Assembly (NCBI RefSeq): GCF_002278925.1
Contig: NZ_NCJH01000022.1
Span: forward strand, 1 to 52,567
Direction of reading: 5' to 3'
Source: Polaromonas sp. 39-63-25
GTDB taxonomy: Bacteria > Pseudomonadota > Gammaproteobacteria > Burkholderiales > Burkholderiaceae_C
DNA length: 52,567 bases
This document shows, piece after piece, positions 1 to 52,567 of this stretch. Position numbers and translations under genes: made by a program. How positions within the stretch are numbered: the first letter of the stretch is position 1; each line of letters starts with the position of its first letter. The notes under the pieces are model-generated. The model did not search any database and was not told where the DNA came from. It worked only from the letters and a program-made list of their open reading frames with translations.

Positions 1-2
1 AG

Positions 3-60
3 GCTTACTACGGTTTGCTAATCGACGCGCATTTCGTTTGGGGCCTGGAACATGACTAAT
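3..60 (+). CDS. C-terminal end of an unidentified upstream gene (partial)
   Basis: One frame is open from the left edge and ends at a TAA at 58-60, giving the tail AYYGLLIDAHFVWGLEHD. The stop overlaps the ATG of the next lipoprotein gene (52) by a few bases, as in tightly packed bacterial operons. Eighteen residues are too few to name a family, and a chance open frame of this length is possible, so this is only a candidate 3' end. Confidence 0.3.
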
Positions 61-180
61 AAAACGATTTCACAAAGGTCATGTAGATTGCTCTTGGCAG
101 TGGCCTTGCTCATCCTCGCCGGTTGTCAGACCATCTACGAAAGTAAGTATGAATGGGACGCGGGTTGGCGCCCTGGCACG

Positions 181-235
181 GTGCTCCCCGATGGCCACCC
201 AAATTCCCCCGCCTATGGCCACCTCAAACTCCCCC
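181..235. repeat. left end of the IS21 element with target duplication
   Basis: GTGCT (181-185) is the target duplication. The terminal repeat begins CCCCGATGG. Two related sub-repeats follow, TGGCCACCCAAATTCCCCC (about 192-210) and TGGCCACCTCAAACTCCCCC (about 216-235). These are the expected transposase-binding sites. Confidence 0.7.
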
Positions 236-338
236 ACCTGAACTGATCGGGGATAGGGGTTAAACGCCGGCGCCGTCGGCACCTGTTGGCAGGACATTGA
301 TCCGGTCTTCCTCGAGGGAAGGCCAAGGAGTGAATGTC

Positions 339-1970
339 TTGAAGTCCAACCAACGCGCCACCATAGAGACACTGCTGGAGCGCAATACATCGCAACGCGA
401 GATCGCCCGCATCACGGGCATCGACCGCAAGACGGTCAGGAGCTATCACCAACGCTGGCTGGAGCAACTGCAGTCAAATTCCCCCGGGGTGGCCACCGGC
501 TCGGCCCAGCAAATTCCCCCACCCTGGCCACCGGCTGCTGTGCCGGTGGCCACCTCCCTGTGCGAACCCTGGCGCGAGTTCATCGAAGCCCAGTTGCGTC
601 TGAAGCGCAACGCCATGGCCATCTTCCAGGACCTGGTCGACCAGCACGGATTTACTGGTCAGTACAACTCGGTCAAACGCTTCTGTGCAAAGCTGCGCCA
701 CAAGGAGCCCGAGCAGTTCGACCGCCTGTCCTTTCTGCCTGGGGAGGAGATGCAGGTGGACTACGGCGAGGGCGCGCCCACCCGCGTGCCGGGCAGCGAG
801 CGGTACCGCAAGCCCCGCCTGTTCGTGGCCACGCTGCGCTACTCGCGCGCCAGTTTCCGCTGCGTGGTCTGGAAGTCCAGCCAGCAAATCTGGGCCGAGT
901 TGCACGAGCAGGCTCTGCGGTACTTCGGTGGCTGCCCGCAGTACGTGGTTCTGGACAATCTGAAGGAAGGCGTCTTCAAGCCCGACCTGTACGAGCCCGA
1001 ACTCAACAAAGTCTACGCCGCCACCCTGGCGCACTATGGCGTGGTGGCCGACCCGGCGCGGGTGCGAGACCCCAACCGCAAGGGCACGGTGGAGCATGCC
1101 ATTGGCCACACCCAGGCCACGGCCTTGAAGGGCCGGCGCTTTGAGTCCATCGAGGCCCAGAACGAGTTCCTGGCGCACTGGGAGAAGAGCTGGGCAGCCA
1201 AGCGCATCCACGGCACCGAGCGGCGCCAGGTGCAGGCCATGTTCGAGGAGGAGCGCAGCCACCTCAAACCTCTGCCGCTCCTGGGCATGCAGTATTTCGA
1301 GGAGGCGGTGCGCACCGTCTGCGACGACAGCTGCGTGCGGGTGGATCACAGCAGCTACGCCGCTCGCCCGGCGAACATCGGCTCCAAGGTGCTGGTGCGC
1401 ATCTATGCCCAGCGCATCGAGATCCGCGATCTGCAAACCGGCGCCTTGCTGCGCACCCACGCCAAGGCCGAGCGGCCCGGCACGGTGGTGCTGCCCATGG
1501 AGGAGCGGGTATTCAATCCTTCGCGCGAGACCCGTCTGATCCTGCGTCAGGCTGGCGAGATCGGTGAGCACGCCAAACGGCTGTGTGAGCTGCTCTTTGC
1601 CATCGAGGGTCGGGTGGGCCAGCGCAAGCTCTGGGGCATCGTCAGCCTGGCCAGGCGATACCCAGCGCACTGCGTCGACACCGCCTGCGCACAGGCCCTG
1701 GAGCAGGGGATTTACAGCTACAAGCGCGTGCTGGCTTTGACCGAGGCCATCTTTGCCCAGGCGCTCAACGCCATCGAGACCCAGTCCAGCGGTGCGCCCG
1801 CCGGCGGCGGGCGCACGCTGACCCAGCAGCACGAGCTCATCCGCGACGCCGATGAGTACGCCGATCTGTTCGCGCACGCTGCGGCCGTCACAGCCACGAG
1901 CACGCTCGAGTCCGCCACGGCGAACACCACCACCAACAACACCAACAACGCACCTGGAATTCAGCCATGA
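339..1970 (+). CDS. istA: IS21 transposase IstA
   Basis: IstA cuts and joins the IS21 ends and works with IstB. The N-terminus has a helix-turn-helix (SQREIARITGIDRKTVRSY). The DDE core is visible: a first Asp in MQVDYGEG, a second in YVVLDNLKEGV and a Glu in GTVEHAIGHTQ. The frame is open from 297, but TTG at 339 (MLKSNQRA...) lies 8 bases after AAGGAG (325-330), so I prefer it; GTG 330 is the alternative. The product is about 543 residues, normal for IstA. The stop overlaps the istB start as ATGA. A Pro-rich linker after the helix-turn-helix is encoded by DNA that resembles the IS ends. Confidence 0.88.
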   Translation: MKSNQRATIETLLERNTSQREIARITGIDRKTVRSYHQRWLEQLQSNSPGVATGSAQQIPPPWPPAAVPVATSLCEPWREFIEAQLRLKRNAMAIFQDLVDQHGFTGQYNSVKRFCAKLRHKEPEQFDRLSFLPGEEMQVDYGEGAPTRVPGSERYRKPRLFVATLRYSRASFRCVVWKSSQQIWAELHEQALRYFGGCPQYVVLDNLKEGVFKPDLYEPELNKVYAATLAHYGVVADPARVRDPNRKGTVEHAIGHTQATALKGRRFESIEAQNEFLAHWEKSWAAKRIHGTERRQVQAMFEEERSHLKPLPLLGMQYFEEAVRTVCDDSCVRVDHSSYAARPANIGSKVLVRIYAQRIEIRDLQTGALLRTHAKAERPGTVVLPMEERVFNPSRETRLILRQAGEIGEHAKRLCELLFAIEGRVGQRKLWGIVSLARRYPAHCVDTACAQALEQGIYSYKRVLALTEAIFAQALNAIETQSSGAPAGGGRTLTQQHELIRDADEYADLFAHAAAVTATSTLESATANTTTNNTNNAPGIQP

Positions 1971-2731
1971 ACATGATCGAGATCGAACGCGCGCTGCGCG
2001 AGCTGCGTCTGTCCGGCATTGCCGAGACCCTGTCCACCCGCGTGATGCAGGCCCAGGCCGCGCAGGAGCCCTTCCTGGAGACCTTTGGGGCCATGCTGCA
2101 AGACGAACTGGACCGCCGGCGCTCGCGTCTGACCGAGCGCCGCTTCAAGCGCTCGGGCCTGGATGAGCGGCCCTCGCTGGCTGACTTCGACTGGCGTTTC
2201 AACCCGAAGCTGCCGCGCAGCGCCTGCTTCGAGTTGCATACCCTGAAGTTCATCGGCGAGGGCGCCAATGCGCTGATCATCGGCAAGCCCGGTACCGGCA
2301 AGAGCCATGTGGCCAAGGCCGTGGCCTACCAGGCCACGCTGCAGGGATACGACGCGCGTTACCTGGAAGCCGACACCGAGTTTGCTCGCTACGCGTTGGC
2401 CAGCGACTCAGAGCGCACCGAGCTGCTCAAGGACTGGGTCTCACCGGACCTGATCATCCTCGATGACCTGTTCCTGGCCAGACGCATCAGCGAGCACGCA
2501 GCCGAGGTGCTGCAGGCCATCGTGCACCAGCGCTACAAGCTGCGCCGCTCCATCGTCATCACATCCAACCGCGTGGTGCAGGACTGGGGCAAATATCTGG
2601 GCGACGCCACCATGGCCACCACCATCCTGGACCGCCTCATGCACCGCTGCGCAATGCTGGAGTTCGAGGGCAAGAGCTACCGCCTCAAGGAGGCTGCCGC
2701 ACGCATCGCCATCACACCCGAGTCGTCATAA
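1967..2731 (+). CDS. istB: IS21 helper ATPase IstB
   Basis: This is the AAA+ ATPase that selects target DNA and stimulates IstA. The 254 residues are the normal IstB length. The Walker A motif is GKPGTGKSH (about residue 105) and Walker B is LIILDDLF (about 163-170), followed by the sensor-like IVITSNR. The start overlaps the istA stop, which suggests translational coupling. Nothing in the frame looks broken. Confidence 0.9.
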   Translation: MNMIEIERALRELRLSGIAETLSTRVMQAQAAQEPFLETFGAMLQDELDRRRSRLTERRFKRSGLDERPSLADFDWRFNPKLPRSACFELHTLKFIGEGANALIIGKPGTGKSHVAKAVAYQATLQGYDARYLEADTEFARYALASDSERTELLKDWVSPDLIILDDLFLARRISEHAAEVLQAIVHQRYKLRRSIVITSNRVVQDWGKYLGDATMATTILDRLMHRCAMLEFEGKSYRLKEAAARIAITPESS

Positions 2732-2750
2732 TCTGGTCGTCCTGCCTGGG

Positions 2751-2803
2751 GGAATTTGGGGTGGCCAAGGGTGGGGGAATTTGACCTGGCCATCGGGGGT
2801 GCT
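2751..2803. repeat. right end of the IS21 element with target duplication
   Basis: Two sub-repeats in the opposite orientation to the left end (GGGGGAATTTGGGGTGGCCA near 2751 and a second starting near 2774) are followed by CCATCGGGG, which ends at 2798. The target duplication GTGCT is at 2799-2803. Confidence 0.7.
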
Positions 2804-3133
2804 CTCTGTTGGTTCCGCTGATCACGTCCTCCAAACGCCATTTCGCGATTGCCGCCCCGCTTTAAGCCCCGAGGAAAGAACTGCGCTCAAATTTGCAAAA
2901 AGCGGTTGTGCCCATTTCACCTGGATCAACCTGGACTGCCGGAAGTTTGGTTTACATCAACGTCACCAACTGCAGGACAGTATTAGAGCCGCGCCAAGCT
3001 CAAAGCAAGCAACAAGGCGAGTTCTTAGCAGAGAGGGCTGGCCGCGTCATTGTTGTGACCGACATTCAGCGATGAAGTCAATGCCAAAGAATGTGACGGG
3101 TGGGAGCGCTGGCGAATCCAATGGGATGTTCTG

Positions 3134-3328
3134 ATGCCACACGGATTAAGGAATTTGCCGAATGCATCTCACGAAGGGCTGACGATCGCACTGGTAGCTG
3201 GCGCAGTGTCCGCGCTGGTGATGCTCGTAATACTCGTTTATCTGCTCTGGCGTGATCGAAAAAAACTGAAAACTCCAACGGCAGTGCGTGGGCGCCCGCG
3301 TCGAGGACGAAAGAAGAAGCCGCCATAG
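3134..3328 (+). CDS. small basic single-span membrane protein (copy 1)
   Basis: The 64 residues start MPHGLRNLPNASHEGLT. One strongly hydrophobic segment (about residues 18-39, ending LVYLLWRD) is followed by a Lys/Arg-rich tail (RGRPRRGRKKKPP), so it is probably an inner-membrane protein with a basic cytoplasmic end. It is a clear paralogue of the minus-strand protein at 14839-15033 in the copper operon: both share MPH, an RN-L--ASHE pattern, the membrane segment ending LWR and the basic tail. Conservation of both copies supports a real gene, although the ribosome site is weak. The function is unknown. Confidence 0.6.
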   Translation: MPHGLRNLPNASHEGLTIALVAGAVSALVMLVILVYLLWRDRKKLKTPTAVRGRPRRGRKKKPP

Positions 3329-3561
3329 AGTCGCAACAATTTCAGATTGCGTCAAATTGGCATTGCCTCCGCGAGTCATGAAAGCGGCTGTCCTAAAAGT
3401 ACACAAACCTACCAACACTCCACTCTACCTAGAGAATTCTTCTGTTGCGGGTCAGACTATGTAAGTCCAGGCGTGTCCGCATACCTCAAAGATCACCAAG
3501 TCGCGGTTGGGCTTGGCGCCTACGCCGGGTTTTGACCGCGTCTTTCCTTCGTGTTAATCCT

Positions 3562-3828
3562 ATGCCTTCTAAGCAAATTCTAAATTCAATCCCGCGAGGA
3601 ATGACCTGCCGAGGAGTACACAGAGCGATCATCGAATACCTTCTCAAACCCGGAAAAGACTTATCCACCAGCGCTATGCTAGATATTCCTTGCGGGAAGG
3701 GTGAACTGATCTCGTCCTTGCGCCGATTTTTTCCTGGCGCTGACTTGCGGGGGTGCGATTTGAAAAAACCTGATTCTTGGGGTGATCTAAGTTTTCTTGC
3801 AGACCGTCGCGGTTTAAATAAAGGGTAA
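3562..3828 (+). pseudogene. 5' fragment of a class I SAM-dependent methyltransferase
   Basis: From ATG 3562 the frame reads MPSKQILNSIPRGMTCRG and then LDIPCGKGELISSLRRFFPG. The LDIPCGKGE stretch is the glycine-rich SAM-binding motif I of Rossmann methyltransferases, and GADLRGCDLKKP fits the following acidic strand. The frame stops after about 88 residues, far short of a full enzyme, just where the Tn3-type sequence begins (candidate end GGGGTGATC at 3779-3787). The rest of the gene is not seen to the right of the transposase, so it was probably cut by the transposon or a later deletion. Confidence 0.55.
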
Positions 3829-3910
3829 ACCCGCATTCTGTGCACATAGACCTTCGCAGGCCTGCAGCTCTCGGTATAGTGCCCTGACCAAACTGCTCTG
3901 GGGGACTTCT

Positions 3911-6862
3911 GTGACCGCCTTTCGCCAGCGTTTTGTCGGTGCGACCGAGCTTCCGAAGTCCTTGTCGGACTTTGACGTCGAGCAATCCTTTCGGCTCACC
4001 TCCGAAGAAATCGACGCCATCCGAAAGAAATTCAACACGGCTGGCCGACTCGGGGCCGCTCTTCAACTCGTCCTGATACGGACTACCGGCAGACCGCTCA
4101 GCCGAGTAACGTCCATCCCCAGATCCCTGCTCCGCTATCTCTCAACGGCCCTTGGCTTAGGCGAGGTTTCGATTGCAACGCTCAAATCTCTGTACGAACG
4201 TCGCGCAACCTTGTTTGCGCACCAGCAATGGGCGAGTGAGACCAGTGGATTCTCAGCGCCTGACGAGGCTGTGTTTGCCAAGATTCGAGTGGCGCTTGCC
4301 GAACTGGTTGGTACTGCAGCATCTCCTGATGAGCTTGTAAAGACAGCAGAGATTTGGCTTTTTGACCACACCTATTCACTGCCAGGTGACCGGACTCTTC
4401 GCGACATCGCACGCGAAACCTTCAAAAGCGTGGATGACGCTGCTGCTGCAATTGTTGTTGCCCAGATTCCGGCACCGGTGATGCGACGGGTCCTGGAGGC
4501 GGTTCACGCCAAGCGGCGTGGGCGCGTCGGCGGTACCGTGTTGGAATGGCTCAAAGTGTCGACGGGACGCCACAGTCCCTCCAACATCAACGAGGTCATG
4601 GAGAAGATCGCTTTTCTCAAGTCCTTTGGTGTGCACGAGTGGGACCTGCAGGAGATATCCAGCGTGCGACTTCGGGCGTATGGCCAGTCGCTGGTAAACC
4701 GGCCACCCTCTCAGTCCCGGCTATTGAAGATCGAAACACAGCAACTGGAAGTCGCATGCTTCTTGCGAATGATGCTCCAGGAGTTCACCGACGTAGCGCT
4801 CTTCATGGCGGGCAGGCGCGTGTGTGATCTGGTCAGACATGCCTCGGCCACAGTGCTTAAAAAGCAGGCCCGTGGTGCTGCGCACTACCGCACGCGCCAG
4901 GAGGAAATGCGCACGATCCTCTACACCTCCGACCAAACCGATAAAGAAATAGTCGCAGCCTTGAAAGCCCTGCTTCCCCAAGACGAGGACACCAGGCAGT
5001 ACAGCCATGCCGCACTGGTGCGCCAGTCTTTGACTGATGACAGCAATCGGGTCAATGCCTTGCTTACGGGAATGATGGGCCTGGATATCAACGGCAAAGA
5101 CCATTTGCCTGCGATGCGCCAGATGGAGGCACTTCGTCGGTTCCACGAACAAGGGGTCAAGGAGCTGCCCAAGGATTTCGACATCACGATGGTGGAGCCG
5201 GTCTGGCAGGAGTTGCTGATGACTCCAGACAGGTCCAAGGCCATGGCTGCTCTGAAAGCATGTGCCCTGACGTCGATTCGCAAGGGCTTGAGAGGCGGAC
5301 GACTATGGATCAACTACAGCCAGGAGCATCGCAACCGGGAGGAGTTGTTTATCCCTCTGGACCAGTGGCGAAAAGAGCGCAGCATCATCACCAGCGCGAT
5401 GAGCCTTCCCACGGATCCGAAGCGCTTCCTTGAACGTCTAAAAATGCATCTCAAGGTTGGCCTGCAAGCGCTCTCCGAAGCTGTACAGGCGGGAACTGTC
5501 GAAATCGATGACAAAGGCCTCATCCACATCCCGGCTCTGGCTCCCATGGATGTGGACGAAGCGGTGCGTCGCACTCGGGATGCAATGTTCAACGTGATCG
5601 GACAGTCCCAGTTCAGCGACGTCATCGTGGAGGTGGATGCGCACTGCTGCTTCAGCGAGGTACTCCTGGGTCGCCGTGCGAAGTCAGAGCCGGAACTGCT
5701 CGGCTGCTACGGTGCCTTGCTCGCCCATGGAACTGAGAACGATGCAAAAGGCGTCGCGGCGATGATCCCTGGCATCGAGGTCGCCCATGTCACCACGGCG
5801 ATGCGGGCCCTGGAGGCGCATGGGCGTCTGAAAGGCGCCAATGAGCGCGTACTGACGCTTCAGAAACGTTTTCCTATCGCAACCCTGTGGGACAAGGGGG
5901 ACAAAGCATCGTCGGACATGATGTCGCTGGATGCCTCCAGACACATCTTCAATGCCCGGGTCGATCCACGGCGGCGCACCCACGCTGTGGGCATCTACAC
6001 GCACGTATTGGGCTCCTATGGCGTCTTCCACGATGAAGCCATCGTGCTGAACGAGCGCCAGCACTCGATTGCCGTGCATGGGGTCGAGACATACAACGCC
6101 AGTAGGGCTGAAGACGAAATCAAACTTTCGCTGCTGGCGGTTGATACCCATGGCTACACGAACGTCGCGATGAGCGTTGCCAAGCTGCTTGGATTTGATC
6201 TGTGCCCGCGATTGCGAAACCTCTCTGAGCAACGGCTTTTCTTGCCGCGTGGCTTTGAAGTTCCCGATGCACTGGATCTGGCATCCGTCTGCAACATTTC
6301 TGAGTCCGCTATCGTCAAAGGGTGGGATGAGGTTCTGCGGCTCGTCGCTTCCATCCGCCAGGGGCGGGTGTCAGCCAAGTTCGCTCTGGAAAAGCTGGGC
6401 AGCGCGGCGCAGGGCGACCTCATGCACAAGGCGGCCGACCAGCTGGGCCGACTGCTGCGCACGCTCTACCTGTGTGACTACTTCAGCAACACCGAGTTTC
6501 GACGGGAGATCCACACGCTGCTCAACCGGGGCGAGTCAGTGCACCAACTCCAGCGGGCTGTATTCCACGGGCGCGTCATGCCCGAGCGGGGACGTCGCCG
6601 AGATGAGATCCGAGCCATCTCAGGGTCTCATGTTCTGCTGACGAACATAGTGATTGCCTGGAACACACTGCACATGCAATCCGTCGTTGATCGATGGAAC
6701 AAGGAAAAGTACCCCATCGAAGAGTCGTGGATCCGCCGCATGGGGCCTGTCCACTTCGGCAACATCAACTTCAGGGGCATGCTCGACTTCGAAATCAAGG
6801 GCTATGCAGATGCCCTGCTGCAAACAGCCCAACCGATGCGCAAACAGCAACAAGGCGCTTGA
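3911..6862 (+). CDS. tnpA: Tn3-family transposase TnpA
   Basis: This DDE transposase catalyses replicative transposition. At 983 residues it has the full length of the family. The N-terminal half is the long Tn3 DNA-binding region (it starts MTAFRQRFVG). The C-terminal catalytic part contains the signature Asp residues in KASSDMMSLDAS (about residue 669) and LLAVDTHGYTN (about 744). The Glu lies in LNRGESVHQLQRAVFHG (about 875). GTG 3911 follows GGGGAC at a reasonable distance. No resolvase or passenger gene is linked to it directly, so it could be an insertion-sequence-like member or the remainder of a larger transposon. Confidence 0.9.
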   Translation: MTAFRQRFVGATELPKSLSDFDVEQSFRLTSEEIDAIRKKFNTAGRLGAALQLVLIRTTGRPLSRVTSIPRSLLRYLSTALGLGEVSIATLKSLYERRATLFAHQQWASETSGFSAPDEAVFAKIRVALAELVGTAASPDELVKTAEIWLFDHTYSLPGDRTLRDIARETFKSVDDAAAAIVVAQIPAPVMRRVLEAVHAKRRGRVGGTVLEWLKVSTGRHSPSNINEVMEKIAFLKSFGVHEWDLQEISSVRLRAYGQSLVNRPPSQSRLLKIETQQLEVACFLRMMLQEFTDVALFMAGRRVCDLVRHASATVLKKQARGAAHYRTRQEEMRTILYTSDQTDKEIVAALKALLPQDEDTRQYSHAALVRQSLTDDSNRVNALLTGMMGLDINGKDHLPAMRQMEALRRFHEQGVKELPKDFDITMVEPVWQELLMTPDRSKAMAALKACALTSIRKGLRGGRLWINYSQEHRNREELFIPLDQWRKERSIITSAMSLPTDPKRFLERLKMHLKVGLQALSEAVQAGTVEIDDKGLIHIPALAPMDVDEAVRRTRDAMFNVIGQSQFSDVIVEVDAHCCFSEVLLGRRAKSEPELLGCYGALLAHGTENDAKGVAAMIPGIEVAHVTTAMRALEAHGRLKGANERVLTLQKRFPIATLWDKGDKASSDMMSLDASRHIFNARVDPRRRTHAVGIYTHVLGSYGVFHDEAIVLNERQHSIAVHGVETYNASRAEDEIKLSLLAVDTHGYTNVAMSVAKLLGFDLCPRLRNLSEQRLFLPRGFEVPDALDLASVCNISESAIVKGWDEVLRLVASIRQGRVSAKFALEKLGSAAQGDLMHKAADQLGRLLRTLYLCDYFSNTEFRREIHTLLNRGESVHQLQRAVFHGRVMPERGRRRDEIRAISGSHVLLTNIVIAWNTLHMQSVVDRWNKEKYPIEESWIRRMGPVHFGNINFRGMLDFEIKGYADALLQTAQPMRKQQQGA

Positions 6863-6892
6863 AGAGGTGATCTACCCAGAATTCAGGCGGAA

Positions 6893-6927
6893 TTTGGATT
6901 GGTGTAAATCGTCGCGGTTTGGATTTT
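6893..6927. repeat. 35-bp direct repeat, copy A, 3' of tnpA
   Basis: The sequence contains GTAAATCGTCGCGGTTTGGA. It matches 6978-7012 at 33 of 35 positions, 85 bp apart. The core CGTCGCGGTTT also occurs at 3805-3815, on the other side of tnpA and in the same orientation. The role is unknown; recombination or transposase-binding sites are possible. Confidence 0.6.
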
Positions 6928-6977
6928 TGAATCTATATAAATCAATGACTTACGCTTATGCCATATTTTGTGGACGG

Positions 6978-7012
6978 TTTGGAATGATGTAAATCGTCGC
7001 GGTTTGGATTTT
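6978..7012. repeat. 35-bp direct repeat, copy B, 3' of tnpA
   Basis: This is the second copy of the repeat at 6893-6927, differing at two positions near its left side. The 50 bases between the copies are AT-rich and contain no gene. Confidence 0.6.
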
Positions 7013-7140
7013 CGCCACCGCAGGAATTGGCAATGCAATGATGCATCTTCGTCATCAGTGTGAGCATGTTTTCGTAGAGCCGCCGTCGTCAAAAAACCGG
7101 TTGTGCGCAGTAGGTAGTGCTGAAAAAGCACCGTCAATAA

Positions 7141-7312
7141 GGGGGGATCGTATTTTCGGTGCGGATTGATACGGTTACTGCGGAAATCCGTCGAAAAATC
7201 AACAACTTGCAGAAAGGAATCTATTGGATAACTCGATCTCTCGAAAGTCCTTGATACCAAAGAACTTTTCTGGTCAAGGCGCACCTTTTTGCACCGAAAG
7301 TACGATCACCCC
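7141..7312. repeat. 172-bp segment bounded by 22-bp inverted repeats
   Basis: GGGGGGATCGTATTTTCGGT (from about 7141) and the complement of 7291-7312 agree at 20 of 22 positions in inverted orientation. The pair looks like transposon ends around a very short non-coding interior, as in a MITE or a solo-end remnant. Together with 6863-7140 this makes a stretch of about 450 bases without a recognisable gene. Confidence 0.5.
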
Positions 7313-7315
7313 TAT

Positions 7316-7837
7316 ATGGAAAACGACATCCGCCTGCGGTATGGCAGAGCAAGAACTGGCATTCATGAGGGCACAGCCATCACGGTACTGCATATCGGCG
7401 AAGAGCAAACCGCTGTTGCCACTGGAAACTCCTCCGAACCGAATGTGGTGCTGTTGCTTGCCATCGGGTCAAAAAAAACCGCCGCAGATTTCTTCAAACA
7501 CACGCCGCCCACGCCTGGCGAACTGGAACACGCCATCATGGTGGTTGAGGATGAGGTGACCCGCTTGCGTCAGATAACGGCCACCGCGTCAAGGCTTGTT
7601 ACCTCAGACGCAGCAATCCGGGCGATCGCGCTTGTCGCGGGGGGTCCCGGGCAGCCAGAGCTGATTCTTACTCTTGACGCTGTGGAACGGACCTTTGACC
7701 TGCTGGCGGCTCTCGCGCTCGGAAGGCCCGCGTCCAGCGCGGGAATTCCAGCCAATGCCGCATTCGCTGCAACACTTTTAATACTTCGCGAGTTCATGCA
7801 TCACCTGCAGTTTGCGTCGGTCACCGTTACAAGCTGA
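7316..7837 (+). CDS. unrecognised protein next to the transposon end
   Basis: From ATG 7316 the product is 173 residues (MENDIRLRYGRARTGIHEGT...). A TTG at 7289 would add 9 residues encoded by the inverted repeat. It has no signal peptide. The middle (PPTPGELEHAIMVVEDEVTR) looks helical, and an Ala/Leu/Gly-rich C-terminal half contains VAGGPGQPELILTLDAVERT. I do not recognise the family. The start sits 4 bases beyond the inverted repeat, so the true N-terminus may have been replaced by the insertion. It has no partner gene. Confidence 0.5.
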   Translation: MENDIRLRYGRARTGIHEGTAITVLHIGEEQTAVATGNSSEPNVVLLLAIGSKKTAADFFKHTPPTPGELEHAIMVVEDEVTRLRQITATASRLVTSDAAIRAIALVAGGPGQPELILTLDAVERTFDLLAALALGRPASSAGIPANAAFAATLLILREFMHHLQFASVTVTS

Positions 7838-7992
7838 CTCGCCGCTGGACAGGAAGAAAGCTTGAAGGTCTGCAATTGAGAAGCAGTCCTGAGTGCAGGC
7901 TTTGGCTGACAAACGCCATCCACTGCTCGATCAGACGGTGACTGCGGGCCAGCCCACGGGTATTGGCCTCCCGGCTCGGAGGTAGGGGCGGC

Positions 7993-8982
7993 CTACTTCG
8001 CCAGTAAAAGCAACGGTGGTGGCGACTCCTGCCCCGCTGGTGCCTGGTCCAGCAGTCCCTGCTCGAACCGGGCCTGAAGCGTCGCGCCTGAAACATCCAG
8101 GTAGCGCATGGCCGATTTGACATCCTTCCAGCCGACGTATTCCATCAGTTCCTTGATGTCCCAGCCGCTGGCGCGGGCCCAGCCGGCAAAGCCGCGGCGC
8201 ATGGAGTGGCTGCTGTATTCCTCGGGCGACTCGACGCCGGCTTCGGCGAACAGGCTGCGCAGCAAGGGGATCAGGCTGTTGGCGTGCAGGCTTTCGTCTG
8301 CGACATGGCCCCAGCGATCGATTTTTCGGAACACCGGGCCCTCGCTCAAACTAGCCAGGTCGACCCAGGCATTGAAGGCCGTCACGGGACACAGACGAGA
8401 CAGAGCCGGGCATTTGAAGACCCGGCCCTGCAACTGCCTGTCGCCTTTGCTGCGGCCCAGATAGCAGGCCATGCCTTGGCCGGGGGTGACCTCGGTGTTC
8501 TCAACGCGCAGGTTGACCAGTTCGTCGGAGCGGAAGCCGCGCCAAAACCCCAGGAGCATCAGGCTGCGGTCGCGCGTGTGGCGCAGCAAGGCCGGCTGGT
8601 CGCCGGAGCGCCGGGCATTGCTGATGGCGGCATCGAGCCATTGATCGACCTGCTGAAGGACCGCCACCTCCAGCGGTCGTGCGCGCTTTTCTGGCACGGC
8701 GTGAACGGAGCGAATACCTTTTAGGACCTGGCGCACCAAGGCTGCCTTGGTGGGATCGGGAAAGCCTTGGTCGGTATGCCAGCGAGACAGCGCCGCCAGC
8801 CGCTGGCGCAAGGTGTTGATGGTCAGGGTCGCCGCGTGGTCGGCCAGGTAGCGGGAAATGGCGTCAGCCGTCGACGGCAGCAGGCCTTTCCATTCGATTT
8901 CAAAATGACGGATGGCAGAAGCGTAGCTTCGGCGCGTGTTGTCGCGCTCGGCAGCCTCAAGATACTGGGCAAGACGGCTCAT
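7993..8982 (-). CDS. tyrosine recombinase / integrase
   Basis: This site-specific recombinase is 329 residues long. The N-terminal SAM-like core-binding domain covers about residues 1-105. The catalytic domain shows the family residues: Arg in WRGFRSDELVNL, Lys in LGRSKGDRQ, His-x-x-Arg in SSHSMRRGFAGWARAS, Trp in place of the second His in YVGWKDVKSAM, and the nucleophile Tyr in AMRYLDVSG. The length and residues fit XerC/D-like integrases of mobile elements. No tRNA or att core was found beside it. It could mobilise the surrounding island or be a leftover of another element. Confidence 0.88.
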   Translation of the reverse strand: MSRLAQYLEAAERDNTRRSYASAIRHFEIEWKGLLPSTADAISRYLADHAATLTINTLRQRLAALSRWHTDQGFPDPTKAALVRQVLKGIRSVHAVPEKRARPLEVAVLQQVDQWLDAAISNARRSGDQPALLRHTRDRSLMLLGFWRGFRSDELVNLRVENTEVTPGQGMACYLGRSKGDRQLQGRVFKCPALSRLCPVTAFNAWVDLASLSEGPVFRKIDRWGHVADESLHANSLIPLLRSLFAEAGVESPEEYSSHSMRRGFAGWARASGWDIKELMEYVGWKDVKSAMRYLDVSGATLQARFEQGLLDQAPAGQESPPPLLLLAK

Positions 8983-9256
8983 TTCAAGGTCGTAAGGGAC
9001 GATTTTTGACTAATTGCCGTTTCTCAACACAGGGATGATTGATAGCGGTACACGGGCGTTGAGGTTGGACGAAATCCCATCAATTCTGACAGACATACCC
9101 CACCCCGGCGGATAACGGCGCGAGCCGATCAAGACGATGCGTTTTGGCCTGATTTCACCAACAGGGAGAACGAGTTATTACCCGCAGATCGTACGCAAAC
9201 GCTACACGCCAAAAGGCTGTCGTAAGTCCTAGTGCCACTTGAGAGGCACACAGCGG

Positions 9257-10702
9257 CTATAAATGCCTTGACTCGGTCTGTTGGGCCACGCCCGCGGTCG
9301 GGAAAATGAGCGTAAACGTCGTTTCTTTACCTTGCAGGCTGCGAACCGTCACCTGCCCGCCATGGACCGACATGATGGAGCGCACAATCGCCAAGCCTAG
9401 CCCGGTGCCACCGTCCAGGCGCGCGCGACCGGAATCAATACGGTAAAAACGATCGAAAATGCGATCGAGGTGAGCTGAAGCAATGCCATCACCTTGGTTG
9501 CTCACCTCCAATGTGGCGTTTTCACCGTTCACCGCAATCATCACGGATACCGTCGAATTTGAATAGGCATGACGGATTGCGTTCGATACCAGGTTGGTGA
9601 TTGCGCGTTGCACCAGCAAATGGTCGGCGCTGATAGTCGCCGTCCCCGAAACCTCCAGACGTAGGCCCCGCTCCTCGGCGATCAACGACAAGTAGTCGAC
9701 CACCCGCTGTGTTTCCAGAGCCAGCTCTATCGGTTCAAACTGAAGCGGGTTTTCCTTGTGATCGGATTGCGCGATAAAAAGCATGTCGGAAATCAAGCGT
9801 GCCAGGCGCTCAAGCTCTTCGACGTTCCCCTCCAGCACCTCCTGCAAATCGGCCACACTGCGAGTCTGCGACAGCGCAACCTGCGTGCGCCCCAGCAAGG
9901 TGGCGACAGGGGTGCGCATTTCATGCGCCAAATCCCCCGAAAATACCTGCAGTCGCCGGTAGCCATCATCGATACGCTCGAGCATGCCGTTAAACTCCCG
10001 GGCAAGTTCGGCCAGTTCTGTGGGCAGCTCCGCCAGAGACACTCTATGACTCAGCGACTGGGTGCCAATCGAAGCGGCCAGCCGGTTAAAGTGCCGCAGC
10101 GGTGACAAAGCCGTGCGCGCAATCAGCCAGGCGCCTAGCGCCACGACGAGCAGCAACACGGGCAAACTCACAAGAGTTGCCTTGATGAAGCCTGATAACA
10201 GGCGTAAGTCCCGGCGACGGTCTAGCGATAAGTAAAACCGCACCGGCTGTCCGCTGGCCATGGACGTTGTGCCACGAACAGCAATGAATCGTTCACCGCC
10301 AGGTGCCGCCCAGGTCGGGCTGGACATCAAACTGTCAGGCGCAGCCGCCAACACCGCGACCGACTGCTGAGCCACGTCAGAAAAGCTCGCCACGGTCTCA
10401 CCGCTGGCGGGATCGACCAGCGCCAAATGCAAATCATCGTGGCCTATCAGTAGGTCATTAAAACGATGGCGGCTTTGACTAATCGCCTGTGGCGAGGGGA
10501 TTTCCGACAATACATGCATGAGCAAGTCGCGTTTGCTCTGGAGCTCGGTCAAGGCTCGTGCATCAAGCTGTTGCGACAACGCCCAGAAACCGACGGCAAT
10601 GGCGCCGCTGACCACCACGAGCCCAAACAATGCGCTGGCGAACGCGATGCGCACCGCCAGCGAGTCCTGAAACCAGGAGGAAAGCAAGCGGTGTCGTGTC
10701 AT
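9257..10702 (-). CDS. copS: sensor histidine kinase, CopS/CusS type
   Basis: This is probably the membrane sensor for periplasmic copper or silver. Of its 481 residues, the first membrane span is about 17-43. A periplasmic sensor region follows to about 165, then a second span ([20 protein letters not shown]), a HAMP linker, a HisKA box with the phospho-accepting His in [11 protein letters not shown] (about residue 260) and an ATPase domain with [10 protein letters not shown] and [12 protein letters not shown]. The start overlaps the copR stop by 4 bases. The copper assignment rests on family resemblance and the divergent copper genes; a silver-responsive CusS is the alternative. Confidence 0.85.
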
Positions 10703-11379
10703 GGGGTCAGCCGGCTTTCCAGCACATAACCCACGCCACGCACCGTGTGAATCAGCTTCTCCTCGAAAGGATCATCGATCTTGGCGCGTAGCCGGCGTAT
10801 CGCCACTTCAATCACGTTGGTGTCTGAATCGAAATGGATGTCCCACACCAGTGACGCGATCTGGGTTCTGGAAAGCACTTCGCCCGTTTTCTGGGCCAGA
10901 AGCGTTAGCAGGGCGAACTCCTTGGCAGACAGGTCTATGCGTTGACCAGCCCGAGTTGCCCGGTGACGGACAGGGTCGATCGCCAGGTCCGCTGCACGCA
11001 GCATGGGATCCACAGGTATGGGCTGGCCACGCCGTAACAGGGCTCGAACTCGCGCCAACAACTCCGGGAACTGAAACGGTTTGACCAGGTAGTCGTCGGC
11101 GCCCAGGCCAAAACCCCGCACCTTGTCTTCGGTTTGCCCCCGGGCAGTGAGCATCAAGACCGGCACCTGCTTGGCGGTACGCAGCGCCGATAGCACGGCA
11201 AACCCGTCAATGCCCGGCAGCATGACATCCAGAATCACCAGTTGGTGATCGCCGTAAACGGCGGCGTGCAGCCCATCCGTGCCGTTATGCGCCATCTCGA
11301 TGACGTAGCCGCTTTCCGCCAATCCCTGGCGCAGATACTCCGCTGCCTTGGGTTCATCTTCGATCAGCAGAATTTTCAC
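10699..11379 (-). CDS. copR: response regulator, CopR/CusR type
   Basis: This OmpR-family regulator has 226 residues. The receiver domain has the acidic pocket IEDE (residues 6-9), the phosphorylation site Asp51 in [10 protein letters not shown] and the conserved Lys in YLVKPFQF. The C-terminal winged helix (about 130-222) contains [14 protein letters not shown] and VRGVGYVLE. It lies upstream of copS in the same operon, and its promoter region faces the divergent small periplasmic gene at 11536. It probably activates both divergent units through the palindromes in the 156-bp intergenic stretch. Confidence 0.88.
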
Positions 11380-11397
11380 AAATGCTCTCGCTCCTAC

Positions 11398-11413
11398 ATA
11401 ACAAATTTGTAAT
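11398..11413. promoter_or_regulatory. palindrome in the copR upstream region
   Basis: ATAACAAATTTGTAAT is palindromic at 7 of 8 paired positions and centred on a perfect ACAAATTTGT. It lies 19-34 bases upstream of the copR start. The size and AT-rich core fit an OmpR-family (CopR/CusR-like) box, so it may be an autoregulatory site. Confidence 0.45.
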
Positions 11414-11461
11414 CTGCGGGACAGCGTCTTGTTGCCCCCATGTTTCTACAGTAGGAACCGT

Positions 11462-11478
11462 GATGCAAAGGTTGCATC
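11462..11478. promoter_or_regulatory. perfect inverted repeat between copR and the small periplasmic gene
   Basis: GATGCAA and TTGCATC are perfect 7-bp arms around AGG. The site lies about 58 bases upstream of the 11536 start, where an activator of the plus-strand unit would bind. A weaker dyad, GGTGT/ACACC, follows at about 11491-11507. Confidence 0.45.
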
Positions 11479-11535
11479 GCAGTTGTCCCAGGTGTTGGGA
11501 TGACACCGTGCAAACGATGTTAAAGGAGATTGATC

Positions 11536-11910
11536 ATGTTGTTTCGTAAAACCGTATTTGTCCTGGCCTTGGCTGGTGCAGCCCTTCCCGCCGCATTCGC
11601 CAATAGCGGCACCACTTGGTCGGGCGCCGATGGTGGTGACCACCTCTATGCGCAGAGTAATTCCGGAAACTCTGCGAACCGTTCGGATGTGAAAAAAGAG
11701 TTAGCTGCTTCTCTCAAGAATCCGGTGGCCAATGACCCCAGCACCTGGGTGGGCGCCGACGCCAGCAGCAACACCTTCCCGCAACACAGCTATGCCTTCC
11801 AGGGCGGCAAGCTGGTCCACACGGACAACATTGCGCACGACACGCCCAAGCCGAGCCGGGTCATGCCTGCCACCCAGCAGAACCTGTTCACGGAACGGTA
11901 CGGCTCCTAA
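11536..11910 (+). CDS. small periplasmic protein of the copper cluster
   Basis: The product is 124 residues, with a Sec signal peptide (MLFRKTVFVLALAGAALPAAFA, cut near AFA-NSG). The mature part is polar and contains a semi-repeated TTWSGADGGDHLYAQ / STWVGADASSNTFPQ pattern. SNSGNSANRSDVKKELAAS resembles stretches seen in DUF4148-like secreted proteins, but I cannot place it firmly. AGGAG at 11524-11528 is well spaced from ATG 11536. It is the first gene of a plus-strand pair with a CusF-like chaperone, divergent from copRS, so a periplasmic role in copper handling is likely but unproven. Confidence 0.75.
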   Translation: MLFRKTVFVLALAGAALPAAFANSGTTWSGADGGDHLYAQSNSGNSANRSDVKKELAASLKNPVANDPSTWVGADASSNTFPQHSYAFQGGKLVHTDNIAHDTPKPSRVMPATQQNLFTERYGS

Positions 11911-11980
11911 GCCCTGAACCAGGCGGGGTCGGGTGACATCCACCCGACCTCTTGCAATCACGACCTCTAAGGAACTTTTC

Positions 11981-12337
11981 ATGAAATCCAGGATCAACGT
12001 TGTACTGATAACTGCCATTTTGTCGGTGAGCGGTTCCGGGCTCGTCATGGCTGCGGCCGACACCCAGGGCGGCGCCCCAACCAACGTGGTGGGAGCAGCC
12101 ACTCCAGCAACCGCCGAACTGACCGTCGGCGAGGTGCGCAAGGTCGACACCGAACAACGCAAGCTGACCATCAAGCATGAAGCGCTCGACAATCTGGGCA
12201 TGCCGGGTATGACCATGGTGTTCAAGGTGCTGGACGACAAGCTCCTCAAGGACATCAAGCAAGGCGACAAAATCATGTTCCGTGCTGAAAAGCTCGACGG
12301 AAGTTTTACGGTCGTGAAACTCGAGCAAGCCAAATAA
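11981..12337 (+). CDS. CusF-like periplasmic copper/silver-binding protein (Met variant)
   Basis: From ATG 11981 the product is 118 residues with a signal peptide ending near VMAAAD. The mature domain is the small CusF barrel: VGEVRKVDTEQRKLTIKHEA, then LGMPGMTMVFKV and GDKIMFRAEKLDG. CusF ligands are a His, two Met and a stacking Trp. Here the His (KHEA) and the MTM pair are present, but Met stands where E. coli CusF has Trp44. The role is to bind Cu(I) or Ag(I) in the periplasm and pass it on. It follows the 11536 gene by 70 bases in the same likely transcript. Confidence 0.85.
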   Translation: MKSRINVVLITAILSVSGSGLVMAAADTQGGAPTNVVGAATPATAELTVGEVRKVDTEQRKLTIKHEALDNLGMPGMTMVFKVLDDKLLKDIKQGDKIMFRAEKLDGSFTVVKLEQAK

Positions 12338-12348
12338 GGCAATCGACA

Positions 12349-12379
12349 GCTGGAGCCGCGCCAGGCTGCTGGCTCCAGC
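12349..12379. terminator. hairpin between convergent copper operons
   Basis: GCTGGAGCC and GGCTCCAGC form perfect 9-bp arms with a 13-base loop. The hairpin lies in the short gap between the stops of the plus-strand CusF-like gene and the minus-strand ATPase. There is no strong T-run, so it may act as a bidirectional barrier rather than a classic terminator. Confidence 0.45.
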
Positions 12380-12410
12380 CTGTTAGGCGGTCTCGCTTCC
12401 TCCCGGTGCA

Positions 12411-14804
12411 TTAATCTGACCTGCGCAATCGCAGCGCATTGGTGATGACTGAAGCCGAGCTGAGGCTCATTGCCAAAGCCGCAATCATGGGCGACAGCAG
12501 CCATCCGGTAAAGGGGAACAGCAGGCCGGCCGCCAACGGTACCCCCAGAGAGTTGTAAACAAACGCGAAGCCCAAGTTTTGCTTCATGTTGGCAATGGTC
12601 GCTTGGGACAAGGCGCGGGCTGTGGCGATACCGCGTAAATCCCCTTTGACCAGTGTGACCTGTGCGCTGTTCATCGCGACATCCGTGCCGGTTCCCATGG
12701 CAATGCCTACATCGGCTTTGGCCAGGGCCGGTGCGTCATTGATGCCGTCGCCGGCCATGGCCACCACCCGTCCTTCGGCCTGGAAACGTTCGACCAGGGC
12801 CAGTTTGTCGGCTGGTTTGACTTCACCATAGATTTCGTCGATGCCCAGGCGCTGACCAACGGCCTTGGCCGTGGTGAGGCCGTCGCCCGTAGCCATGACA
12901 ATACGAATACCAGCGTCGCGCAGTGATTGGAGCGCTGAAGGTGTGTTCGCCTTGACAGGATCGGAAACCGCTAACAGACCCGCGAACTTGCCATCCACGG
13001 CCAGTGACATGACACTCGCACCTTCAAGGCGTAAAGCTTCCGCCCTGGCTTGCATGGCACTGCCGATTGTCACGCCCTCCTGAGCCATCAGCGCCGCATT
13101 TCCAAGTGCCAAACGCTTACCTTCTACCACGCCTCGAACACCAATGCCGGTACCTGACTCGAAAGCATCGACCTTGGCCAGAACCATGCCGCGTTCTCTG
13201 GCGGCACGCACAATGGTCTCGGCCAAGGGGTGTTCGCTGCCTTGGTCCAAACTGGCGGCCAGGCTTAATACCTCGTCGTCGGTGTAACCCGTGGCTGCGG
13301 CGACCTGGTTGAACGCGGGCCGTCCCTCCGTCAGGGTGCCGGTTTTGTCGACGATCAGGACATCCACCTTGCGGAAATTCTCAATCGCAGCCGCATCGCG
13401 AAACAGGATCCCTTTTGTGGCACCACGCCCCGTGGCCACCATGATGGACATGGGTGTCGCCAGGCCCAGCGCACAGGGGCAGGCGATGATCAACACAGAC
13501 ACGGCATTGATCAGCCCGTAAACCCAGCTGGGTTGTGGCCCCAACCATCCCCAGACAAAGAGGGTTAACAGGGCTACCGCCACAACGGCCATGACAAAGT
13601 AGCCTGCGACGTGATCGGCCATGCGTTGCATGGGGGCCCTGGAGCGTTGCGCCTGTGCCACCATCTGGACGATTTGCGCCAGCACCGTCGCCGCGCCCAC
13701 ACGTTCCGCCTGCATCACCAGGGCGCCTGATGTGTTGATGGTGGCGCCGATCAACTTGTCGCCTTCACGCTTGGTCACTGGCAACGATTCACCGGTGAGC
13801 ATGGACTCATCGACCGAACTACTGCCTTCGGTGACCACACCATCGACGGGCACCTTCTCTCCAGGGCGGACCCGCAGTAGATCGCCTTCGTGGACATGCG
13901 TCAGCGGCACGTCCTCTTCGGCGCCGTTAGCCTGTATGCGCCGTGCGGTTTTGGGGGAAAGGCCTAACAAAGACTTGATCGCAGCCGATGTTTGGGAACG
14001 CGCCTTAAGTTCCAGCAATTGACCCAGCAAGGTCAGCGAAATAATGACGGCCGCAGCCTCGAAATAGACAGCCACACGCCCCATGGCCACAAACGAGGAG
14101 GGAAAAACCTCTGGCGCGACCGTGGCAACGACGCTGTAAATAAATGCCGCAGACGTGCCCAAGCCGATCAAGGTCCACATGTTCGGACTTCGATTGACGA
14201 CGGACTGCCAGCCTCGCACGAAGAACGGCCAACCCGCCCAGAGAACGATGGGCAGTGATAGCACCAATTCCACCCAGCTTTGTGTCGCCATCGCGAACAA
14301 CCCGAGCTGATGCCCGAACATGGCCAGCGCGGTAACGACCACCGTCAGCGGCAGCGTCCACCAGAATCGCCGCGAAAAATCCTTGAGTTCCGGGTTTTCA
14401 TCGTCATCCAGGCTTGGCATGACCGGCTCCAGGCTCATACCGCATTTGGGGCAGTGGCCTGGATGGTCCTGCCGTATCTCCGGATGCATGGGGCATGTGT
14501 AAATGGTGCCCGCGGCTACTTCTGGGGTCTCGGGTACGTTCACCGCCATTGGTGCCGGCTGCAGATAACGCTGCGGCTCAGCGATGAACTTTGTCTTGCA
14601 GCCAGCGCTGCAAAAGTAATAGGGTTTCCCCGCATGCTCATGTTGATGCGGCGTCTGCTTTGTCACGTTCATGCCGCACACCGGGTCCTTGAGCCCATCT
14701 GGCGACGCGGCCTGACCGGCCGGGTTGTGGGCCTGTGAGGGTGCCGCGCCGGCAGGATTCCCGTGGTTATGCGAGTGGTGATCGTGATTTTCCATAGCAG
14801 GCAC
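12411..14804 (-). CDS. Cu/Ag-translocating P1B-type ATPase with YHS and metal-binding N-terminus
   Basis: This exports monovalent copper or silver from the cytoplasm. The 797 residues begin with a His-rich leader, then a YHS-like domain (DPVCGMN...[12 protein letters not shown], about 40-80), then a Cys/His domain (YTCPMHPEI...[10 protein letters not shown], about 103-130). No CxxC-type HMA domain is present. Core motifs follow: TGES, the membrane motif [10 protein letters not shown] (about 440), the phosphorylated Asp in DKTGTLTEG (about 485), SEHPLAE and [10 protein letters not shown]. The layout matches CopB/SilP/CopF-like pumps. It is the last gene of the minus-strand copper operon. Confidence 0.92.
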
Positions 14805-14838
14805 CTTTCAGTAAATGAGCAAGACGTGTCATCTTAAA

Positions 14839-15033
14839 TCATCGTCGTCGCTTCTTGCGATTTCCGTGCGCTGGTTTTTTAGGCCGCCGTTCAGTCTTCT
14901 TCGGCTTCCTGCCGCGCCACAGGAAGTACCCAATGATGATCAAAAGCACTATGGCGGCGGCGCCTCCAGCCAGCAGCGCCGTACCCAGGGTCTCATGCGA
15001 TGCTCGAAGTAAATTACGAAATTCATGAGGCAT
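14839..15033 (-). CDS. small basic single-span membrane protein (copy 2)
   Basis: From ATG 15033 the product is 64 residues: MPHEFRNLLRASHETLGTAL, a hydrophobic span ending IIGYFLWRG, and a tail of Lys and Arg (KPKKTERRPKKPAHGNRKKRRR in part). A TTG 7 codons upstream is possible, but the paralogue at 3134 starts exactly at MPH. It sits 34 bases upstream of the P-type ATPase in the same operon. The family name is unknown to me; the position suggests it assists the ATPase or membrane-level copper traffic. Confidence 0.75.
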   Translation of the reverse strand: MPHEFRNLLRASHETLGTALLAGGAAAIVLLIIIGYFLWRGRKPKKTERRPKKPAHGNRKKRRR

Positions 15034-15129
15034 CAATAGTCCGTCCAGACTCAACGCATCTTCGTGTCAGTATCGGCGCCAGACGATCGAGACCAGGAAG
15101 TCCTGATCTCGATCATTGCATGCATGAAT

Positions 15130-15483
15130 TTACTTCGCCGGCTGAAGGTCGGTCACAACCATCGCGCCGTTGATCTTCTCTACTTTGAAGCGGACTTTGT
15201 CGCCTGCCTTGACCTTGTCCAGCATGGCGGGGTCTTTGACCTGAAACACCATGGTCATGCCAGGCATGTCCAGATTCTTGATCTCACCGTGCTTGAGTGT
15301 GATTTTCTTGTTGTCGAGATCAACCTTGCGCACTTCGGCGTCTGTCATGTCGGTGGCTGGAGCTTCAGCCATTTTTTTTGTATCGGCGCCCATGGCCGCG
15401 CCGCTTGGCGCCATGCTGGATTGTGCATAGGCGCTGCTGCCTAGCATGGTCGCAAGAATCAGGAGGGTTTTCAGGGTTTTCAT
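15130..15483 (-). CDS. CusF-like periplasmic copper-binding protein (Met variant)
   Basis: The 117 residues have a signal peptide ending near SAYAQS and a Met/Ala-rich linker (SSMAPSGAAMGADTKKMAEA). The CusF domain follows: DAEVRKVDLDNKKITLKHGE, then LDMPGMTMVFQV. As in the protein at 11981, the His and the MTM pair are kept, but Met replaces the Trp of E. coli CusF. It lies between the cupredoxin and the small membrane protein in the minus-strand operon and probably buffers periplasmic Cu(I) for export or oxidation. Confidence 0.87.
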   Translation of the reverse strand: MKTLKTLLILATMLGSSAYAQSSMAPSGAAMGADTKKMAEAPATDMTDAEVRKVDLDNKKITLKHGEIKNLDMPGMTMVFQVKDPAMLDKVKAGDKVRFKVEKINGAMVVTDLQPAK

Positions 15484-15572
15484 GGTGATTTCTTTCAGGA
15501 TTGTTAAGCGAAGCGAATAACAGGAAGGCCAGGCAGGCGAGTTGCTGCAGGGCCTACCGAGGAGAAATATGC

Positions 15573-16085
15573 TTAGTGTTTGTGACCGCTATGGGCATCG
15601 GCCTTTGGTGCCGACTTGCCGCCCGCAACGGTGACCACGCCCTTCATGCCTGCGTCATAGTGTCCTGGCTGCAGGCAGGCAAAGTCAATTTTTCCCGCTT
15701 TGGTGAACTGCCAGATGATCTCGCCCGTTTTACCAGGCGCGACAGTGACCATATTGGCATCGGCGTGTTCCATCTCCGGGTTCTTTTTCATGACTTCATA
15801 GTGTTCCTTGAGATCTTTTTGGGTGCCGAACACCATTTCGTGCTTGATCTTGCCGGAATTTTTAACGACAAAGCGGATGGTTTCGCCTTGCTTCGCAGTG
15901 ATGTTTGCGCTGTTAAACCGCATCGCGTCGGTCATGTCTACCGTGATGGTCCGCGTGACTTTGGCCGCGACACCGGGCTTGCCGATGGCTTCATCGTCAT
16001 GCCCTCCGCCATGGGTACCGGATGCCATGGCGGTCATGGCCAGCAGGAGGGATGGAAGTGCGATCAGGAGGTTACGAGTTTTCAT
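15573..16085 (-). CDS. periplasmic cupredoxin-domain protein
   Basis: This is a blue-copper-like protein of 170 residues with a signal peptide ending near TAMASG. A single cupredoxin fold contains the type-1 ligands: His in GKIKHEMVFG, then Cys, His and Met in ACLQPGHYDAGMKG. Both termini of the mature protein are His-rich (GTHGGGHDDE and DAHSGHKH). Such proteins accompany copper-resistance oxidases and are thought to bind copper or shuttle electrons in the periplasm. It is encoded 35 bases after the multicopper oxidase in the same transcript. Confidence 0.88.
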   Translation of the reverse strand: MKTRNLLIALPSLLLAMTAMASGTHGGGHDDEAIGKPGVAAKVTRTITVDMTDAMRFNSANITAKQGETIRFVVKNSGKIKHEMVFGTQKDLKEHYEVMKKNPEMEHADANMVTVAPGKTGEIIWQFTKAGKIDFACLQPGHYDAGMKGVVTVAGGKSAPKADAHSGHKH

Positions 16086-16119
16086 GAAATACCTTTCTAG
16101 GGTGTGGTTAAAAAATTAA

Positions 16120-17535
16120 TCAATGCTTCATATTGCCCATGGAGGGCTTGCGGATCTGAACTTCGACTTCTTTGGCCGGCATGTTTTGGGCTTTCATCGA
16201 CTGGCCGCCGCCAGTCGTCGACCTTTCGGCCGCCTGCGGGGTGCCCGTCCATTCGTAGGCCACCGTGCCCGCCGGATGCTTGTACCAACCGGGGTCCTTG
16301 TAGTCACCCGGTTTCTGGTCTTTTCGCACTTTGACCATGCTGAACATCCCGCCCATTTCGACCGAGCCGAATGGACCTGCACCGGTCATCATTCGCTCCG
16401 TGTTGTCAGGCAGAGGCATGTCCATTTCCGCCATGTCAGCCATGCCGCGTTCGCCCATGACCATGTAGTCCGGCACCAATTTGGTGATCTCACTGGCAAC
16501 TTTCCGATGATCGACGCCAATCATGGTCGGTACATCGTGGCCCATGGCGTTCATGGTGTGATGGCTCTTGTGGCAGTGGAAAGCCCAATCACCTTCTTCG
16601 TCGGCCAGGAACTCAATTTGCCGCATCTGCCCGACTGCCACGTCGGTTGTCACTTCAGGCCAGCGCGTCGATTTGGGTGTTGGCCCGCCGTCCGTCCCGG
16701 TCACCAAAAACTCATGCCCATGCAAATGCATCGGATGGTTGGTCATGGTCAGGTTGCCGATACGGATGCGCACCTTGTCGTTTTTGCGAACCACCAGCGG
16801 ATCAATGCCCGGGAAGACCCGACTGTTCCAGCTCCAGAGGTTGAAGTCGAGCATGGTCATGATTTTTGGCGTGTACAGGCCCGGGTCGATGTCATAGGCA
16901 TTGAGCAGAAATACAAAGTCGCGGTTCACCTCGTCGATCAGGGGGTGCGCGGCTTTCGGATGCGTGATCCAGAAACCCATCATGCCCATGGCCATCTGTG
17001 TCATCTCGTCGGCATGCGGGTGATACATGAACGTGCCGGGACGCCTTGCCACAAATTCATAGACAAAGGTCTTGCCTGCCGGAATCGCAGGTTGGTTCAA
17101 GCCCGCGACGCCGTCCATCCCGTTGGGCAAACGCTGACCATGCCAGTGGACACTGGTGTGCTCGGGCAGTTTGTTGGTCACGAAGATGCGGACTCTGTCG
17201 CCTTCGACCACTTCGATGGTTGGCCCTGGCGACTGGCCGTTATAACCCCACAGGTGGGCCTTGAAGCCGGGCGACATTTCACGCACCACGGGTTCGGCCA
17301 CCAGGTGAAACTCCTTGACGCCATTGTTCATGCGCCAAGGCAGCGTCCAGCCGTTGAGGGTGACGACGGGGTTGTACGGCCGGCCGGTATTCGGCACCAG
17401 CGGGGCCATGGTGTCGGGTTTGGTCTGAATGACCGGCTCGGGCAGCGCGGCCATGGCGACTTTGCTGACGGCAGCGGCGGCAACCGCAGTGGTCAACGCA
17501 CCAGCACCAGTCAGAAAATTTCTTCTGTTATTCAT
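16120..17535 (-). CDS. periplasmic multicopper oxidase
   Basis: It probably oxidises Cu(I) to the less toxic Cu(II). The 471 residues start with a twin-arginine signal (MNNRRNFLTGAGA). All four copper-binding segments are visible: HWHG (about residue 128), YHPHADE (about 171), HPMHLHGHEF (about 266) and HCHKSHHTMNAMGHD (about 317). The last contains the Cys of the type-1 site, with Met following. A Met-rich stretch (MADMEMPLPDN) follows, similar to those in copper oxidases. It is shorter than the 600-residue CopA/PcoA type. It lies directly downstream of the outer-membrane factor. Confidence 0.9.
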   Translation of the reverse strand: MNNRRNFLTGAGALTTAVAAAAVSKVAMAALPEPVIQTKPDTMAPLVPNTGRPYNPVVTLNGWTLPWRMNNGVKEFHLVAEPVVREMSPGFKAHLWGYNGQSPGPTIEVVEGDRVRIFVTNKLPEHTSVHWHGQRLPNGMDGVAGLNQPAIPAGKTFVYEFVARRPGTFMYHPHADEMTQMAMGMMGFWITHPKAAHPLIDEVNRDFVFLLNAYDIDPGLYTPKIMTMLDFNLWSWNSRVFPGIDPLVVRKNDKVRIRIGNLTMTNHPMHLHGHEFLVTGTDGGPTPKSTRWPEVTTDVAVGQMRQIEFLADEEGDWAFHCHKSHHTMNAMGHDVPTMIGVDHRKVASEITKLVPDYMVMGERGMADMAEMDMPLPDNTERMMTGAGPFGSVEMGGMFSMVKVRKDQKPGDYKDPGWYKHPAGTVAYEWTGTPQAAERSTTGGGQSMKAQNMPAKEVEVQIRKPSMGNMKH

Positions 17536-17565
17536 ATGTAATCCGTTGGGTAAATTGGGCTACGG

Positions 17566-18999
17566 TCAATGACCAGCGGCGGCGCTGGCACCACCGGCCG
17601 CGGGCGCGGCCATCATCATGGAGGTCGGCCTGCCAGTCACGGACGCTGCGAGCGCGGCGTCTGACAGCCAGAACTGCTGGTACGAATTGATGGCCGCGGT
17701 GACGCTGGCGATCTGGTCGCGGCTTTCGGCCAGCAGTTCAAACACACCAATCAGCATGCCGTTGTAGCGCAGCCCGTTTTCTTCAGCCATGGCCCTGCGC
17801 AGCGGAACGATCTCGTCCCGATAGTGCTTGGCCACGTCGTAAGCCGTCCTGTACGCTGAATAGCTCTCGCGCAGTTGTGATGCTGCGTTTCGGATCGTGC
17901 CCTCGTAGCGATTGGCTGCAGCCAGGGATTGCGCGTTCATGGCATCCCGTTGAGCGGTTCCCCAGTCGAAAATTGGCAATCGGATGTCAAGCTCATAGCC
18001 TTTGCGTGGCGTTTTAGTTCCGTCGTGGTTGTCAAACACGGTATCGCGCCGTATCCCGAACTCCACATCGACCAGACTGGTCAGCAAATTCAAGCCCTGG
18101 GCTCTGCCGGCGGTGTCCAGCTGGCTGCGCGCCATTTGTACATCCAGGCGTTGCTCCGTGGCCTTCGCCGAGACGGCGTCAGCTGCGCGTGGCTCTTTCG
18201 GCAAATCCGGAAGACGCTCCGGGAGCTGCAATTGCCCCGCCTGGGCGTCTGTCAGGCCAAGCTGCCGAGTCAGCTCCTCGCGCGCAGCGGTTGCGGCATG
18301 GCGGGCAGAGGCCAGCTGTGCCACGCTATCCGCGTAAAACACCTGCTGGCGTGCGCGCTGCAGTTTGGTGAAGTTGCCAACTTGCTGCATCCGTTGAGCC
18401 AGTTCTGCGCTGGCCTTGGCGCTGCTGTTGACCTGTTCTGCATATTGCAGCGTCTGCTGCGCAGCGACGGCTCGCACCCAGTCTTGCCGCACTTGGGTGA
18501 CTTGATCGATCACGCTGGCGCTGAGTTGAACCCTGGCCTGTGCGATCAGTCCGCGGGAAATCCCCTGGCGTTGCGGCAGGGTCAAGACATCAAGCAAACC
18601 AAAGGACAGCAGGCGACCGATCTCCAACTCACTGCCGAAACGAATCCGTTCGAACGAAAAGATTGGATTGGCAATGCGTCCCGCCTGGTTGGCCTGCGCC
18701 ATCACGGACCAGCTTTGGGCCAAAAGAGTCTGGACTGCCGGGCTATTCGCCAAAGCAAGCTGGACCGCCTCGTCCATGCCTAAGGGCTTGGCCAGCAGCT
18801 CCTCGCTTAGTTTCTTGCGGGCTTGCAGTTGCTGGTCAGTGCGGCTGAGTTCCAGCTTGCCCTGGGTAAAGGCCCCGGTTGTGTCATTGGTGTCTTTGAC
18901 CGTTTGATCAATGTTTACAGAGGCACATCCCGCCAGCACCAGAACCGCAGCAGCCACTGCACCAGACTTGAAAATGGTTTTCACGGATGGCGCTTTCAT
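17566..18999 (-). CDS. TolC-family outer-membrane lipoprotein of the copper operon
   Basis: The 477-residue outer-membrane efflux protein has a signal with lipobox VLAGCASV, so it is probably lipidated like CusC. The body has the two long coiled-coil repeats of the TolC family (for example ELAQRMQQVGNFTKLQRARQ) and a C-terminal half with LRESYSAYRTAYDVAKHYRD. An Ala/Gly-rich tail follows. There is no RND pump gene in this operon, so it may pair with the cusCBA system further right or act alone with the oxidase. The start overlaps the stop of the 105-aa gene by 4 bases. Confidence 0.87.
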   Translation of the reverse strand: MKAPSVKTIFKSGAVAAAVLVLAGCASVNIDQTVKDTNDTTGAFTQGKLELSRTDQQLQARKKLSEELLAKPLGMDEAVQLALANSPAVQTLLAQSWSVMAQANQAGRIANPIFSFERIRFGSELEIGRLLSFGLLDVLTLPQRQGISRGLIAQARVQLSASVIDQVTQVRQDWVRAVAAQQTLQYAEQVNSSAKASAELAQRMQQVGNFTKLQRARQQVFYADSVAQLASARHAATAAREELTRQLGLTDAQAGQLQLPERLPDLPKEPRAADAVSAKATEQRLDVQMARSQLDTAGRAQGLNLLTSLVDVEFGIRRDTVFDNHDGTKTPRKGYELDIRLPIFDWGTAQRDAMNAQSLAAANRYEGTIRNAASQLRESYSAYRTAYDVAKHYRDEIVPLRRAMAEENGLRYNGMLIGVFELLAESRDQIASVTAAINSYQQFWLSDAALAASVTGRPTSMMMAAPAAGGASAAAGH

Positions 19000-19313
19000 G
19001 GCTTGCCGCCTCCGGTTTTCGGTTCGGGCATCTTGCTCATGTCGTGAGCGGGCGCCTTGTCGTCGGGTTGTCTGGACTCTTTTGCATACGTACGCCAGCC
19101 ACCAATGCGGCCGGTGTTGTCGTTGGCCTCCTTCCAGTTGAGGAGCTTGTCGTCGGTATAGGGCTTGTAACCCTCAAAGGCCGAACGGTAGACGGGGGGC
19201 GTGGCTTGGGGCGCCTCCTGGATTGGGGATGCTGGCGCTGACGTTTGTGCGACAGCTATCCCCGACAGGAAAAATATCGGGGCCAGCCAAATGGCGGGTG
19301 AGTTTTTAAACAT
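18996..19313 (-). CDS. first gene of the copper operon, 105-aa periplasmic protein
   Basis: The 105 residues have a signal peptide (cut near VAQTSA). A Pro/Ala linker leads to a conserved-looking block, YRSAFEGYKPYTDDKLLNWKEAN and NTGRIGGWRTYAKE, and a Met/Pro/Gly tail (DMSKMPEPKTGGG). I know similar small proteins only as neighbours of copper outer-membrane factors, with no assigned activity. The 4-base overlap with the outer-membrane factor argues that the two are made together. Confidence 0.75.
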   Translation of the reverse strand: MFKNSPAIWLAPIFFLSGIAVAQTSAPASPIQEAPQATPPVYRSAFEGYKPYTDDKLLNWKEANDNTGRIGGWRTYAKESRQPDDKAPAHDMSKMPEPKTGGGKP

Positions 19314-19436
19314 GGATTCCTCGCGTTTTCATGAGACGGCGACAGAAAAGTCATCCCTGGAGGGATACTTTCATGGCGAGTAATGAAAAGAACGCCAGTC
19401 GCTGCGGCACGAACGGCCGCAGCAATCGGGCGCACG

Positions 19437-19844
19437 TCAGACGTGAGGAGGTTTTTCGGGGAGACCCGGCGGTACGGCGTGAATCAGGACGCTAAGCTCG
19501 GCCAGATCAGCATGGGGAGAAGATTGAACCTTGACGGTCCGGGGAAAATCAGAAATCGCCAGGACACTGCAGCAAGAAGCACAAACGCCGCACTTATGGA
19601 AGGTATTGGGAAGCTGCTTTTGACCATCCGGGGACTGCTTTGCAAGCGGTTCCGTTTTCCCCATGGATGAATGCTCGTGCTGCACCTCGCCTAAGCCATC
19701 CATGTGATGGTAGCTCGCCGCTACAGATACCTGCTCACCGTGGTCTGGCCCCATGCCGCAATACAGCATGGAGGCCGCAGCAAAGCCCTGCAGGGGCAAA
19801 GCCAGCATCATCAAGCAAAGCAAAAAGTGGCGAAAACGCGACAT
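19437..19844 (-). CDS. small secreted Cys/His protein, DUF2946-like
   Basis: The 135 residues have a signal peptide ending near GFAAAS. The mature part contains YCGMGPDHGEQ, HHMDGLGEVQHEHSSMG and the cysteine cluster CGVCASCCSV, then a Pro-rich end. The cluster resembles small DUF2946-type secreted proteins that sit beside copper genes. Metal binding is likely but not shown. It precedes the copper operon by 123 bases on the same strand and may be its first gene. Confidence 0.7.
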   Translation of the reverse strand: MSRFRHFLLCLMMLALPLQGFAAASMLYCGMGPDHGEQVSVAASYHHMDGLGEVQHEHSSMGKTEPLAKQSPDGQKQLPNTFHKCGVCASCCSVLAISDFPRTVKVQSSPHADLAELSVLIHAVPPGLPEKPPHV

Positions 19845-19905
19845 CGGAGTTCGATTCTATCGATTATTTGAAGTCCCGTGAAGATACGGGAACCCTAAAT
19901 CGTAA

Positions 19906-20298
19906 CTAGTGGACCTCGATCCACCAAAACCACAACCCCCAGCCAACCGCGATCCAGATGGCCAGGATCATGACAGCGCCCCACAGGCTGCGCGGCCTGG
20001 CGCCGGATTGCCTCATCCATTCATCACCTTGCTGCCGGCACCGGTCCAACACGTTCGCCGGCGTAAGCCGGATTGCCAGCCAGATCAAACCAGGCAATAG
20101 CAACAGGTCGTCAACATAGCCCAGCACCGGAATGAAATCGGGAATCAGGTCGATGGGGCTGAGCGCATAGGCCACTACAAATACACCGATGGCCTTGGCA
20201 TACCAGGGCGTTTCCGGGTGCTTGCAGGCAAACCACAGGGTTATCGCGTCCCGCTTTAGCCGTTTGGCCCAATCGAGGAGGAGTTGCAAAACTTTCAT
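19906..20298 (-). CDS. YkvA-like (DUF1232) membrane protein
   Basis: From ATG 20298 the product is 130 residues. The centre has the DUF1232 signature: PWYAKAIGVFVVAYALSPID, then LIPDFIPVLGYVDD. The C-terminus ends in a Trp-rich membrane span. A start at 20334 is open but would overlap the transporter stop. The biochemical role of the family is not settled. It lies 32 bases downstream of the EamA transporter on the same strand. Confidence 0.8.
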   Translation of the reverse strand: MKVLQLLLDWAKRLKRDAITLWFACKHPETPWYAKAIGVFVVAYALSPIDLIPDFIPVLGYVDDLLLLPGLIWLAIRLTPANVLDRCRQQGDEWMRQSGARPRSLWGAVMILAIWIAVGWGLWFWWIEVH

Positions 20299-20330
20299 GA
20301 AGATGTGTCGTGTTGTGCCTGTGCCGCCAT

Positions 20331-21383
20331 TCAATGCGAATGGCGATGGTGGGCATCGGGAAAGTGCGCATGGCTGTGCGCAATAGGACTGTGCCGGTGT
20401 GAGTGGGTGTGGCGTGTTCCCTCCACAACCACTTCGTCATGACCGTGATCGTGATGCTCGTCACCGGAGCCGTGTTCATGCTCATGGTTGTGTTCAAGCG
20501 GCTCATGGGTATGCGCATGCTGGTGGCTTTCGGTCAGGTGCAGCCAGACACCCCATGCCATCAGCCCGCCCGCAATAAGCAGCGGCGGGGAGATTGGCTC
20601 CCCCAGGATGACGATGGCCAGCGCGGCGCCCACAAACGGCGCGATGGAAAAATACGCACCCGTGCGCGCAGTCCCCAGGTGACGCAAGCCAAGGACAAAC
20701 AGCGCCAGGCTGGCCCCATAACTTGCAAAACCCAGCACGGCGGCCGCCAGCACAACGGGAACACCCGGCCAGGCCGCACCCAGCGTCAACGCAAGCAGCA
20801 GGTTGGTCGCGCCGGCGGCCAGGCCCTTGACCATGGCGATGAACGATGCGTCCGACAGCGAAACCTTGCGCGTCAGGTTGTTGTCCACGCCCCAGGCCAG
20901 GCATGCGCCGACCACGGCCAAGGCTGGCCACAGCTCGCCAAACCGCGCCTCCCCCGGCCAGGACAACACCACACCGCCCGCCACAATGGCCAGCATGCCC
21001 AGGGCAATGCGCCTGTCAAAGTTTTCCCGGAACACAAACCACGCAATCAATGCAGTGAGCACGCCTTCGGCATTGAGCAATAACGAAGCGCCGGAAGCCG
21101 GCATGCCGGACAGGCCCACCATCAACAACACAGGGCCGACCACGCCACCGGCCAATACGGCACCGGCCAGCCATTTCCACTCGCCAGGAGGTAATTGAAC
21201 GGATGGCGCTTTGCGCAGCAGACGCAAAACGAACAGGCCTATGCCCGAGCCGAGGTACAACAAGGCGGCCAACAGCCAGGGACTGGTTTGCGCCAATAAC
21301 AACTTGGCCAGCGGGGTACCGGCACCGAACAAAGTAGCGGCCACCAAAGTGGCCAGCACACCGGGCTGTGTGAGCGATTTCAA
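20331..21383 (-). CDS. EamA/DMT-family transporter with His-rich C-terminal tail
   Basis: This inner-membrane permease has ten predicted spans in two EamA repeats (for example FGAGTPLAKLLLAQTSPWLL and YGASLALFVLGLRHLGTARTG). TTG 21383 follows GGGAGG at 7 bases, so I start there (350 residues); a longer frame to 21458 is open but lacks such a site. The last 64 residues contain 23 His (EHNHEHEHGSG, DEHHDHGHD, HTHSHRHSP), a tail more usual in zinc or nickel transporters. The tail suggests metal sensing or buffering, but the substrate is unknown. Confidence 0.82.
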   Translation of the reverse strand: MKSLTQPGVLATLVAATLFGAGTPLAKLLLAQTSPWLLAALLYLGSGIGLFVLRLLRKAPSVQLPPGEWKWLAGAVLAGGVVGPVLLMVGLSGMPASGASLLLNAEGVLTALIAWFVFRENFDRRIALGMLAIVAGGVVLSWPGEARFGELWPALAVVGACLAWGVDNNLTRKVSLSDASFIAMVKGLAAGATNLLLALTLGAAWPGVPVVLAAAVLGFASYGASLALFVLGLRHLGTARTGAYFSIAPFVGAALAIVILGEPISPPLLIAGGLMAWGVWLHLTESHQHAHTHEPLEHNHEHEHGSGDEHHDHGHDEVVVEGTRHTHSHRHSPIAHSHAHFPDAHHRHSH

Positions 21384-21417
21384 GAGCAGGCCTCCCGGTT
21401 GTCCAGGTTGAGGTCCT

Positions 21418-22032
21418 CTAATGCAGCACGCAATGGCAATACACAAAGTGCTGGACAAGCCCTGAAGGCGTGTAATGGTCCTCCGTCACATGCTCCAGCA
21501 GTTCAAACGCGCCGCCAAACTCTGCATGCAGCGCGTCAGGTGCATAACGCACAACGGGCAAGCCGCTGCATTGAAGCGGGCCATTCGGCCCAAAGGCAGC
21601 CACGATGACCTGGCCACCGGGGCGTACTGCGTGGCGCACCTGGGCCACATAGGCCGCGCGGTCGACCGCACTGGTGAGGAAGTGAAAAACGGCCCGGTCA
21701 TGCCAGACGTCAATACTGGATTTTTCCAGGCCGACGGTGGTGATGTCACCTTCGATCCAGCGCACGCGCCTCGCCTGGTCACCCAACCTGTGGCGCGCCA
21801 CATTGAGCGCTGCGCCGGAGATATCCAGCACACTCACATTCGTCATGCCGTCAGCCAGCAGGTTGTCTACCAGGCTGGCGGCTCCGCCGCCGACATCCAC
21901 AATACGCGCCGATGTCTCCGGCGCCACGCGGCGAATCAGGTCCAGCGACAAAGTGGCATGAGGCTGGTACCAGCTCATGGTTTCGGACGATTTGGTCTTG
22001 TAGATCTTTTCCCAATGCGATTTAGCTTCCAT
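21418..22032 (-). CDS. class I SAM-dependent methyltransferase
   Basis: The 204 residues carry motif I in ARIVDVGGGAASLVDNLL (about 43-60). The acidic strand end is in VSVLDISGAALNVARHRLG, followed by a WIEGDIT motif and a DRAVFHFL post-motif. The N-terminus (HWEKIYKTKSSETMSWYQPH) is typical of a small class often annotated as thiopurine- or tellurite-type methyltransferases. It lies 34 bases upstream of the transporter on the same strand. The substrate cannot be read from sequence; methylation of a metalloid is one possibility given the context. Confidence 0.82.
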   Translation of the reverse strand: MEAKSHWEKIYKTKSSETMSWYQPHATLSLDLIRRVAPETSARIVDVGGGAASLVDNLLADGMTNVSVLDISGAALNVARHRLGDQARRVRWIEGDITTVGLEKSSIDVWHDRAVFHFLTSAVDRAAYVAQVRHAVRPGGQVIVAAFGPNGPLQCSGLPVVRYAPDALHAEFGGAFELLEHVTEDHYTPSGLVQHFVYCHCVLH

Positions 22033-22108
22033 GAAGCGCCTCCCGGTCGCGGTGTAAATATTTCATGATCGTCAGATATCGTGGCAGCACGATGCCGTAC
22101 TGCGCCGC

Positions 22109-22519
22109 TCAGTGAGCATCATGGAGTGCCGAAATCAAGGGGCAGGAAATGCTTCCCCTTGCCGCGCGGCAGTTCTCCACCAGAGTGCTCAGAACCGACT
22201 CTATGCGGCGCAGATCCCCCAGCTTTTCGCGAACGTCCACCAGTTTGTGTTCGGCCAAGCCTCTGGCTTCTTGACAATGCGTGCCATCCTCCAGCCTCAG
22301 CAGCTCCGCAATTTCGTCCAGACTAAAGCCAAGGCGCTGGGCAGATTTCACAAACCTGACACGGCTTACCTCCGCGTCCCCATAACGCCGAATACTGCCG
22401 TAGGGGCGCTCCGGTTCAGTCAGCAATCCTTTGCGCTGGTAGAACCGGATGGTCTCGACATTGACGCCCGCGGAAGCGGCAAACTCGCCAATTGTCAGAT
22501 AGCTCACGACGTCTTTCAT
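22109..22519 (-). CDS. merR: mercury-responsive regulator MerR
   Basis: This activator-repressor is 136 residues long. The winged helix includes [20 protein letters not shown] and a dimerisation helix follows. The three Hg(II) ligands occur at exactly the Tn501 positions: Cys82 (DGTHCQEA), Cys117 (VENCRAA) and Cys126 (SISCPLI). It is divergent from merT, with the operator in the 41-bp gap. All ligands are present, so it should respond to mercury. Confidence 0.94.
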
Positions 22520-22523
22520 GTCC

Positions 22524-22554
22524 TTGACTCCGTACTTGAGTACGGAAGTAATCT
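22524..22554 (+). promoter_or_regulatory. mer promoter/operator
   Basis: The -35 element TTGACT (22524-22529) and a -10 TAATCT (22549-22554) are separated by 19 bp, the long spacing that MerR corrects by DNA distortion. Between them is the perfect dyad TCCGTAC-TTGA-GTACGGA (22529-22546). The predicted transcription start falls at about 22560-22562, at the merT ATG itself. Confidence 0.88.
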
Positions 22555-22560
22555 TACGCC

Positions 22561-22941
22561 ATGAAATCCAGCCTTGCTATAAACCAGCACCCCCCCGCAC
22601 AACAGAGCGGCACCAGCACGCTGGTTGTCGGCGGTCTTGCCGCCTTTCTCGCATCCGCCTGCTGCCTCGGCCCATTGGTGCTGATTCTGCTGGGTTTTAG
22701 TGGCGCCTGGATCAGCAATTTGGCTCTCCTGGAGCCTTATCGCCCCTTCTTTATCGGAATTGCTTTACTGGCTTTGTGTCTGGCCGGACGGCGCCTGTAT
22801 CGAGCCACGAAGGCCTGCACCTCGGGTGAAGTCTGTGCTTTACCGCGAGTTCGCATTCTCTACAAAGTCACTTTTTGGACAGCTGCGGCTTTGGCGCTGG
22901 TCGCGCTTGCGTTCCCCTACGTCTTGCCCTTGTTCTACTGA
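22561..22941 (+). CDS. merT: mercuric ion transport protein MerT
   Basis: This inner-membrane importer takes Hg(II) from MerP and delivers it to the cytoplasm. It has 126 residues and three predicted spans. The first span carries the Cys pair in [10 protein letters not shown], and the loop carries a second pair in [10 protein letters not shown]. Both pairs are expected for MerT. The ATG lies only 7 bases after the -10 hexamer, and no ribosome site precedes it, so the message may be leaderless. No in-frame ATG is available further in before the first span. Confidence 0.92.
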
Positions 22942-22954
22942 AAAGGAACTACCC

Positions 22955-23245
22955 ATGAAGCGCCGTATCCCGCCGCTATTCGCATTGGCCGCTGCCTTTG
23001 TCCTCCCTGCATGGGCTGCGCCCAAGATGGTGACTTTGTCGGTCCCCGGCATGACTTGTGCCGCCTGCCCGATCACAGTGAAGGTGGCGTTGACTAAAAT
23101 TCCTGGCGTCTCGAAAGCTGATGTCAGTTACGAAAAACGGCAGGCAACCGTCTTTTTCGATGATGCAAAAACAAACTCTGCGGCGCTCACCCGGGTCACC
23201 GCAGACGCCGGCTATCCCTCGCATGTGGTCGGGGTGGCACCATGA
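22955..23245 (+). CDS. merP: periplasmic mercury-binding protein MerP
   Basis: The 96 residues have a signal peptide (cut near AWAAPK) and one HMA fold. GMTCAACPITVKVAL is the Hg-binding motif, and YEKRQATVFFDD is the following strand. It passes Hg(II) to MerT. AAAGGA precedes the ATG by about 8 bases. Its stop overlaps the next gene's start (ATGA at 23242-23245). Confidence 0.93.
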   Translation: MKRRIPPLFALAAAFVLPAWAAPKMVTLSVPGMTCAACPITVKVALTKIPGVSKADVSYEKRQATVFFDDAKTNSAALTRVTADAGYPSHVVGVAP

Positions 23246-23463
23246 AACAGGTCATCCTGGATTCGACCCTGACATGCCCGAGTTGTGGCCACAAGAAAAC
23301 AGAAAGAATGCCTGAAGACGCGTGCCAATGGTTTTACGAGTGCGAGCAATGCCACACGGTGCTGCGTCCGAAACAGGGGGATTGCTGCGTGTTTTGTTCC
23401 TACGGAACGATGCCATGTCCCTCCATCCAGGATAAAGGCCTTGGGTCCGGCTGTTGCGCCTGA
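23242..23463 (+). CDS. GDCCVxC domain protein of the mer operon
   Basis: The 73-residue cytoplasmic protein has many Cys: CPSCGHKK at residues 12-15, CEQC in the middle, the signature GDCCVFCSYG and a C-terminal GSGCCA. The family is annotated only as GDCCVxC domain (seleno)protein; some members carry selenocysteine in the motif, and this one has Cys. It occurs with mer and arsenic genes, but its activity is not established. It overlaps merP by 4 bases, so it is co-translated. It stands where merA would normally follow. Confidence 0.82.
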   Translation: MKQVILDSTLTCPSCGHKKTERMPEDACQWFYECEQCHTVLRPKQGDCCVFCSYGTMPCPSIQDKGLGSGCCA

Positions 23464-23509
23464 GAACTTTTTTCAGCGCTTGAGATCACAGATTCATTAC
23501 ACTCAAGCC

Positions 23510-23908
23510 ATGACCCGGAACCGCCGCACCCGCCTGATCACTGTGCTTTTTGCACTGGTCAGCCTGCTGTTTATGCAGCTGGCGGTGGCTGGCTACGCCT
23601 GTCCAGGCAGCGGGACAAAGGTCGCCGAAGTCGCTGCCATGGCCGAGGCGGGCATGCCCTGCGCCGAATCCATGGCACTAAACATGGACGACGAGCAGCC
23701 TGGTCTGTGCCACGCGCACTGCCAGGCGGGACAGCAGTCTGCCGACAAATATCAATTGCCGTCGCCGGTAGCCATTGATGCATTGCCTGCAGATTTCAGT
23801 CTACAAATCGTCATTCCGCCATTTTTGGAAGCGCCGCTGCAGGCGCCCCATTTACAGCGCACCACGGCGCCCCCTGTAGCCATCCGGAACTGCTGCTTCC
23901 GCCTCTGA
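23510..23908 (+). CDS. small secreted Cys protein upstream of cusCBA
   Basis: From ATG 23510 the product is 132 residues with a signal peptide ending near LAVAGYA. The mature part contains ACPGSGTKV, GMPCAESMALNMDDEQ and CHAHCQAGQQS, then a Pro-rich region, and the chain ends NCCFRL. The Cys, His and Met residues suggest metal binding in the periplasm. It lies 76 bases ahead of cusC on the same strand. Function is unassigned; it may be the first gene of the cus operon. Confidence 0.72.
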   Translation: MTRNRRTRLITVLFALVSLLFMQLAVAGYACPGSGTKVAEVAAMAEAGMPCAESMALNMDDEQPGLCHAHCQAGQQSADKYQLPSPVAIDALPADFSLQIVIPPFLEAPLQAPHLQRTTAPPVAIRNCCFRL

Positions 23909-23984
23909 CCTCCCAGACCACTTAGCTCCTGCCTGATGCATTTTTCGTGCATCGACAGGTCATTCTTTGTGCTCTGGAGGTTTT

Positions 23985-25271
23985 ATGTTTATTCCCTTTC
24001 CGATTTATCGGACTGCCGCTGCCGCCTTGGTGGTGGCCATGGCGTCCGCGTCATGGGCCATTGACCCTTTGACCCTGATTGAGGCGCAGCGCATCGCCGT
24101 CGGCCGGTCTCAGCAATTGGTCGCCCAAGGCGCGCTGACCACCGCCGCTCGTGAACAGGCCGTGGCGGCCGACCAGTTGCCGGACCCGGTGCTCAAATTC
24201 GGCATCGACAACCTGCCGGCCAATGGTCCGGACCGCGGCAGCCTGACGCGCGACTTCATGACGCAGCGCCGCATTGGTCTTTCGCAGGAAATCACCCGCT
24301 CCGAGAAACGCCAACTGCGGTCGGAACGCTTTGAACGCGACGCACAGCGGGTGCAGGCGCAGCGGCAACTGACACTGGCGAACCTACAGCGCGACACGGC
24401 GCTGGCCTGGCTGGACCGTTACTACACCCAAGCCCAGCGTGAACTGTTGCTCCAGCAAATCGAGGAAACCCGGCTGCAGGTACAAGCGGCCGATAGCGCC
24501 TTTCGTACCGGCCGGGGCAGCCAGGCGGATGTGTTTGCCGCCCGCGCCGCTGTCATCGGACTGGAAGACCGCCTCAGCCAAATCGACCGGCAGGCGCGCG
24601 GTGCTGGCATTGCGCTCGCCCGCTGGATAGGTGCTCCAGACGCAGAGCGACCGTTTTCAGGTTCACCGCCCTGGCAAACCACACCGCTGCAGGGAAAAGT
24701 GTCGAGCGAGCACCTCAAGCAGCATCCGGATCTGCTGGCCCTGAGCGCAGAAGTCGATGCCGTGGAAACCGATGCCAAGCTGGCACAAGCCAACAAACAA
24801 GCCGACTGGAGCGTCGAGGCCAGCTACGCTCAGCGGGGTTCGGCTTACTCCAACATGGTTTCCATCGGGGTCTCCATCCCCCTCCAGTGGGACCAGAAGA
24901 ACCGCCAAAACCGTGAACTGGCCGCGAAGCTGGCCATGGTTGACGAAGCCAAAGCGCGCTACGAGGACATGCTGCGCAGCCATGAAGCCGAGGTGCGTGG
25001 CTGGCTGAACGACTGGCAAACGGGTAAGGACCGGGTAGCCCGTTACCGCAGTGAGCTGATTCCCACCGCACGGCAGCGGACCGAGGCCACGCTCACGGCC
25101 TATCGCACCGGCAAGAGCGACCTGGCTGTGGCATTGGCCGCACGCCGTGATGAGATTGACACCCGAATGCAAGCCCTGACGCTAGAACTGGAAACCGCGC
25201 GGTCCTGGGCCCAGCTTAACTTCCTCGTCCCCGAACACAACATGCCGGCACCAGCCAAGGAACAGCCATGA
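23985..25271 (+). CDS. cusC: outer-membrane factor CusC-like
   Basis: This outer-membrane channel belongs to the tripartite Cu/Ag efflux system. From ATG 23985 (GGAGG just upstream) it has 428 residues and a signal peptide ending near SASWAID, with no lipobox Cys, unlike E. coli CusC. The two TolC repeats are visible, for example RRIGLSQEITRSEKRQLRSE and VSIGVSIPLQWDQKNRQNRE. The stop overlaps the cusB start as ATGA. Confidence 0.88.
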   Translation: MFIPFPIYRTAAAALVVAMASASWAIDPLTLIEAQRIAVGRSQQLVAQGALTTAAREQAVAADQLPDPVLKFGIDNLPANGPDRGSLTRDFMTQRRIGLSQEITRSEKRQLRSERFERDAQRVQAQRQLTLANLQRDTALAWLDRYYTQAQRELLLQQIEETRLQVQAADSAFRTGRGSQADVFAARAAVIGLEDRLSQIDRQARGAGIALARWIGAPDAERPFSGSPPWQTTPLQGKVSSEHLKQHPDLLALSAEVDAVETDAKLAQANKQADWSVEASYAQRGSAYSNMVSIGVSIPLQWDQKNRQNRELAAKLAMVDEAKARYEDMLRSHEAEVRGWLNDWQTGKDRVARYRSELIPTARQRTEATLTAYRTGKSDLAVALAARRDEIDTRMQALTLELETARSWAQLNFLVPEHNMPAPAKEQP

Positions 25272-26908
25272 ACAAGAAATACCTTATAACCGCGCTGATC
25301 ACCGCCGGCGTTCTCGGCGCCGCAGGTTATGGCCTGTACGCCCTGGGCATGAAAAACGGCAGCAGCATGGCTGCAGCCGCCCCACCGGGTGGCGCACCGT
25401 CGAGTCCAGCGGCCGCGTCCACAGCCGGACCCCAAAGCATCGCCGAAGGCGAAGACGCCACCCGCCGCCACATCAGCGCTGGCCTCAAGGCCGGCGATAC
25501 CGATCCGGTCAGCGGCCGCAAGATCCTGTACTACCAGGACCCCATGGTGCCGGGGAACAAGTTCGACAAACCGGGTAAGTCGCCTTTTATGGACATGATG
25601 CTGGTGCCGGTCTATGCCGATGGCGATTCCGACCAGGGCAAGGTCACTGTCAGCCCGCGCGTCCAGCAGAACCTGGGCGTGCGTACCGCAGCCGTCACTG
25701 AGGGCACGCTGTCGCCTCAAGTCTCTGCGGTCGGCAGCATCGCATTTAACGAACGCGACCAAGCCATTGTCCAGGCCAGAGCGACCGGCTATGTCGAGCG
25801 CCTGTACGTGCGTGCCACACTGGACCGCGTCTCCAAGGGACAACCGCTGGTGGACCTGTACGTTCCAGACTGGGTTGCAGCGCAGGAGGAGTTTCTCGCC
25901 ATCAAGCGTATGAAGGGCAATGATCTGGCCTCGCTGGTTGACGGTGCCCGGCAGCGCATGCGCCAGGCAGGCATGAGCGACGAACAGATTGGCCGGGTTG
26001 AGGCCAGTGGCAAGACGCAAGCCCGCATCACACTGACAGCACCGATTGGCGGGGTGGTGGTCGAGTTGCTGGCACGCGAAGGCATGACCGTGATGCCCGG
26101 CGCCACCATGTTCCGCATCAACGGTTTGTCCACTGTGTGGGCCAACGCAGAAGTACCGGAGAGTCAGGCGGCCTTGCTGCGACCAGGGGCGAAAGTGCAG
26201 GCGCGCAGCCCGGCAGCGCCTGGCACCACCTTTGACGGCAAGGTCCAGTCCATCCTGCCTGAGGTCAACCCGGCGACGCGCACGCTCAAGGCGCGGCTGG
26301 AGCTGGCCAACCCAGGCTCACACCTGGTGCCAGGGATGTTTGTGTCCATGCAGTTCATGGACATGCGGGCCGAGAAGGCCTTGCTGATCCCCACCGAAGC
26401 CGTGATCCAGACGGGCAAACGCACGGTGGTGATGCTGGCCGAGGAGAACGGCCGATTCCGGCCCGTCGATGTTGAAGCCGGCATTGAAAGCGGTGGCCAG
26501 ACTGAAATCAAACGTGGCCTGCAAGCGGGGCAGCGTGTGGTGGTGTCATCGCAGTTTCTGATCGACTCGGAAGCCAGCCTCAAAGGGATTGAAGCGCGAC
26601 TCAATGAGGCGCCCAAGCCAGTCGCAGCCAATACCGCGACGCGTCATGAAGGCGAAGCCAAGATCGAAGCCATCGGCAAGGACGCGATCACGCTATCACA
26701 TGGGCCGATTCCCTCGCTCAAGTGGGGAGCCATGACCATGGAGTTCAAATCGCCGCCCGCCAAAGACCTGCCGCGCAACCTGGCAGCCGGCGACCAGGTG
26801 AGTTTTGAGTTCTACATGGACGCGGAGGGACTACCGCAGTTAACCCGGATCTCGCCCTCAAGTGCACCGTCTGCTGCCACACCGGCGGCCACAGGGAGTA
26901 AAAAGTGA
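25268..26908 (+). CDS. cusB: periplasmic adaptor CusB with C-terminal CusF domain
   Basis: This adaptor links CusA to CusC and hands over metal. The 546 residues have an N-terminal membrane anchor or signal (about 5-25) and a metal-binding domain ([20 protein letters not shown], then [11 protein letters not shown], about 80-115). The hairpin, lipoyl-like and barrel domains follow. From about residue 458 a CusF-like domain is fused: [20 protein letters not shown] keeps the His, Trp and two Met ligands of E. coli CusF. An in-built chaperone makes a separate CusF less necessary. The stop overlaps the cusA start. Confidence 0.92.
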
Positions 26909-29900
26909 TCGCCCGGCTGATACGCTGGTCCATCGCCAACCGCTTTTTGGTGCTGTTGGCCACCCTCATGATCAGCGCCTGGGGCGTGTACTCGGTCATG
27001 CGGACGCCGCTGGACGCGCTACCTGACCTGTCCGATGTGCAGGTCATCATCCGCACCACCTATCCCGGTCAGGCGCCGCGCATCGTCGAAAACCAGGTCA
27101 CCTACCCGCTGACCACGACCATGCTGTCGGTGCCCGGGGCCAAAACCGTACGCGGGTATTCATTCTTCGGTGACTCATTTGTCTACGTCCTGTTTGAAGA
27201 CGGTACGGACCTCTATTGGGCTCGCTCCCGCGTGCTGGAGTACCTGAATCAGGTCCAGTCGCGTCTGCCGGCGGCAGCCAAAGCCTCGCTGGGGCCGGAC
27301 GCCACCGGTGTGGGCTGGATTTACCAGTACGCCCTGATAGACCGCAGCGGCACCCAGGACGCCGGGCAACTACGCGCCTTGCAGGACTGGTTTCTCAAGT
27401 ACGAACTCAAAACCGTGCCCAATGTGGCCGAGGTCGCATCCATAGGCGGCATGGTTCGGCAATATCAGATCGTGCTCGACCCAGACAAGCTGGCCGCCTA
27501 TGCGATTCCGCATACCAAGGTGGTCGAAGCCATCCAGAAGGCCAACCAGGAAGCCGGCGGTTCGGTGCTGGAGCTTGGCGAGGCCGAATACATGGTGCGG
27601 GCCTCGGGCTATCTGCAAAGCCTGGACGATTTTCGTGCTGTACCGCTAATAACGACGCCTGGCGGCGTTTCGGTGCGCCTGGGTGACGTGGCACGCATCC
27701 AGATTGGCCCTGAAATGCGCCGCGGCATTGGTGAGCTCGACGGAGAAGGGGAAGCTGCCGGCGGCGTGATCATCATGCGTTCCGGCAAGAATGCCCTGGA
27801 AACCATCGCCGCCGTCAAGGCCAAGCTTCAGACCTTGCAGGCCAGCCTACCCAAGGGGGTGGAGATCGTGCCGACTTACGACCGCTCGGGACTGATCGAA
27901 CGGGCCGTGGACAACCTCACGTACAAGCTGATGGAGGAATTCCTGGTCGTCGCGGTCGTGTGTTTCATCTTCCTGTTTCACCTGCGCTCGGCTTTCGTCG
28001 CCATCATTTCGTTGCCGCTGGGCATTCTGGTCGCCTTCATCGTGATGCACTACCAGGGGGTGAACGCGAACATCATGTCGCTGGGCGGCATCGCGATTGC
28101 GATCGGTGCCATGGTGGATGCCGCCGTGGTCATGATAGAGAACGCCCACAAGCATCTGGAGCATTGGGGACACGATCATCCTGGTGAAACGCTGCAAGGC
28201 GAGACGCGCTGGCGGGTCATCGGCGACGCGGCCGCCGAAGTCGGGCCGGCCCTGTTCTTCTCGCTGCTGATCATCACCTTGTCGTTTATCCCGGTGTTTA
28301 CGCTGGAGGCGCAGGAGGGCCGCTTGTTCTCTCCGTTGGCGTTTACCAAGACCTATGCCATGGCAGCGGCGGCCGGACTGTCGGTGACCTTGATTCCCGT
28401 GCTCATGGGCTACCTGATCCGTGGCCGGATTCCCGATGAGAAGTCCAACCCCCTGAACCGCTTGCTGATCGCCATCTACCGGCCGATGCTGGAAGTGGTG
28501 CTGCGCGCGCCCAAGCTCACATTACTGGTTGCCGGCATCATTCTGGTGATCAGCCTCTGGCCGCTGCAGCATATCGGCGGGGAGTTCATGCCGAGGATGG
28601 ACGAAGGTGATTTGCTCTACATGCCCTCCGCGTTACCAGGCTTGTCAGCCGGCAAGGCCAGTGAATTGCTGCAGCAGACTGACCGGCTGATCAAGACCGT
28701 GCCCGAAGTCGCCAGCGTGTACGGCAAGGCCGGCCGCGCCGAAACGGCGACCGACCCGGCGCCCATGGAGATGTTTGAAACCACCATCCAGTTCAAGCCA
28801 ATGGACCAGTGGCGTCCGGGAATGACGCAGGACAAGCTGGTCGATGAACTGGATCGCATCGTCAAGGTTCCCGGTCTGTCCAATATCTGGGTGCCGCCCA
28901 TCCGCAACCGCATCGACATGCTGGCTACCGGCATCAAGAGCCCGGTAGGCGTCAAGGTAGCCGGTACCGACTTGATCACGATAGACCGGCTGACCGGCGA
29001 GATCGAACGTGCGCTCAAAGATGTTCCCGGCGTGTCGAGCGCCTTGGCCGAGCGCTTGACCGGTGGGCGTTATGTGGACGTCAATATCAAGCGCGATGCA
29101 GCATCCCGTTATGGCCTGAACATTGCCGACGTGCAGTCGATCATTAGTTCGGCCGTGGGCGGCGAGAACATCGGCGAGACGGTCGAGGGCCTGCAGCGCT
29201 TCCCCATCAACATGCGTTACCCCAGAGAGTTGCGTGATTCTGTGGAGAAAGTGCGCAGCCTGCCCTTTGTGACGGAACGCGGCCAGCGCCTGGTGCTGTC
29301 GGACGTGGCTGATATCCGCATCACCGACGGCCCACCCATGCTGCGCAGCGAAAACGCTCGCCTCTCGGGCTGGGTCTACGTGGACATCCGCGGACGTGAT
29401 CTGCGCTCGGCCGTGCAGGACATGCAAAAGGCCGTGGCGGACAAGGTCAAGCTGCCGCCGGGCTATTCGATCTCCTGGTCGGGTCAGTTCGAATTCCTGG
29501 AGCGTGCCACGGCCAAGCTCAAGGTTGTGGTGCCGTTCACGCTGCTGATCATCTTTGTCCTGCTGTACCTGACCTTCAAGCGCTTCGACGAGGCCCTGCT
29601 GATCTTGGCCACGCTGCCCTTTGCGCTGGTGGGGGGGATCTGGCTGCTCTACCTGCTGAGCTACAACCTGTCGGTCGCGGGCGCGGTTGGATTTATTGCG
29701 CTGGCCGGTGTCTCGGCGGAATTCGGCGTGATCATGCTGCTCTACCTGAAGTCTGCCTGGGACGATCGGCTGGAACAAGGGAAAACCAGTAACTCTGACT
29801 TGTTGGACGCCATTCGCGAAGGTGCGGTATTGCGCGTTCGGCCCAAGGCCATGACGGTGGCGGTCATTCTGGCCGGCCTGTTTCCCATCATGTGGGGCAC

Positions 29901-30075
29901 AGGGACGGGCTCCGAGGTGATGCAGCGCATCGCCGCGCCCATGGTGGGCGGCATGATCACCGCGCCGCTGTTGTCGATGTTCGTGATTCCAGCGGTGTAT
30001 CTGCTGATACGCCGGCCGCGCACGAGCCATACCCGACAGTGGTTCTTTTGGAGAAGGCATCGTGAAGCGGCCTGA
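26905..30075 (+). CDS. cusA: heavy-metal RND pump CusA (Cu/Ag)
   Basis: This proton-driven inner-membrane pump has 1,056 residues and 12 spans. The fourth span reads [22 protein letters not shown] (about residues 390-413), matching the monovalent Cu/Ag subgroup rather than the Zn/Co/Cd one. It starts at GTG 26905 inside the cusB stop and its 3' end overlaps the following small gene by 14 bases. All of the gene is open and looks functional. Confidence 0.94.
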
Positions 30076-30442
30076 ACGCCAGCATCACCTCGATCAAGCG
30101 CTGCGACGCGCGCTCCTCATGGCGGCGCTTGTGCTGTTTGCGGCTGGGCTTGCGAACCCAGTCCAGGCCGCGAGCTTGACCATGAAAGCCGTGCCGGAGG
30201 TGACACAAGCTGGCGCACAAAAGAATCCGATGTCAGGTGCAATGAACGGCTTGCCTTGCGCGAGCTGCTACAAGGCCCCCGCACCAGCCGTGCATGGGTT
30301 CACTGGCGAGCAAGAGGAGCCCAAACAAGCTGTATGGCAGTTGCTGGCGCAGTCTTCTGCGTCAACGAAAAACCTCCTGGATCTGCCAAAGCGAGAGGGG
30401 GGCCTGCCTTTGCGCGTCGCGTACTGTTGCTGGCGCAATTAG
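30062..30442 (+). CDS. small secreted Cys protein downstream of cusA
   Basis: The 126 residues have an N-terminal basic stretch, then a signal-like hydrophobic segment ([20 protein letters not shown]). The mature part contains [17 protein letters not shown] and ends [11 protein letters not shown] 30062 overlaps the cusA end by 14 bases. The ending resembles NCCFRL of the protein just before cusC, so two alike proteins bracket cusCBA. Metal binding is plausible; no function is known to me. Confidence 0.65.
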
Positions 30443-30505
30443 TCACCAGCCGTGCGTCCCGCTCAATTACCCATCCAGTTCCTTTCCTTATCCAAGGAGA
30501 CCATC

Positions 30506-30736
30506 ATGAAATCCCTACTTATCGCCCTTGTTAGCGCCGCGACACTTGGCATCAGTTTGCCTGCCAGTGCTGCCCCAGACCAGGTCAAGGTCTGTCCGCC
30601 AAAAAAACTCGTATTGCAACTCGACCATGGCCCGCGCGCGCAGACAACGCCATATTTGAACAAACTGCGCAAAGAGCGTTATGAGGCCGAAGTCAAGGCC
30701 TGCAAAGATGCCGCCAAAGAAACCAGTACCACGTAA
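30506..30736 (+). CDS. small periplasmic protein after cusCBA
   Basis: The 76 residues have a clear signal peptide (MKSLLIALVSAATLGISLPA, cut near ASA-APD). The mature part has two Cys (KVCPPKK and EVKACKDA) and many charged residues (LNKLRKERYEAEV), suggesting a helix. AAGGAGA is well placed before ATG 30506. The family is unknown. It is followed by a strong terminator, so it probably ends the cus transcript. Confidence 0.72.
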   Translation: MKSLLIALVSAATLGISLPASAAPDQVKVCPPKKLVLQLDHGPRAQTTPYLNKLRKERYEAEVKACKDAAKETSTT

Positions 30737-30764
30737 CTTTTGAGATGGGATTGGTCACGCTCCT

Positions 30765-30802
30765 TCCGTCATGCACTGCACGAAGATGCAGCCCATGACG
30801 GA
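30765..30802 (+). terminator. intrinsic terminator of the cus operon
   Basis: TCCGTCATG and CATGACGGA form perfect 9-bp outer arms, with an inner CTGCA/TGCAG stem and a CGAAGA loop. TTTATCTC follows directly. The shape and T-rich tail fit an intrinsic terminator for the plus strand. Confidence 0.75.
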
Positions 30803-30859
30803 TTTATCTCGCCGGACAACCGGATTTAACCATTACACCTCTTGCAAGAGGAGTTTTTC

Positions 30860-31198
30860 ATGAAAAAAATCGCAATCGCTTCTCTCGTTTAAGTCGCCGC
30901 ATCCGCCGCGTTCGCTCAGTCGAAAATGGGCGATATGAAGAGCATGGACATGGCCAAGAAACCCGCTGCCAACGCCCAGACCACGCATGAGGCCAACGGG
31001 ACGATCAGGAAGATCAATGCCAAGACAGGCTACGTCCTGATCGTCCATGGGCCAGTGAACAGCCTGAACTGGCCGCCGATGACCATGAGTTTTAAGGTCA
31101 AGGACAAGGATCTGCTCGCCAAATTGGCCGTGGACAAGAAGGTTGACTTTGGGTTCGTCAAAGAAGGCGACGATTACGTCATGACGACAGTGAAATAA
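30860..31198 (+). pseudogene. cusF-like gene with a stop codon in its signal peptide
   Basis: From ATG 30860 the frame reads MKKIAIASLV, then TAA (30890-30892), then VAASAAFAQSKMGDMKSMDM and a full CusF domain to 31196. HGPVNSLNWPPMTMSFKV keeps the His, Trp and two Met ligands. GAGGAG-like bases precede the first ATG. Without the stop this is a normal 112-residue exported CusF. With it, the domain could only be made from internal ATG 30926 and would lack a signal peptide. One base change accounts for the damage, so it is either a fresh mutation or a sequencing error. Confidence 0.7.
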
Positions 31199-31224
31199 TT
31201 CCCAGACGCTCGTTCGTCAACTCT

Positions 31225-31728
31225 TCAGGACTTGGCGATATCCCTGGCCTTGGTTTGCAGCATCAGCTTGTCCACACCCGCAGCTGGCAAGTTCACTAGC
31301 AGGTCCAGGCGCCGACGAATAGCGTGCAGAGTCTGCCGAAAAGCTTCCAGCTTCTGGTCATCCGTGCCCGACGTCTCGGACGGATCAGCGTAGCCCCAGT
31401 GCGCCGTCGCCGGTTGGCCAGGCCAATAGGGGCACACCTCGCCGGCAGCGTTGTCGCAGACCGTGATGACCAGGTCCATGTGCGGTGCATCCAGCTTGCC
31501 GAACTCGTCCCAGCTCTTGCTGCGAAGACCTTCGGTCGAAATACCGGCCTTCTCAAGAATCTTTAGCGCCAGAGGATTCGGTTGCTGATTTTCACGCGGG
31601 TTGCTGCCTGCAGAAAAGGCCTTGAAGCGGCCTTTCCCCAGGTGGTTCAACGTCGCCTCAGCAAGAATGCTGCGCGCCGAATTGTGCGTGCAGAGAAACA
31701 AAACGTTGATAGATTTCACAGTGCTCAT
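31225..31728 (-). CDS. arsC: arsenate reductase ArsC (low-molecular-weight phosphatase type)
   Basis: It reduces arsenate to arsenite in the cytoplasm. From ATG 31728 it has 167 residues: INVLFLCTHNSARSILAEA is the phosphatase-like P-loop with the nucleophilic Cys and Arg. The two further redox Cys appear in ITVCDNAAGEVCPYWPGQP, followed by HWGYADPSE. These fit the thioredoxin-coupled class. ATG 31737 (MRPMSTVK) is also possible. It is the third gene of an arsR-arsI-arsC unit; no arsenite efflux gene follows. Confidence 0.9.
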   Translation of the reverse strand: MSTVKSINVLFLCTHNSARSILAEATLNHLGKGRFKAFSAGSNPRENQQPNPLALKILEKAGISTEGLRSKSWDEFGKLDAPHMDLVITVCDNAAGEVCPYWPGQPATAHWGYADPSETSGTDDQKLEAFRQTLHAIRRRLDLLVNLPAAGVDKLMLQTKARDIAKS

Positions 31729-31741
31729 AGGGCGCATCCAA

Positions 31742-32233
31742 TTAGCCGCAGGACTTGCCGGCGCCAACGCCGGGGCGTGCGTTGACAAACGGGACGGGCG
31801 CTGCAGTGAGCTCACCCACGCAGCAGGCTCCGGCTGCAGCATCGTCCGTTGCCCGGCTCTCGCCATAGACAGGAATCGAGTCCAGCGTATGGAACTGCTC
31901 CCACGCAATGCCCTGGGGATCCGTCACCCAGTATTTCTCGCTTCGCGCATAGCAGCAGCTGGTAGCGCCTTCGTCAAGAATCCCCATGTCGGCCTTAGCG
32001 GCACAGCTGCGCAAAACCTTCAGGTCGTCCGTGTTGTCCACCTGGATACCCAGGTGATCAACACCTGCAGCATTGCCTCGCGTCGAAATCGCGAAATTCA
32101 CCGGAGGATCGGTCAGCATCCATTTCGCATAGTCGGTCTCGGTGCGTGCCGGTTGCTGATCGAACATCGCCGAATAGAAGGCGATGTTTCTCGGGAGGTC
32201 ATCCACGTGAACGTGGACATGAAAGCGTTTCAT
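31742..32233 (-). CDS. ArsI/CadI-family metalloid-responsive dioxygenase-fold protein
   Basis: The glyoxalase/bleomycin-resistance fold protein has 163 residues from ATG 32233, where AAAGGA is well placed. HVHVHVDDL and VDHLGIQVDN give strand and His ligands, and the vicinal Cys pair occurs in GATSCCYARSEKYWVTDPQG. This arrangement matches ArsI, the C-As lyase that demethylates trivalent organoarsenicals, and the related cadmium-induced CadI. The C-terminus adds GACCVGE and ends KSCG. Linkage to arsR and arsC favours an arsenic role; I leave the symbol open because CadI cannot be excluded. Confidence 0.85.
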   Translation of the reverse strand: MKRFHVHVHVDDLPRNIAFYSAMFDQQPARTETDYAKWMLTDPPVNFAISTRGNAAGVDHLGIQVDNTDDLKVLRSCAAKADMGILDEGATSCCYARSEKYWVTDPQGIAWEQFHTLDSIPVYGESRATDDAAAGACCVGELTAAPVPFVNARPGVGAGKSCG

Positions 32234-32244
32234 GCTGGTTCCTT

Positions 32245-32571
32245 TCAACAGTTAACACAAGAGGCGGAGTCAACAACCTCACAAGCCGCGCCTTGGCAGC
32301 AATGCTCGGTCAGGTAGCCCAGGAGGGCATTCATTTGGGCGAAGTTCGCCCGATAAATCAGATTGCGGCCACGTTGCTCAACGCTCACCAAGTCGGCATG
32401 CGACAGTTCCTTGAGGTGGAACGAGAGCGCATTGCCTGGCACGTTAAGTTGTTCGGCAATGGCTCCTGGGGTTAGCCCTGCAGGTCCGGCCACCACCAAG
32501 GCGCGGAATGTCCGCACACGTTGGGTCTGGGCCAGGGCGGCCAGGGAATTGATTGCGTCTAGCTCTTCCAT
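32245..32571 (-). CDS. arsR: ArsR-family repressor
   Basis: The 108-residue winged-helix repressor contains LTPGAIAEQLNVPGNALSFHLKEL as recognition region and RGRNLIYRANF as wing. The C-terminus carries a Cys group, HCCQGAACEVVDSASCVNC, suitable for As(III) binding, instead of the classic ELCVC motif in the recognition helix. It is the first gene of the arsR-arsI-arsC unit and should repress its own promoter at the palindrome just upstream. Confidence 0.9.
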   Translation of the reverse strand: MEELDAINSLAALAQTQRVRTFRALVVAGPAGLTPGAIAEQLNVPGNALSFHLKELSHADLVSVEQRGRNLIYRANFAQMNALLGYLTEHCCQGAACEVVDSASCVNC

Positions 32572-32575
32572 AGAT

Positions 32576-32592
32576 CAATAGTACAACTATTG
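32576..32592. promoter_or_regulatory. probable ArsR operator
   Basis: CAATAGTACAACTATTG is a perfect 17-bp palindrome (7-bp arms, ACA centre) that begins 5 bases upstream of the arsR start codon. The size and position fit an ArsR-family operator. Confidence 0.65.
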
Positions 32593-32944
32593 TTGAAGTA
32601 TTGAAATATCCATGTTTTGAATGAGGTCCAGTCTCAAGGGCACACGCCAATTCGGCGCTGAATTGATGCATCGAGGTCAGGGGAGGTGTCACGGCTCAGC
32701 GGTCGCGAGGTGGATGCTTGAGACGGCGCCCGGCGCGCTTACCGGCAGCGACAGCGGTAAATGCACGTTCGCCTAAAGCCAAATCGGGAGCGGCTACCAT
32801 GTGTGCCAAGACTTACCCATGTCTACCATTGAGCCTGCAATGATGTGCCTGACCGGGCAGTCCTGCCAGTGGGAAGTTTCCATGCGTACCCGAACCAATA
32901 AGCGCCGCATTTCCACATTGTTTGATCGCCGTTTTCACGGAAGG

Positions 32945-33288
32945 CTCTTGTGGTGATCCGTCGAGGAACAAGCTTGGCTGGATGTTGCCCCTGTAGGTAT
33001 CAGCACGACGATCGGCTGGCCCAGGCGAAGGCAACCCTGAGCCCAGACCTGCATTTATTTGAGCTGCTAGCACGCAAGAGGGAATTCGACGTTGAGCACA
33101 TGGAGGCGGCCCTGGAGGCCGACGCGGAGCTTTTCGTGACAGTTGACCGCTCCACCATCCTCCACCGCTACCGAGCAGTGCGCGAGCAATTCCGCCGTGA
33201 TGCAGTGATCACCCGTGCCATCGACCTCTCGGTCACGCCAGGTGAAGCGCTGGGGAGAGTCAAATTGTGGAACCTGGACCGGCACTGA
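32945..33288 (+). pseudogene. decayed relic with similarity to the small gene at 50504
   Basis: Around 32945-33000 one frame reads EEQAWLDVAPVG after a stop, matching EEQAWLDVAPVG in the intact protein at 50504-50749; the bases also match there. The similarity then ends and another frame continues to 33288 (DLHLFELLARKREFDVEHME and LFVTVDRSTILHRYRAVREQ), which looks protein-like but has no start of its own. I see no gene in 32600-32944. The stretch to 33500 appears to be joined fragments. Confidence 0.45.
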
Positions 33289-33537
33289 CCACCGGAGAGG
33301 GTTTTACGGGTTGTGACAGATTCCCGCTGCGTGGTGGCCAAGGTTGGCCGGAACGTTTTTCGATCGTAAGGTCATCGATGGATCCGAGCTTGTCGCCGTT
33401 ATTCGTTGACCACCTTGCTGAGGTTGACCACTCATAGACCCAGGTTTTCCGCCAGCCATTTTTTACCAACTCGATCCGTCCCTATGGGGAACTCTCGTTG
33501 AACTTTGCTGATTGGATCAGGCTACCTGTCAACCCTC

Positions 33538-33585
33538 ATGGTGGGCATCAGGAAAATGCGCATGGCTGTGCGCAATGCGACTGTG
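33538..33585. repeat. 48-bp copy of the 3' end of the His-tail transporter gene
   Basis: This matches 20346-20393 at about 44 of 48 positions in the same orientation (both contain GCGCATGGCTGTGCGCAAT). At 20.3 kb it encodes, on the minus strand, the end of the His-rich tail of the EamA transporter. Here it is a loose fragment joined to an ATPase remnant. Confidence 0.65.
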
Positions 33586-33587
33586 GA

Positions 33588-33704
33588 TCCGCGACCATGT
33601 GGATGGCGGTCTTTGCCGATATGGGTGCAAGCCTGCTGGTTGTCGGCAATGGCCTTCGTTTGCTGCGCGGTGCGAAAAATTCCGCCACCACTCCCAAAAC
33701 ATAA
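33588..33704 (+). pseudogene. 3' remnant of a Pb/Cd/Zn P-type ATPase gene
   Basis: The frame reads SATMWMAVFADMGASLLVVG then NGLRLLRGAKN and stops at 33702-33704. It is nearly the same as the C-terminus of the PbrA-like ATPase at 43984-47082 (ATMWMAVFADMGASLLVVFN). About 38 residues remain, covering only the last membrane span. It is evidence of a second ATPase gene lost by deletion or recombination. Confidence 0.7.
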
Positions 33705-34071
33705 ATCTACAGGATGAACCAGCCCACCATTCCAGCCATGCGTGAAACTATTCTGGCCACCCTCAAATTAGCGACGTTGGTCGCTTGACCTGCGCCGCAA
33801 ATGACTTTGGGTGTGAACACGTTTTCTCAAGATACCTGGATGCACACGACCGACCGGGAGACTGATAGCTGGCTATTAGCACAAGCGGCAAATGCACCAA
33901 TGTCGTTAGTGCTGCCGTCGCGGCTATGGAACGAAGTCTGACCGTGATTGCATTAACGAGCCAAGAGATGTCGCAGCCCGCTGGAGTTGATTGAGCGGCT
34001 TTTTCCAGAAAACTATACCGTAATGACCACACCTGCAAGTCCCTGAAACATTTGCCTTGTACACTCTCATC
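33705..34071. other. non-coding gap before czcI
   Basis: I see no supported gene or clear promoter here. Open frames on the minus strand (for example 33763-34203) lack family features and overlap czcI. Confidence 0.4.
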
Positions 34072-34422
34072 GTGCGCCGTTATCTGATCATTTTCTTCAT
34101 CGTATTTCTGCCGCTCCAGTTCGCCTGGGGCGCTGCGGCAAGGTATTGCGTGCACGAAAATATCGACAAGACGAGCCATTTTGGTCATCACGCACACGTG
34201 CATACGGTTTCAATACCCGAGAGTGCCTTGACGGGTGCGTTGGGCGGGACGGACGACCCGGATTGCAACTACTGCCACATAGGATGCGCTCAGCCGCTTC
34301 CCGGGAATGCCTTGAGTGTTCCTGTTGCGTCGCCAGCGGTTTTCGAACCACCCGATCCCTTGCCGACCCAGTTCAGGGTGCCGGACGTCATCGAACGACC
34401 TAATTGGACCCTCGCCGCTTAG
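34072..34422 (+). CDS. czcI: CzcI-like small periplasmic protein
   Basis: The 116 residues start at GTG 34072 (MRRYLIIFFIVFLPLQFAWG, a signal peptide). The mature part contains YCVHENIDKTSHFGHHAHVH, a His-rich stretch, and CNYCHIGCAQP, then a Pro-rich end. This matches CzcI, a small protein upstream of czcC in czc operons, thought to influence their expression. A TTG at 34057 would lengthen it by 5 residues. It is followed by a large hairpin and then czcC. Confidence 0.78.
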   Translation: MRRYLIIFFIVFLPLQFAWGAAARYCVHENIDKTSHFGHHAHVHTVSIPESALTGALGGTDDPDCNYCHIGCAQPLPGNALSVPVASPAVFEPPDPLPTQFRVPDVIERPNWTLAA

Positions 34423-34481
34423 TCCGGCGAGAACGCTCCTTTTCTTTTTAGCTGCCCTTCGGTAGCTGGCTTCTCGCCGGA
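34423..34481 (+). promoter_or_regulatory. large hairpin between czcI and czcC
   Basis: TCCGGCGAGAA (34423-34433) and TTCTCGCCGGA (34471-34481) are perfect 11-bp arms. The loop contains a T-rich run and a second small stem, AGCTGCCC-TTC-GGTAGCT-like. It begins right at the czcI stop. It may partly terminate transcription or stabilise the czcI message, giving uneven expression of czcI and czcCBA. Confidence 0.6.
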
Positions 34482-34517
34482 TTCTCCCCCCTTGGTTTTC
34501 GCAACTAGGAGAATTCG

Positions 34518-35804
34518 ATGCGACCGAAAACGCTGGCGCTTGCCTGCACACTGTTTTTTTTATCGGTACCTGCCTTTGCGCAGGCACCCAGCCCTGCAGA
34601 GGTTAGTACGCCCAAGCTCGCGCCGCTGACACTGCAGGAGGCCTTAGTACGGGCTGCCCAGGCCAATCCCGCATTGCGGGCAAAGCAGGCGGAGCTCGCG
34701 GCAGCAGAAGGTTTCAATAGCGATGCGAGATCACTGCTATTCAACAACCCTCAGCTCGCCATTGACAAGACGCGACGGCTCGTGCCCCAAGCGGGCATGA
34801 ATCCTGAACGTCGCAACGAGTGGACTGGCGGAGTCTCCCAGACTTTTGAAACGGGGGGTCAGGGAGGCTTCAGGCGCGAGACCGCCTCGTCTGCGCTGGA
34901 TGCGTTGCGTTACGAGATTGTCGATGCGCAGCGGCAAATTCGAAGTGATATCTCCACGCGCTTTTACAGGGTGCTGGCACTTCAGCAACGTGTTGAGCTG
35001 GAAAGCCAGGCGCTCAAATTATTCGATGATGCCGCCGCCGCTGTACAAAAGCGACGTACCGCGGGCGAGGACACCAAGCTTGATGCCAATGTTGCGCTCG
35101 TGGAGGCCGAGCGCGCGCGTAATCAGCTTGCTCTGGCGCGGGAACAGCTTAACGAAGAGCGTAACGATTTGGCGGCGCGCCTGCAGCTTGTGGGCCCGGC
35201 GCTGCCGCTGGCTCAGGGCGAACTGATGCCAGCGCCTATTGGGTTTGTATTGAACGATCTGCTTGGCAGTCTCGACGCACAGCCGCGTCTTCTTGCTTTT
35301 TCAGCCCGTGAAAAAAGCGCAAACGCAAGATACCGCCTGGAACGTGCAAGTGTAAGTCCCGACGTGACGGTGGGATTGAATGTAGGCCGTGAAGGTCCAG
35401 GCAGCGCACGCGAAAGGCTCACCACTATTTCCGTTTCGATCCCATTGCCGCTTTTTAAACGCAATGCCACTGGCATTGGTCAAGCGTCTACCGCTGCAAC
35501 CCAAGCGCAAATTGATAGGGAGGCCGCGCAGCGCGACATCAAAGCCAATATCTTGTCGCTTTGGACAAGGCTGACAAGCCAAGAGCAACGCGTGCGTCGG
35601 CTTCAGGACGTCGTCTTGCCGGCGCTGACCGACAACCTAAGTCTTTCTGTCAAATCCCGCCAGGCGGGGCAGATCGGTTTGCTTGAACTAATCGTCGTCA
35701 ACCGCCAAGCACTCGATGCGCGCCGTGACTTGATCGAGGCCCTTACCGAATACCACAGTACCCGTGCCGCGATTGAGTTCGAAGCGGGTTGGTCCAAAGA
35801 ATGA
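34518..35804 (+). CDS. czcC: outer-membrane factor CzcC-like
   Basis: This outer-membrane channel belongs to a divalent-cation RND system. The 428 residues have a signal peptide ending near PAFAQAPS and two TolC-type repeats (for example LTLQEALVRAAQANPALRAK and ISVSIPLPLFKRNATGIGQA). It shows little likeness to the CusC of this window beyond the fold. AGGAG precedes ATG 34518. czcB follows after 10 bases. Confidence 0.88.
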   Translation: MRPKTLALACTLFFLSVPAFAQAPSPAEVSTPKLAPLTLQEALVRAAQANPALRAKQAELAAAEGFNSDARSLLFNNPQLAIDKTRRLVPQAGMNPERRNEWTGGVSQTFETGGQGGFRRETASSALDALRYEIVDAQRQIRSDISTRFYRVLALQQRVELESQALKLFDDAAAAVQKRRTAGEDTKLDANVALVEAERARNQLALAREQLNEERNDLAARLQLVGPALPLAQGELMPAPIGFVLNDLLGSLDAQPRLLAFSAREKSANARYRLERASVSPDVTVGLNVGREGPGSARERLTTISVSIPLPLFKRNATGIGQASTAATQAQIDREAAQRDIKANILSLWTRLTSQEQRVRRLQDVVLPALTDNLSLSVKSRQAGQIGLLELIVVNRQALDARRDLIEALTEYHSTRAAIEFEAGWSKE

Positions 35805-35814
35805 GAGATTCATC

Positions 35815-37002
35815 ATGAACAACACAAAATTCAAATTTTCCACGTCACGCCGTGTCGTCGGTATTTCATCCGTTCTTGCGATATTGCTTATGCTGGGTGG
35901 TTGTGGAGACAAGTCTGCAAAGGGTGTGGAACCAGCCAAGCAGGAGGCCAAGGCAGAATCCGGCAAAGAAGAAAAAGGCCTGAAACTAACGGCAGAGGAA
36001 CAGGAACGGGCTGGGATCAAGCTTGAAGAAGTGAGCTCACGTACTTTCGAAGACTCGGTAAGCGTCACAGCGACCATTCGCCCCAATCAAGATCGAATTG
36101 CCAAGATTTCACCCCGGGTGGAGGGCCGGATCGTTAGCGTGTCCGCCAATCTGGGTGACACGGTTCGCGCGGGGCAGGCCCTGGCTGTTATGGACAGTCT
36201 GGCAATTGGCGAAGCGCAATCGACTCTGCTGCGTGCGCAGTCTTCCGAACGTGTTGCACAGGCTGACTTCAAGCGTGCCGAGTCACTTAGCGCAGAGGAA
36301 ATCATTCCACAGAAGGAGTTGCTCAGGGCGCGTGGTGAACTGGAACGGGCCAGTGCGGAATCACGGGCGGCGCGTGACCGATTGCGCCTGCTTGGAGGAT
36401 CCGCCAGTGCTAGCGGACACGCACAATCCACCTTTGCGTTAACGTCGCCGTTTGCCGGCACAGTCATCCAGAAAAAGGCCACGATCGGTGAACTGGGATC
36501 CCCTTCGGATGCCATTTTTACCATCGCAGATTTATCCAAGGTTTGGATTGAGGCAAATCTCACCGACCAGTTGGTCTCGAAAGTCAAGACAGGTGCGGCG
36601 GCGATAGTGACGGTGGGGGCCTATCCTGGCGAGCACTTTAACGGCCGGGTTGCTTATATTGCCAACGTACTGGACAAGGATAGCCGCACCATAGCAGCAC
36701 GCATCGAAGTGCCTAACAAGGACGGTCGGCTCAAGCCTGAAATGTTCGCCAGCGCCAGCATTGCAACCGGAGGGCAACTAGAAGCCATCTCGGTCCCGGA
36801 CACCGCAATAGTTTTGCTTCAAGGTCAACCGACTGTTTTCGTAAATGAGCAGGGTAGCTTTGAGTCTCGTGCAGTAGAGACAGGAGAAAAATTGGGGGGG
36901 CGTACGGTGATCACATCCGGCCTCAAGACGAAAGAACAGGTGGTGGCAACTGGCGCCTATGCGCTCAAAGCTCGCCTGTTGAAATCGCAAATCGGTGGAT
37001 AA
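35815..37002 (+). CDS. czcB: periplasmic adaptor CzcB-like (lipoprotein)
   Basis: The membrane-fusion protein has 395 residues from ATG 35815. A basic N-terminus and hydrophobic segment end in LMLGGCGDKS, a lipobox, so it is anchored by lipid. A Lys/Glu-rich stretch (EPAKQEAKAESGKEEKG) leads to the barrel, lipoyl and hairpin regions (ISPRVEGRIVSVSANLGDTV; SPFAGTVIQKKATIGELGSP). There is no CusF-like tail, unlike the CusB here. It links CzcA to CzcC. Confidence 0.88.
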   Translation: MNNTKFKFSTSRRVVGISSVLAILLMLGGCGDKSAKGVEPAKQEAKAESGKEEKGLKLTAEEQERAGIKLEEVSSRTFEDSVSVTATIRPNQDRIAKISPRVEGRIVSVSANLGDTVRAGQALAVMDSLAIGEAQSTLLRAQSSERVAQADFKRAESLSAEEIIPQKELLRARGELERASAESRAARDRLRLLGGSASASGHAQSTFALTSPFAGTVIQKKATIGELGSPSDAIFTIADLSKVWIEANLTDQLVSKVKTGAAAIVTVGAYPGEHFNGRVAYIANVLDKDSRTIAARIEVPNKDGRLKPEMFASASIATGGQLEAISVPDTAIVLLQGQPTVFVNEQGSFESRAVETGEKLGGRTVITSGLKTKEQVVATGAYALKARLLKSQIGG

Positions 37003-37019
37003 GGCAAGGAACCATCATC

Positions 37020-40000
37020 ATGCTCAATGCCATTGTCGATGCTTCGCTGCGTTACAAAGTTCTGGTTCTTGTCGCTTTTGCCGTAATTGTCGGCCTGGGT
37101 GTTCAAGCCTTTCGCACCGTACCGGTAGATGCCTTTCCAGACGTCACGCCCATTCAGGTCAACGTATACACAGAATCGCCTGGTCTTGCCGCCGAAGATG
37201 TCGAAAGGCTGCTGACCACGCCTATTGAGGGGGCCATGGCGGGATTGCCTGGGGTCGAAGAGGTTCGCTCGATTTCGTTGTTTGGTCTGTCTTACGTTGG
37301 TGTCTACTTTAAGGACAACGTTGACATTTACTTTGCACGCCGACTTGTGGGTGAGAAGCTGCAGGAAGCCAAAGGTCGCCTACCGCAAGGCTATGGGGAG
37401 CCCGTGCTGGGGCCCAACAGCTCAGGCTTGGGGCAAGTGTTCTGGTACACCATTGAATCGGCCGATAAAAAGCTGAGCATCATGGATTTGCGCACGCTGC
37501 ACGACTGGACGGTTCGCTTGATCATGCGTACTGCGCCCGGCGTGGACGACGTTATTTCTTTCGGTGGAGATCAGAAACAATTTCAGGTGCAGATCGATCC
37601 AAACAAGTTGATCAAGTATGGGCTGACCTTCAAGCAGGTCATGGAACGACTTGCTGCTAACAATAAGCAGGTAGGCGGGCAATCAATCAACTTGGGCCCC
37701 GAACAATATTTGGTTAGAGGGCTGGGCCTCGTGACGGGGTCGGCCGACATTGCGAGTATCGTTGTTGCTGAGCGAAACGGTGCGCCTATTTTTGTTCGCG
37801 ATGTCGCGGAGGTCAAGGAAGCCGCCACCCCGCGTTTCGGTGCCGTCACCCGCGACGGGAAGGAGGCCGTTCTTGGTATTGCCTTGTCGCGAGTCAATGA
37901 AAATGCGAAGAGTGTCGTAGACGCAGTGAAGGCCAAGATGGCCCTTGCGCAGGCGGCGTTGCCAAAAGGTGTGTCGCTGGTCCCCGTCTACGACCGTACC
38001 GATCTGGTCGAAAAAGCATTGAAGACGGCTGAAAGCTCCCTGGTGGAAGGCGCAATATTGGTCGCCATTATTTTGTTTTTGTTTTTGGGAGATTTTCGTT
38101 CGGCCATCGTCGTCATTGTGACCTTGCCGATGGCCATGCTGATTGCATTCATCCTCATGCAGCAGTTTGGGGTAACGGCCAACCTGATGTCGCTGGCGGG
38201 ATTGGCTATTGGCACGGGAATGATGGTTGACGGCGCCATAGTGATGGTCGAAAACGCATTCCGGCTATTGGCTCATGCCAAGGAGTCTGGCAAGCCCATC
38301 AAAAAGACGCATCTGATTTTGGAAGCGGCGCGAGAGGTGATGAACCCCATCGCATTCGCCATCCTGATCATCATTGTCGTCTTCATGCCTCTTTTTTCCC
38401 TAACGGGCCTGGAGGGAAAACTTTTCAAGCCCATGGCCTTCACTATTACTTTTGCGATGGCCGGCTCCTTGTTGCTGTCAATGACGCTGGTGCCTGTCCT
38501 GGCCGCGCTGATTCTCAAGCCGAAGGAAGAGAAAGATACGTTCGTCGTACGTTGGGCCAAAAAGTCCTACCTGCCCTTGCTCGACTGGGCGCTTGAACGA
38601 AAGAAGCTCGTTATCTCCATTGCGTTGGCACTGCTTGTGGCATCTCTGGCACTGTTCCCATTTCTGGGCAAGGAATTCATGCCACAACTGCAGGAGGGAA
38701 CCATTCTTTTGCGCGTGACCGGCATTCCATCGGCTTCGCTCGATGAATCTATCAGGGTCTCGAATGTCATTAGCGTTGAACTGAAGAAACAGTTTCCGCA
38801 AGTCGACTCGGTGCTCTCAACGATTGGGCGCGCGGAGGGAGGCGAGACCACCGACGTGAATTCCATGGAGGTACTTGTGGCGACCAAGAATCAGTCCGAG
38901 TGGCCGGAAAAAATCTCGTACCCAACGCTTGCCCATGAGATGCAGGAGGCCTTGGAAAAAGTTATTCCCACGGCTGTTATCGCTGCGACACAGCCCATTC
39001 AGTCGCGTGTTGAAGAATTGATATCAGGTGTCAGAGCGACTCTCGCTCTTAAGCTTTACGGCCCCGACCTGGCGACGCTGGATCGGCTTACCGCGCAGTT
39101 GCAAGGGGTGCTGGGCGAAGTGTCCGGGGTGGCCGATTTGTCAGCCGAGGCCAATAAGGGAAAGCCTCAGTTGGTAATCAAAGTCAATCGCGAAGCGGCC
39201 GCCCGTTATGGCATCAATGCTGATGAAATTCTGGAGATTGTCAAAGCAGGCATCGGGGGGGAAGCGGTTTCCACGCTGATTGATGGAACCAAACGGTTTG
39301 ATATTTCGGTTCGGCTTTCTGATGGCTTCCGCGCTGACCCGGCATCGATTGCGGCAATTCCTATCCGCACCACTGGCGGCGCACTGGTTCCGTTCTCGCA
39401 GGTAGCGGCGATTGAGCTGGACGAGGGGTATTCGTTTGTTCGCCGGGAGTCTTTGCAGCGATATTCAGTTCTTCAGATGGACGTCAAGGGCCGTGACGTT
39501 GACAGCTTTGTGAAGGAGGCTGACGCCAAGATTGCAGAGCAGGTCAAATTGCCGACAGGCTACTACTACCAGTGGGGCGGTGCGTTTGAGAACCAGCAGC
39601 GCGCCATGGCTCGCCTGGCTGTGATCGTGCCTTTGACCATCGGGCTGATCTTCATGTTGCTGTATACGGCATTTAATTCCGTAAGGCATGCGACGCTCAT
39701 CATTGCGAACGTTCCGTTTGCCATCATTGGCGGGATAGTCGGACTGTTTATCACAGGGCAATACCTGTCGGTTCCTTCTGCTATTGGCTTCATCGCTGTC
39801 TTCGGGGTGGCCATGCTCAACGGCATTGTGATGGTGACATTCCTAAATGATCAGCGCGGGCAAGGTCTGTCTATTAGGGATGCCGTGCGTCGGGGGGCAG
39901 AACTACGCTTGAGACCAGTCTTGATGACCGCTTCCGTGGCCATTTTGGGTCTCGTCCCAATGCTTCTGTCTACAGGCGTCGGCGCAGAAACTCAGCGGCC

Positions 40001-40142
40001 ACTTGCAACCGTAGTGGTAGGGGGCCTCTTTACTTCGACCGCATTGACTTTACTGTTGCTGCCACTCTTCTATGAGTGGGCCGAACTGCGCGCTGAGCGT
40101 CGTAGCCAAAACCAATCCGAAAATGAGGAAGGCACATCATGA
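37020..40142 (+). CDS. czcA: heavy-metal RND pump CzcA-like
   Basis: The 1,040-residue inner-membrane proton/cation antiporter has 12 spans. The key fourth-span segment is MSLAGLAIGTGMMVDGAIVM followed by VENA (about 390-414). It has the DGA and EN residues of divalent-cation pumps but AIGTG rather than the DFG of classic Zn/Co/Cd CzcA, so the substrate (Zn, Cd, Co, Ni) is not certain. Its stop overlaps the next start as ATGA, so the PII-like protein is co-translated. Confidence 0.9.
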   Translation: MLNAIVDASLRYKVLVLVAFAVIVGLGVQAFRTVPVDAFPDVTPIQVNVYTESPGLAAEDVERLLTTPIEGAMAGLPGVEEVRSISLFGLSYVGVYFKDNVDIYFARRLVGEKLQEAKGRLPQGYGEPVLGPNSSGLGQVFWYTIESADKKLSIMDLRTLHDWTVRLIMRTAPGVDDVISFGGDQKQFQVQIDPNKLIKYGLTFKQVMERLAANNKQVGGQSINLGPEQYLVRGLGLVTGSADIASIVVAERNGAPIFVRDVAEVKEAATPRFGAVTRDGKEAVLGIALSRVNENAKSVVDAVKAKMALAQAALPKGVSLVPVYDRTDLVEKALKTAESSLVEGAILVAIILFLFLGDFRSAIVVIVTLPMAMLIAFILMQQFGVTANLMSLAGLAIGTGMMVDGAIVMVENAFRLLAHAKESGKPIKKTHLILEAAREVMNPIAFAILIIIVVFMPLFSLTGLEGKLFKPMAFTITFAMAGSLLLSMTLVPVLAALILKPKEEKDTFVVRWAKKSYLPLLDWALERKKLVISIALALLVASLALFPFLGKEFMPQLQEGTILLRVTGIPSASLDESIRVSNVISVELKKQFPQVDSVLSTIGRAEGGETTDVNSMEVLVATKNQSEWPEKISYPTLAHEMQEALEKVIPTAVIAATQPIQSRVEELISGVRATLALKLYGPDLATLDRLTAQLQGVLGEVSGVADLSAEANKGKPQLVIKVNREAAARYGINADEILEIVKAGIGGEAVSTLIDGTKRFDISVRLSDGFRADPASIAAIPIRTTGGALVPFSQVAAIELDEGYSFVRRESLQRYSVLQMDVKGRDVDSFVKEADAKIAEQVKLPTGYYYQWGGAFENQQRAMARLAVIVPLTIGLIFMLLYTAFNSVRHATLIIANVPFAIIGGIVGLFITGQYLSVPSAIGFIAVFGVAMLNGIVMVTFLNDQRGQGLSIRDAVRRGAELRLRPVLMTASVAILGLVPMLLSTGVGAETQRPLATVVVGGLFTSTALTLLLLPLFYEWAELRAERRSQNQSENEEGTS

Positions 40143-40474
40143 AAGAAATCAAGGCATACATACACAGCAATCGAGTAGCCGAGGTCATCAGCGCACTCAA
40201 AAGTTCAGTTGCGTGGACGAGCGTTGGAGACGACGAACACAACTTGACAGCTTATATGGTCAAGGGTTCGTTGGTTCCCCTAGACGAGGGCGAACGACGT
40301 TTCTCGGTCGAGCTTGGAGATGAAGTCATCAATGAATACAAGCTTGAGCTTCATTGTTCGGAAGACCATGTCGATGAGTTGGTAAAAATCATCGTTGCTT
40401 CCGCTCGAACAGGACGCCCCAATTCTGGTTGGGTGTACGTCATGGACGTGGTGTCAGCAGTTCCCGTCGTCTGA
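40139..40474 (+). CDS. PII-like protein coupled to CzcA (PII-NG type)
   Basis: The 111 residues have a ferredoxin-like, PII-type layout: EIKAYIHSNRVAEVISALKS at the N-terminus, a middle region in place of the T-loop, and VDELVKIIVASARTGRPNSG then WVYVMDVVSA at the C-terminus. The last part resembles the GDG.IFV...ARTG block of GlnB/GlnK, but the uridylylated Tyr loop is not evident. The PII-NG subgroup is known to sit beside heavy-metal RND genes with no settled role. Overlap with czcA implies equimolar synthesis, so it may sense a ligand and regulate the pump. Confidence 0.75.
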   Translation: MKEIKAYIHSNRVAEVISALKSSVAWTSVGDDEHNLTAYMVKGSLVPLDEGERRFSVELGDEVINEYKLELHCSEDHVDELVKIIVASARTGRPNSGWVYVMDVVSAVPVV

Positions 40475-40499
40475 GCGTTCACCAGAAAATCAATGGGCT

Positions 40500-40898
40500 A
40501 TGACGCAAATGGACGTTGCTAACGAGCTTCTCTATGCCTTCCGGGTCTTCCTGGCAGCCGTGCTCGGGGGAATCAACGGCTGGGAGCGCGAACGAAGTGA
40601 TAGTGATGCAGGCATAAGGACTTACATGGCGACCTCTATTGGTGCATGTGCCTTCAGCCTCATATCGACCCATGGCGGAGGCGATCCGCCCCGAATCGCG
40701 GCGCAGGTCGTCTCTGGCATTGGGTTTATCGGTGCCGGGGTGATTTTCAAAGGGAAAACAGGAAATCCTGGCCTCACTACTGCAGCAACGCTTTGGGCTA
40801 CAGCAGCAGTCGGAATGGCGAGCGCATTCGGTATGTATGTATTGGCAGTTCTCTGCTGCGGGGCAATTTACAGAAAAGCGTGCAGGGCGGGAGAGTAA
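40500..40898 (+). CDS. MgtC/SapB-family membrane protein (short)
   Basis: The 132 residues start at ATG 40500 (or 40509). Four hydrophobic spans carry the MgtC signature: FLAAVLGGINGWERERSDSD, AGIRTYMATSIGACAFSLIS, GFIGAGVIFKGKTG and LTTAATLWATAAVGMASAFG. It is the membrane domain only; the C-terminal cytoplasmic domain of longer MgtC proteins is absent. MgtC proteins help survival in low magnesium and influence the F-type ATP synthase, but the role in a metal operon is unknown. Confidence 0.85.
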   Translation: MTQMDVANELLYAFRVFLAAVLGGINGWERERSDSDAGIRTYMATSIGACAFSLISTHGGGDPPRIAAQVVSGIGFIGAGVIFKGKTGNPGLTTAATLWATAAVGMASAFGMYVLAVLCCGAIYRKACRAGE

Positions 40899-40965
40899 TG
40901 GACAAGTCCCGCCCAGCGACCACGACTAATTTTGAGCAGATTGAGTTAACTTTTAGGAGAAGCGT

Positions 40966-41277
40966 ATGAGCTTTCTTGGCAAATTATTCTCAAATATGAG
41001 CGGAAGCCATCATGGCGGGAACCGTGGCGGTCACGGAGGCGGCAGGCATGGATACCGAGAGGACGAGTATCGCAATCCACCGCCACCGCCCGTGCCGGCA
41101 CCACCGTCTGGAGGTGGGGGCGTAGCGTGTTCATCGTGCTCAGGACTCAACGTGCCTGGAGCACGATTTTGCAGTCAGTGCGGCAAATCAATGATGCCAG
41201 GAAGCTGCATGACATGTAACGCAAGCATTACGGCGGGCGCAAAGTTCTGCCCCAACTGCGGAAAACCACAGTCGTAA
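40966..41277 (+). CDS. double zinc-ribbon protein with His/Gly-rich N-terminus
   Basis: The 103 residues have no signal peptide. The N-terminal third is rich in Gly, His and Arg (SHHGGNRGGHGGGRHGYRED). A Pro run follows (PPPPPVPAPP). Two CxxC zinc ribbons finish the chain: CSSCSGLNVPGARFCSQCGK and SCMTCNASITAGAKFCPNCG. AGGAGAAG lies just before the ATG. It is probably cytoplasmic and metal-binding; the activity is unknown. It sits between the MgtC-like gene and the CDF exporter. Confidence 0.8.
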   Translation: MSFLGKLFSNMSGSHHGGNRGGHGGGRHGYREDEYRNPPPPPVPAPPSGGGGVACSSCSGLNVPGARFCSQCGKSMMPGSCMTCNASITAGAKFCPNCGKPQS

Positions 41278-41328
41278 ATTGCCATTGGCTGAGGTTTCGC
41301 TAACGACCGTTTTTAGAAGGACTTATAT

Positions 41329-42273
41329 ATGAGCGAAGGTCATTCACATGCCGTCCCGGAGAACAAAAAGGAAACCACATTGTGGATAGCTTTTGGTTTG
41401 ACTTCCACTTTTTTAATCGCAGAGGCGGTAGCCGGGGTTTTGCTAAACAGCTTGGCTCTTCTCGCCGACGCCGCTCATATGTTTACGGACGCTGCGGCAT
41501 TGGGAATCGCCTTGGTAGCCATGCGCGTGGCGAGGCGTCCCGCAGATGCACGCCGCAGCTTTGGCTATTACAGATTTGAAATTCTCGCTGCCACCTTCAA
41601 TGCCTTGCTGCTCTTTGCAGTGGCCATCTATATTCTTTATGAAGCGTACCAGCGCTTTCGAAGCCCAACGGATGTTCAGACCACCGGAATGATTGTGGTA
41701 GCCACACTGGGACTCATCATCAACATCATTAGTATAAAAATGCTTAGCGGGGGCAAGGACTCCAGCCTGAATATCAAAGGCGCATACTTGGAAGTCTGGA
41801 GCGACATGCTCGGCTCTATCGGTGTGATTGCCGCAGCTCTGATCATTCGTTTCACCGGCTGGGCATGGGTTGACACCGTGATTGCCGTAGGAATCGGCTT
41901 GTGGGTGTTGCCGCGAACTTGGATACTGCTCAAAGAGAGTCTCAATATTCTTTTGGAAGGCACGCCCAAAGGACTGGATCTCGATGACTTGAAGAGATCA
42001 ATGCTTGCAGTCAACGGCGTAACCGGTGTGCATGACATTCACATATGGGTTCTCACCAGTGGAAAAAACAGCCTGACAGCGCATATCGTGCATTCTCCTG
42101 AAGTTCCGGCCGGCAAGGTAATTAAGGCGTTAAAAACCGTCGTTGCTACGCGCTTTGACGTGTTTCACACCACTTTTCAGTGCGAACTTGTGGGGTGCGC
42201 TCATACGGAGGACGGCTGCAACTTCACCGCGTATGAGCCGCCGCCAAGAGAAAATCCGCAACCAGCTGTTTAG
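41329..42273 (+). CDS. czcD: CDF cation exporter CzcD-like
   Basis: This inner-membrane Zn/Cd/Co exporter has 314 residues. The six-span core contains LADAAHMFTDAAALGIALVA (HxxxD site in span 2) and YLEVWSDMLGSIGVIAAALI (the matching site in span 5). The C-terminal cytoplasmic domain includes GVHDIHIWVLTSGKNSLTAH. The N-terminus has a short His stretch (SEGHSHAVPE) and the C-terminus ends GCAHTEDGCNF plus a Pro-rich tail. Confidence 0.92.
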   Translation: MSEGHSHAVPENKKETTLWIAFGLTSTFLIAEAVAGVLLNSLALLADAAHMFTDAAALGIALVAMRVARRPADARRSFGYYRFEILAATFNALLLFAVAIYILYEAYQRFRSPTDVQTTGMIVVATLGLIINIISIKMLSGGKDSSLNIKGAYLEVWSDMLGSIGVIAAALIIRFTGWAWVDTVIAVGIGLWVLPRTWILLKESLNILLEGTPKGLDLDDLKRSMLAVNGVTGVHDIHIWVLTSGKNSLTAHIVHSPEVPAGKVIKALKTVVATRFDVFHTTFQCELVGCAHTEDGCNFTAYEPPPRENPQPAV

Positions 42274-42635
42274 CTTCGTCGGATTCTCCGAGTTTTCAAT
42301 TGACTACAAATGGACGACGGCTTTCTATTCCCCGCCTGCCATATCCGGTTCAGAATCCGCGCGAGCGTTCCTGGGCGCGTCGTTCGTCAGCGCTCATGGA
42401 CAAGTTTGGCTTTGCAGTGACTTCGTGGGAAAGCTTATCCGCCCTACGGCCTGGGACTTGGCTGGAGTCGCTGGCAAAGGCCGTGAGACTAAGATTGACG
42501 CCGCTGGCGCACCTGACGGGACGCATACCGCCCCCCAACGCTGGCACCGGCCGCATGGGTTGCTCGATAGCACCAGCTGGCCACCGGAACTGGATCGCGG
42601 AACCCTAGAACGTATGTAAACAGATAAGGATGTGC
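42274..42635. other. gap between czcD and nadE
   Basis: No gene is supported. A frame from TTG 42300 (ending 42608) is open for 102 residues (SALMDKFGFAVTSWESLSAL), but it has no ribosome site and no family I recognise. Two other frames are open in parts. Confidence 0.4.
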
Positions 42636-43457
42636 ATGGCAGCCACTGTCGACCAAGTCCGTATCGCCGCAGAGCTGGGCGTGGCGCGCCATTTCGACGC
42701 GGCCGCTGAAATCGCCCGTCGCACTGCCTTTGTTGCAGGGTACGTTCGATCCGCCGCAGCGCACACCCTGGTGCTTGGTATCAGCGGCGGCGTCGATTCC
42801 ACGGTGACCGGCCGGCTGTGCCAGCTGGCCGCCGAGCAGCTGCGCAGCGAGGGTCTGCAGGTGCGCTTCATCGCCATGCGGCTCCCCTATGGTATCCAGG
42901 CCGATGAAGCGGACGCGCAACGCGCGATAACCTTCATCGATCCGGACGAGAACTTAAGCGTCGATGTCAAGCCAGCTTCGGATGCTGCCCTGGCGGCGCT
43001 GCATGCGGGGGGACTGCGCTACACGGATGCGTTCCAAGAGGATTTCGTATTGGGCAACATTAAGGCCCGACAGCGCATGATCGCCCAATACGCTGTGGCC
43101 GGGGCGACCGGAGGCCTGGTGGTAGGGACAGACCACGCCGCGGAAGCCTTGATGGGCTTCTTCACCAAGTTTGGCGACGGTGGCTACGATATTGCGCCTC
43201 TATTCGGATTGACCAAGCGTCAGGTCAGGGCCATTGCATCGGCTCTGGGCGCCGATGCAGGCCTTGCGGGGAAAATTCCCACTGCGGACTTGGAAACCCT
43301 TCGACCTCAACGTCCCGATGAAGCAGCCTTGGGAGTCAGTTACGAGGTCATCGATGACTTTCTGGAAGGCCTGCCAGTTGACTTGGGGCCCTCTCAGCTG
43401 ATCGCGACAACTTTCCGCCGCACAGCGCACAAGCGCGCGTTACCCGCTGCACCGTAG
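42636..43457 (+). CDS. nadE: NAD synthetase NadE (ammonia-dependent type)
   Basis: It makes NAD from deamido-NAD with ATP and ammonia. From ATG 42636 (AGGA at 42627-42630) it has 273 residues, near the 275 of E. coli NadE. The PP-loop LVLGISGGVDSTVTGRL is at about residues 47-63. VVGTDHAAEALMGFFTKFGD and IAPLFGLTKRQVRAIASALG are further hallmarks. No glutaminase domain is present. It lies alone between czcD and the convergent pbrR; the reason for a housekeeping enzyme here is unclear. Confidence 0.93.
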   Translation: MAATVDQVRIAAELGVARHFDAAAEIARRTAFVAGYVRSAAAHTLVLGISGGVDSTVTGRLCQLAAEQLRSEGLQVRFIAMRLPYGIQADEADAQRAITFIDPDENLSVDVKPASDAALAALHAGGLRYTDAFQEDFVLGNIKARQRMIAQYAVAGATGGLVVGTDHAAEALMGFFTKFGDGGYDIAPLFGLTKRQVRAIASALGADAGLAGKIPTADLETLRPQRPDEAALGVSYEVIDDFLEGLPVDLGPSQLIATTFRRTAHKRALPAAP

Positions 43458-43490
43458 GCATAACGGCAGAGGTGCACCGGCTTTATGACG

Positions 43491-43889
43491 CTAAAGCGCC
43501 TGCGCCAAGCCATTGAGAATGCCGCATTCCCTGGCCGAACGAACGGTATCGCAGGAGTGACGCAGCTCGATCAGCTGTTGCTCCAGCGCCTTGAGCTCAC
43601 GAATCTTGGACCTCACCTGAACAATATGGGCGTCGACCAGCTCGTTGACCTCGCCACAGTCCAGCTCGGGTCGATCGCGGAAAATGAGCAAGTTGCGGAT
43701 CTCGTCCAATGTCATGTCACGTGATCGGCACCGGCGAATGAAAAGCAGGCGCTCCAGGTGATTTTCGTCGTAAAGACGGAAATTGCCTTCACTGCGCGCA
43801 GGTTCCAAAAGCAGGCCTTCTGCCTCGTAAAAGCGGATGGTCTGCACTTGGCAGTCGGCGCGTTTTGCGAGTTCTCCAATTCGCAGCAT
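43491..43889 (-). CDS. pbrR: MerR-family Pb/Cd regulator PbrR/CadR
   Basis: The 132 residues start MLRIGELAKRADCQVQTIRF. The metal-binding Cys are Cys78 (PELDCGEVNEL), Cys113 (LRHSCDT) and Cys122 (ARECGIL), the arrangement of PbrR and CadR rather than MerR. An extra Cys is at 13 in the DNA-binding domain, as in PbrR. It is divergent from the P-type ATPase gene with the operator in the gap. It could answer to Pb, Cd or both; linkage to pbrB/C/T genes favours Pb. Confidence 0.9.
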   Translation of the reverse strand: MLRIGELAKRADCQVQTIRFYEAEGLLLEPARSEGNFRLYDENHLERLLFIRRCRSRDMTLDEIRNLLIFRDRPELDCGEVNELVDAHIVQVRSKIRELKALEQQLIELRHSCDTVRSARECGILNGLAQAL

Positions 43890-43910
43890 CTTGAATCCCC
43901 GCTAAAAAGC

Positions 43911-43943
43911 TTGACTCTATAGCAACTTTAGGTTGCTTAATAT
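43911..43943 (+). promoter_or_regulatory. PbrR-type promoter/operator of pbrA
   Basis: The -35 TTGACT (43911-43916) is followed after about 20 bp by an AT-rich -10 candidate, TTAATA (43937-43942). Between them CTATAGCAACTTTAGG resembles the imperfect dyad of PbrR/ZntR-type operators. The long spacer fits MerR-family activation. Confidence 0.75.
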
Positions 43944-43983
43944 CAAATCTACTAGAAACCCCGCCTCACAAACAGGAATCCCC

Positions 43984-46900
43984 ATGAGTCAAACGGCAAC
44001 TTCATCCTGCGGATGCAGTACATCGTCGAAGTCCGACACGGCTACTTATTACATCGACAACATGGACTGCAAAAACGAGGAGGCGATGATCCGCAAGAGC
44101 CTGGGCGCGCTTGACGGTGTGAGCGCCCTGGCATTCGACCTTAAACAACGGACGCTGGCGATTACGCACACCTTGCCCTCTCTCAGCGCCGTTGAAGATG
44201 CCTTGCGGAGCATCGGCATGCGACCGCAGAGGCGAGCCGCTGGCCTGACCAAGACGCTCTACAGCATCGAGAACATGGACTGCCCAAGCGAAGAGGCTTT
44301 GATTCGCTCCCACCTCGGAAAACTTGACGGCATAGAAGCGCTCGAATTCGATCTCAACCAACGCACGCTCGTGGTGACCCATGATGAGCAAGCCCGCTCC
44401 AAAATGGAATCGGTGTTGGCTGCCATCGGTATGAAGGCCAAGGCTCAGGCCGACGGCGCTCCATCCTCTGACGACCGAGTGGTGTTTCAGATTGACAACA
44501 TGGATTCCCGCTCTGAAGAAGCCATGATCCGGGAGCGTTTGGGGCAGCTGGACGGCGTAAAAACACTGGAATTTGACCTCCCGGAACGCAAGCTGGCCGT
44601 GACCTTGAACGCTGCAGCACCGGCGTCGATGGAGGCCGCTTTGGCGTCGATCGGCATGCGCGCCAAGCGGGCGGAGTCCGTGCAAGCACAGGTTGCCCCT
44701 GCTGTGACGGTAGCGCCTGACCGCGCGCCGGTGGCCCAGGCCGCCAAGGCCGGCAATGGGGTCACAGTCAGCTACCGTATCGAAAACATGGACTGCCCCA
44801 CCGAGGAGGCCTTGATTCGTGATCGCCTGGGCAAGGTCAGCGGCGTTGCCAAGCTCGAGTTCAACCTGATGCAACGCGTGCTGACTGTTGACCACACCCT
44901 CCCTTCCTCCGAACCCATAGAGCAGGCTCTGGCCGCGATCGGCATGAAGGCGCAGCGCCAAGGTGCGGCCGGCGGCACCACGACAGTACTGCAGATCGCC
45001 AAGATGGATTGCCCGACCGAAGAAGGACTCATCCGAGGCAAGTTGGAGGGCATGACAGGGATCGCCGGCTTGCAGTTCAATCTGATGCAGCGCACCTTGA
45101 CGGTCCAGCATTCACCTGAGGCCATTGCCCAAGCCGTCAAAGCCATCGAGTCGCTGGGATATGAGACGGTGGTGCAAACCACGGATGAACCACGTGATGC
45201 GTACTCGCCGGCGCCGAAGACCAACTGGCTGCCGATGATTTTTTCTGGGGTGGCGGCTGTACTGGCCGAAGTCGTCTACTGGGCCAACGGCGGCAACCAC
45301 TGGGTGGTGGTCGCGCTCGCTCTGGTGTCCATCGCCACCGGCGGGCTCAGCACCTACAAAAAGGGCTGGATTGCGCTGAAAAATCTCAACCTGAACATGA
45401 ACGCGCTCATGTCCATTGCGGTGACCGGCGCCATGGCAATCGGACACTGGCCCGAAGCAGCGATGGTAATGTTCCTGTTCGCGCTGGCGGAGGTGATCGA
45501 AGCCAAGTCACTGGACCGCGCCCGCAATGCGATCCGCGGCCTCATGGAGCTGACACCGGCCACCGCCACCGTCCGCCAGGCCGACGGCGCCTGGTTGGAA
45601 GTGCCGGCCAAGGAGGTTGCCCTGCAGGCTGTGGTACGGGTCAAGCCCGGAGAGCGCATTGCCTTGGACGGCATCATCGCCTCGGGCAGTTCCGCGATCA
45701 ACCAGGCCCCCATCACTGGTGAGAGCCTGCCAGTCGAGAAAGCCGAGGGCGACCAGGTCTTTGCCGGCACCATCAATGAGACTGGCTCCTTCGAGTACAA
45801 GGTTACCGCTGCCGCCAATAACTCGACGCTGGCACGCATCATCCACGCCGTCGAGTCGGCCCAAGGTAGCCGCGCGCCGACCCAGCGTTTCGTCGACCAA
45901 TTCGCCAAGGTCTACACACCCGCCGTTTTCGCGGTGGCGCTGCTGGTGGCGGTGGTCCCGCCCTTGGCCATGGACGGACTCTGGCTTGACTGGATCTACA
46001 AGGCGCTTGTGCTGCTGGTGATCGCCTGTCCCTGCGCCCTGGTCATTTCCACCCCGGTCACCATCGTCAGCGGCCTAGCCGCCGCAGCGCGGCGCGGCAT
46101 CCTGATCAAGGGCGGTGTTTACCTGGAGGGGGGGCGCAAGCTCAAGGTGTTGGCCCTGGACAAGACAGGAACCCTGACCCACGGCAAGCCCGAGCAGACC
46201 GATTTCGTTACGCTGAGCGGCGACCAGCCAATGGTGCAGCGCTGGGCGGCCAGCCTGGCCGCGCGCTCGGACCATCCCGTGTCCCAGGCCATTGCCAGGC
46301 ATGCCAAGCAAGCCGCAACGCAGGCCCTGGAGGTGCAAGACTTCAAGGCGCTGCCCGGGCGGGGCGTCAGCGGGCAGATCGCAGGCACTTTGCTACACCT
46401 GGGCAACCATCGACTGACCCAGGAGCGCGGCTTGAGCACGCCAGCGTTGCAGTCGACGCTGGAGGGATTGGAGCGCCAAGGCAAGACAGCGGTCATGCTG
46501 ATGAACGAGTCGGTGGTGCTGGGGATTTTTGCCGTGGCGGACACGGTCAAGGACAGCAGCAAGAAGGCTATCGCGGACCTTCACGCCATGGGCGTGCGCA
46601 CCGTGATGCTGACCGGCGACAACCAGCACACAGCCAACGCGATCGCCGCCCAGGTCGGCATCGATGAGGCCCGGGGTGACCAGCTTCCCGAGGACAAGCT
46701 GCGCACCATTGAAGGCCTGGCGGGCGGCCAGGGCCAGGTCGGCATGGTCGGCGACGGCATCAACGATTCGCCGGCGCTGGCGCGCGCAGACATCGGTTTC
46801 GCCATGGGCGCCGCCGGCACCGACACCGCCATCGAGACGGCCGACGTCGCCCTGATGGATGACGACCTGCGCAAGATCCCCGCGTTCATCCGGCTCTCGC

Positions 46901-47082
46901 AGAAGACCGCGCAGGTGCTCACGCAGAACATCGTCTTGGCTCTGGGGATCAAGGTGGTCTTTGTGGCGTTGACATTCACTGGTCAAGCCACCATGTGGAT
47001 GGCGGTATTTGCCGACATGGGAGCGAGTCTGCTGGTCGTCTTCAACGGCTTGCGCTTGCTGGGAAAGAAAGATGCAGCGTGA
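43984..47082 (+). CDS. pbrA: Pb/Cd/Zn-translocating P1B-type ATPase with five N-terminal HMA domains
   Basis: This exports Pb(II), Cd(II) or Zn(II) from the cytoplasm. From ATG 43984 (AGGAA upstream) it has 1,032 residues, unusually long. A Cys/Ser head (SSCGCSTSSK) leads to five HMA-like domains, with motif Cys at 29, 100, 271 and 343 (NMDCPSEE type). The third repeat has Ser175 in NMDSRSEE. The pump core follows: TGES, CPCALVIS, DKTGTLTHG, SDHPVSQ and GDGINDSPAL. MDC..EE motifs with CPC fit the divalent P1B group. An ATG further upstream (43933) overlaps the promoter and is not used. Confidence 0.93.
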   Translation: MSQTATSSCGCSTSSKSDTATYYIDNMDCKNEEAMIRKSLGALDGVSALAFDLKQRTLAITHTLPSLSAVEDALRSIGMRPQRRAAGLTKTLYSIENMDCPSEEALIRSHLGKLDGIEALEFDLNQRTLVVTHDEQARSKMESVLAAIGMKAKAQADGAPSSDDRVVFQIDNMDSRSEEAMIRERLGQLDGVKTLEFDLPERKLAVTLNAAAPASMEAALASIGMRAKRAESVQAQVAPAVTVAPDRAPVAQAAKAGNGVTVSYRIENMDCPTEEALIRDRLGKVSGVAKLEFNLMQRVLTVDHTLPSSEPIEQALAAIGMKAQRQGAAGGTTTVLQIAKMDCPTEEGLIRGKLEGMTGIAGLQFNLMQRTLTVQHSPEAIAQAVKAIESLGYETVVQTTDEPRDAYSPAPKTNWLPMIFSGVAAVLAEVVYWANGGNHWVVVALALVSIATGGLSTYKKGWIALKNLNLNMNALMSIAVTGAMAIGHWPEAAMVMFLFALAEVIEAKSLDRARNAIRGLMELTPATATVRQADGAWLEVPAKEVALQAVVRVKPGERIALDGIIASGSSAINQAPITGESLPVEKAEGDQVFAGTINETGSFEYKVTAAANNSTLARIIHAVESAQGSRAPTQRFVDQFAKVYTPAVFAVALLVAVVPPLAMDGLWLDWIYKALVLLVIACPCALVISTPVTIVSGLAAAARRGILIKGGVYLEGGRKLKVLALDKTGTLTHGKPEQTDFVTLSGDQPMVQRWAASLAARSDHPVSQAIARHAKQAATQALEVQDFKALPGRGVSGQIAGTLLHLGNHRLTQERGLSTPALQSTLEGLERQGKTAVMLMNESVVLGIFAVADTVKDSSKKAIADLHAMGVRTVMLTGDNQHTANAIAAQVGIDEARGDQLPEDKLRTIEGLAGGQGQVGMVGDGINDSPALARADIGFAMGAAGTDTAIETADVALMDDDLRKIPAFIRLSQKTAQVLTQNIVLALGIKVVFVALTFTGQATMWMAVFADMGASLLVVFNGLRLLGKKDAA

Positions 47083-47113
47083 TTGAACTCAGTTCTGCGT
47101 GCTGCGGTCGGTC

Positions 47114-47719
47114 ATGGACCTGAAGCTCGCCCTCTACGACTGGTATGGCTGGAACCGCGACTTGTTCCAGGCGATCAACGGCAGCCTGCCCGAATCAGCC
47201 GCGTTTCTGGCGCACATGGGCAGCGCGCTGGGCAGCTATTGGGCTGCGCCCCTGATGTTCGCCGCCCTGGTGGTCTGGGCGCTGTGGGCCGGTACCCAGG
47301 GTCAGCACGTGTTTGCCAAACGGATCTCCGCCCAGGCGCAGCGCTTCGGCTGGGCTTGCCTTCTGGCCTTGGCAGTCGCAAGCCTGCTGAAGTGGGGGGT
47401 TGATTGGGCTCGGCCAGCCACCGATTTGGGAGCCGTCGCTCGGGTTTTAGCGCCCGTCGAGCCGAGGCACAGTTTCCCCAGCGGCCATGCTGTGTATGCC
47501 GCACTGGTCCTGGCGGCTCTTTGGCCAATCTCGAACAAATTCGCTCGGCCTGTGCTGATCGCTGCGCTGCTCTGGGCGGGTTGGGGACGTATTGCCATGG
47601 GAGCCCATTTCCCCGCCGACGTCCTGGGCGGCTGGCTGGTGGGACTGCTCTGTTTCGCGGTTGCCGCCGCATTCACGGGCAGAACAAAAACATTTTCAAC
47701 CTTCGAGAAGACCTCATGA
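47114..47719 (+). CDS. pbrB: PAP2-type phosphatase PbrB
   Basis: This membrane phosphatase has 201 residues from ATG 47114. The three PAP2 motifs are present: KWGVDWARP, the PSGH motif in RHSFPSGHAVYA, and GRIAMGAHFPADVLGG. In Cupriavidus lead resistance PbrB releases inorganic phosphate, which precipitates the exported Pb(II) in the periplasm. It lies 31 bases after pbrA, and its stop overlaps the pbrC start as ATGA. Undecaprenyl-diphosphate phosphatase activity is the general family alternative. Confidence 0.88.
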   Translation: MDLKLALYDWYGWNRDLFQAINGSLPESAAFLAHMGSALGSYWAAPLMFAALVVWALWAGTQGQHVFAKRISAQAQRFGWACLLALAVASLLKWGVDWARPATDLGAVARVLAPVEPRHSFPSGHAVYAALVLAALWPISNKFARPVLIAALLWAGWGRIAMGAHFPADVLGGWLVGLLCFAVAAAFTGRTKTFSTFEKTS

Positions 47720-48252
47720 CTGCTACAAAAACGCGCTACACCTTCAAGGAGCGTTTGGTCACCGGCTGGATCTGGTGGTGTCTGGGCGGGGCGATTGCGC
47801 TGGGGGACTTCGCCACCAAGCAACTGGTGCGCATGACCATGCCACAGGGGGATCAGATACCGCTCACTGGTTTCTTCAACCTGGTGCATGCCAGCAATGC
47901 TGGCGCCGCTTTCAGCATACTGGCGGGCGCTGGCGGATGGCAACGGTATTTCTTCACCGTTATTGCCGTAGTCATTTCTGCCTGGCTGGTATGGATGCTC
48001 AGTTCGGCACTGACTCGCATTGAGGCTCTAGCGTACAGCCTGGTACTGGGTGGCGCGATCGGTAATGCCGCAGATCGGATCATGTATGGCGTGGTCACTG
48101 ATTTCCTGGATTTCCATTGGCGTAACTGGCACTGGCCCGCCTTCAACTTGGCCGACGTGGCTATTTGTGTCGGCGCCCTGGCGCTGATAACCGCTGCCTT
48201 CTTGGGCACGGCCGGACGGGCAGAACCGGAACACATGAACGATTCTCCTTGA
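47716..48252 (+). CDS. pbrC: LspA-type prolipoprotein signal peptidase PbrC
   Basis: The inner-membrane aspartic peptidase has 178 residues. Four spans carry the LspA hallmarks: GDFATKQLV, FNLVHASNAGAAFSI and the two catalytic Asp regions GNAADRIMYGVVTDFLDFH and FNLADVAICVG. It resembles housekeeping LspA, but the pbr position marks it as PbrC, which in Cupriavidus is encoded with pbrB. Coupled to pbrB by ATGA. Confidence 0.9.
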   Translation: MTATKTRYTFKERLVTGWIWWCLGGAIALGDFATKQLVRMTMPQGDQIPLTGFFNLVHASNAGAAFSILAGAGGWQRYFFTVIAVVISAWLVWMLSSALTRIEALAYSLVLGGAIGNAADRIMYGVVTDFLDFHWRNWHWPAFNLADVAICVGALALITAAFLGTAGRAEPEHMNDSP

Positions 48253-48505
48253 GGGCGTGGAGGTTAAAGCGGCTGTTTGAAACGATGCAACCGAAAGATC
48301 GACCGCCTTGGTCAACAAGATGACTGATTCCACAGCTGGGGACCGCACCTCCTTTCCTTTCCCGAGGATTGAATTCAGGCGCTGATCTTCACCATGCGTG
48401 TGGACATTTTTGTGTCGCTCTGGGTAGTGATAGGTATTGGCAGGCTAGTCGCAGGACCGATGTCAGGCTGGCACACAAACTAATTAGTCCGACTGTAGCT
48501 AAAAT

Positions 48506-48524
48506 GATAATGATTCATATTCTC
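48506..48524. promoter_or_regulatory. Fur-box-like sequence before pbrT
   Basis: GATAATGATTCATATTCTC matches the 19-bp Fur consensus at 14 of 19 positions, with the first nine identical. It lies 11 bases ahead of the ATG, where a bound repressor would block transcription or translation. About 250 bases between pbrC and this site hold nothing else I recognise. Confidence 0.55.
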
Positions 48525-48535
48525 ACTACAAAAAA

Positions 48536-50488
48536 ATGAAATTGCTTACTCTCCTCGGTGGAAGATCCCTGGCGATCGCGACGGTGCTCGTTATGGCGTC
48601 GTTATCGCCAGCTTGGGCCGCAGGCTCGCCTGTAAGCGATAAAGCGAAGCAGACTTGGCAGTTACTCGACTATGTTGCCGTCGACTACGGAAACGCAGTG
48701 CGCGATGGCAAGGTCGAGCAAGCCGCAGAATACGAAGAGATGAAGGAATTCGCTGCGACCGCAGCGCAGCAGCTCACTGGGCTTCCAGGCACGCCAATGC
48801 TTCCCGAGCTTCAGCGCCAAGCATCGAAGCTGATCGAGCTCATTGCGAGCAAGGCCGACCCGAAAGCGGTGGCAGAGGCCGCCCATGCGATGGCCGCGGC
48901 ATTGCTAAAGGCTTATCCATTTCCGGTTTCTCCCACTAAGGCGCCGGATCTTACGCGCGGCGCTATGCTTTTTCAGTCCAACTGCGCGGCATGCCACGGC
49001 GAACGTGGCGCGGGCAATGGTCCCCTTGGAGCACGGCTCGAGCCAGCGCCTACGGCCTTCACGGACCGGGATCGGGCCCGCAATCGATCGCCGTTCGCGC
49101 TGTACCAAGTCATGACCCAAGGCGTTCAAGGTACGGCCATGGCGAGCTTCAGGGAAAGTTTGTCCGACGACGATCGTTGGGCCCTGGCCTTCTTCGTGGG
49201 TGGGCTTTCTTACTCCGATGCCGATCGCTCGGCGGGTGCGACGCAGTGGAAAAACGACCGGCGTGCCAGACAGGCCGTGGCCGGTCTGGAGGCGGTCTCC
49301 CAGCTTTCTGAGAGTTCCTTGGCTGTCAAATTGGATCCGGGAACCGCACCGTTGATCGTCGCCCATCTGCGCGCCCATCCAGGGGACGCCGCAGCTTCGC
49401 AGCAGGGTACGGCGGCGACCAAGGCCAAGCTTCAAGAAAGCCTGGCAGCCTTCACGCAGGGTGATCGCCAACGGGCAAGTAAATTGGCCTTGTCGGCGTA
49501 TCTGGACGGCTTCGAACCGTTGGAACCGTCGCTCAGGGCTCGCGATGCAGCCTTGTTGACCCAGATCGAGACCGCTATGGGGGCGTACCGGAACGCCCTC
49601 GGCGCCGGGGACCGAGCCAAGGGCGAGGAAGCCGAACAATCGCTTCAGTCGCTGCTGGACCAAGCGGAGACGGCCCTGCAGCCCAGTGACAACGATGCGC
49701 TCACGACCTTTTTGGCGGCGTTGACGATTCTTCTGCGCGAGGGCCTAGAGGCACTGCTTATCGTGGTCGCGATGATCGCATTCCTGCGAAAGGCCAAGCG
49801 TCCCGATGTCTTGCGCTACGTGCACGCCGGTTGGACACTGGCCCTCGCGGCTGGCGGTCTCACCTGGTTCGCTGCAACCTACCTTGTCAGCGTAAGCGGC
49901 GCGAGCCGTGAACTCACCGAGGGATTCTCTTCATTGTTTGCCGCCGTCGTGCTGCTCGGCGTCGGCATCTGGATGCACCAGAAGAGCGTTGCAGGGCGCT
50001 GGCAAATCTACCTCAATGAAAAGCTGTCGCACGCGCTGAACCAGCGAACAGCGTGGTTCCTTTTTTCACTAGCATTCATTGCGGTCTACCGCGAGGTCTT
50101 CGAGACCGTGCTGTTCTTCGCCGCGTTATGGACAGAGGACAACGGACTGCCACTGTTGGCGGGACTCGGGATCGGTTCGGCTTTACTGGCATTGCTCTCC
50201 GTGGTCCTTCTGCGTACCAGTGCACGCCTGCCAATTGGAAAGTTCTTTGCGATAAGTTCTTTGCTCATCGCAGTATTGGCAATCGTGCTGGCTGGCAAAG
50301 GTGTGGCCGGGCTCCAAGAAGCCGGCCTCCTGAGCTTCTATCCGGCTCCCATACCACGCGTTGAACTTCTTGGGATCTATCCTTCTTGGCAAACTGTGTT
50401 TGCCCAACTCGCTGTTCTGATCATTGCCGTTGGAGGCTTCATTGTGAATCTGCGGCCAACCAAGGTGTCCCAGCGTCCATCGGCCTGA
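48536..50488 (+). CDS. pbrT: PbrT-like metal permease with cytochrome c domain
   Basis: This is an FTR1-family (iron/lead) uptake permease of 650 residues with a signal peptide ending near PAWAAGS. The periplasmic part includes a c-type heme site, SNCAACHGERG (about residues 149-159), and a long helical stretch. The C-terminal permease has seven spans with two REXXE-type motifs: LREGLEALL (about 400) and YREVFETVLFF (about 519). In Cupriavidus, pbrT is Pb(II) uptake; related proteins take up iron. No good ribosome site precedes the ATG. A Fur-like site just upstream points to iron control. Confidence 0.87.
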   Translation: MKLLTLLGGRSLAIATVLVMASLSPAWAAGSPVSDKAKQTWQLLDYVAVDYGNAVRDGKVEQAAEYEEMKEFAATAAQQLTGLPGTPMLPELQRQASKLIELIASKADPKAVAEAAHAMAAALLKAYPFPVSPTKAPDLTRGAMLFQSNCAACHGERGAGNGPLGARLEPAPTAFTDRDRARNRSPFALYQVMTQGVQGTAMASFRESLSDDDRWALAFFVGGLSYSDADRSAGATQWKNDRRARQAVAGLEAVSQLSESSLAVKLDPGTAPLIVAHLRAHPGDAAASQQGTAATKAKLQESLAAFTQGDRQRASKLALSAYLDGFEPLEPSLRARDAALLTQIETAMGAYRNALGAGDRAKGEEAEQSLQSLLDQAETALQPSDNDALTTFLAALTILLREGLEALLIVVAMIAFLRKAKRPDVLRYVHAGWTLALAAGGLTWFAATYLVSVSGASRELTEGFSSLFAAVVLLGVGIWMHQKSVAGRWQIYLNEKLSHALNQRTAWFLFSLAFIAVYREVFETVLFFAALWTEDNGLPLLAGLGIGSALLALLSVVLLRTSARLPIGKFFAISSLLIAVLAIVLAGKGVAGLQEAGLLSFYPAPIPRVELLGIYPSWQTVFAQLAVLIIAVGGFIVNLRPTKVSQRPSA

Positions 50489-50503
50489 CCCCGATCCCTG
50501 CGG

Positions 50504-50749
50504 ATGCCTCACACCAAAACCCTCTGGAGATCGCGAGAGGAACAGGCTTGGCTCGATGTGGCTCCGGTGGGCCGGGAATTTGGCAGCCCTGACTGTGAGC
50601 GTCTCGAAATCTTGGACCATTACGCGACGGACCGCCTGAGCAGCGACGAGGCCATGCGGCGACTCGGGCTGAAGAACCTGCAGGAGCTTCATCAACTGAT
50701 GCTGGCCGCACACTTGATAGTTCCCCGATTCAATGCCCAACAGCCATAG
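50504..50749 (+). CDS. 81-aa protein of unknown function
   Basis: The product starts MPHTKTLWRSREEQAWLDVA and contains LEILDHYATDRLSSDEAMRR then LGLKNLQELHQLMLAAHLIV. The latter resembles a short helix-turn-helix of UPF0175-type antitoxins, but I cannot confirm it. No toxin-like partner follows on this strand. It starts 15 bases after the pbrT stop. A relic of the same gene lies at about 32945. Confidence 0.6.
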   Translation: MPHTKTLWRSREEQAWLDVAPVGREFGSPDCERLEILDHYATDRLSSDEAMRRLGLKNLQELHQLMLAAHLIVPRFNAQQP

Positions 50750-50791
50750 ATAGGGCTATTAGGGGCAACCGGAGCGCAAGGATGGACCCGA

Positions 50792-51121
50792 TCAGGCGAA
50801 CTGAAGTTCAATCTTGCCGGCGCGGCGCCGTATCGGGCCGACCACGATCTTCACGTCGTGGCCCAGCCTGGCCACCAGCTCCAGCAGCTTGGCTTCACTG
50901 ACGCCGCGGAACTGGCCGCGCGTGATGCGCGAAACTTTGGACTGATCAATGCCCAGCAGCGTCGCCGCATCCTCTTGCGTCAGGCGGCGCGCCTTGATTG
51001 CACGAGCTATCTCGCCGGCCAGCTGGGACTTGCGCTGCATCTCGGCCGCGTCGGTGTAACCCAGGTCGGCGTAGACGTTGGTGCTGCCTTCTTCGATGGT
51101 GATTTCGCTGTGCTCATTCAT
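50792..51121 (-). CDS. Xre-family antitoxin
   Basis: From ATG 51121 the product is 109 residues. A lambda-repressor-like helix-turn-helix covers about residues 35-90 (RRLTQEDAATLLGIDQSKVS and RITRGQFRGVSEAKLLELVA). The N-terminus (NEHSEITIEEGSTNVYADLG) is typical of antitoxins of phage-derived HigBA systems. The start overlaps the toxin stop by 4 bases; toxin-first order is normal for higBA. It probably neutralises the toxin and represses the pair. Confidence 0.85.
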   Translation of the reverse strand: MNEHSEITIEEGSTNVYADLGYTDAAEMQRKSQLAGEIARAIKARRLTQEDAATLLGIDQSKVSRITRGQFRGVSEAKLLELVARLGHDVKIVVGPIRRRAGKIELQFA

Positions 51122-51501
51122 TTGCGTGCTCCTTGCTGTGCCTGCCAAACCTCAAAATCCTGCTTCGCGGCTTTCAGGCGAGTATTGATCAAGTCCAGAT
51201 CCGGCTTCGGCGTGGCGATGCCGCTTTTGGACTTCTTCTGAAAGCAGTGCAGCACATAGACCCAGCCGGCGAACTTGACGGTGTAGACGGCCCGGTAGGT
51301 ATCGCCCTGGTGGTCCTCGACCACCTCCAGCACGCCGGCCGAACCGAAACCCGTCATGACCTTGGCATCCTGGTGTTTGCCGCCGGCTTGGGCTAGGTCG
51401 ATGGCATGTCCAAAAACGTCTTTGACATCCTCCGGCATCCCATCGAGGTCGCGCTTGGCGGAACTGACCCATTTGATGGGCTTGCGGGCTTGCTTCGACA
51501 T
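51118..51501 (-). CDS. RelE/HigB-family toxin (Gp49-like)
   Basis: The 127 residues include KPIKWVSSAKRDLDGMPEDV, then LEVVEDHQGDTYRAVYTVKF and VYVLHCFQKKSKSGIATPKP. This is the pattern of phage-derived Gp49-like HigB toxins, which cleave mRNA on the ribosome. It is the first gene of the pair. Its start lies 8 bases downstream of a perfect palindrome likely to be the operator. Confidence 0.88.
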   Translation of the reverse strand: MSKQARKPIKWVSSAKRDLDGMPEDVKDVFGHAIDLAQAGGKHQDAKVMTGFGSAGVLEVVEDHQGDTYRAVYTVKFAGWVYVLHCFQKKSKSGIATPKPDLDLINTRLKAAKQDFEVWQAQQGARK

Positions 51502-51502
51502 C

Positions 51503-51529
51503 GCCTAAATTATGCCTGTTTAGGCATAA
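51503..51529. promoter_or_regulatory. nested palindromic operator of the toxin-antitoxin pair
   Basis: TTATGCCT-GTTT-AGGCATAA (51510-51529) is perfect over 8-bp arms. An overlapping dyad, GCCTAAA (51503-51509) with TTTAGGC (51519-51525), shares the AGGC. Both abut the toxin start codon at 51501, a typical autoregulatory position. Confidence 0.75.
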
Positions 51530-51737
51530 CCCCGTCAAACTTTGCGGGGACCAAATTTTGGCGGCCGCTGTTTCCGCCTGGGCGCATCACGCAAGCCAAT
51601 GGCGCCGAATGGGTGATTACGTCCGCCCCATACCAGCGCCCCGGCTCAACCAGCCCAAAATTTGCCTTCACATTCGATAATCCAGCATTACCCAACGTTA
51701 GCTTTATCGAAAAGCTCAACTTATTGACCTCATAAAT

Positions 51738-51762
51738 GGTATGTAATATCATGGTACATACC
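51738..51762. promoter_or_regulatory. inverted repeat upstream of kfrA
   Basis: GGTATGT and ACATACC are perfect 7-bp arms 11 bases apart, ending 25 bases before the kfrA ATG. Further GGTAC copies follow (CATACCACGGTACG). KfrA proteins bind repeats in their own promoter. Confidence 0.6.
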
Positions 51763-51787
51763 ACGGTACGAAATAAAGAGGTGAGCC

Positions 51788-52567
51788 ATGGCCAGAGCCG
51801 GAATCTACAAGTCGGAAGTGCTGCGTGCCCGCGATAAATTGCGGGCCACGGGGCGCAATCCGTCCATCGATGCGGTGCGCGAAGAGCTAGGCAGCGGCTC
51901 CAAAACCACCATCCATCGTTACCTGAAGGAGATCGAGGAAGAGGAAGGCGGGGCCACCGGCAGCCGCGTGGCCGTCAGCGAGGCCATCCAGGACCTGGTG
52001 GGCCGCCTGGCGGCCCGCGTCAACGAGGAAGCGGAAGCGCGGGTCACCGCGGCGCAGGCCAGGCACGCCGAGCAGCTCAGCCAGCAGCAGCAAGCCGCCG
52101 CGGCCCTGAAAACCGAGGCACAGTCCATCCGCGGGCAGCTGGAGCAAACCCAGCGCACCCTGGCCGATGAAAAGACCGCTCACGGCAAAACCAGCGAGGC
52201 GCTCAGCACTAAAACCCTGGAAAACACGCAGCTCGCTCAGCAGGTGGCGGATCTGCAGGAGCGCATCGCGGCCGAAGAACGCCATCGCCAGTCCCTGGAA
52301 GAAAAACACCAGCATGCGCGCCAAGCGCTGGAGCATTTCCGGCAATCCACCAAGGAGCAGCGCGACCAGGACCAGCGCAAGCATGAGCAGCAGGTGCAGT
52401 ACCTGCAGGCCGAGTTGCGCGCCGTGAACGAGACCTTGGCTACCAAGCAGCAGGAGGCCGTCCACACGCTTCAGGACAACGCGCGCCTGCTGGGCGATTT
52501 GTCTCGCGCCCAGGGCGATCTGCACCAGGCCCACGAAGAGGTGCGCGGCCTGCGGCCGCTCAAGGAT
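51788..52567 (+). CDS. kfrA: KfrA-like plasmid DNA-binding protein (partial)
   Basis: From ATG 51788 (GAGGTGAGCC upstream) the frame stays open to the right edge, 260 residues so far. The N-terminus is a KfrA-type DNA-binding domain (RAGIYKSEVLRARDKLRATG and SIDAVREELGSGSKTTIHRY). From about residue 60 it is a long Ala/Gln/Glu/Leu coiled coil (QARHAEQLSQQQQAAAALKT). KfrA is an autoregulated plasmid accessory protein linked to partition and stability in IncP-type plasmids. This supports a plasmid or plasmid-derived setting. The C-terminus lies outside the window. Confidence 0.88.
   Translation, partial: MARAGIYKSEVLRARDKLRATGRNPSIDAVREELGSGSKTTIHRYLKEIEEEEGGATGSRVAVSEAIQDLVGRLAARVNEEAEARVTAAQARHAEQLSQQQQAAAALKTEAQSIRGQLEQTQRTLADEKTAHGKTSEALSTKTLENTQLAQQVADLQERIAAEERHRQSLEEKHQHARQALEHFRQSTKEQRDQDQRKHEQQVQYLQAELRAVNETLATKQQEAVHTLQDNARLLGDLSRAQGDLHQAHEEVRGLRPLKD

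Follow-up and report, generated by a model that had tools for sequence, protein, structure and literature searches.

The metal-resistance locus in the window (the whole 52,567-nucleotide stretch of Polaromonas DNA that was analysed) belongs with the known metal-resistance operons, as a variant of them, and is not a new three-gene control system. This follows from the three genes lying between its pump gene and its CDF exporter gene: two of them, encoding a PII-like protein of the PII-NG type and a zinc-ribbon protein, are recurrent, poorly understood companions of metal pumps, and the third, encoding an MgtC membrane protein, is probably broken. The initial annotation had proposed an undescribed system, which is too strong, because the clustering of PII-NG with czcABC (Sant'Anna et al. 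2009, J Mol Evol 68:322, as cited in an excerpt of PMC7726332) and that of MgtC (CzcM) with czc, in published extracts, are already in print. For the combination of all three genes, no published description was found in the open-licence literature searched.

The locus consists of eight genes, all on the + strand: (i) a czcI-like gene for a small His-containing protein (34057..34422; 36% identity to pMOL30 CzcI over 122 aligned positions, E 2e-21), upstream of (ii) a czcC-type outer membrane factor (34518..35804; PF02321, E 3.7e-38), (iii) a czcB-type periplasmic adaptor (35764..37002 as the ORF is listed, the true start probably lying further in; TIGR01730, E 1.2e-55), (iv) an HME-RND pump of the CusA/CzcA family (37020..40142), (v) the PII-like protein (40139..40474; PF00543, E 3.9e-6), (vi) the MgtC/SapB membrane domain, a probable pseudogene (40500..40898; PF02308, E 2.3e-31), (vii) the protein with a Gly/His-rich N-terminus and a double zinc ribbon (40966..41277; PF12773, E 1e-10) and (viii) a CzcD-like CDF exporter (41329..42273; TIGR01297, E 8.7e-85, over the cut-off). 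The start of the PII-like ORF overlaps the pump stop by 4 bases; this overlap, the double zinc ribbon and the CDF exporter behind it had all been described correctly. A scan for promoters and terminators was uninformative, with 2 and 9 sites observed against 5.2 and 11.3 expected. With confidence just short of even, we read the window as holding the accessory tail of a czc-type efflux operon (czcI-C-B-A ... czcD), in which PII-NG is a partner of the pump and the zinc ribbon a cytosolic metal-binding protein.

The name CzcA, used for the pump from the outset, is valid at the level of the family only. The protein scores 1075 bits against TIGR00914 (HME-RND, CusA/CzcA family; cut-off 701), but its TM4 region, AIGTGMMVDGAIVMVEN, lacks the signature DFGX3DGAX3VEN, given for HME1/HME2 in an excerpt of PMC3637150. 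The CzcA of Cupriavidus metallidurans CH34, encoded on pMOL30, reads DFGIIIDGAVVIVEN at TM4 and is DFG-type; it is 42% identical to the window pump. The missing signature and this low identity rule out a classical CzcA, and the label is corrected from HME1/HME2 to an HME-RND pump which is, judged by its motif, AIG-type. Among full-length pumps with a readable motif, a comparison that additionally took in loci L011, L020, L117, L119 and L121, the DFG type occurs in 0/56 pumps adjacent to a PII gene versus 4/8 others.

The PII-NG-type gene overlaps and pairs with the gene of this AIG-type pump. In the best 80 of 196 PII loci, anchored on tblastn matches and including near-identical ones (L067-L070, L080-L082, L059/L060), a pump gene lies no more than 240 nt upstream of the PII gene, overlaps included, in 67/80, and the 4-base overlap itself is found in 26/80. 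Approached from the pump side, with up to two pumps scored per genome, 300 genomes of the order hold 20 pump places of at least 65% identity, of which 15 have an adjacent PII gene, three lie at a contig edge or are cut matches, and in two none was found; the pairing thus holds in 15/17 decidable places of the window-pump clade. These counts place PII-NG in the neighbourhood of czc-type efflux genes. The exceptions are of several kinds. Within reach of the PII profile, there is no PII gene near the clade pumps of G048 and G126, nor near the pumps of G193 and G118, which are 58-59% identical to the window pump. Conversely, a pump gene immediately upstream is missing from 13 of these best 80 loci, some of them being contig ends; L099 and L104 show no pump anywhere in the locus, the sole pump of L088 is DFG-type and lies 3.5 kb downstream of PII, and in L084 and L093, which are two contigs from a single MAG, PII follows MgtC with a 4-base overlap between these two genes. 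The pairing is nevertheless still seen at PII identities as low as about 30%, in L100, L103 and L106, MAGs labelled Ignavibacteriales, Chlorobiota and Planctomycetota.

The PII-like protein is predicted to retain the PII fold without its canonical ligand residues. It scores 27.6 bits against the P-II domain (gathering threshold 25), and, at E 1e-5 or better, a profile built from 56 relatives picks up 40 PDB sequences, almost all of them carrying the name PII or GlnK, with a top match at E 1.8e-21; no solved PII-NG structure is recognisable by name among these matches. The AF2 model has a pLDDT of 90.7, and the 50 PDB matches listed for it are all PII/GlnK-type, with TM-scores of about 0.6-0.7. 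In canonical GlnB/GlnK, we take K90, R101 and R103 to be the ATP phosphate residues and K58 the 2-oxoglutarate residue; the window protein carries W98, P109, V111 and E66 in their place. Across the 56 relatives, the K90 equivalent is W98 in 39 and K98 in eight, position 109 is P109 in 24 and R109 in 13, and position 66 is E66 in 40. Glu70 and Gly97 are kept in all 56 and Cys73, near-invariant, in 55/56, while His9 is present in only 38/56.

PII proteins are trimeric, and by homology the window PII-NG is likely to be so too. In the GlnK-AmtB pair, a PII protein plugs a trimeric transporter, and CusA is likewise trimeric according to a published abstract. By analogy, PII-NG would act from the cytoplasm on a trimeric RND pump and adjust it, its cue being metal or thiol state, read through Cys73 (perhaps with His9), and not ATP and 2-oxoglutarate. 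The likeness to GlnK-AmtB is proposed as an analogy only, that of a PII-fold protein whose gene adjoins one for a trimeric membrane transporter: the transporter belongs to another family, and the window PII lacks the canonical ligand residues. The full picture, in which a PII-fold trimer that abandoned ATP and 2-oxoglutarate sensing docks in a metal- or thiol-responsive manner on the cytoplasmic face of the pump, and the zinc ribbon carries Zn/Cd from the cytosol to the CDF or P-type exporter next to it, is speculative and has a small chance of being right. No cytosolic protein is known to bind and regulate an RND metal pump.

Alternatively, PII-NG may be a cytosolic metal sensor that acts on gene expression through a regulatory cascade and not on the pump. 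A proposal of this kind exists for GSU2134 in Geobacter sulfurreducens, where the PII-NG-czcABC operon is upregulated under Co(II) (PMC7726332, in excerpt), and the near-invariant Cys73 would suit a sensor of this kind. The Geobacter case resembles the window in that a PII domain protein adjoins an HME-RND operon, but GSU2134 is the first gene of its operon according to the same excerpt, whereas the window PII gene follows and overlaps the pump gene. The 111-aa window PII has no match to a DNA-binding family, and the 4-base overlap between PII and pump genes, seen repeatedly, suggests a partner at the protein level, which makes an expression sensor unlikely.

The zinc-ribbon gene, which precedes the CDF gene, belongs to a family associated with exporters. 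Its product has a Gly/His-rich first half followed by the double zinc ribbon, and fits the family of pMOL30 RMET_RS33240: a short hydrophobic start, a Gly/His-rich stretch and the double ribbon. The eight ribbon Cys are invariant in an alignment of 19 such proteins (A1), as are the ribbon Cys in a further alignment (A6); the N-terminal parts hold only 3-6 His, so that 'His-rich' is to be taken modestly. In regions of 7-20 kb around Gly/His-rich zinc ribbons, as against control regions of about 10.4 kb, a metal exporter is found in 13/19 (family) and 12/13 (order) versus 0/20 controls, the A1 profile favouring pump loci because the ribbons that went into it come from such loci. The family figure covers 19 of 22 ribbon places, two own places and G234 being left out; at the threshold used, a CzcA, CDF or P-type gene is absent from six of the 19. 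The order figure covers 13 regions holding 14 ribbon places, and leaves out G091, G080 and the own C12 (known pump neighbours), G103, G122 and weaker rows; without the previously known PII loci L117 and L169-L171, an exporter is present in 8/9. By these counts the family travels with metal exporters, the classical pMOL30 locus included, and no published description of it was found in the open-licence literature searched. The zinc-ribbon protein may buffer cytosolic Zn/Cd or pass metal to CDF and P-type exporters; through these the metal would reach the periplasm and be picked up there by the RND pump. A PII-type partner of one pump subtype and an exporter-linked zinc-ribbon family would be two candidate routes from cytosolic metal status to the export machinery.

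The czc region of pMOL30 (czcM, N, I, C, B, A, D, R, S, E ... flgB, czcP) shares with the window CzcI, a Gly/His-rich zinc ribbon, an MgtC protein (CzcM) and the CDF exporter, which is 62% identical over 302 aligned positions. The arrangement differs: the pMOL30 ribbon gene lies 10 kb from czcA and adjoins an ATPase named czcP in an excerpt of PMC9045368, CzcM (42% to the window MgtC over 98 aa) sits at a different position and in the opposite orientation, and the annotation lists no PII gene.

The 'short MgtC membrane protein' of the initial annotation does contain an MgtC domain, with 109 bits against PF02308 despite a frame-shifted end, but its shortness is partly the result of damage. Alignment with the Polaromonas-labelled relatives L037 and L038 shows a loss of 44 bases close to the 3' end of the gene and a frameshift, the old reading frame still being recognisable downstream of the gap. 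Together with radical substitutions on the window branch, this loss suggests that the window MgtC is probably dead; L063, L074 and L057 likewise hold interrupted or cut MgtC genes. Such decay indicates that MgtC is dispensable in the window operon, where it may have been an optional extra, lost by this strain.

The PII, MgtC and zinc-ribbon genes rarely occur together, being found in 3/300 order genomes, with a fourth (G122) holding them in broken pieces only, and in 1/250 family genomes. These samples overlap, G000 and G234 being among the shared genomes; MgtC matches were accepted at 1e-25 for the order and at 1e-40 for the family, and up to 16 ribbon and 13 MgtC candidates were scored per genome in the order search, up to 19 and 15 in the family search. 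This rarity largely refutes the idea of the three genes as one unit, which is rejected. Among the best 80 of 196 PII loci the triple occurs in at least eight, genes downstream of PII being counted as lower bounds because many of these loci end soon after PII, and gene order and content vary widely.

This variation, the rarity of the triple, the MgtC decay and the plasmid location of some relatives would also suit hitchhikers of a mobile metal-resistance island, without joint function, each acting alone or not at all; that reading is improbable given the PII-pump pairing at about 30% PII identity and the link of zinc ribbons to exporters, absent from the controls. The control layer originally suggested, in which PII and the zinc ribbon are sensors of nucleotide and zinc, respectively, and MgtC targets ATP synthase, keeps its tie to metal export, all three families occurring with exporters and both the MgtC/PII overlap of L084 and L093 and the recurring triple speaking for it, but is very improbable as an energy or nucleotide control, since the triple is rare, the window MgtC looks inactivated and this PII group lacks what we take to be the ATP and 2-oxoglutarate residues.

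The idea that the triple has a close copy on a plasmid was rejected, no complete one being present in the three records inspected (H1, H2, H6) of the eight plasmid records matched by PII; pMOL30 is not among the eight. In all three, MgtC was not found by tblastn at 1e-3. Plasmids H1 and H2 carry PII, an unnamed gene and a CDF gene, with no zinc-ribbon match, and in H6, which has no CDF match, PII lies 13 kb downstream of a zinc ribbon. MgtC itself matches nine plasmid records (E 1e-15), one of which was inspected. Elsewhere in the window genome, CutA has one match, on a different contig.

The block of PII-like, MgtC and zinc-ribbon genes between CzcA and CzcD represents a variant of the czc type of metal resistance operon. 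All the genes described in the initial annotation are present in the order given, and the claimed 4-base overlap is genuine, the RND pump gene (37020-40142, + strand) ending just inside the PII-like gene (40139-40474, +, P-II domain); the pump, however, is not DFG-type and the MgtC gene has lost its end. Upstream lie a czcI-like gene (34057-34422, +; 36% to CzcI of the Cupriavidus metallidurans plasmid pMOL30, E 2e-21) and then czcC and czcB (+), and the PII-like gene is followed on the same strand by genes for MgtC (40500-40898), a double zinc-ribbon protein (40966-41277) and a CDF exporter (41329-42273). Further downstream are an NAD synthase gene (42630-43457; NF001979 over cut-off), a minus-strand MerR gene of CadR/PbrR type and, named by eye, P-type ATPase (43933-47082), PAP2 and lspA genes. 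Among the fetched loci, the NAD synthase gene occurs only in the window itself, apart from a weak match at L031 (24%). By eye, the N-terminal part of the ATPase has about five repeated metal-binding-like units, and a short ORF at 33498-33704 resembles its C-terminal end (TMWMAVFADMGASLLVV...), possibly as the remnant of a second ATPase gene. The window is contig C12 of a 4.83 Mb genome in 54 contigs, and contig C3 carries a second operon copy (locus L117, 9219-15771): its czcC-B-A-PII products are 87-93% identical, followed by a zinc ribbon of 54% identity, without MgtC, and then a lipid A phosphoethanolamine transferase-like gene. Genes of this last kind recur mostly at metal loci (L117, L118, L039, L045, L048, L119, L120, L169, L180, L190, L198, L202).

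The proposal that the three middle genes form a control layer linking metal export to energy or nucleotide state finds little support here, and the survey speaks against their co-occurrence as a set: all three are present in 3/300 genomes of the order sample (G000, G046, G145, with broken pieces in G122) and 1/250 of the family sample, in variable order. Among the best 80 of 196 loci in the genome collection, where the closest named relatives at the PII locus are two Polaromonas-labelled MAGs (L037 and L038, PII 95% identical), eight have the triple at one locus (L037, L038, L040, L041, L061, L063, L074, L076), four of them with a CDF gene as well. The gene orders seen are PII-MgtC-ribbon-CDF, PII-ribbon-MgtC-CDF (L020/L169) and, at L063, PII-ribbon-240-aa membrane-like protein-MgtC-ribbon. 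PII, MgtC and the ribbon are a mix-and-match set of accessory genes, with no fixed module; the pairing of PII-NG with the pump and the zinc-ribbon family are the two subjects that deserve further work. The 240-aa membrane-like protein is found between ribbon and MgtC at L074 (8752-9474; no Pfam match at E 0.01), L063 (3728-4450), L076 (8822-9544) and L011 (329-1051).

Aligned with L037 and L038, the window MgtC gene shows a 44-base gap close to the 3' end: the frame is shifted, the final part of the protein including the conserved tail is gone, and the old frame is recognisable downstream. Over 115 codons, with L038 as outgroup, amino-acid changes number four on the window branch (I23N, T61P and I86N included) and one on the L037 branch. 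The overall dN/dS to L037 is low (0.079), so that the probable inactivation of the gene would be recent. Relatives hold intact-looking copies, with cut or interrupted ones at L063, L074, L057 and contig C40 of genome G145. The MgtC profile matches 35/300 order genomes at 1e-25. Neighbourhoods were inspected at the six best places and at G046:C40, met via the zinc ribbon: the top four are PII loci (two in G145, G000, G046), at the fifth (G157) the neighbours are P-type ATPase genes, and no metal genes surround the sixth (G199). At 1e-40, G000 is the only match in the 250 family genomes. A PII-MgtC link is best supported, though in a single Gemmatimonadetes-labelled MAG, by two of its contigs (L084, L093), where MgtC overlaps PII by 4 bases and the pump does not overlap. 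According to passages in PMC9045368 and PMC7019866, the czc region of pMOL30 opens with an MgtC gene named czcM. The czcM product is 42% identical to the window protein across 98 aa. Another MgtC gene lies on contig C53 of the window's own genome (L118).

PMC7726332, citing Sant'Anna et al. 2009, already describes PII-NG as linked to czc operons, and it also reports a Geobacter PII-NG operon induced by Co(II). In the genome collection (best 80 of 196 loci, leaving out L119, L121 and L020), a pump gene lies at most 240 nt upstream of PII, overlaps counted, in 67/80 loci, with the 4-base overlap in 26/80; at L114 the pump gene directly follows PII. Strong PII-NG matches (E 1e-15 or better) occur in 14/300 order genomes. 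With at most two pump places scored per genome, these 300 contain 20 places of at least 65% identity: PII adjoins 15, three have a contig end or cut match (G122, G153, G028), and at two (G048, G126) the profile search found no PII, as at the pumps of 58-59% identity in G193 and G118. Weaker PII matches adjoin order-genome pumps of about 45% identity (e.g. G001, G047, G157).

The window pump matches the CusA/CzcA family model but is only 42% identical to pMOL30 CzcA, and its stretch corresponding to the HME1/HME2 signature, given in PMC3637150 as DFGX3DGAX3VEN, is AIGTGMMVDGAIVMVEN. Of the full-length pumps whose motif can be read (near-identical loci included), 0/56 PII-adjacent and 4/8 non-adjacent ones are DFG-type, and 47 of the 56 have A(I/V)GxGMMVDGAxV(M/L)xEN. 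PII therefore accompanies branches of the HME-RND family other than classical CzcA.

The AF2 model of the PII-like protein, built from 56 sequences, has a mean pLDDT of 90.7, and all 50 PDB matches listed are PII-type chains. Glu70 and Gly97 are invariant in the 56, and Cys73 is present in 55. The positions compared are those of canonical PII Lys90, Lys58 and C-loop arginines 101 and 103. The first is Trp in 39/56 and Lys in 8/56, the second is Glu in 40/56, and the arginines are replaced by Pro109 and Val111 in the window protein. Sequences keeping both Lys and an arginine-containing tail include L106, L108, L111, L096 and L099, from MAGs labelled Planctomycetota, Desulfuromonadaceae, Deltaproteobacteria or Ignavibacteria; L098, L101, L103 and L105 (Melioribacteraceae or Chlorobiota) have Trp and keep the tail. 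Both features are gone mainly in proteobacterial sequences, the window's included. His9 is present in 38/56 (32/39 with Trp98, 6/6 with Cys98). Strands 1 and 3 of a ferredoxin-like fold end next to each other, and His9 and Cys73 may therefore be close in space.

The zinc-ribbon family has a short start like MGFLERMLGNLMGG, then a Gly-rich stretch containing 3-6 His, and a pair of ribbons in which eight Cys are invariant. At E 1e-25 or better it occurs at 12 places in 8/300 order genomes, 8/12 within 2.1 kb of PII; at 1e-15 the family sample has 22 places in 18/250 genomes, three of them adjoining one of the 15 PII places in total. A CzcA-type, CDF or P-type exporter is found in the fetched ribbon stretch in 13/19 family and 12/13 order regions (8/9 order regions without PII loci known beforehand), and in 0/20 control stretches drawn from five of the same genomes. 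No such exporter was found in the stretches of L186, L187, L190, L198, L199, L204 and L181; L186 and L187 have CzcC- or CzcB-like matches, and L190 and L198 a FlgB-like match, as near czcP. At L188, L189, L191-L193 and L196 the ribbon gene comes immediately after the gene of a P-type ATPase and has a CadR-like gene close by, and on pMOL30 a relative of identical architecture (RMET_RS33240) adjoins the ATPase called czcP. In the portions of the open-licence literature covered, a figure legend of PMC7019866 is the one place that mentions the family, under the annotation 'zinc ribbon domain-containing protein'.

A gene with a FlgB-like rod domain is found repeatedly close to czcP or the zinc ribbon (L185 33684-34106, L164, L180, L190, L195, L198). 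At L074 the first ribbon gene after PII (8397-8741) is apparently decayed, its ribbon part out of frame, and a second, intact-looking one follows MgtC. Downstream of PII at L099-L104, in MAGs labelled Ignavibacteria, Bacteroidetes or Chlorobiota, stands a different zinc-ribbon protein with a Cys-rich part and an apparent membrane helix, which may mark an independent neighbourhood of PII and zinc ribbon.
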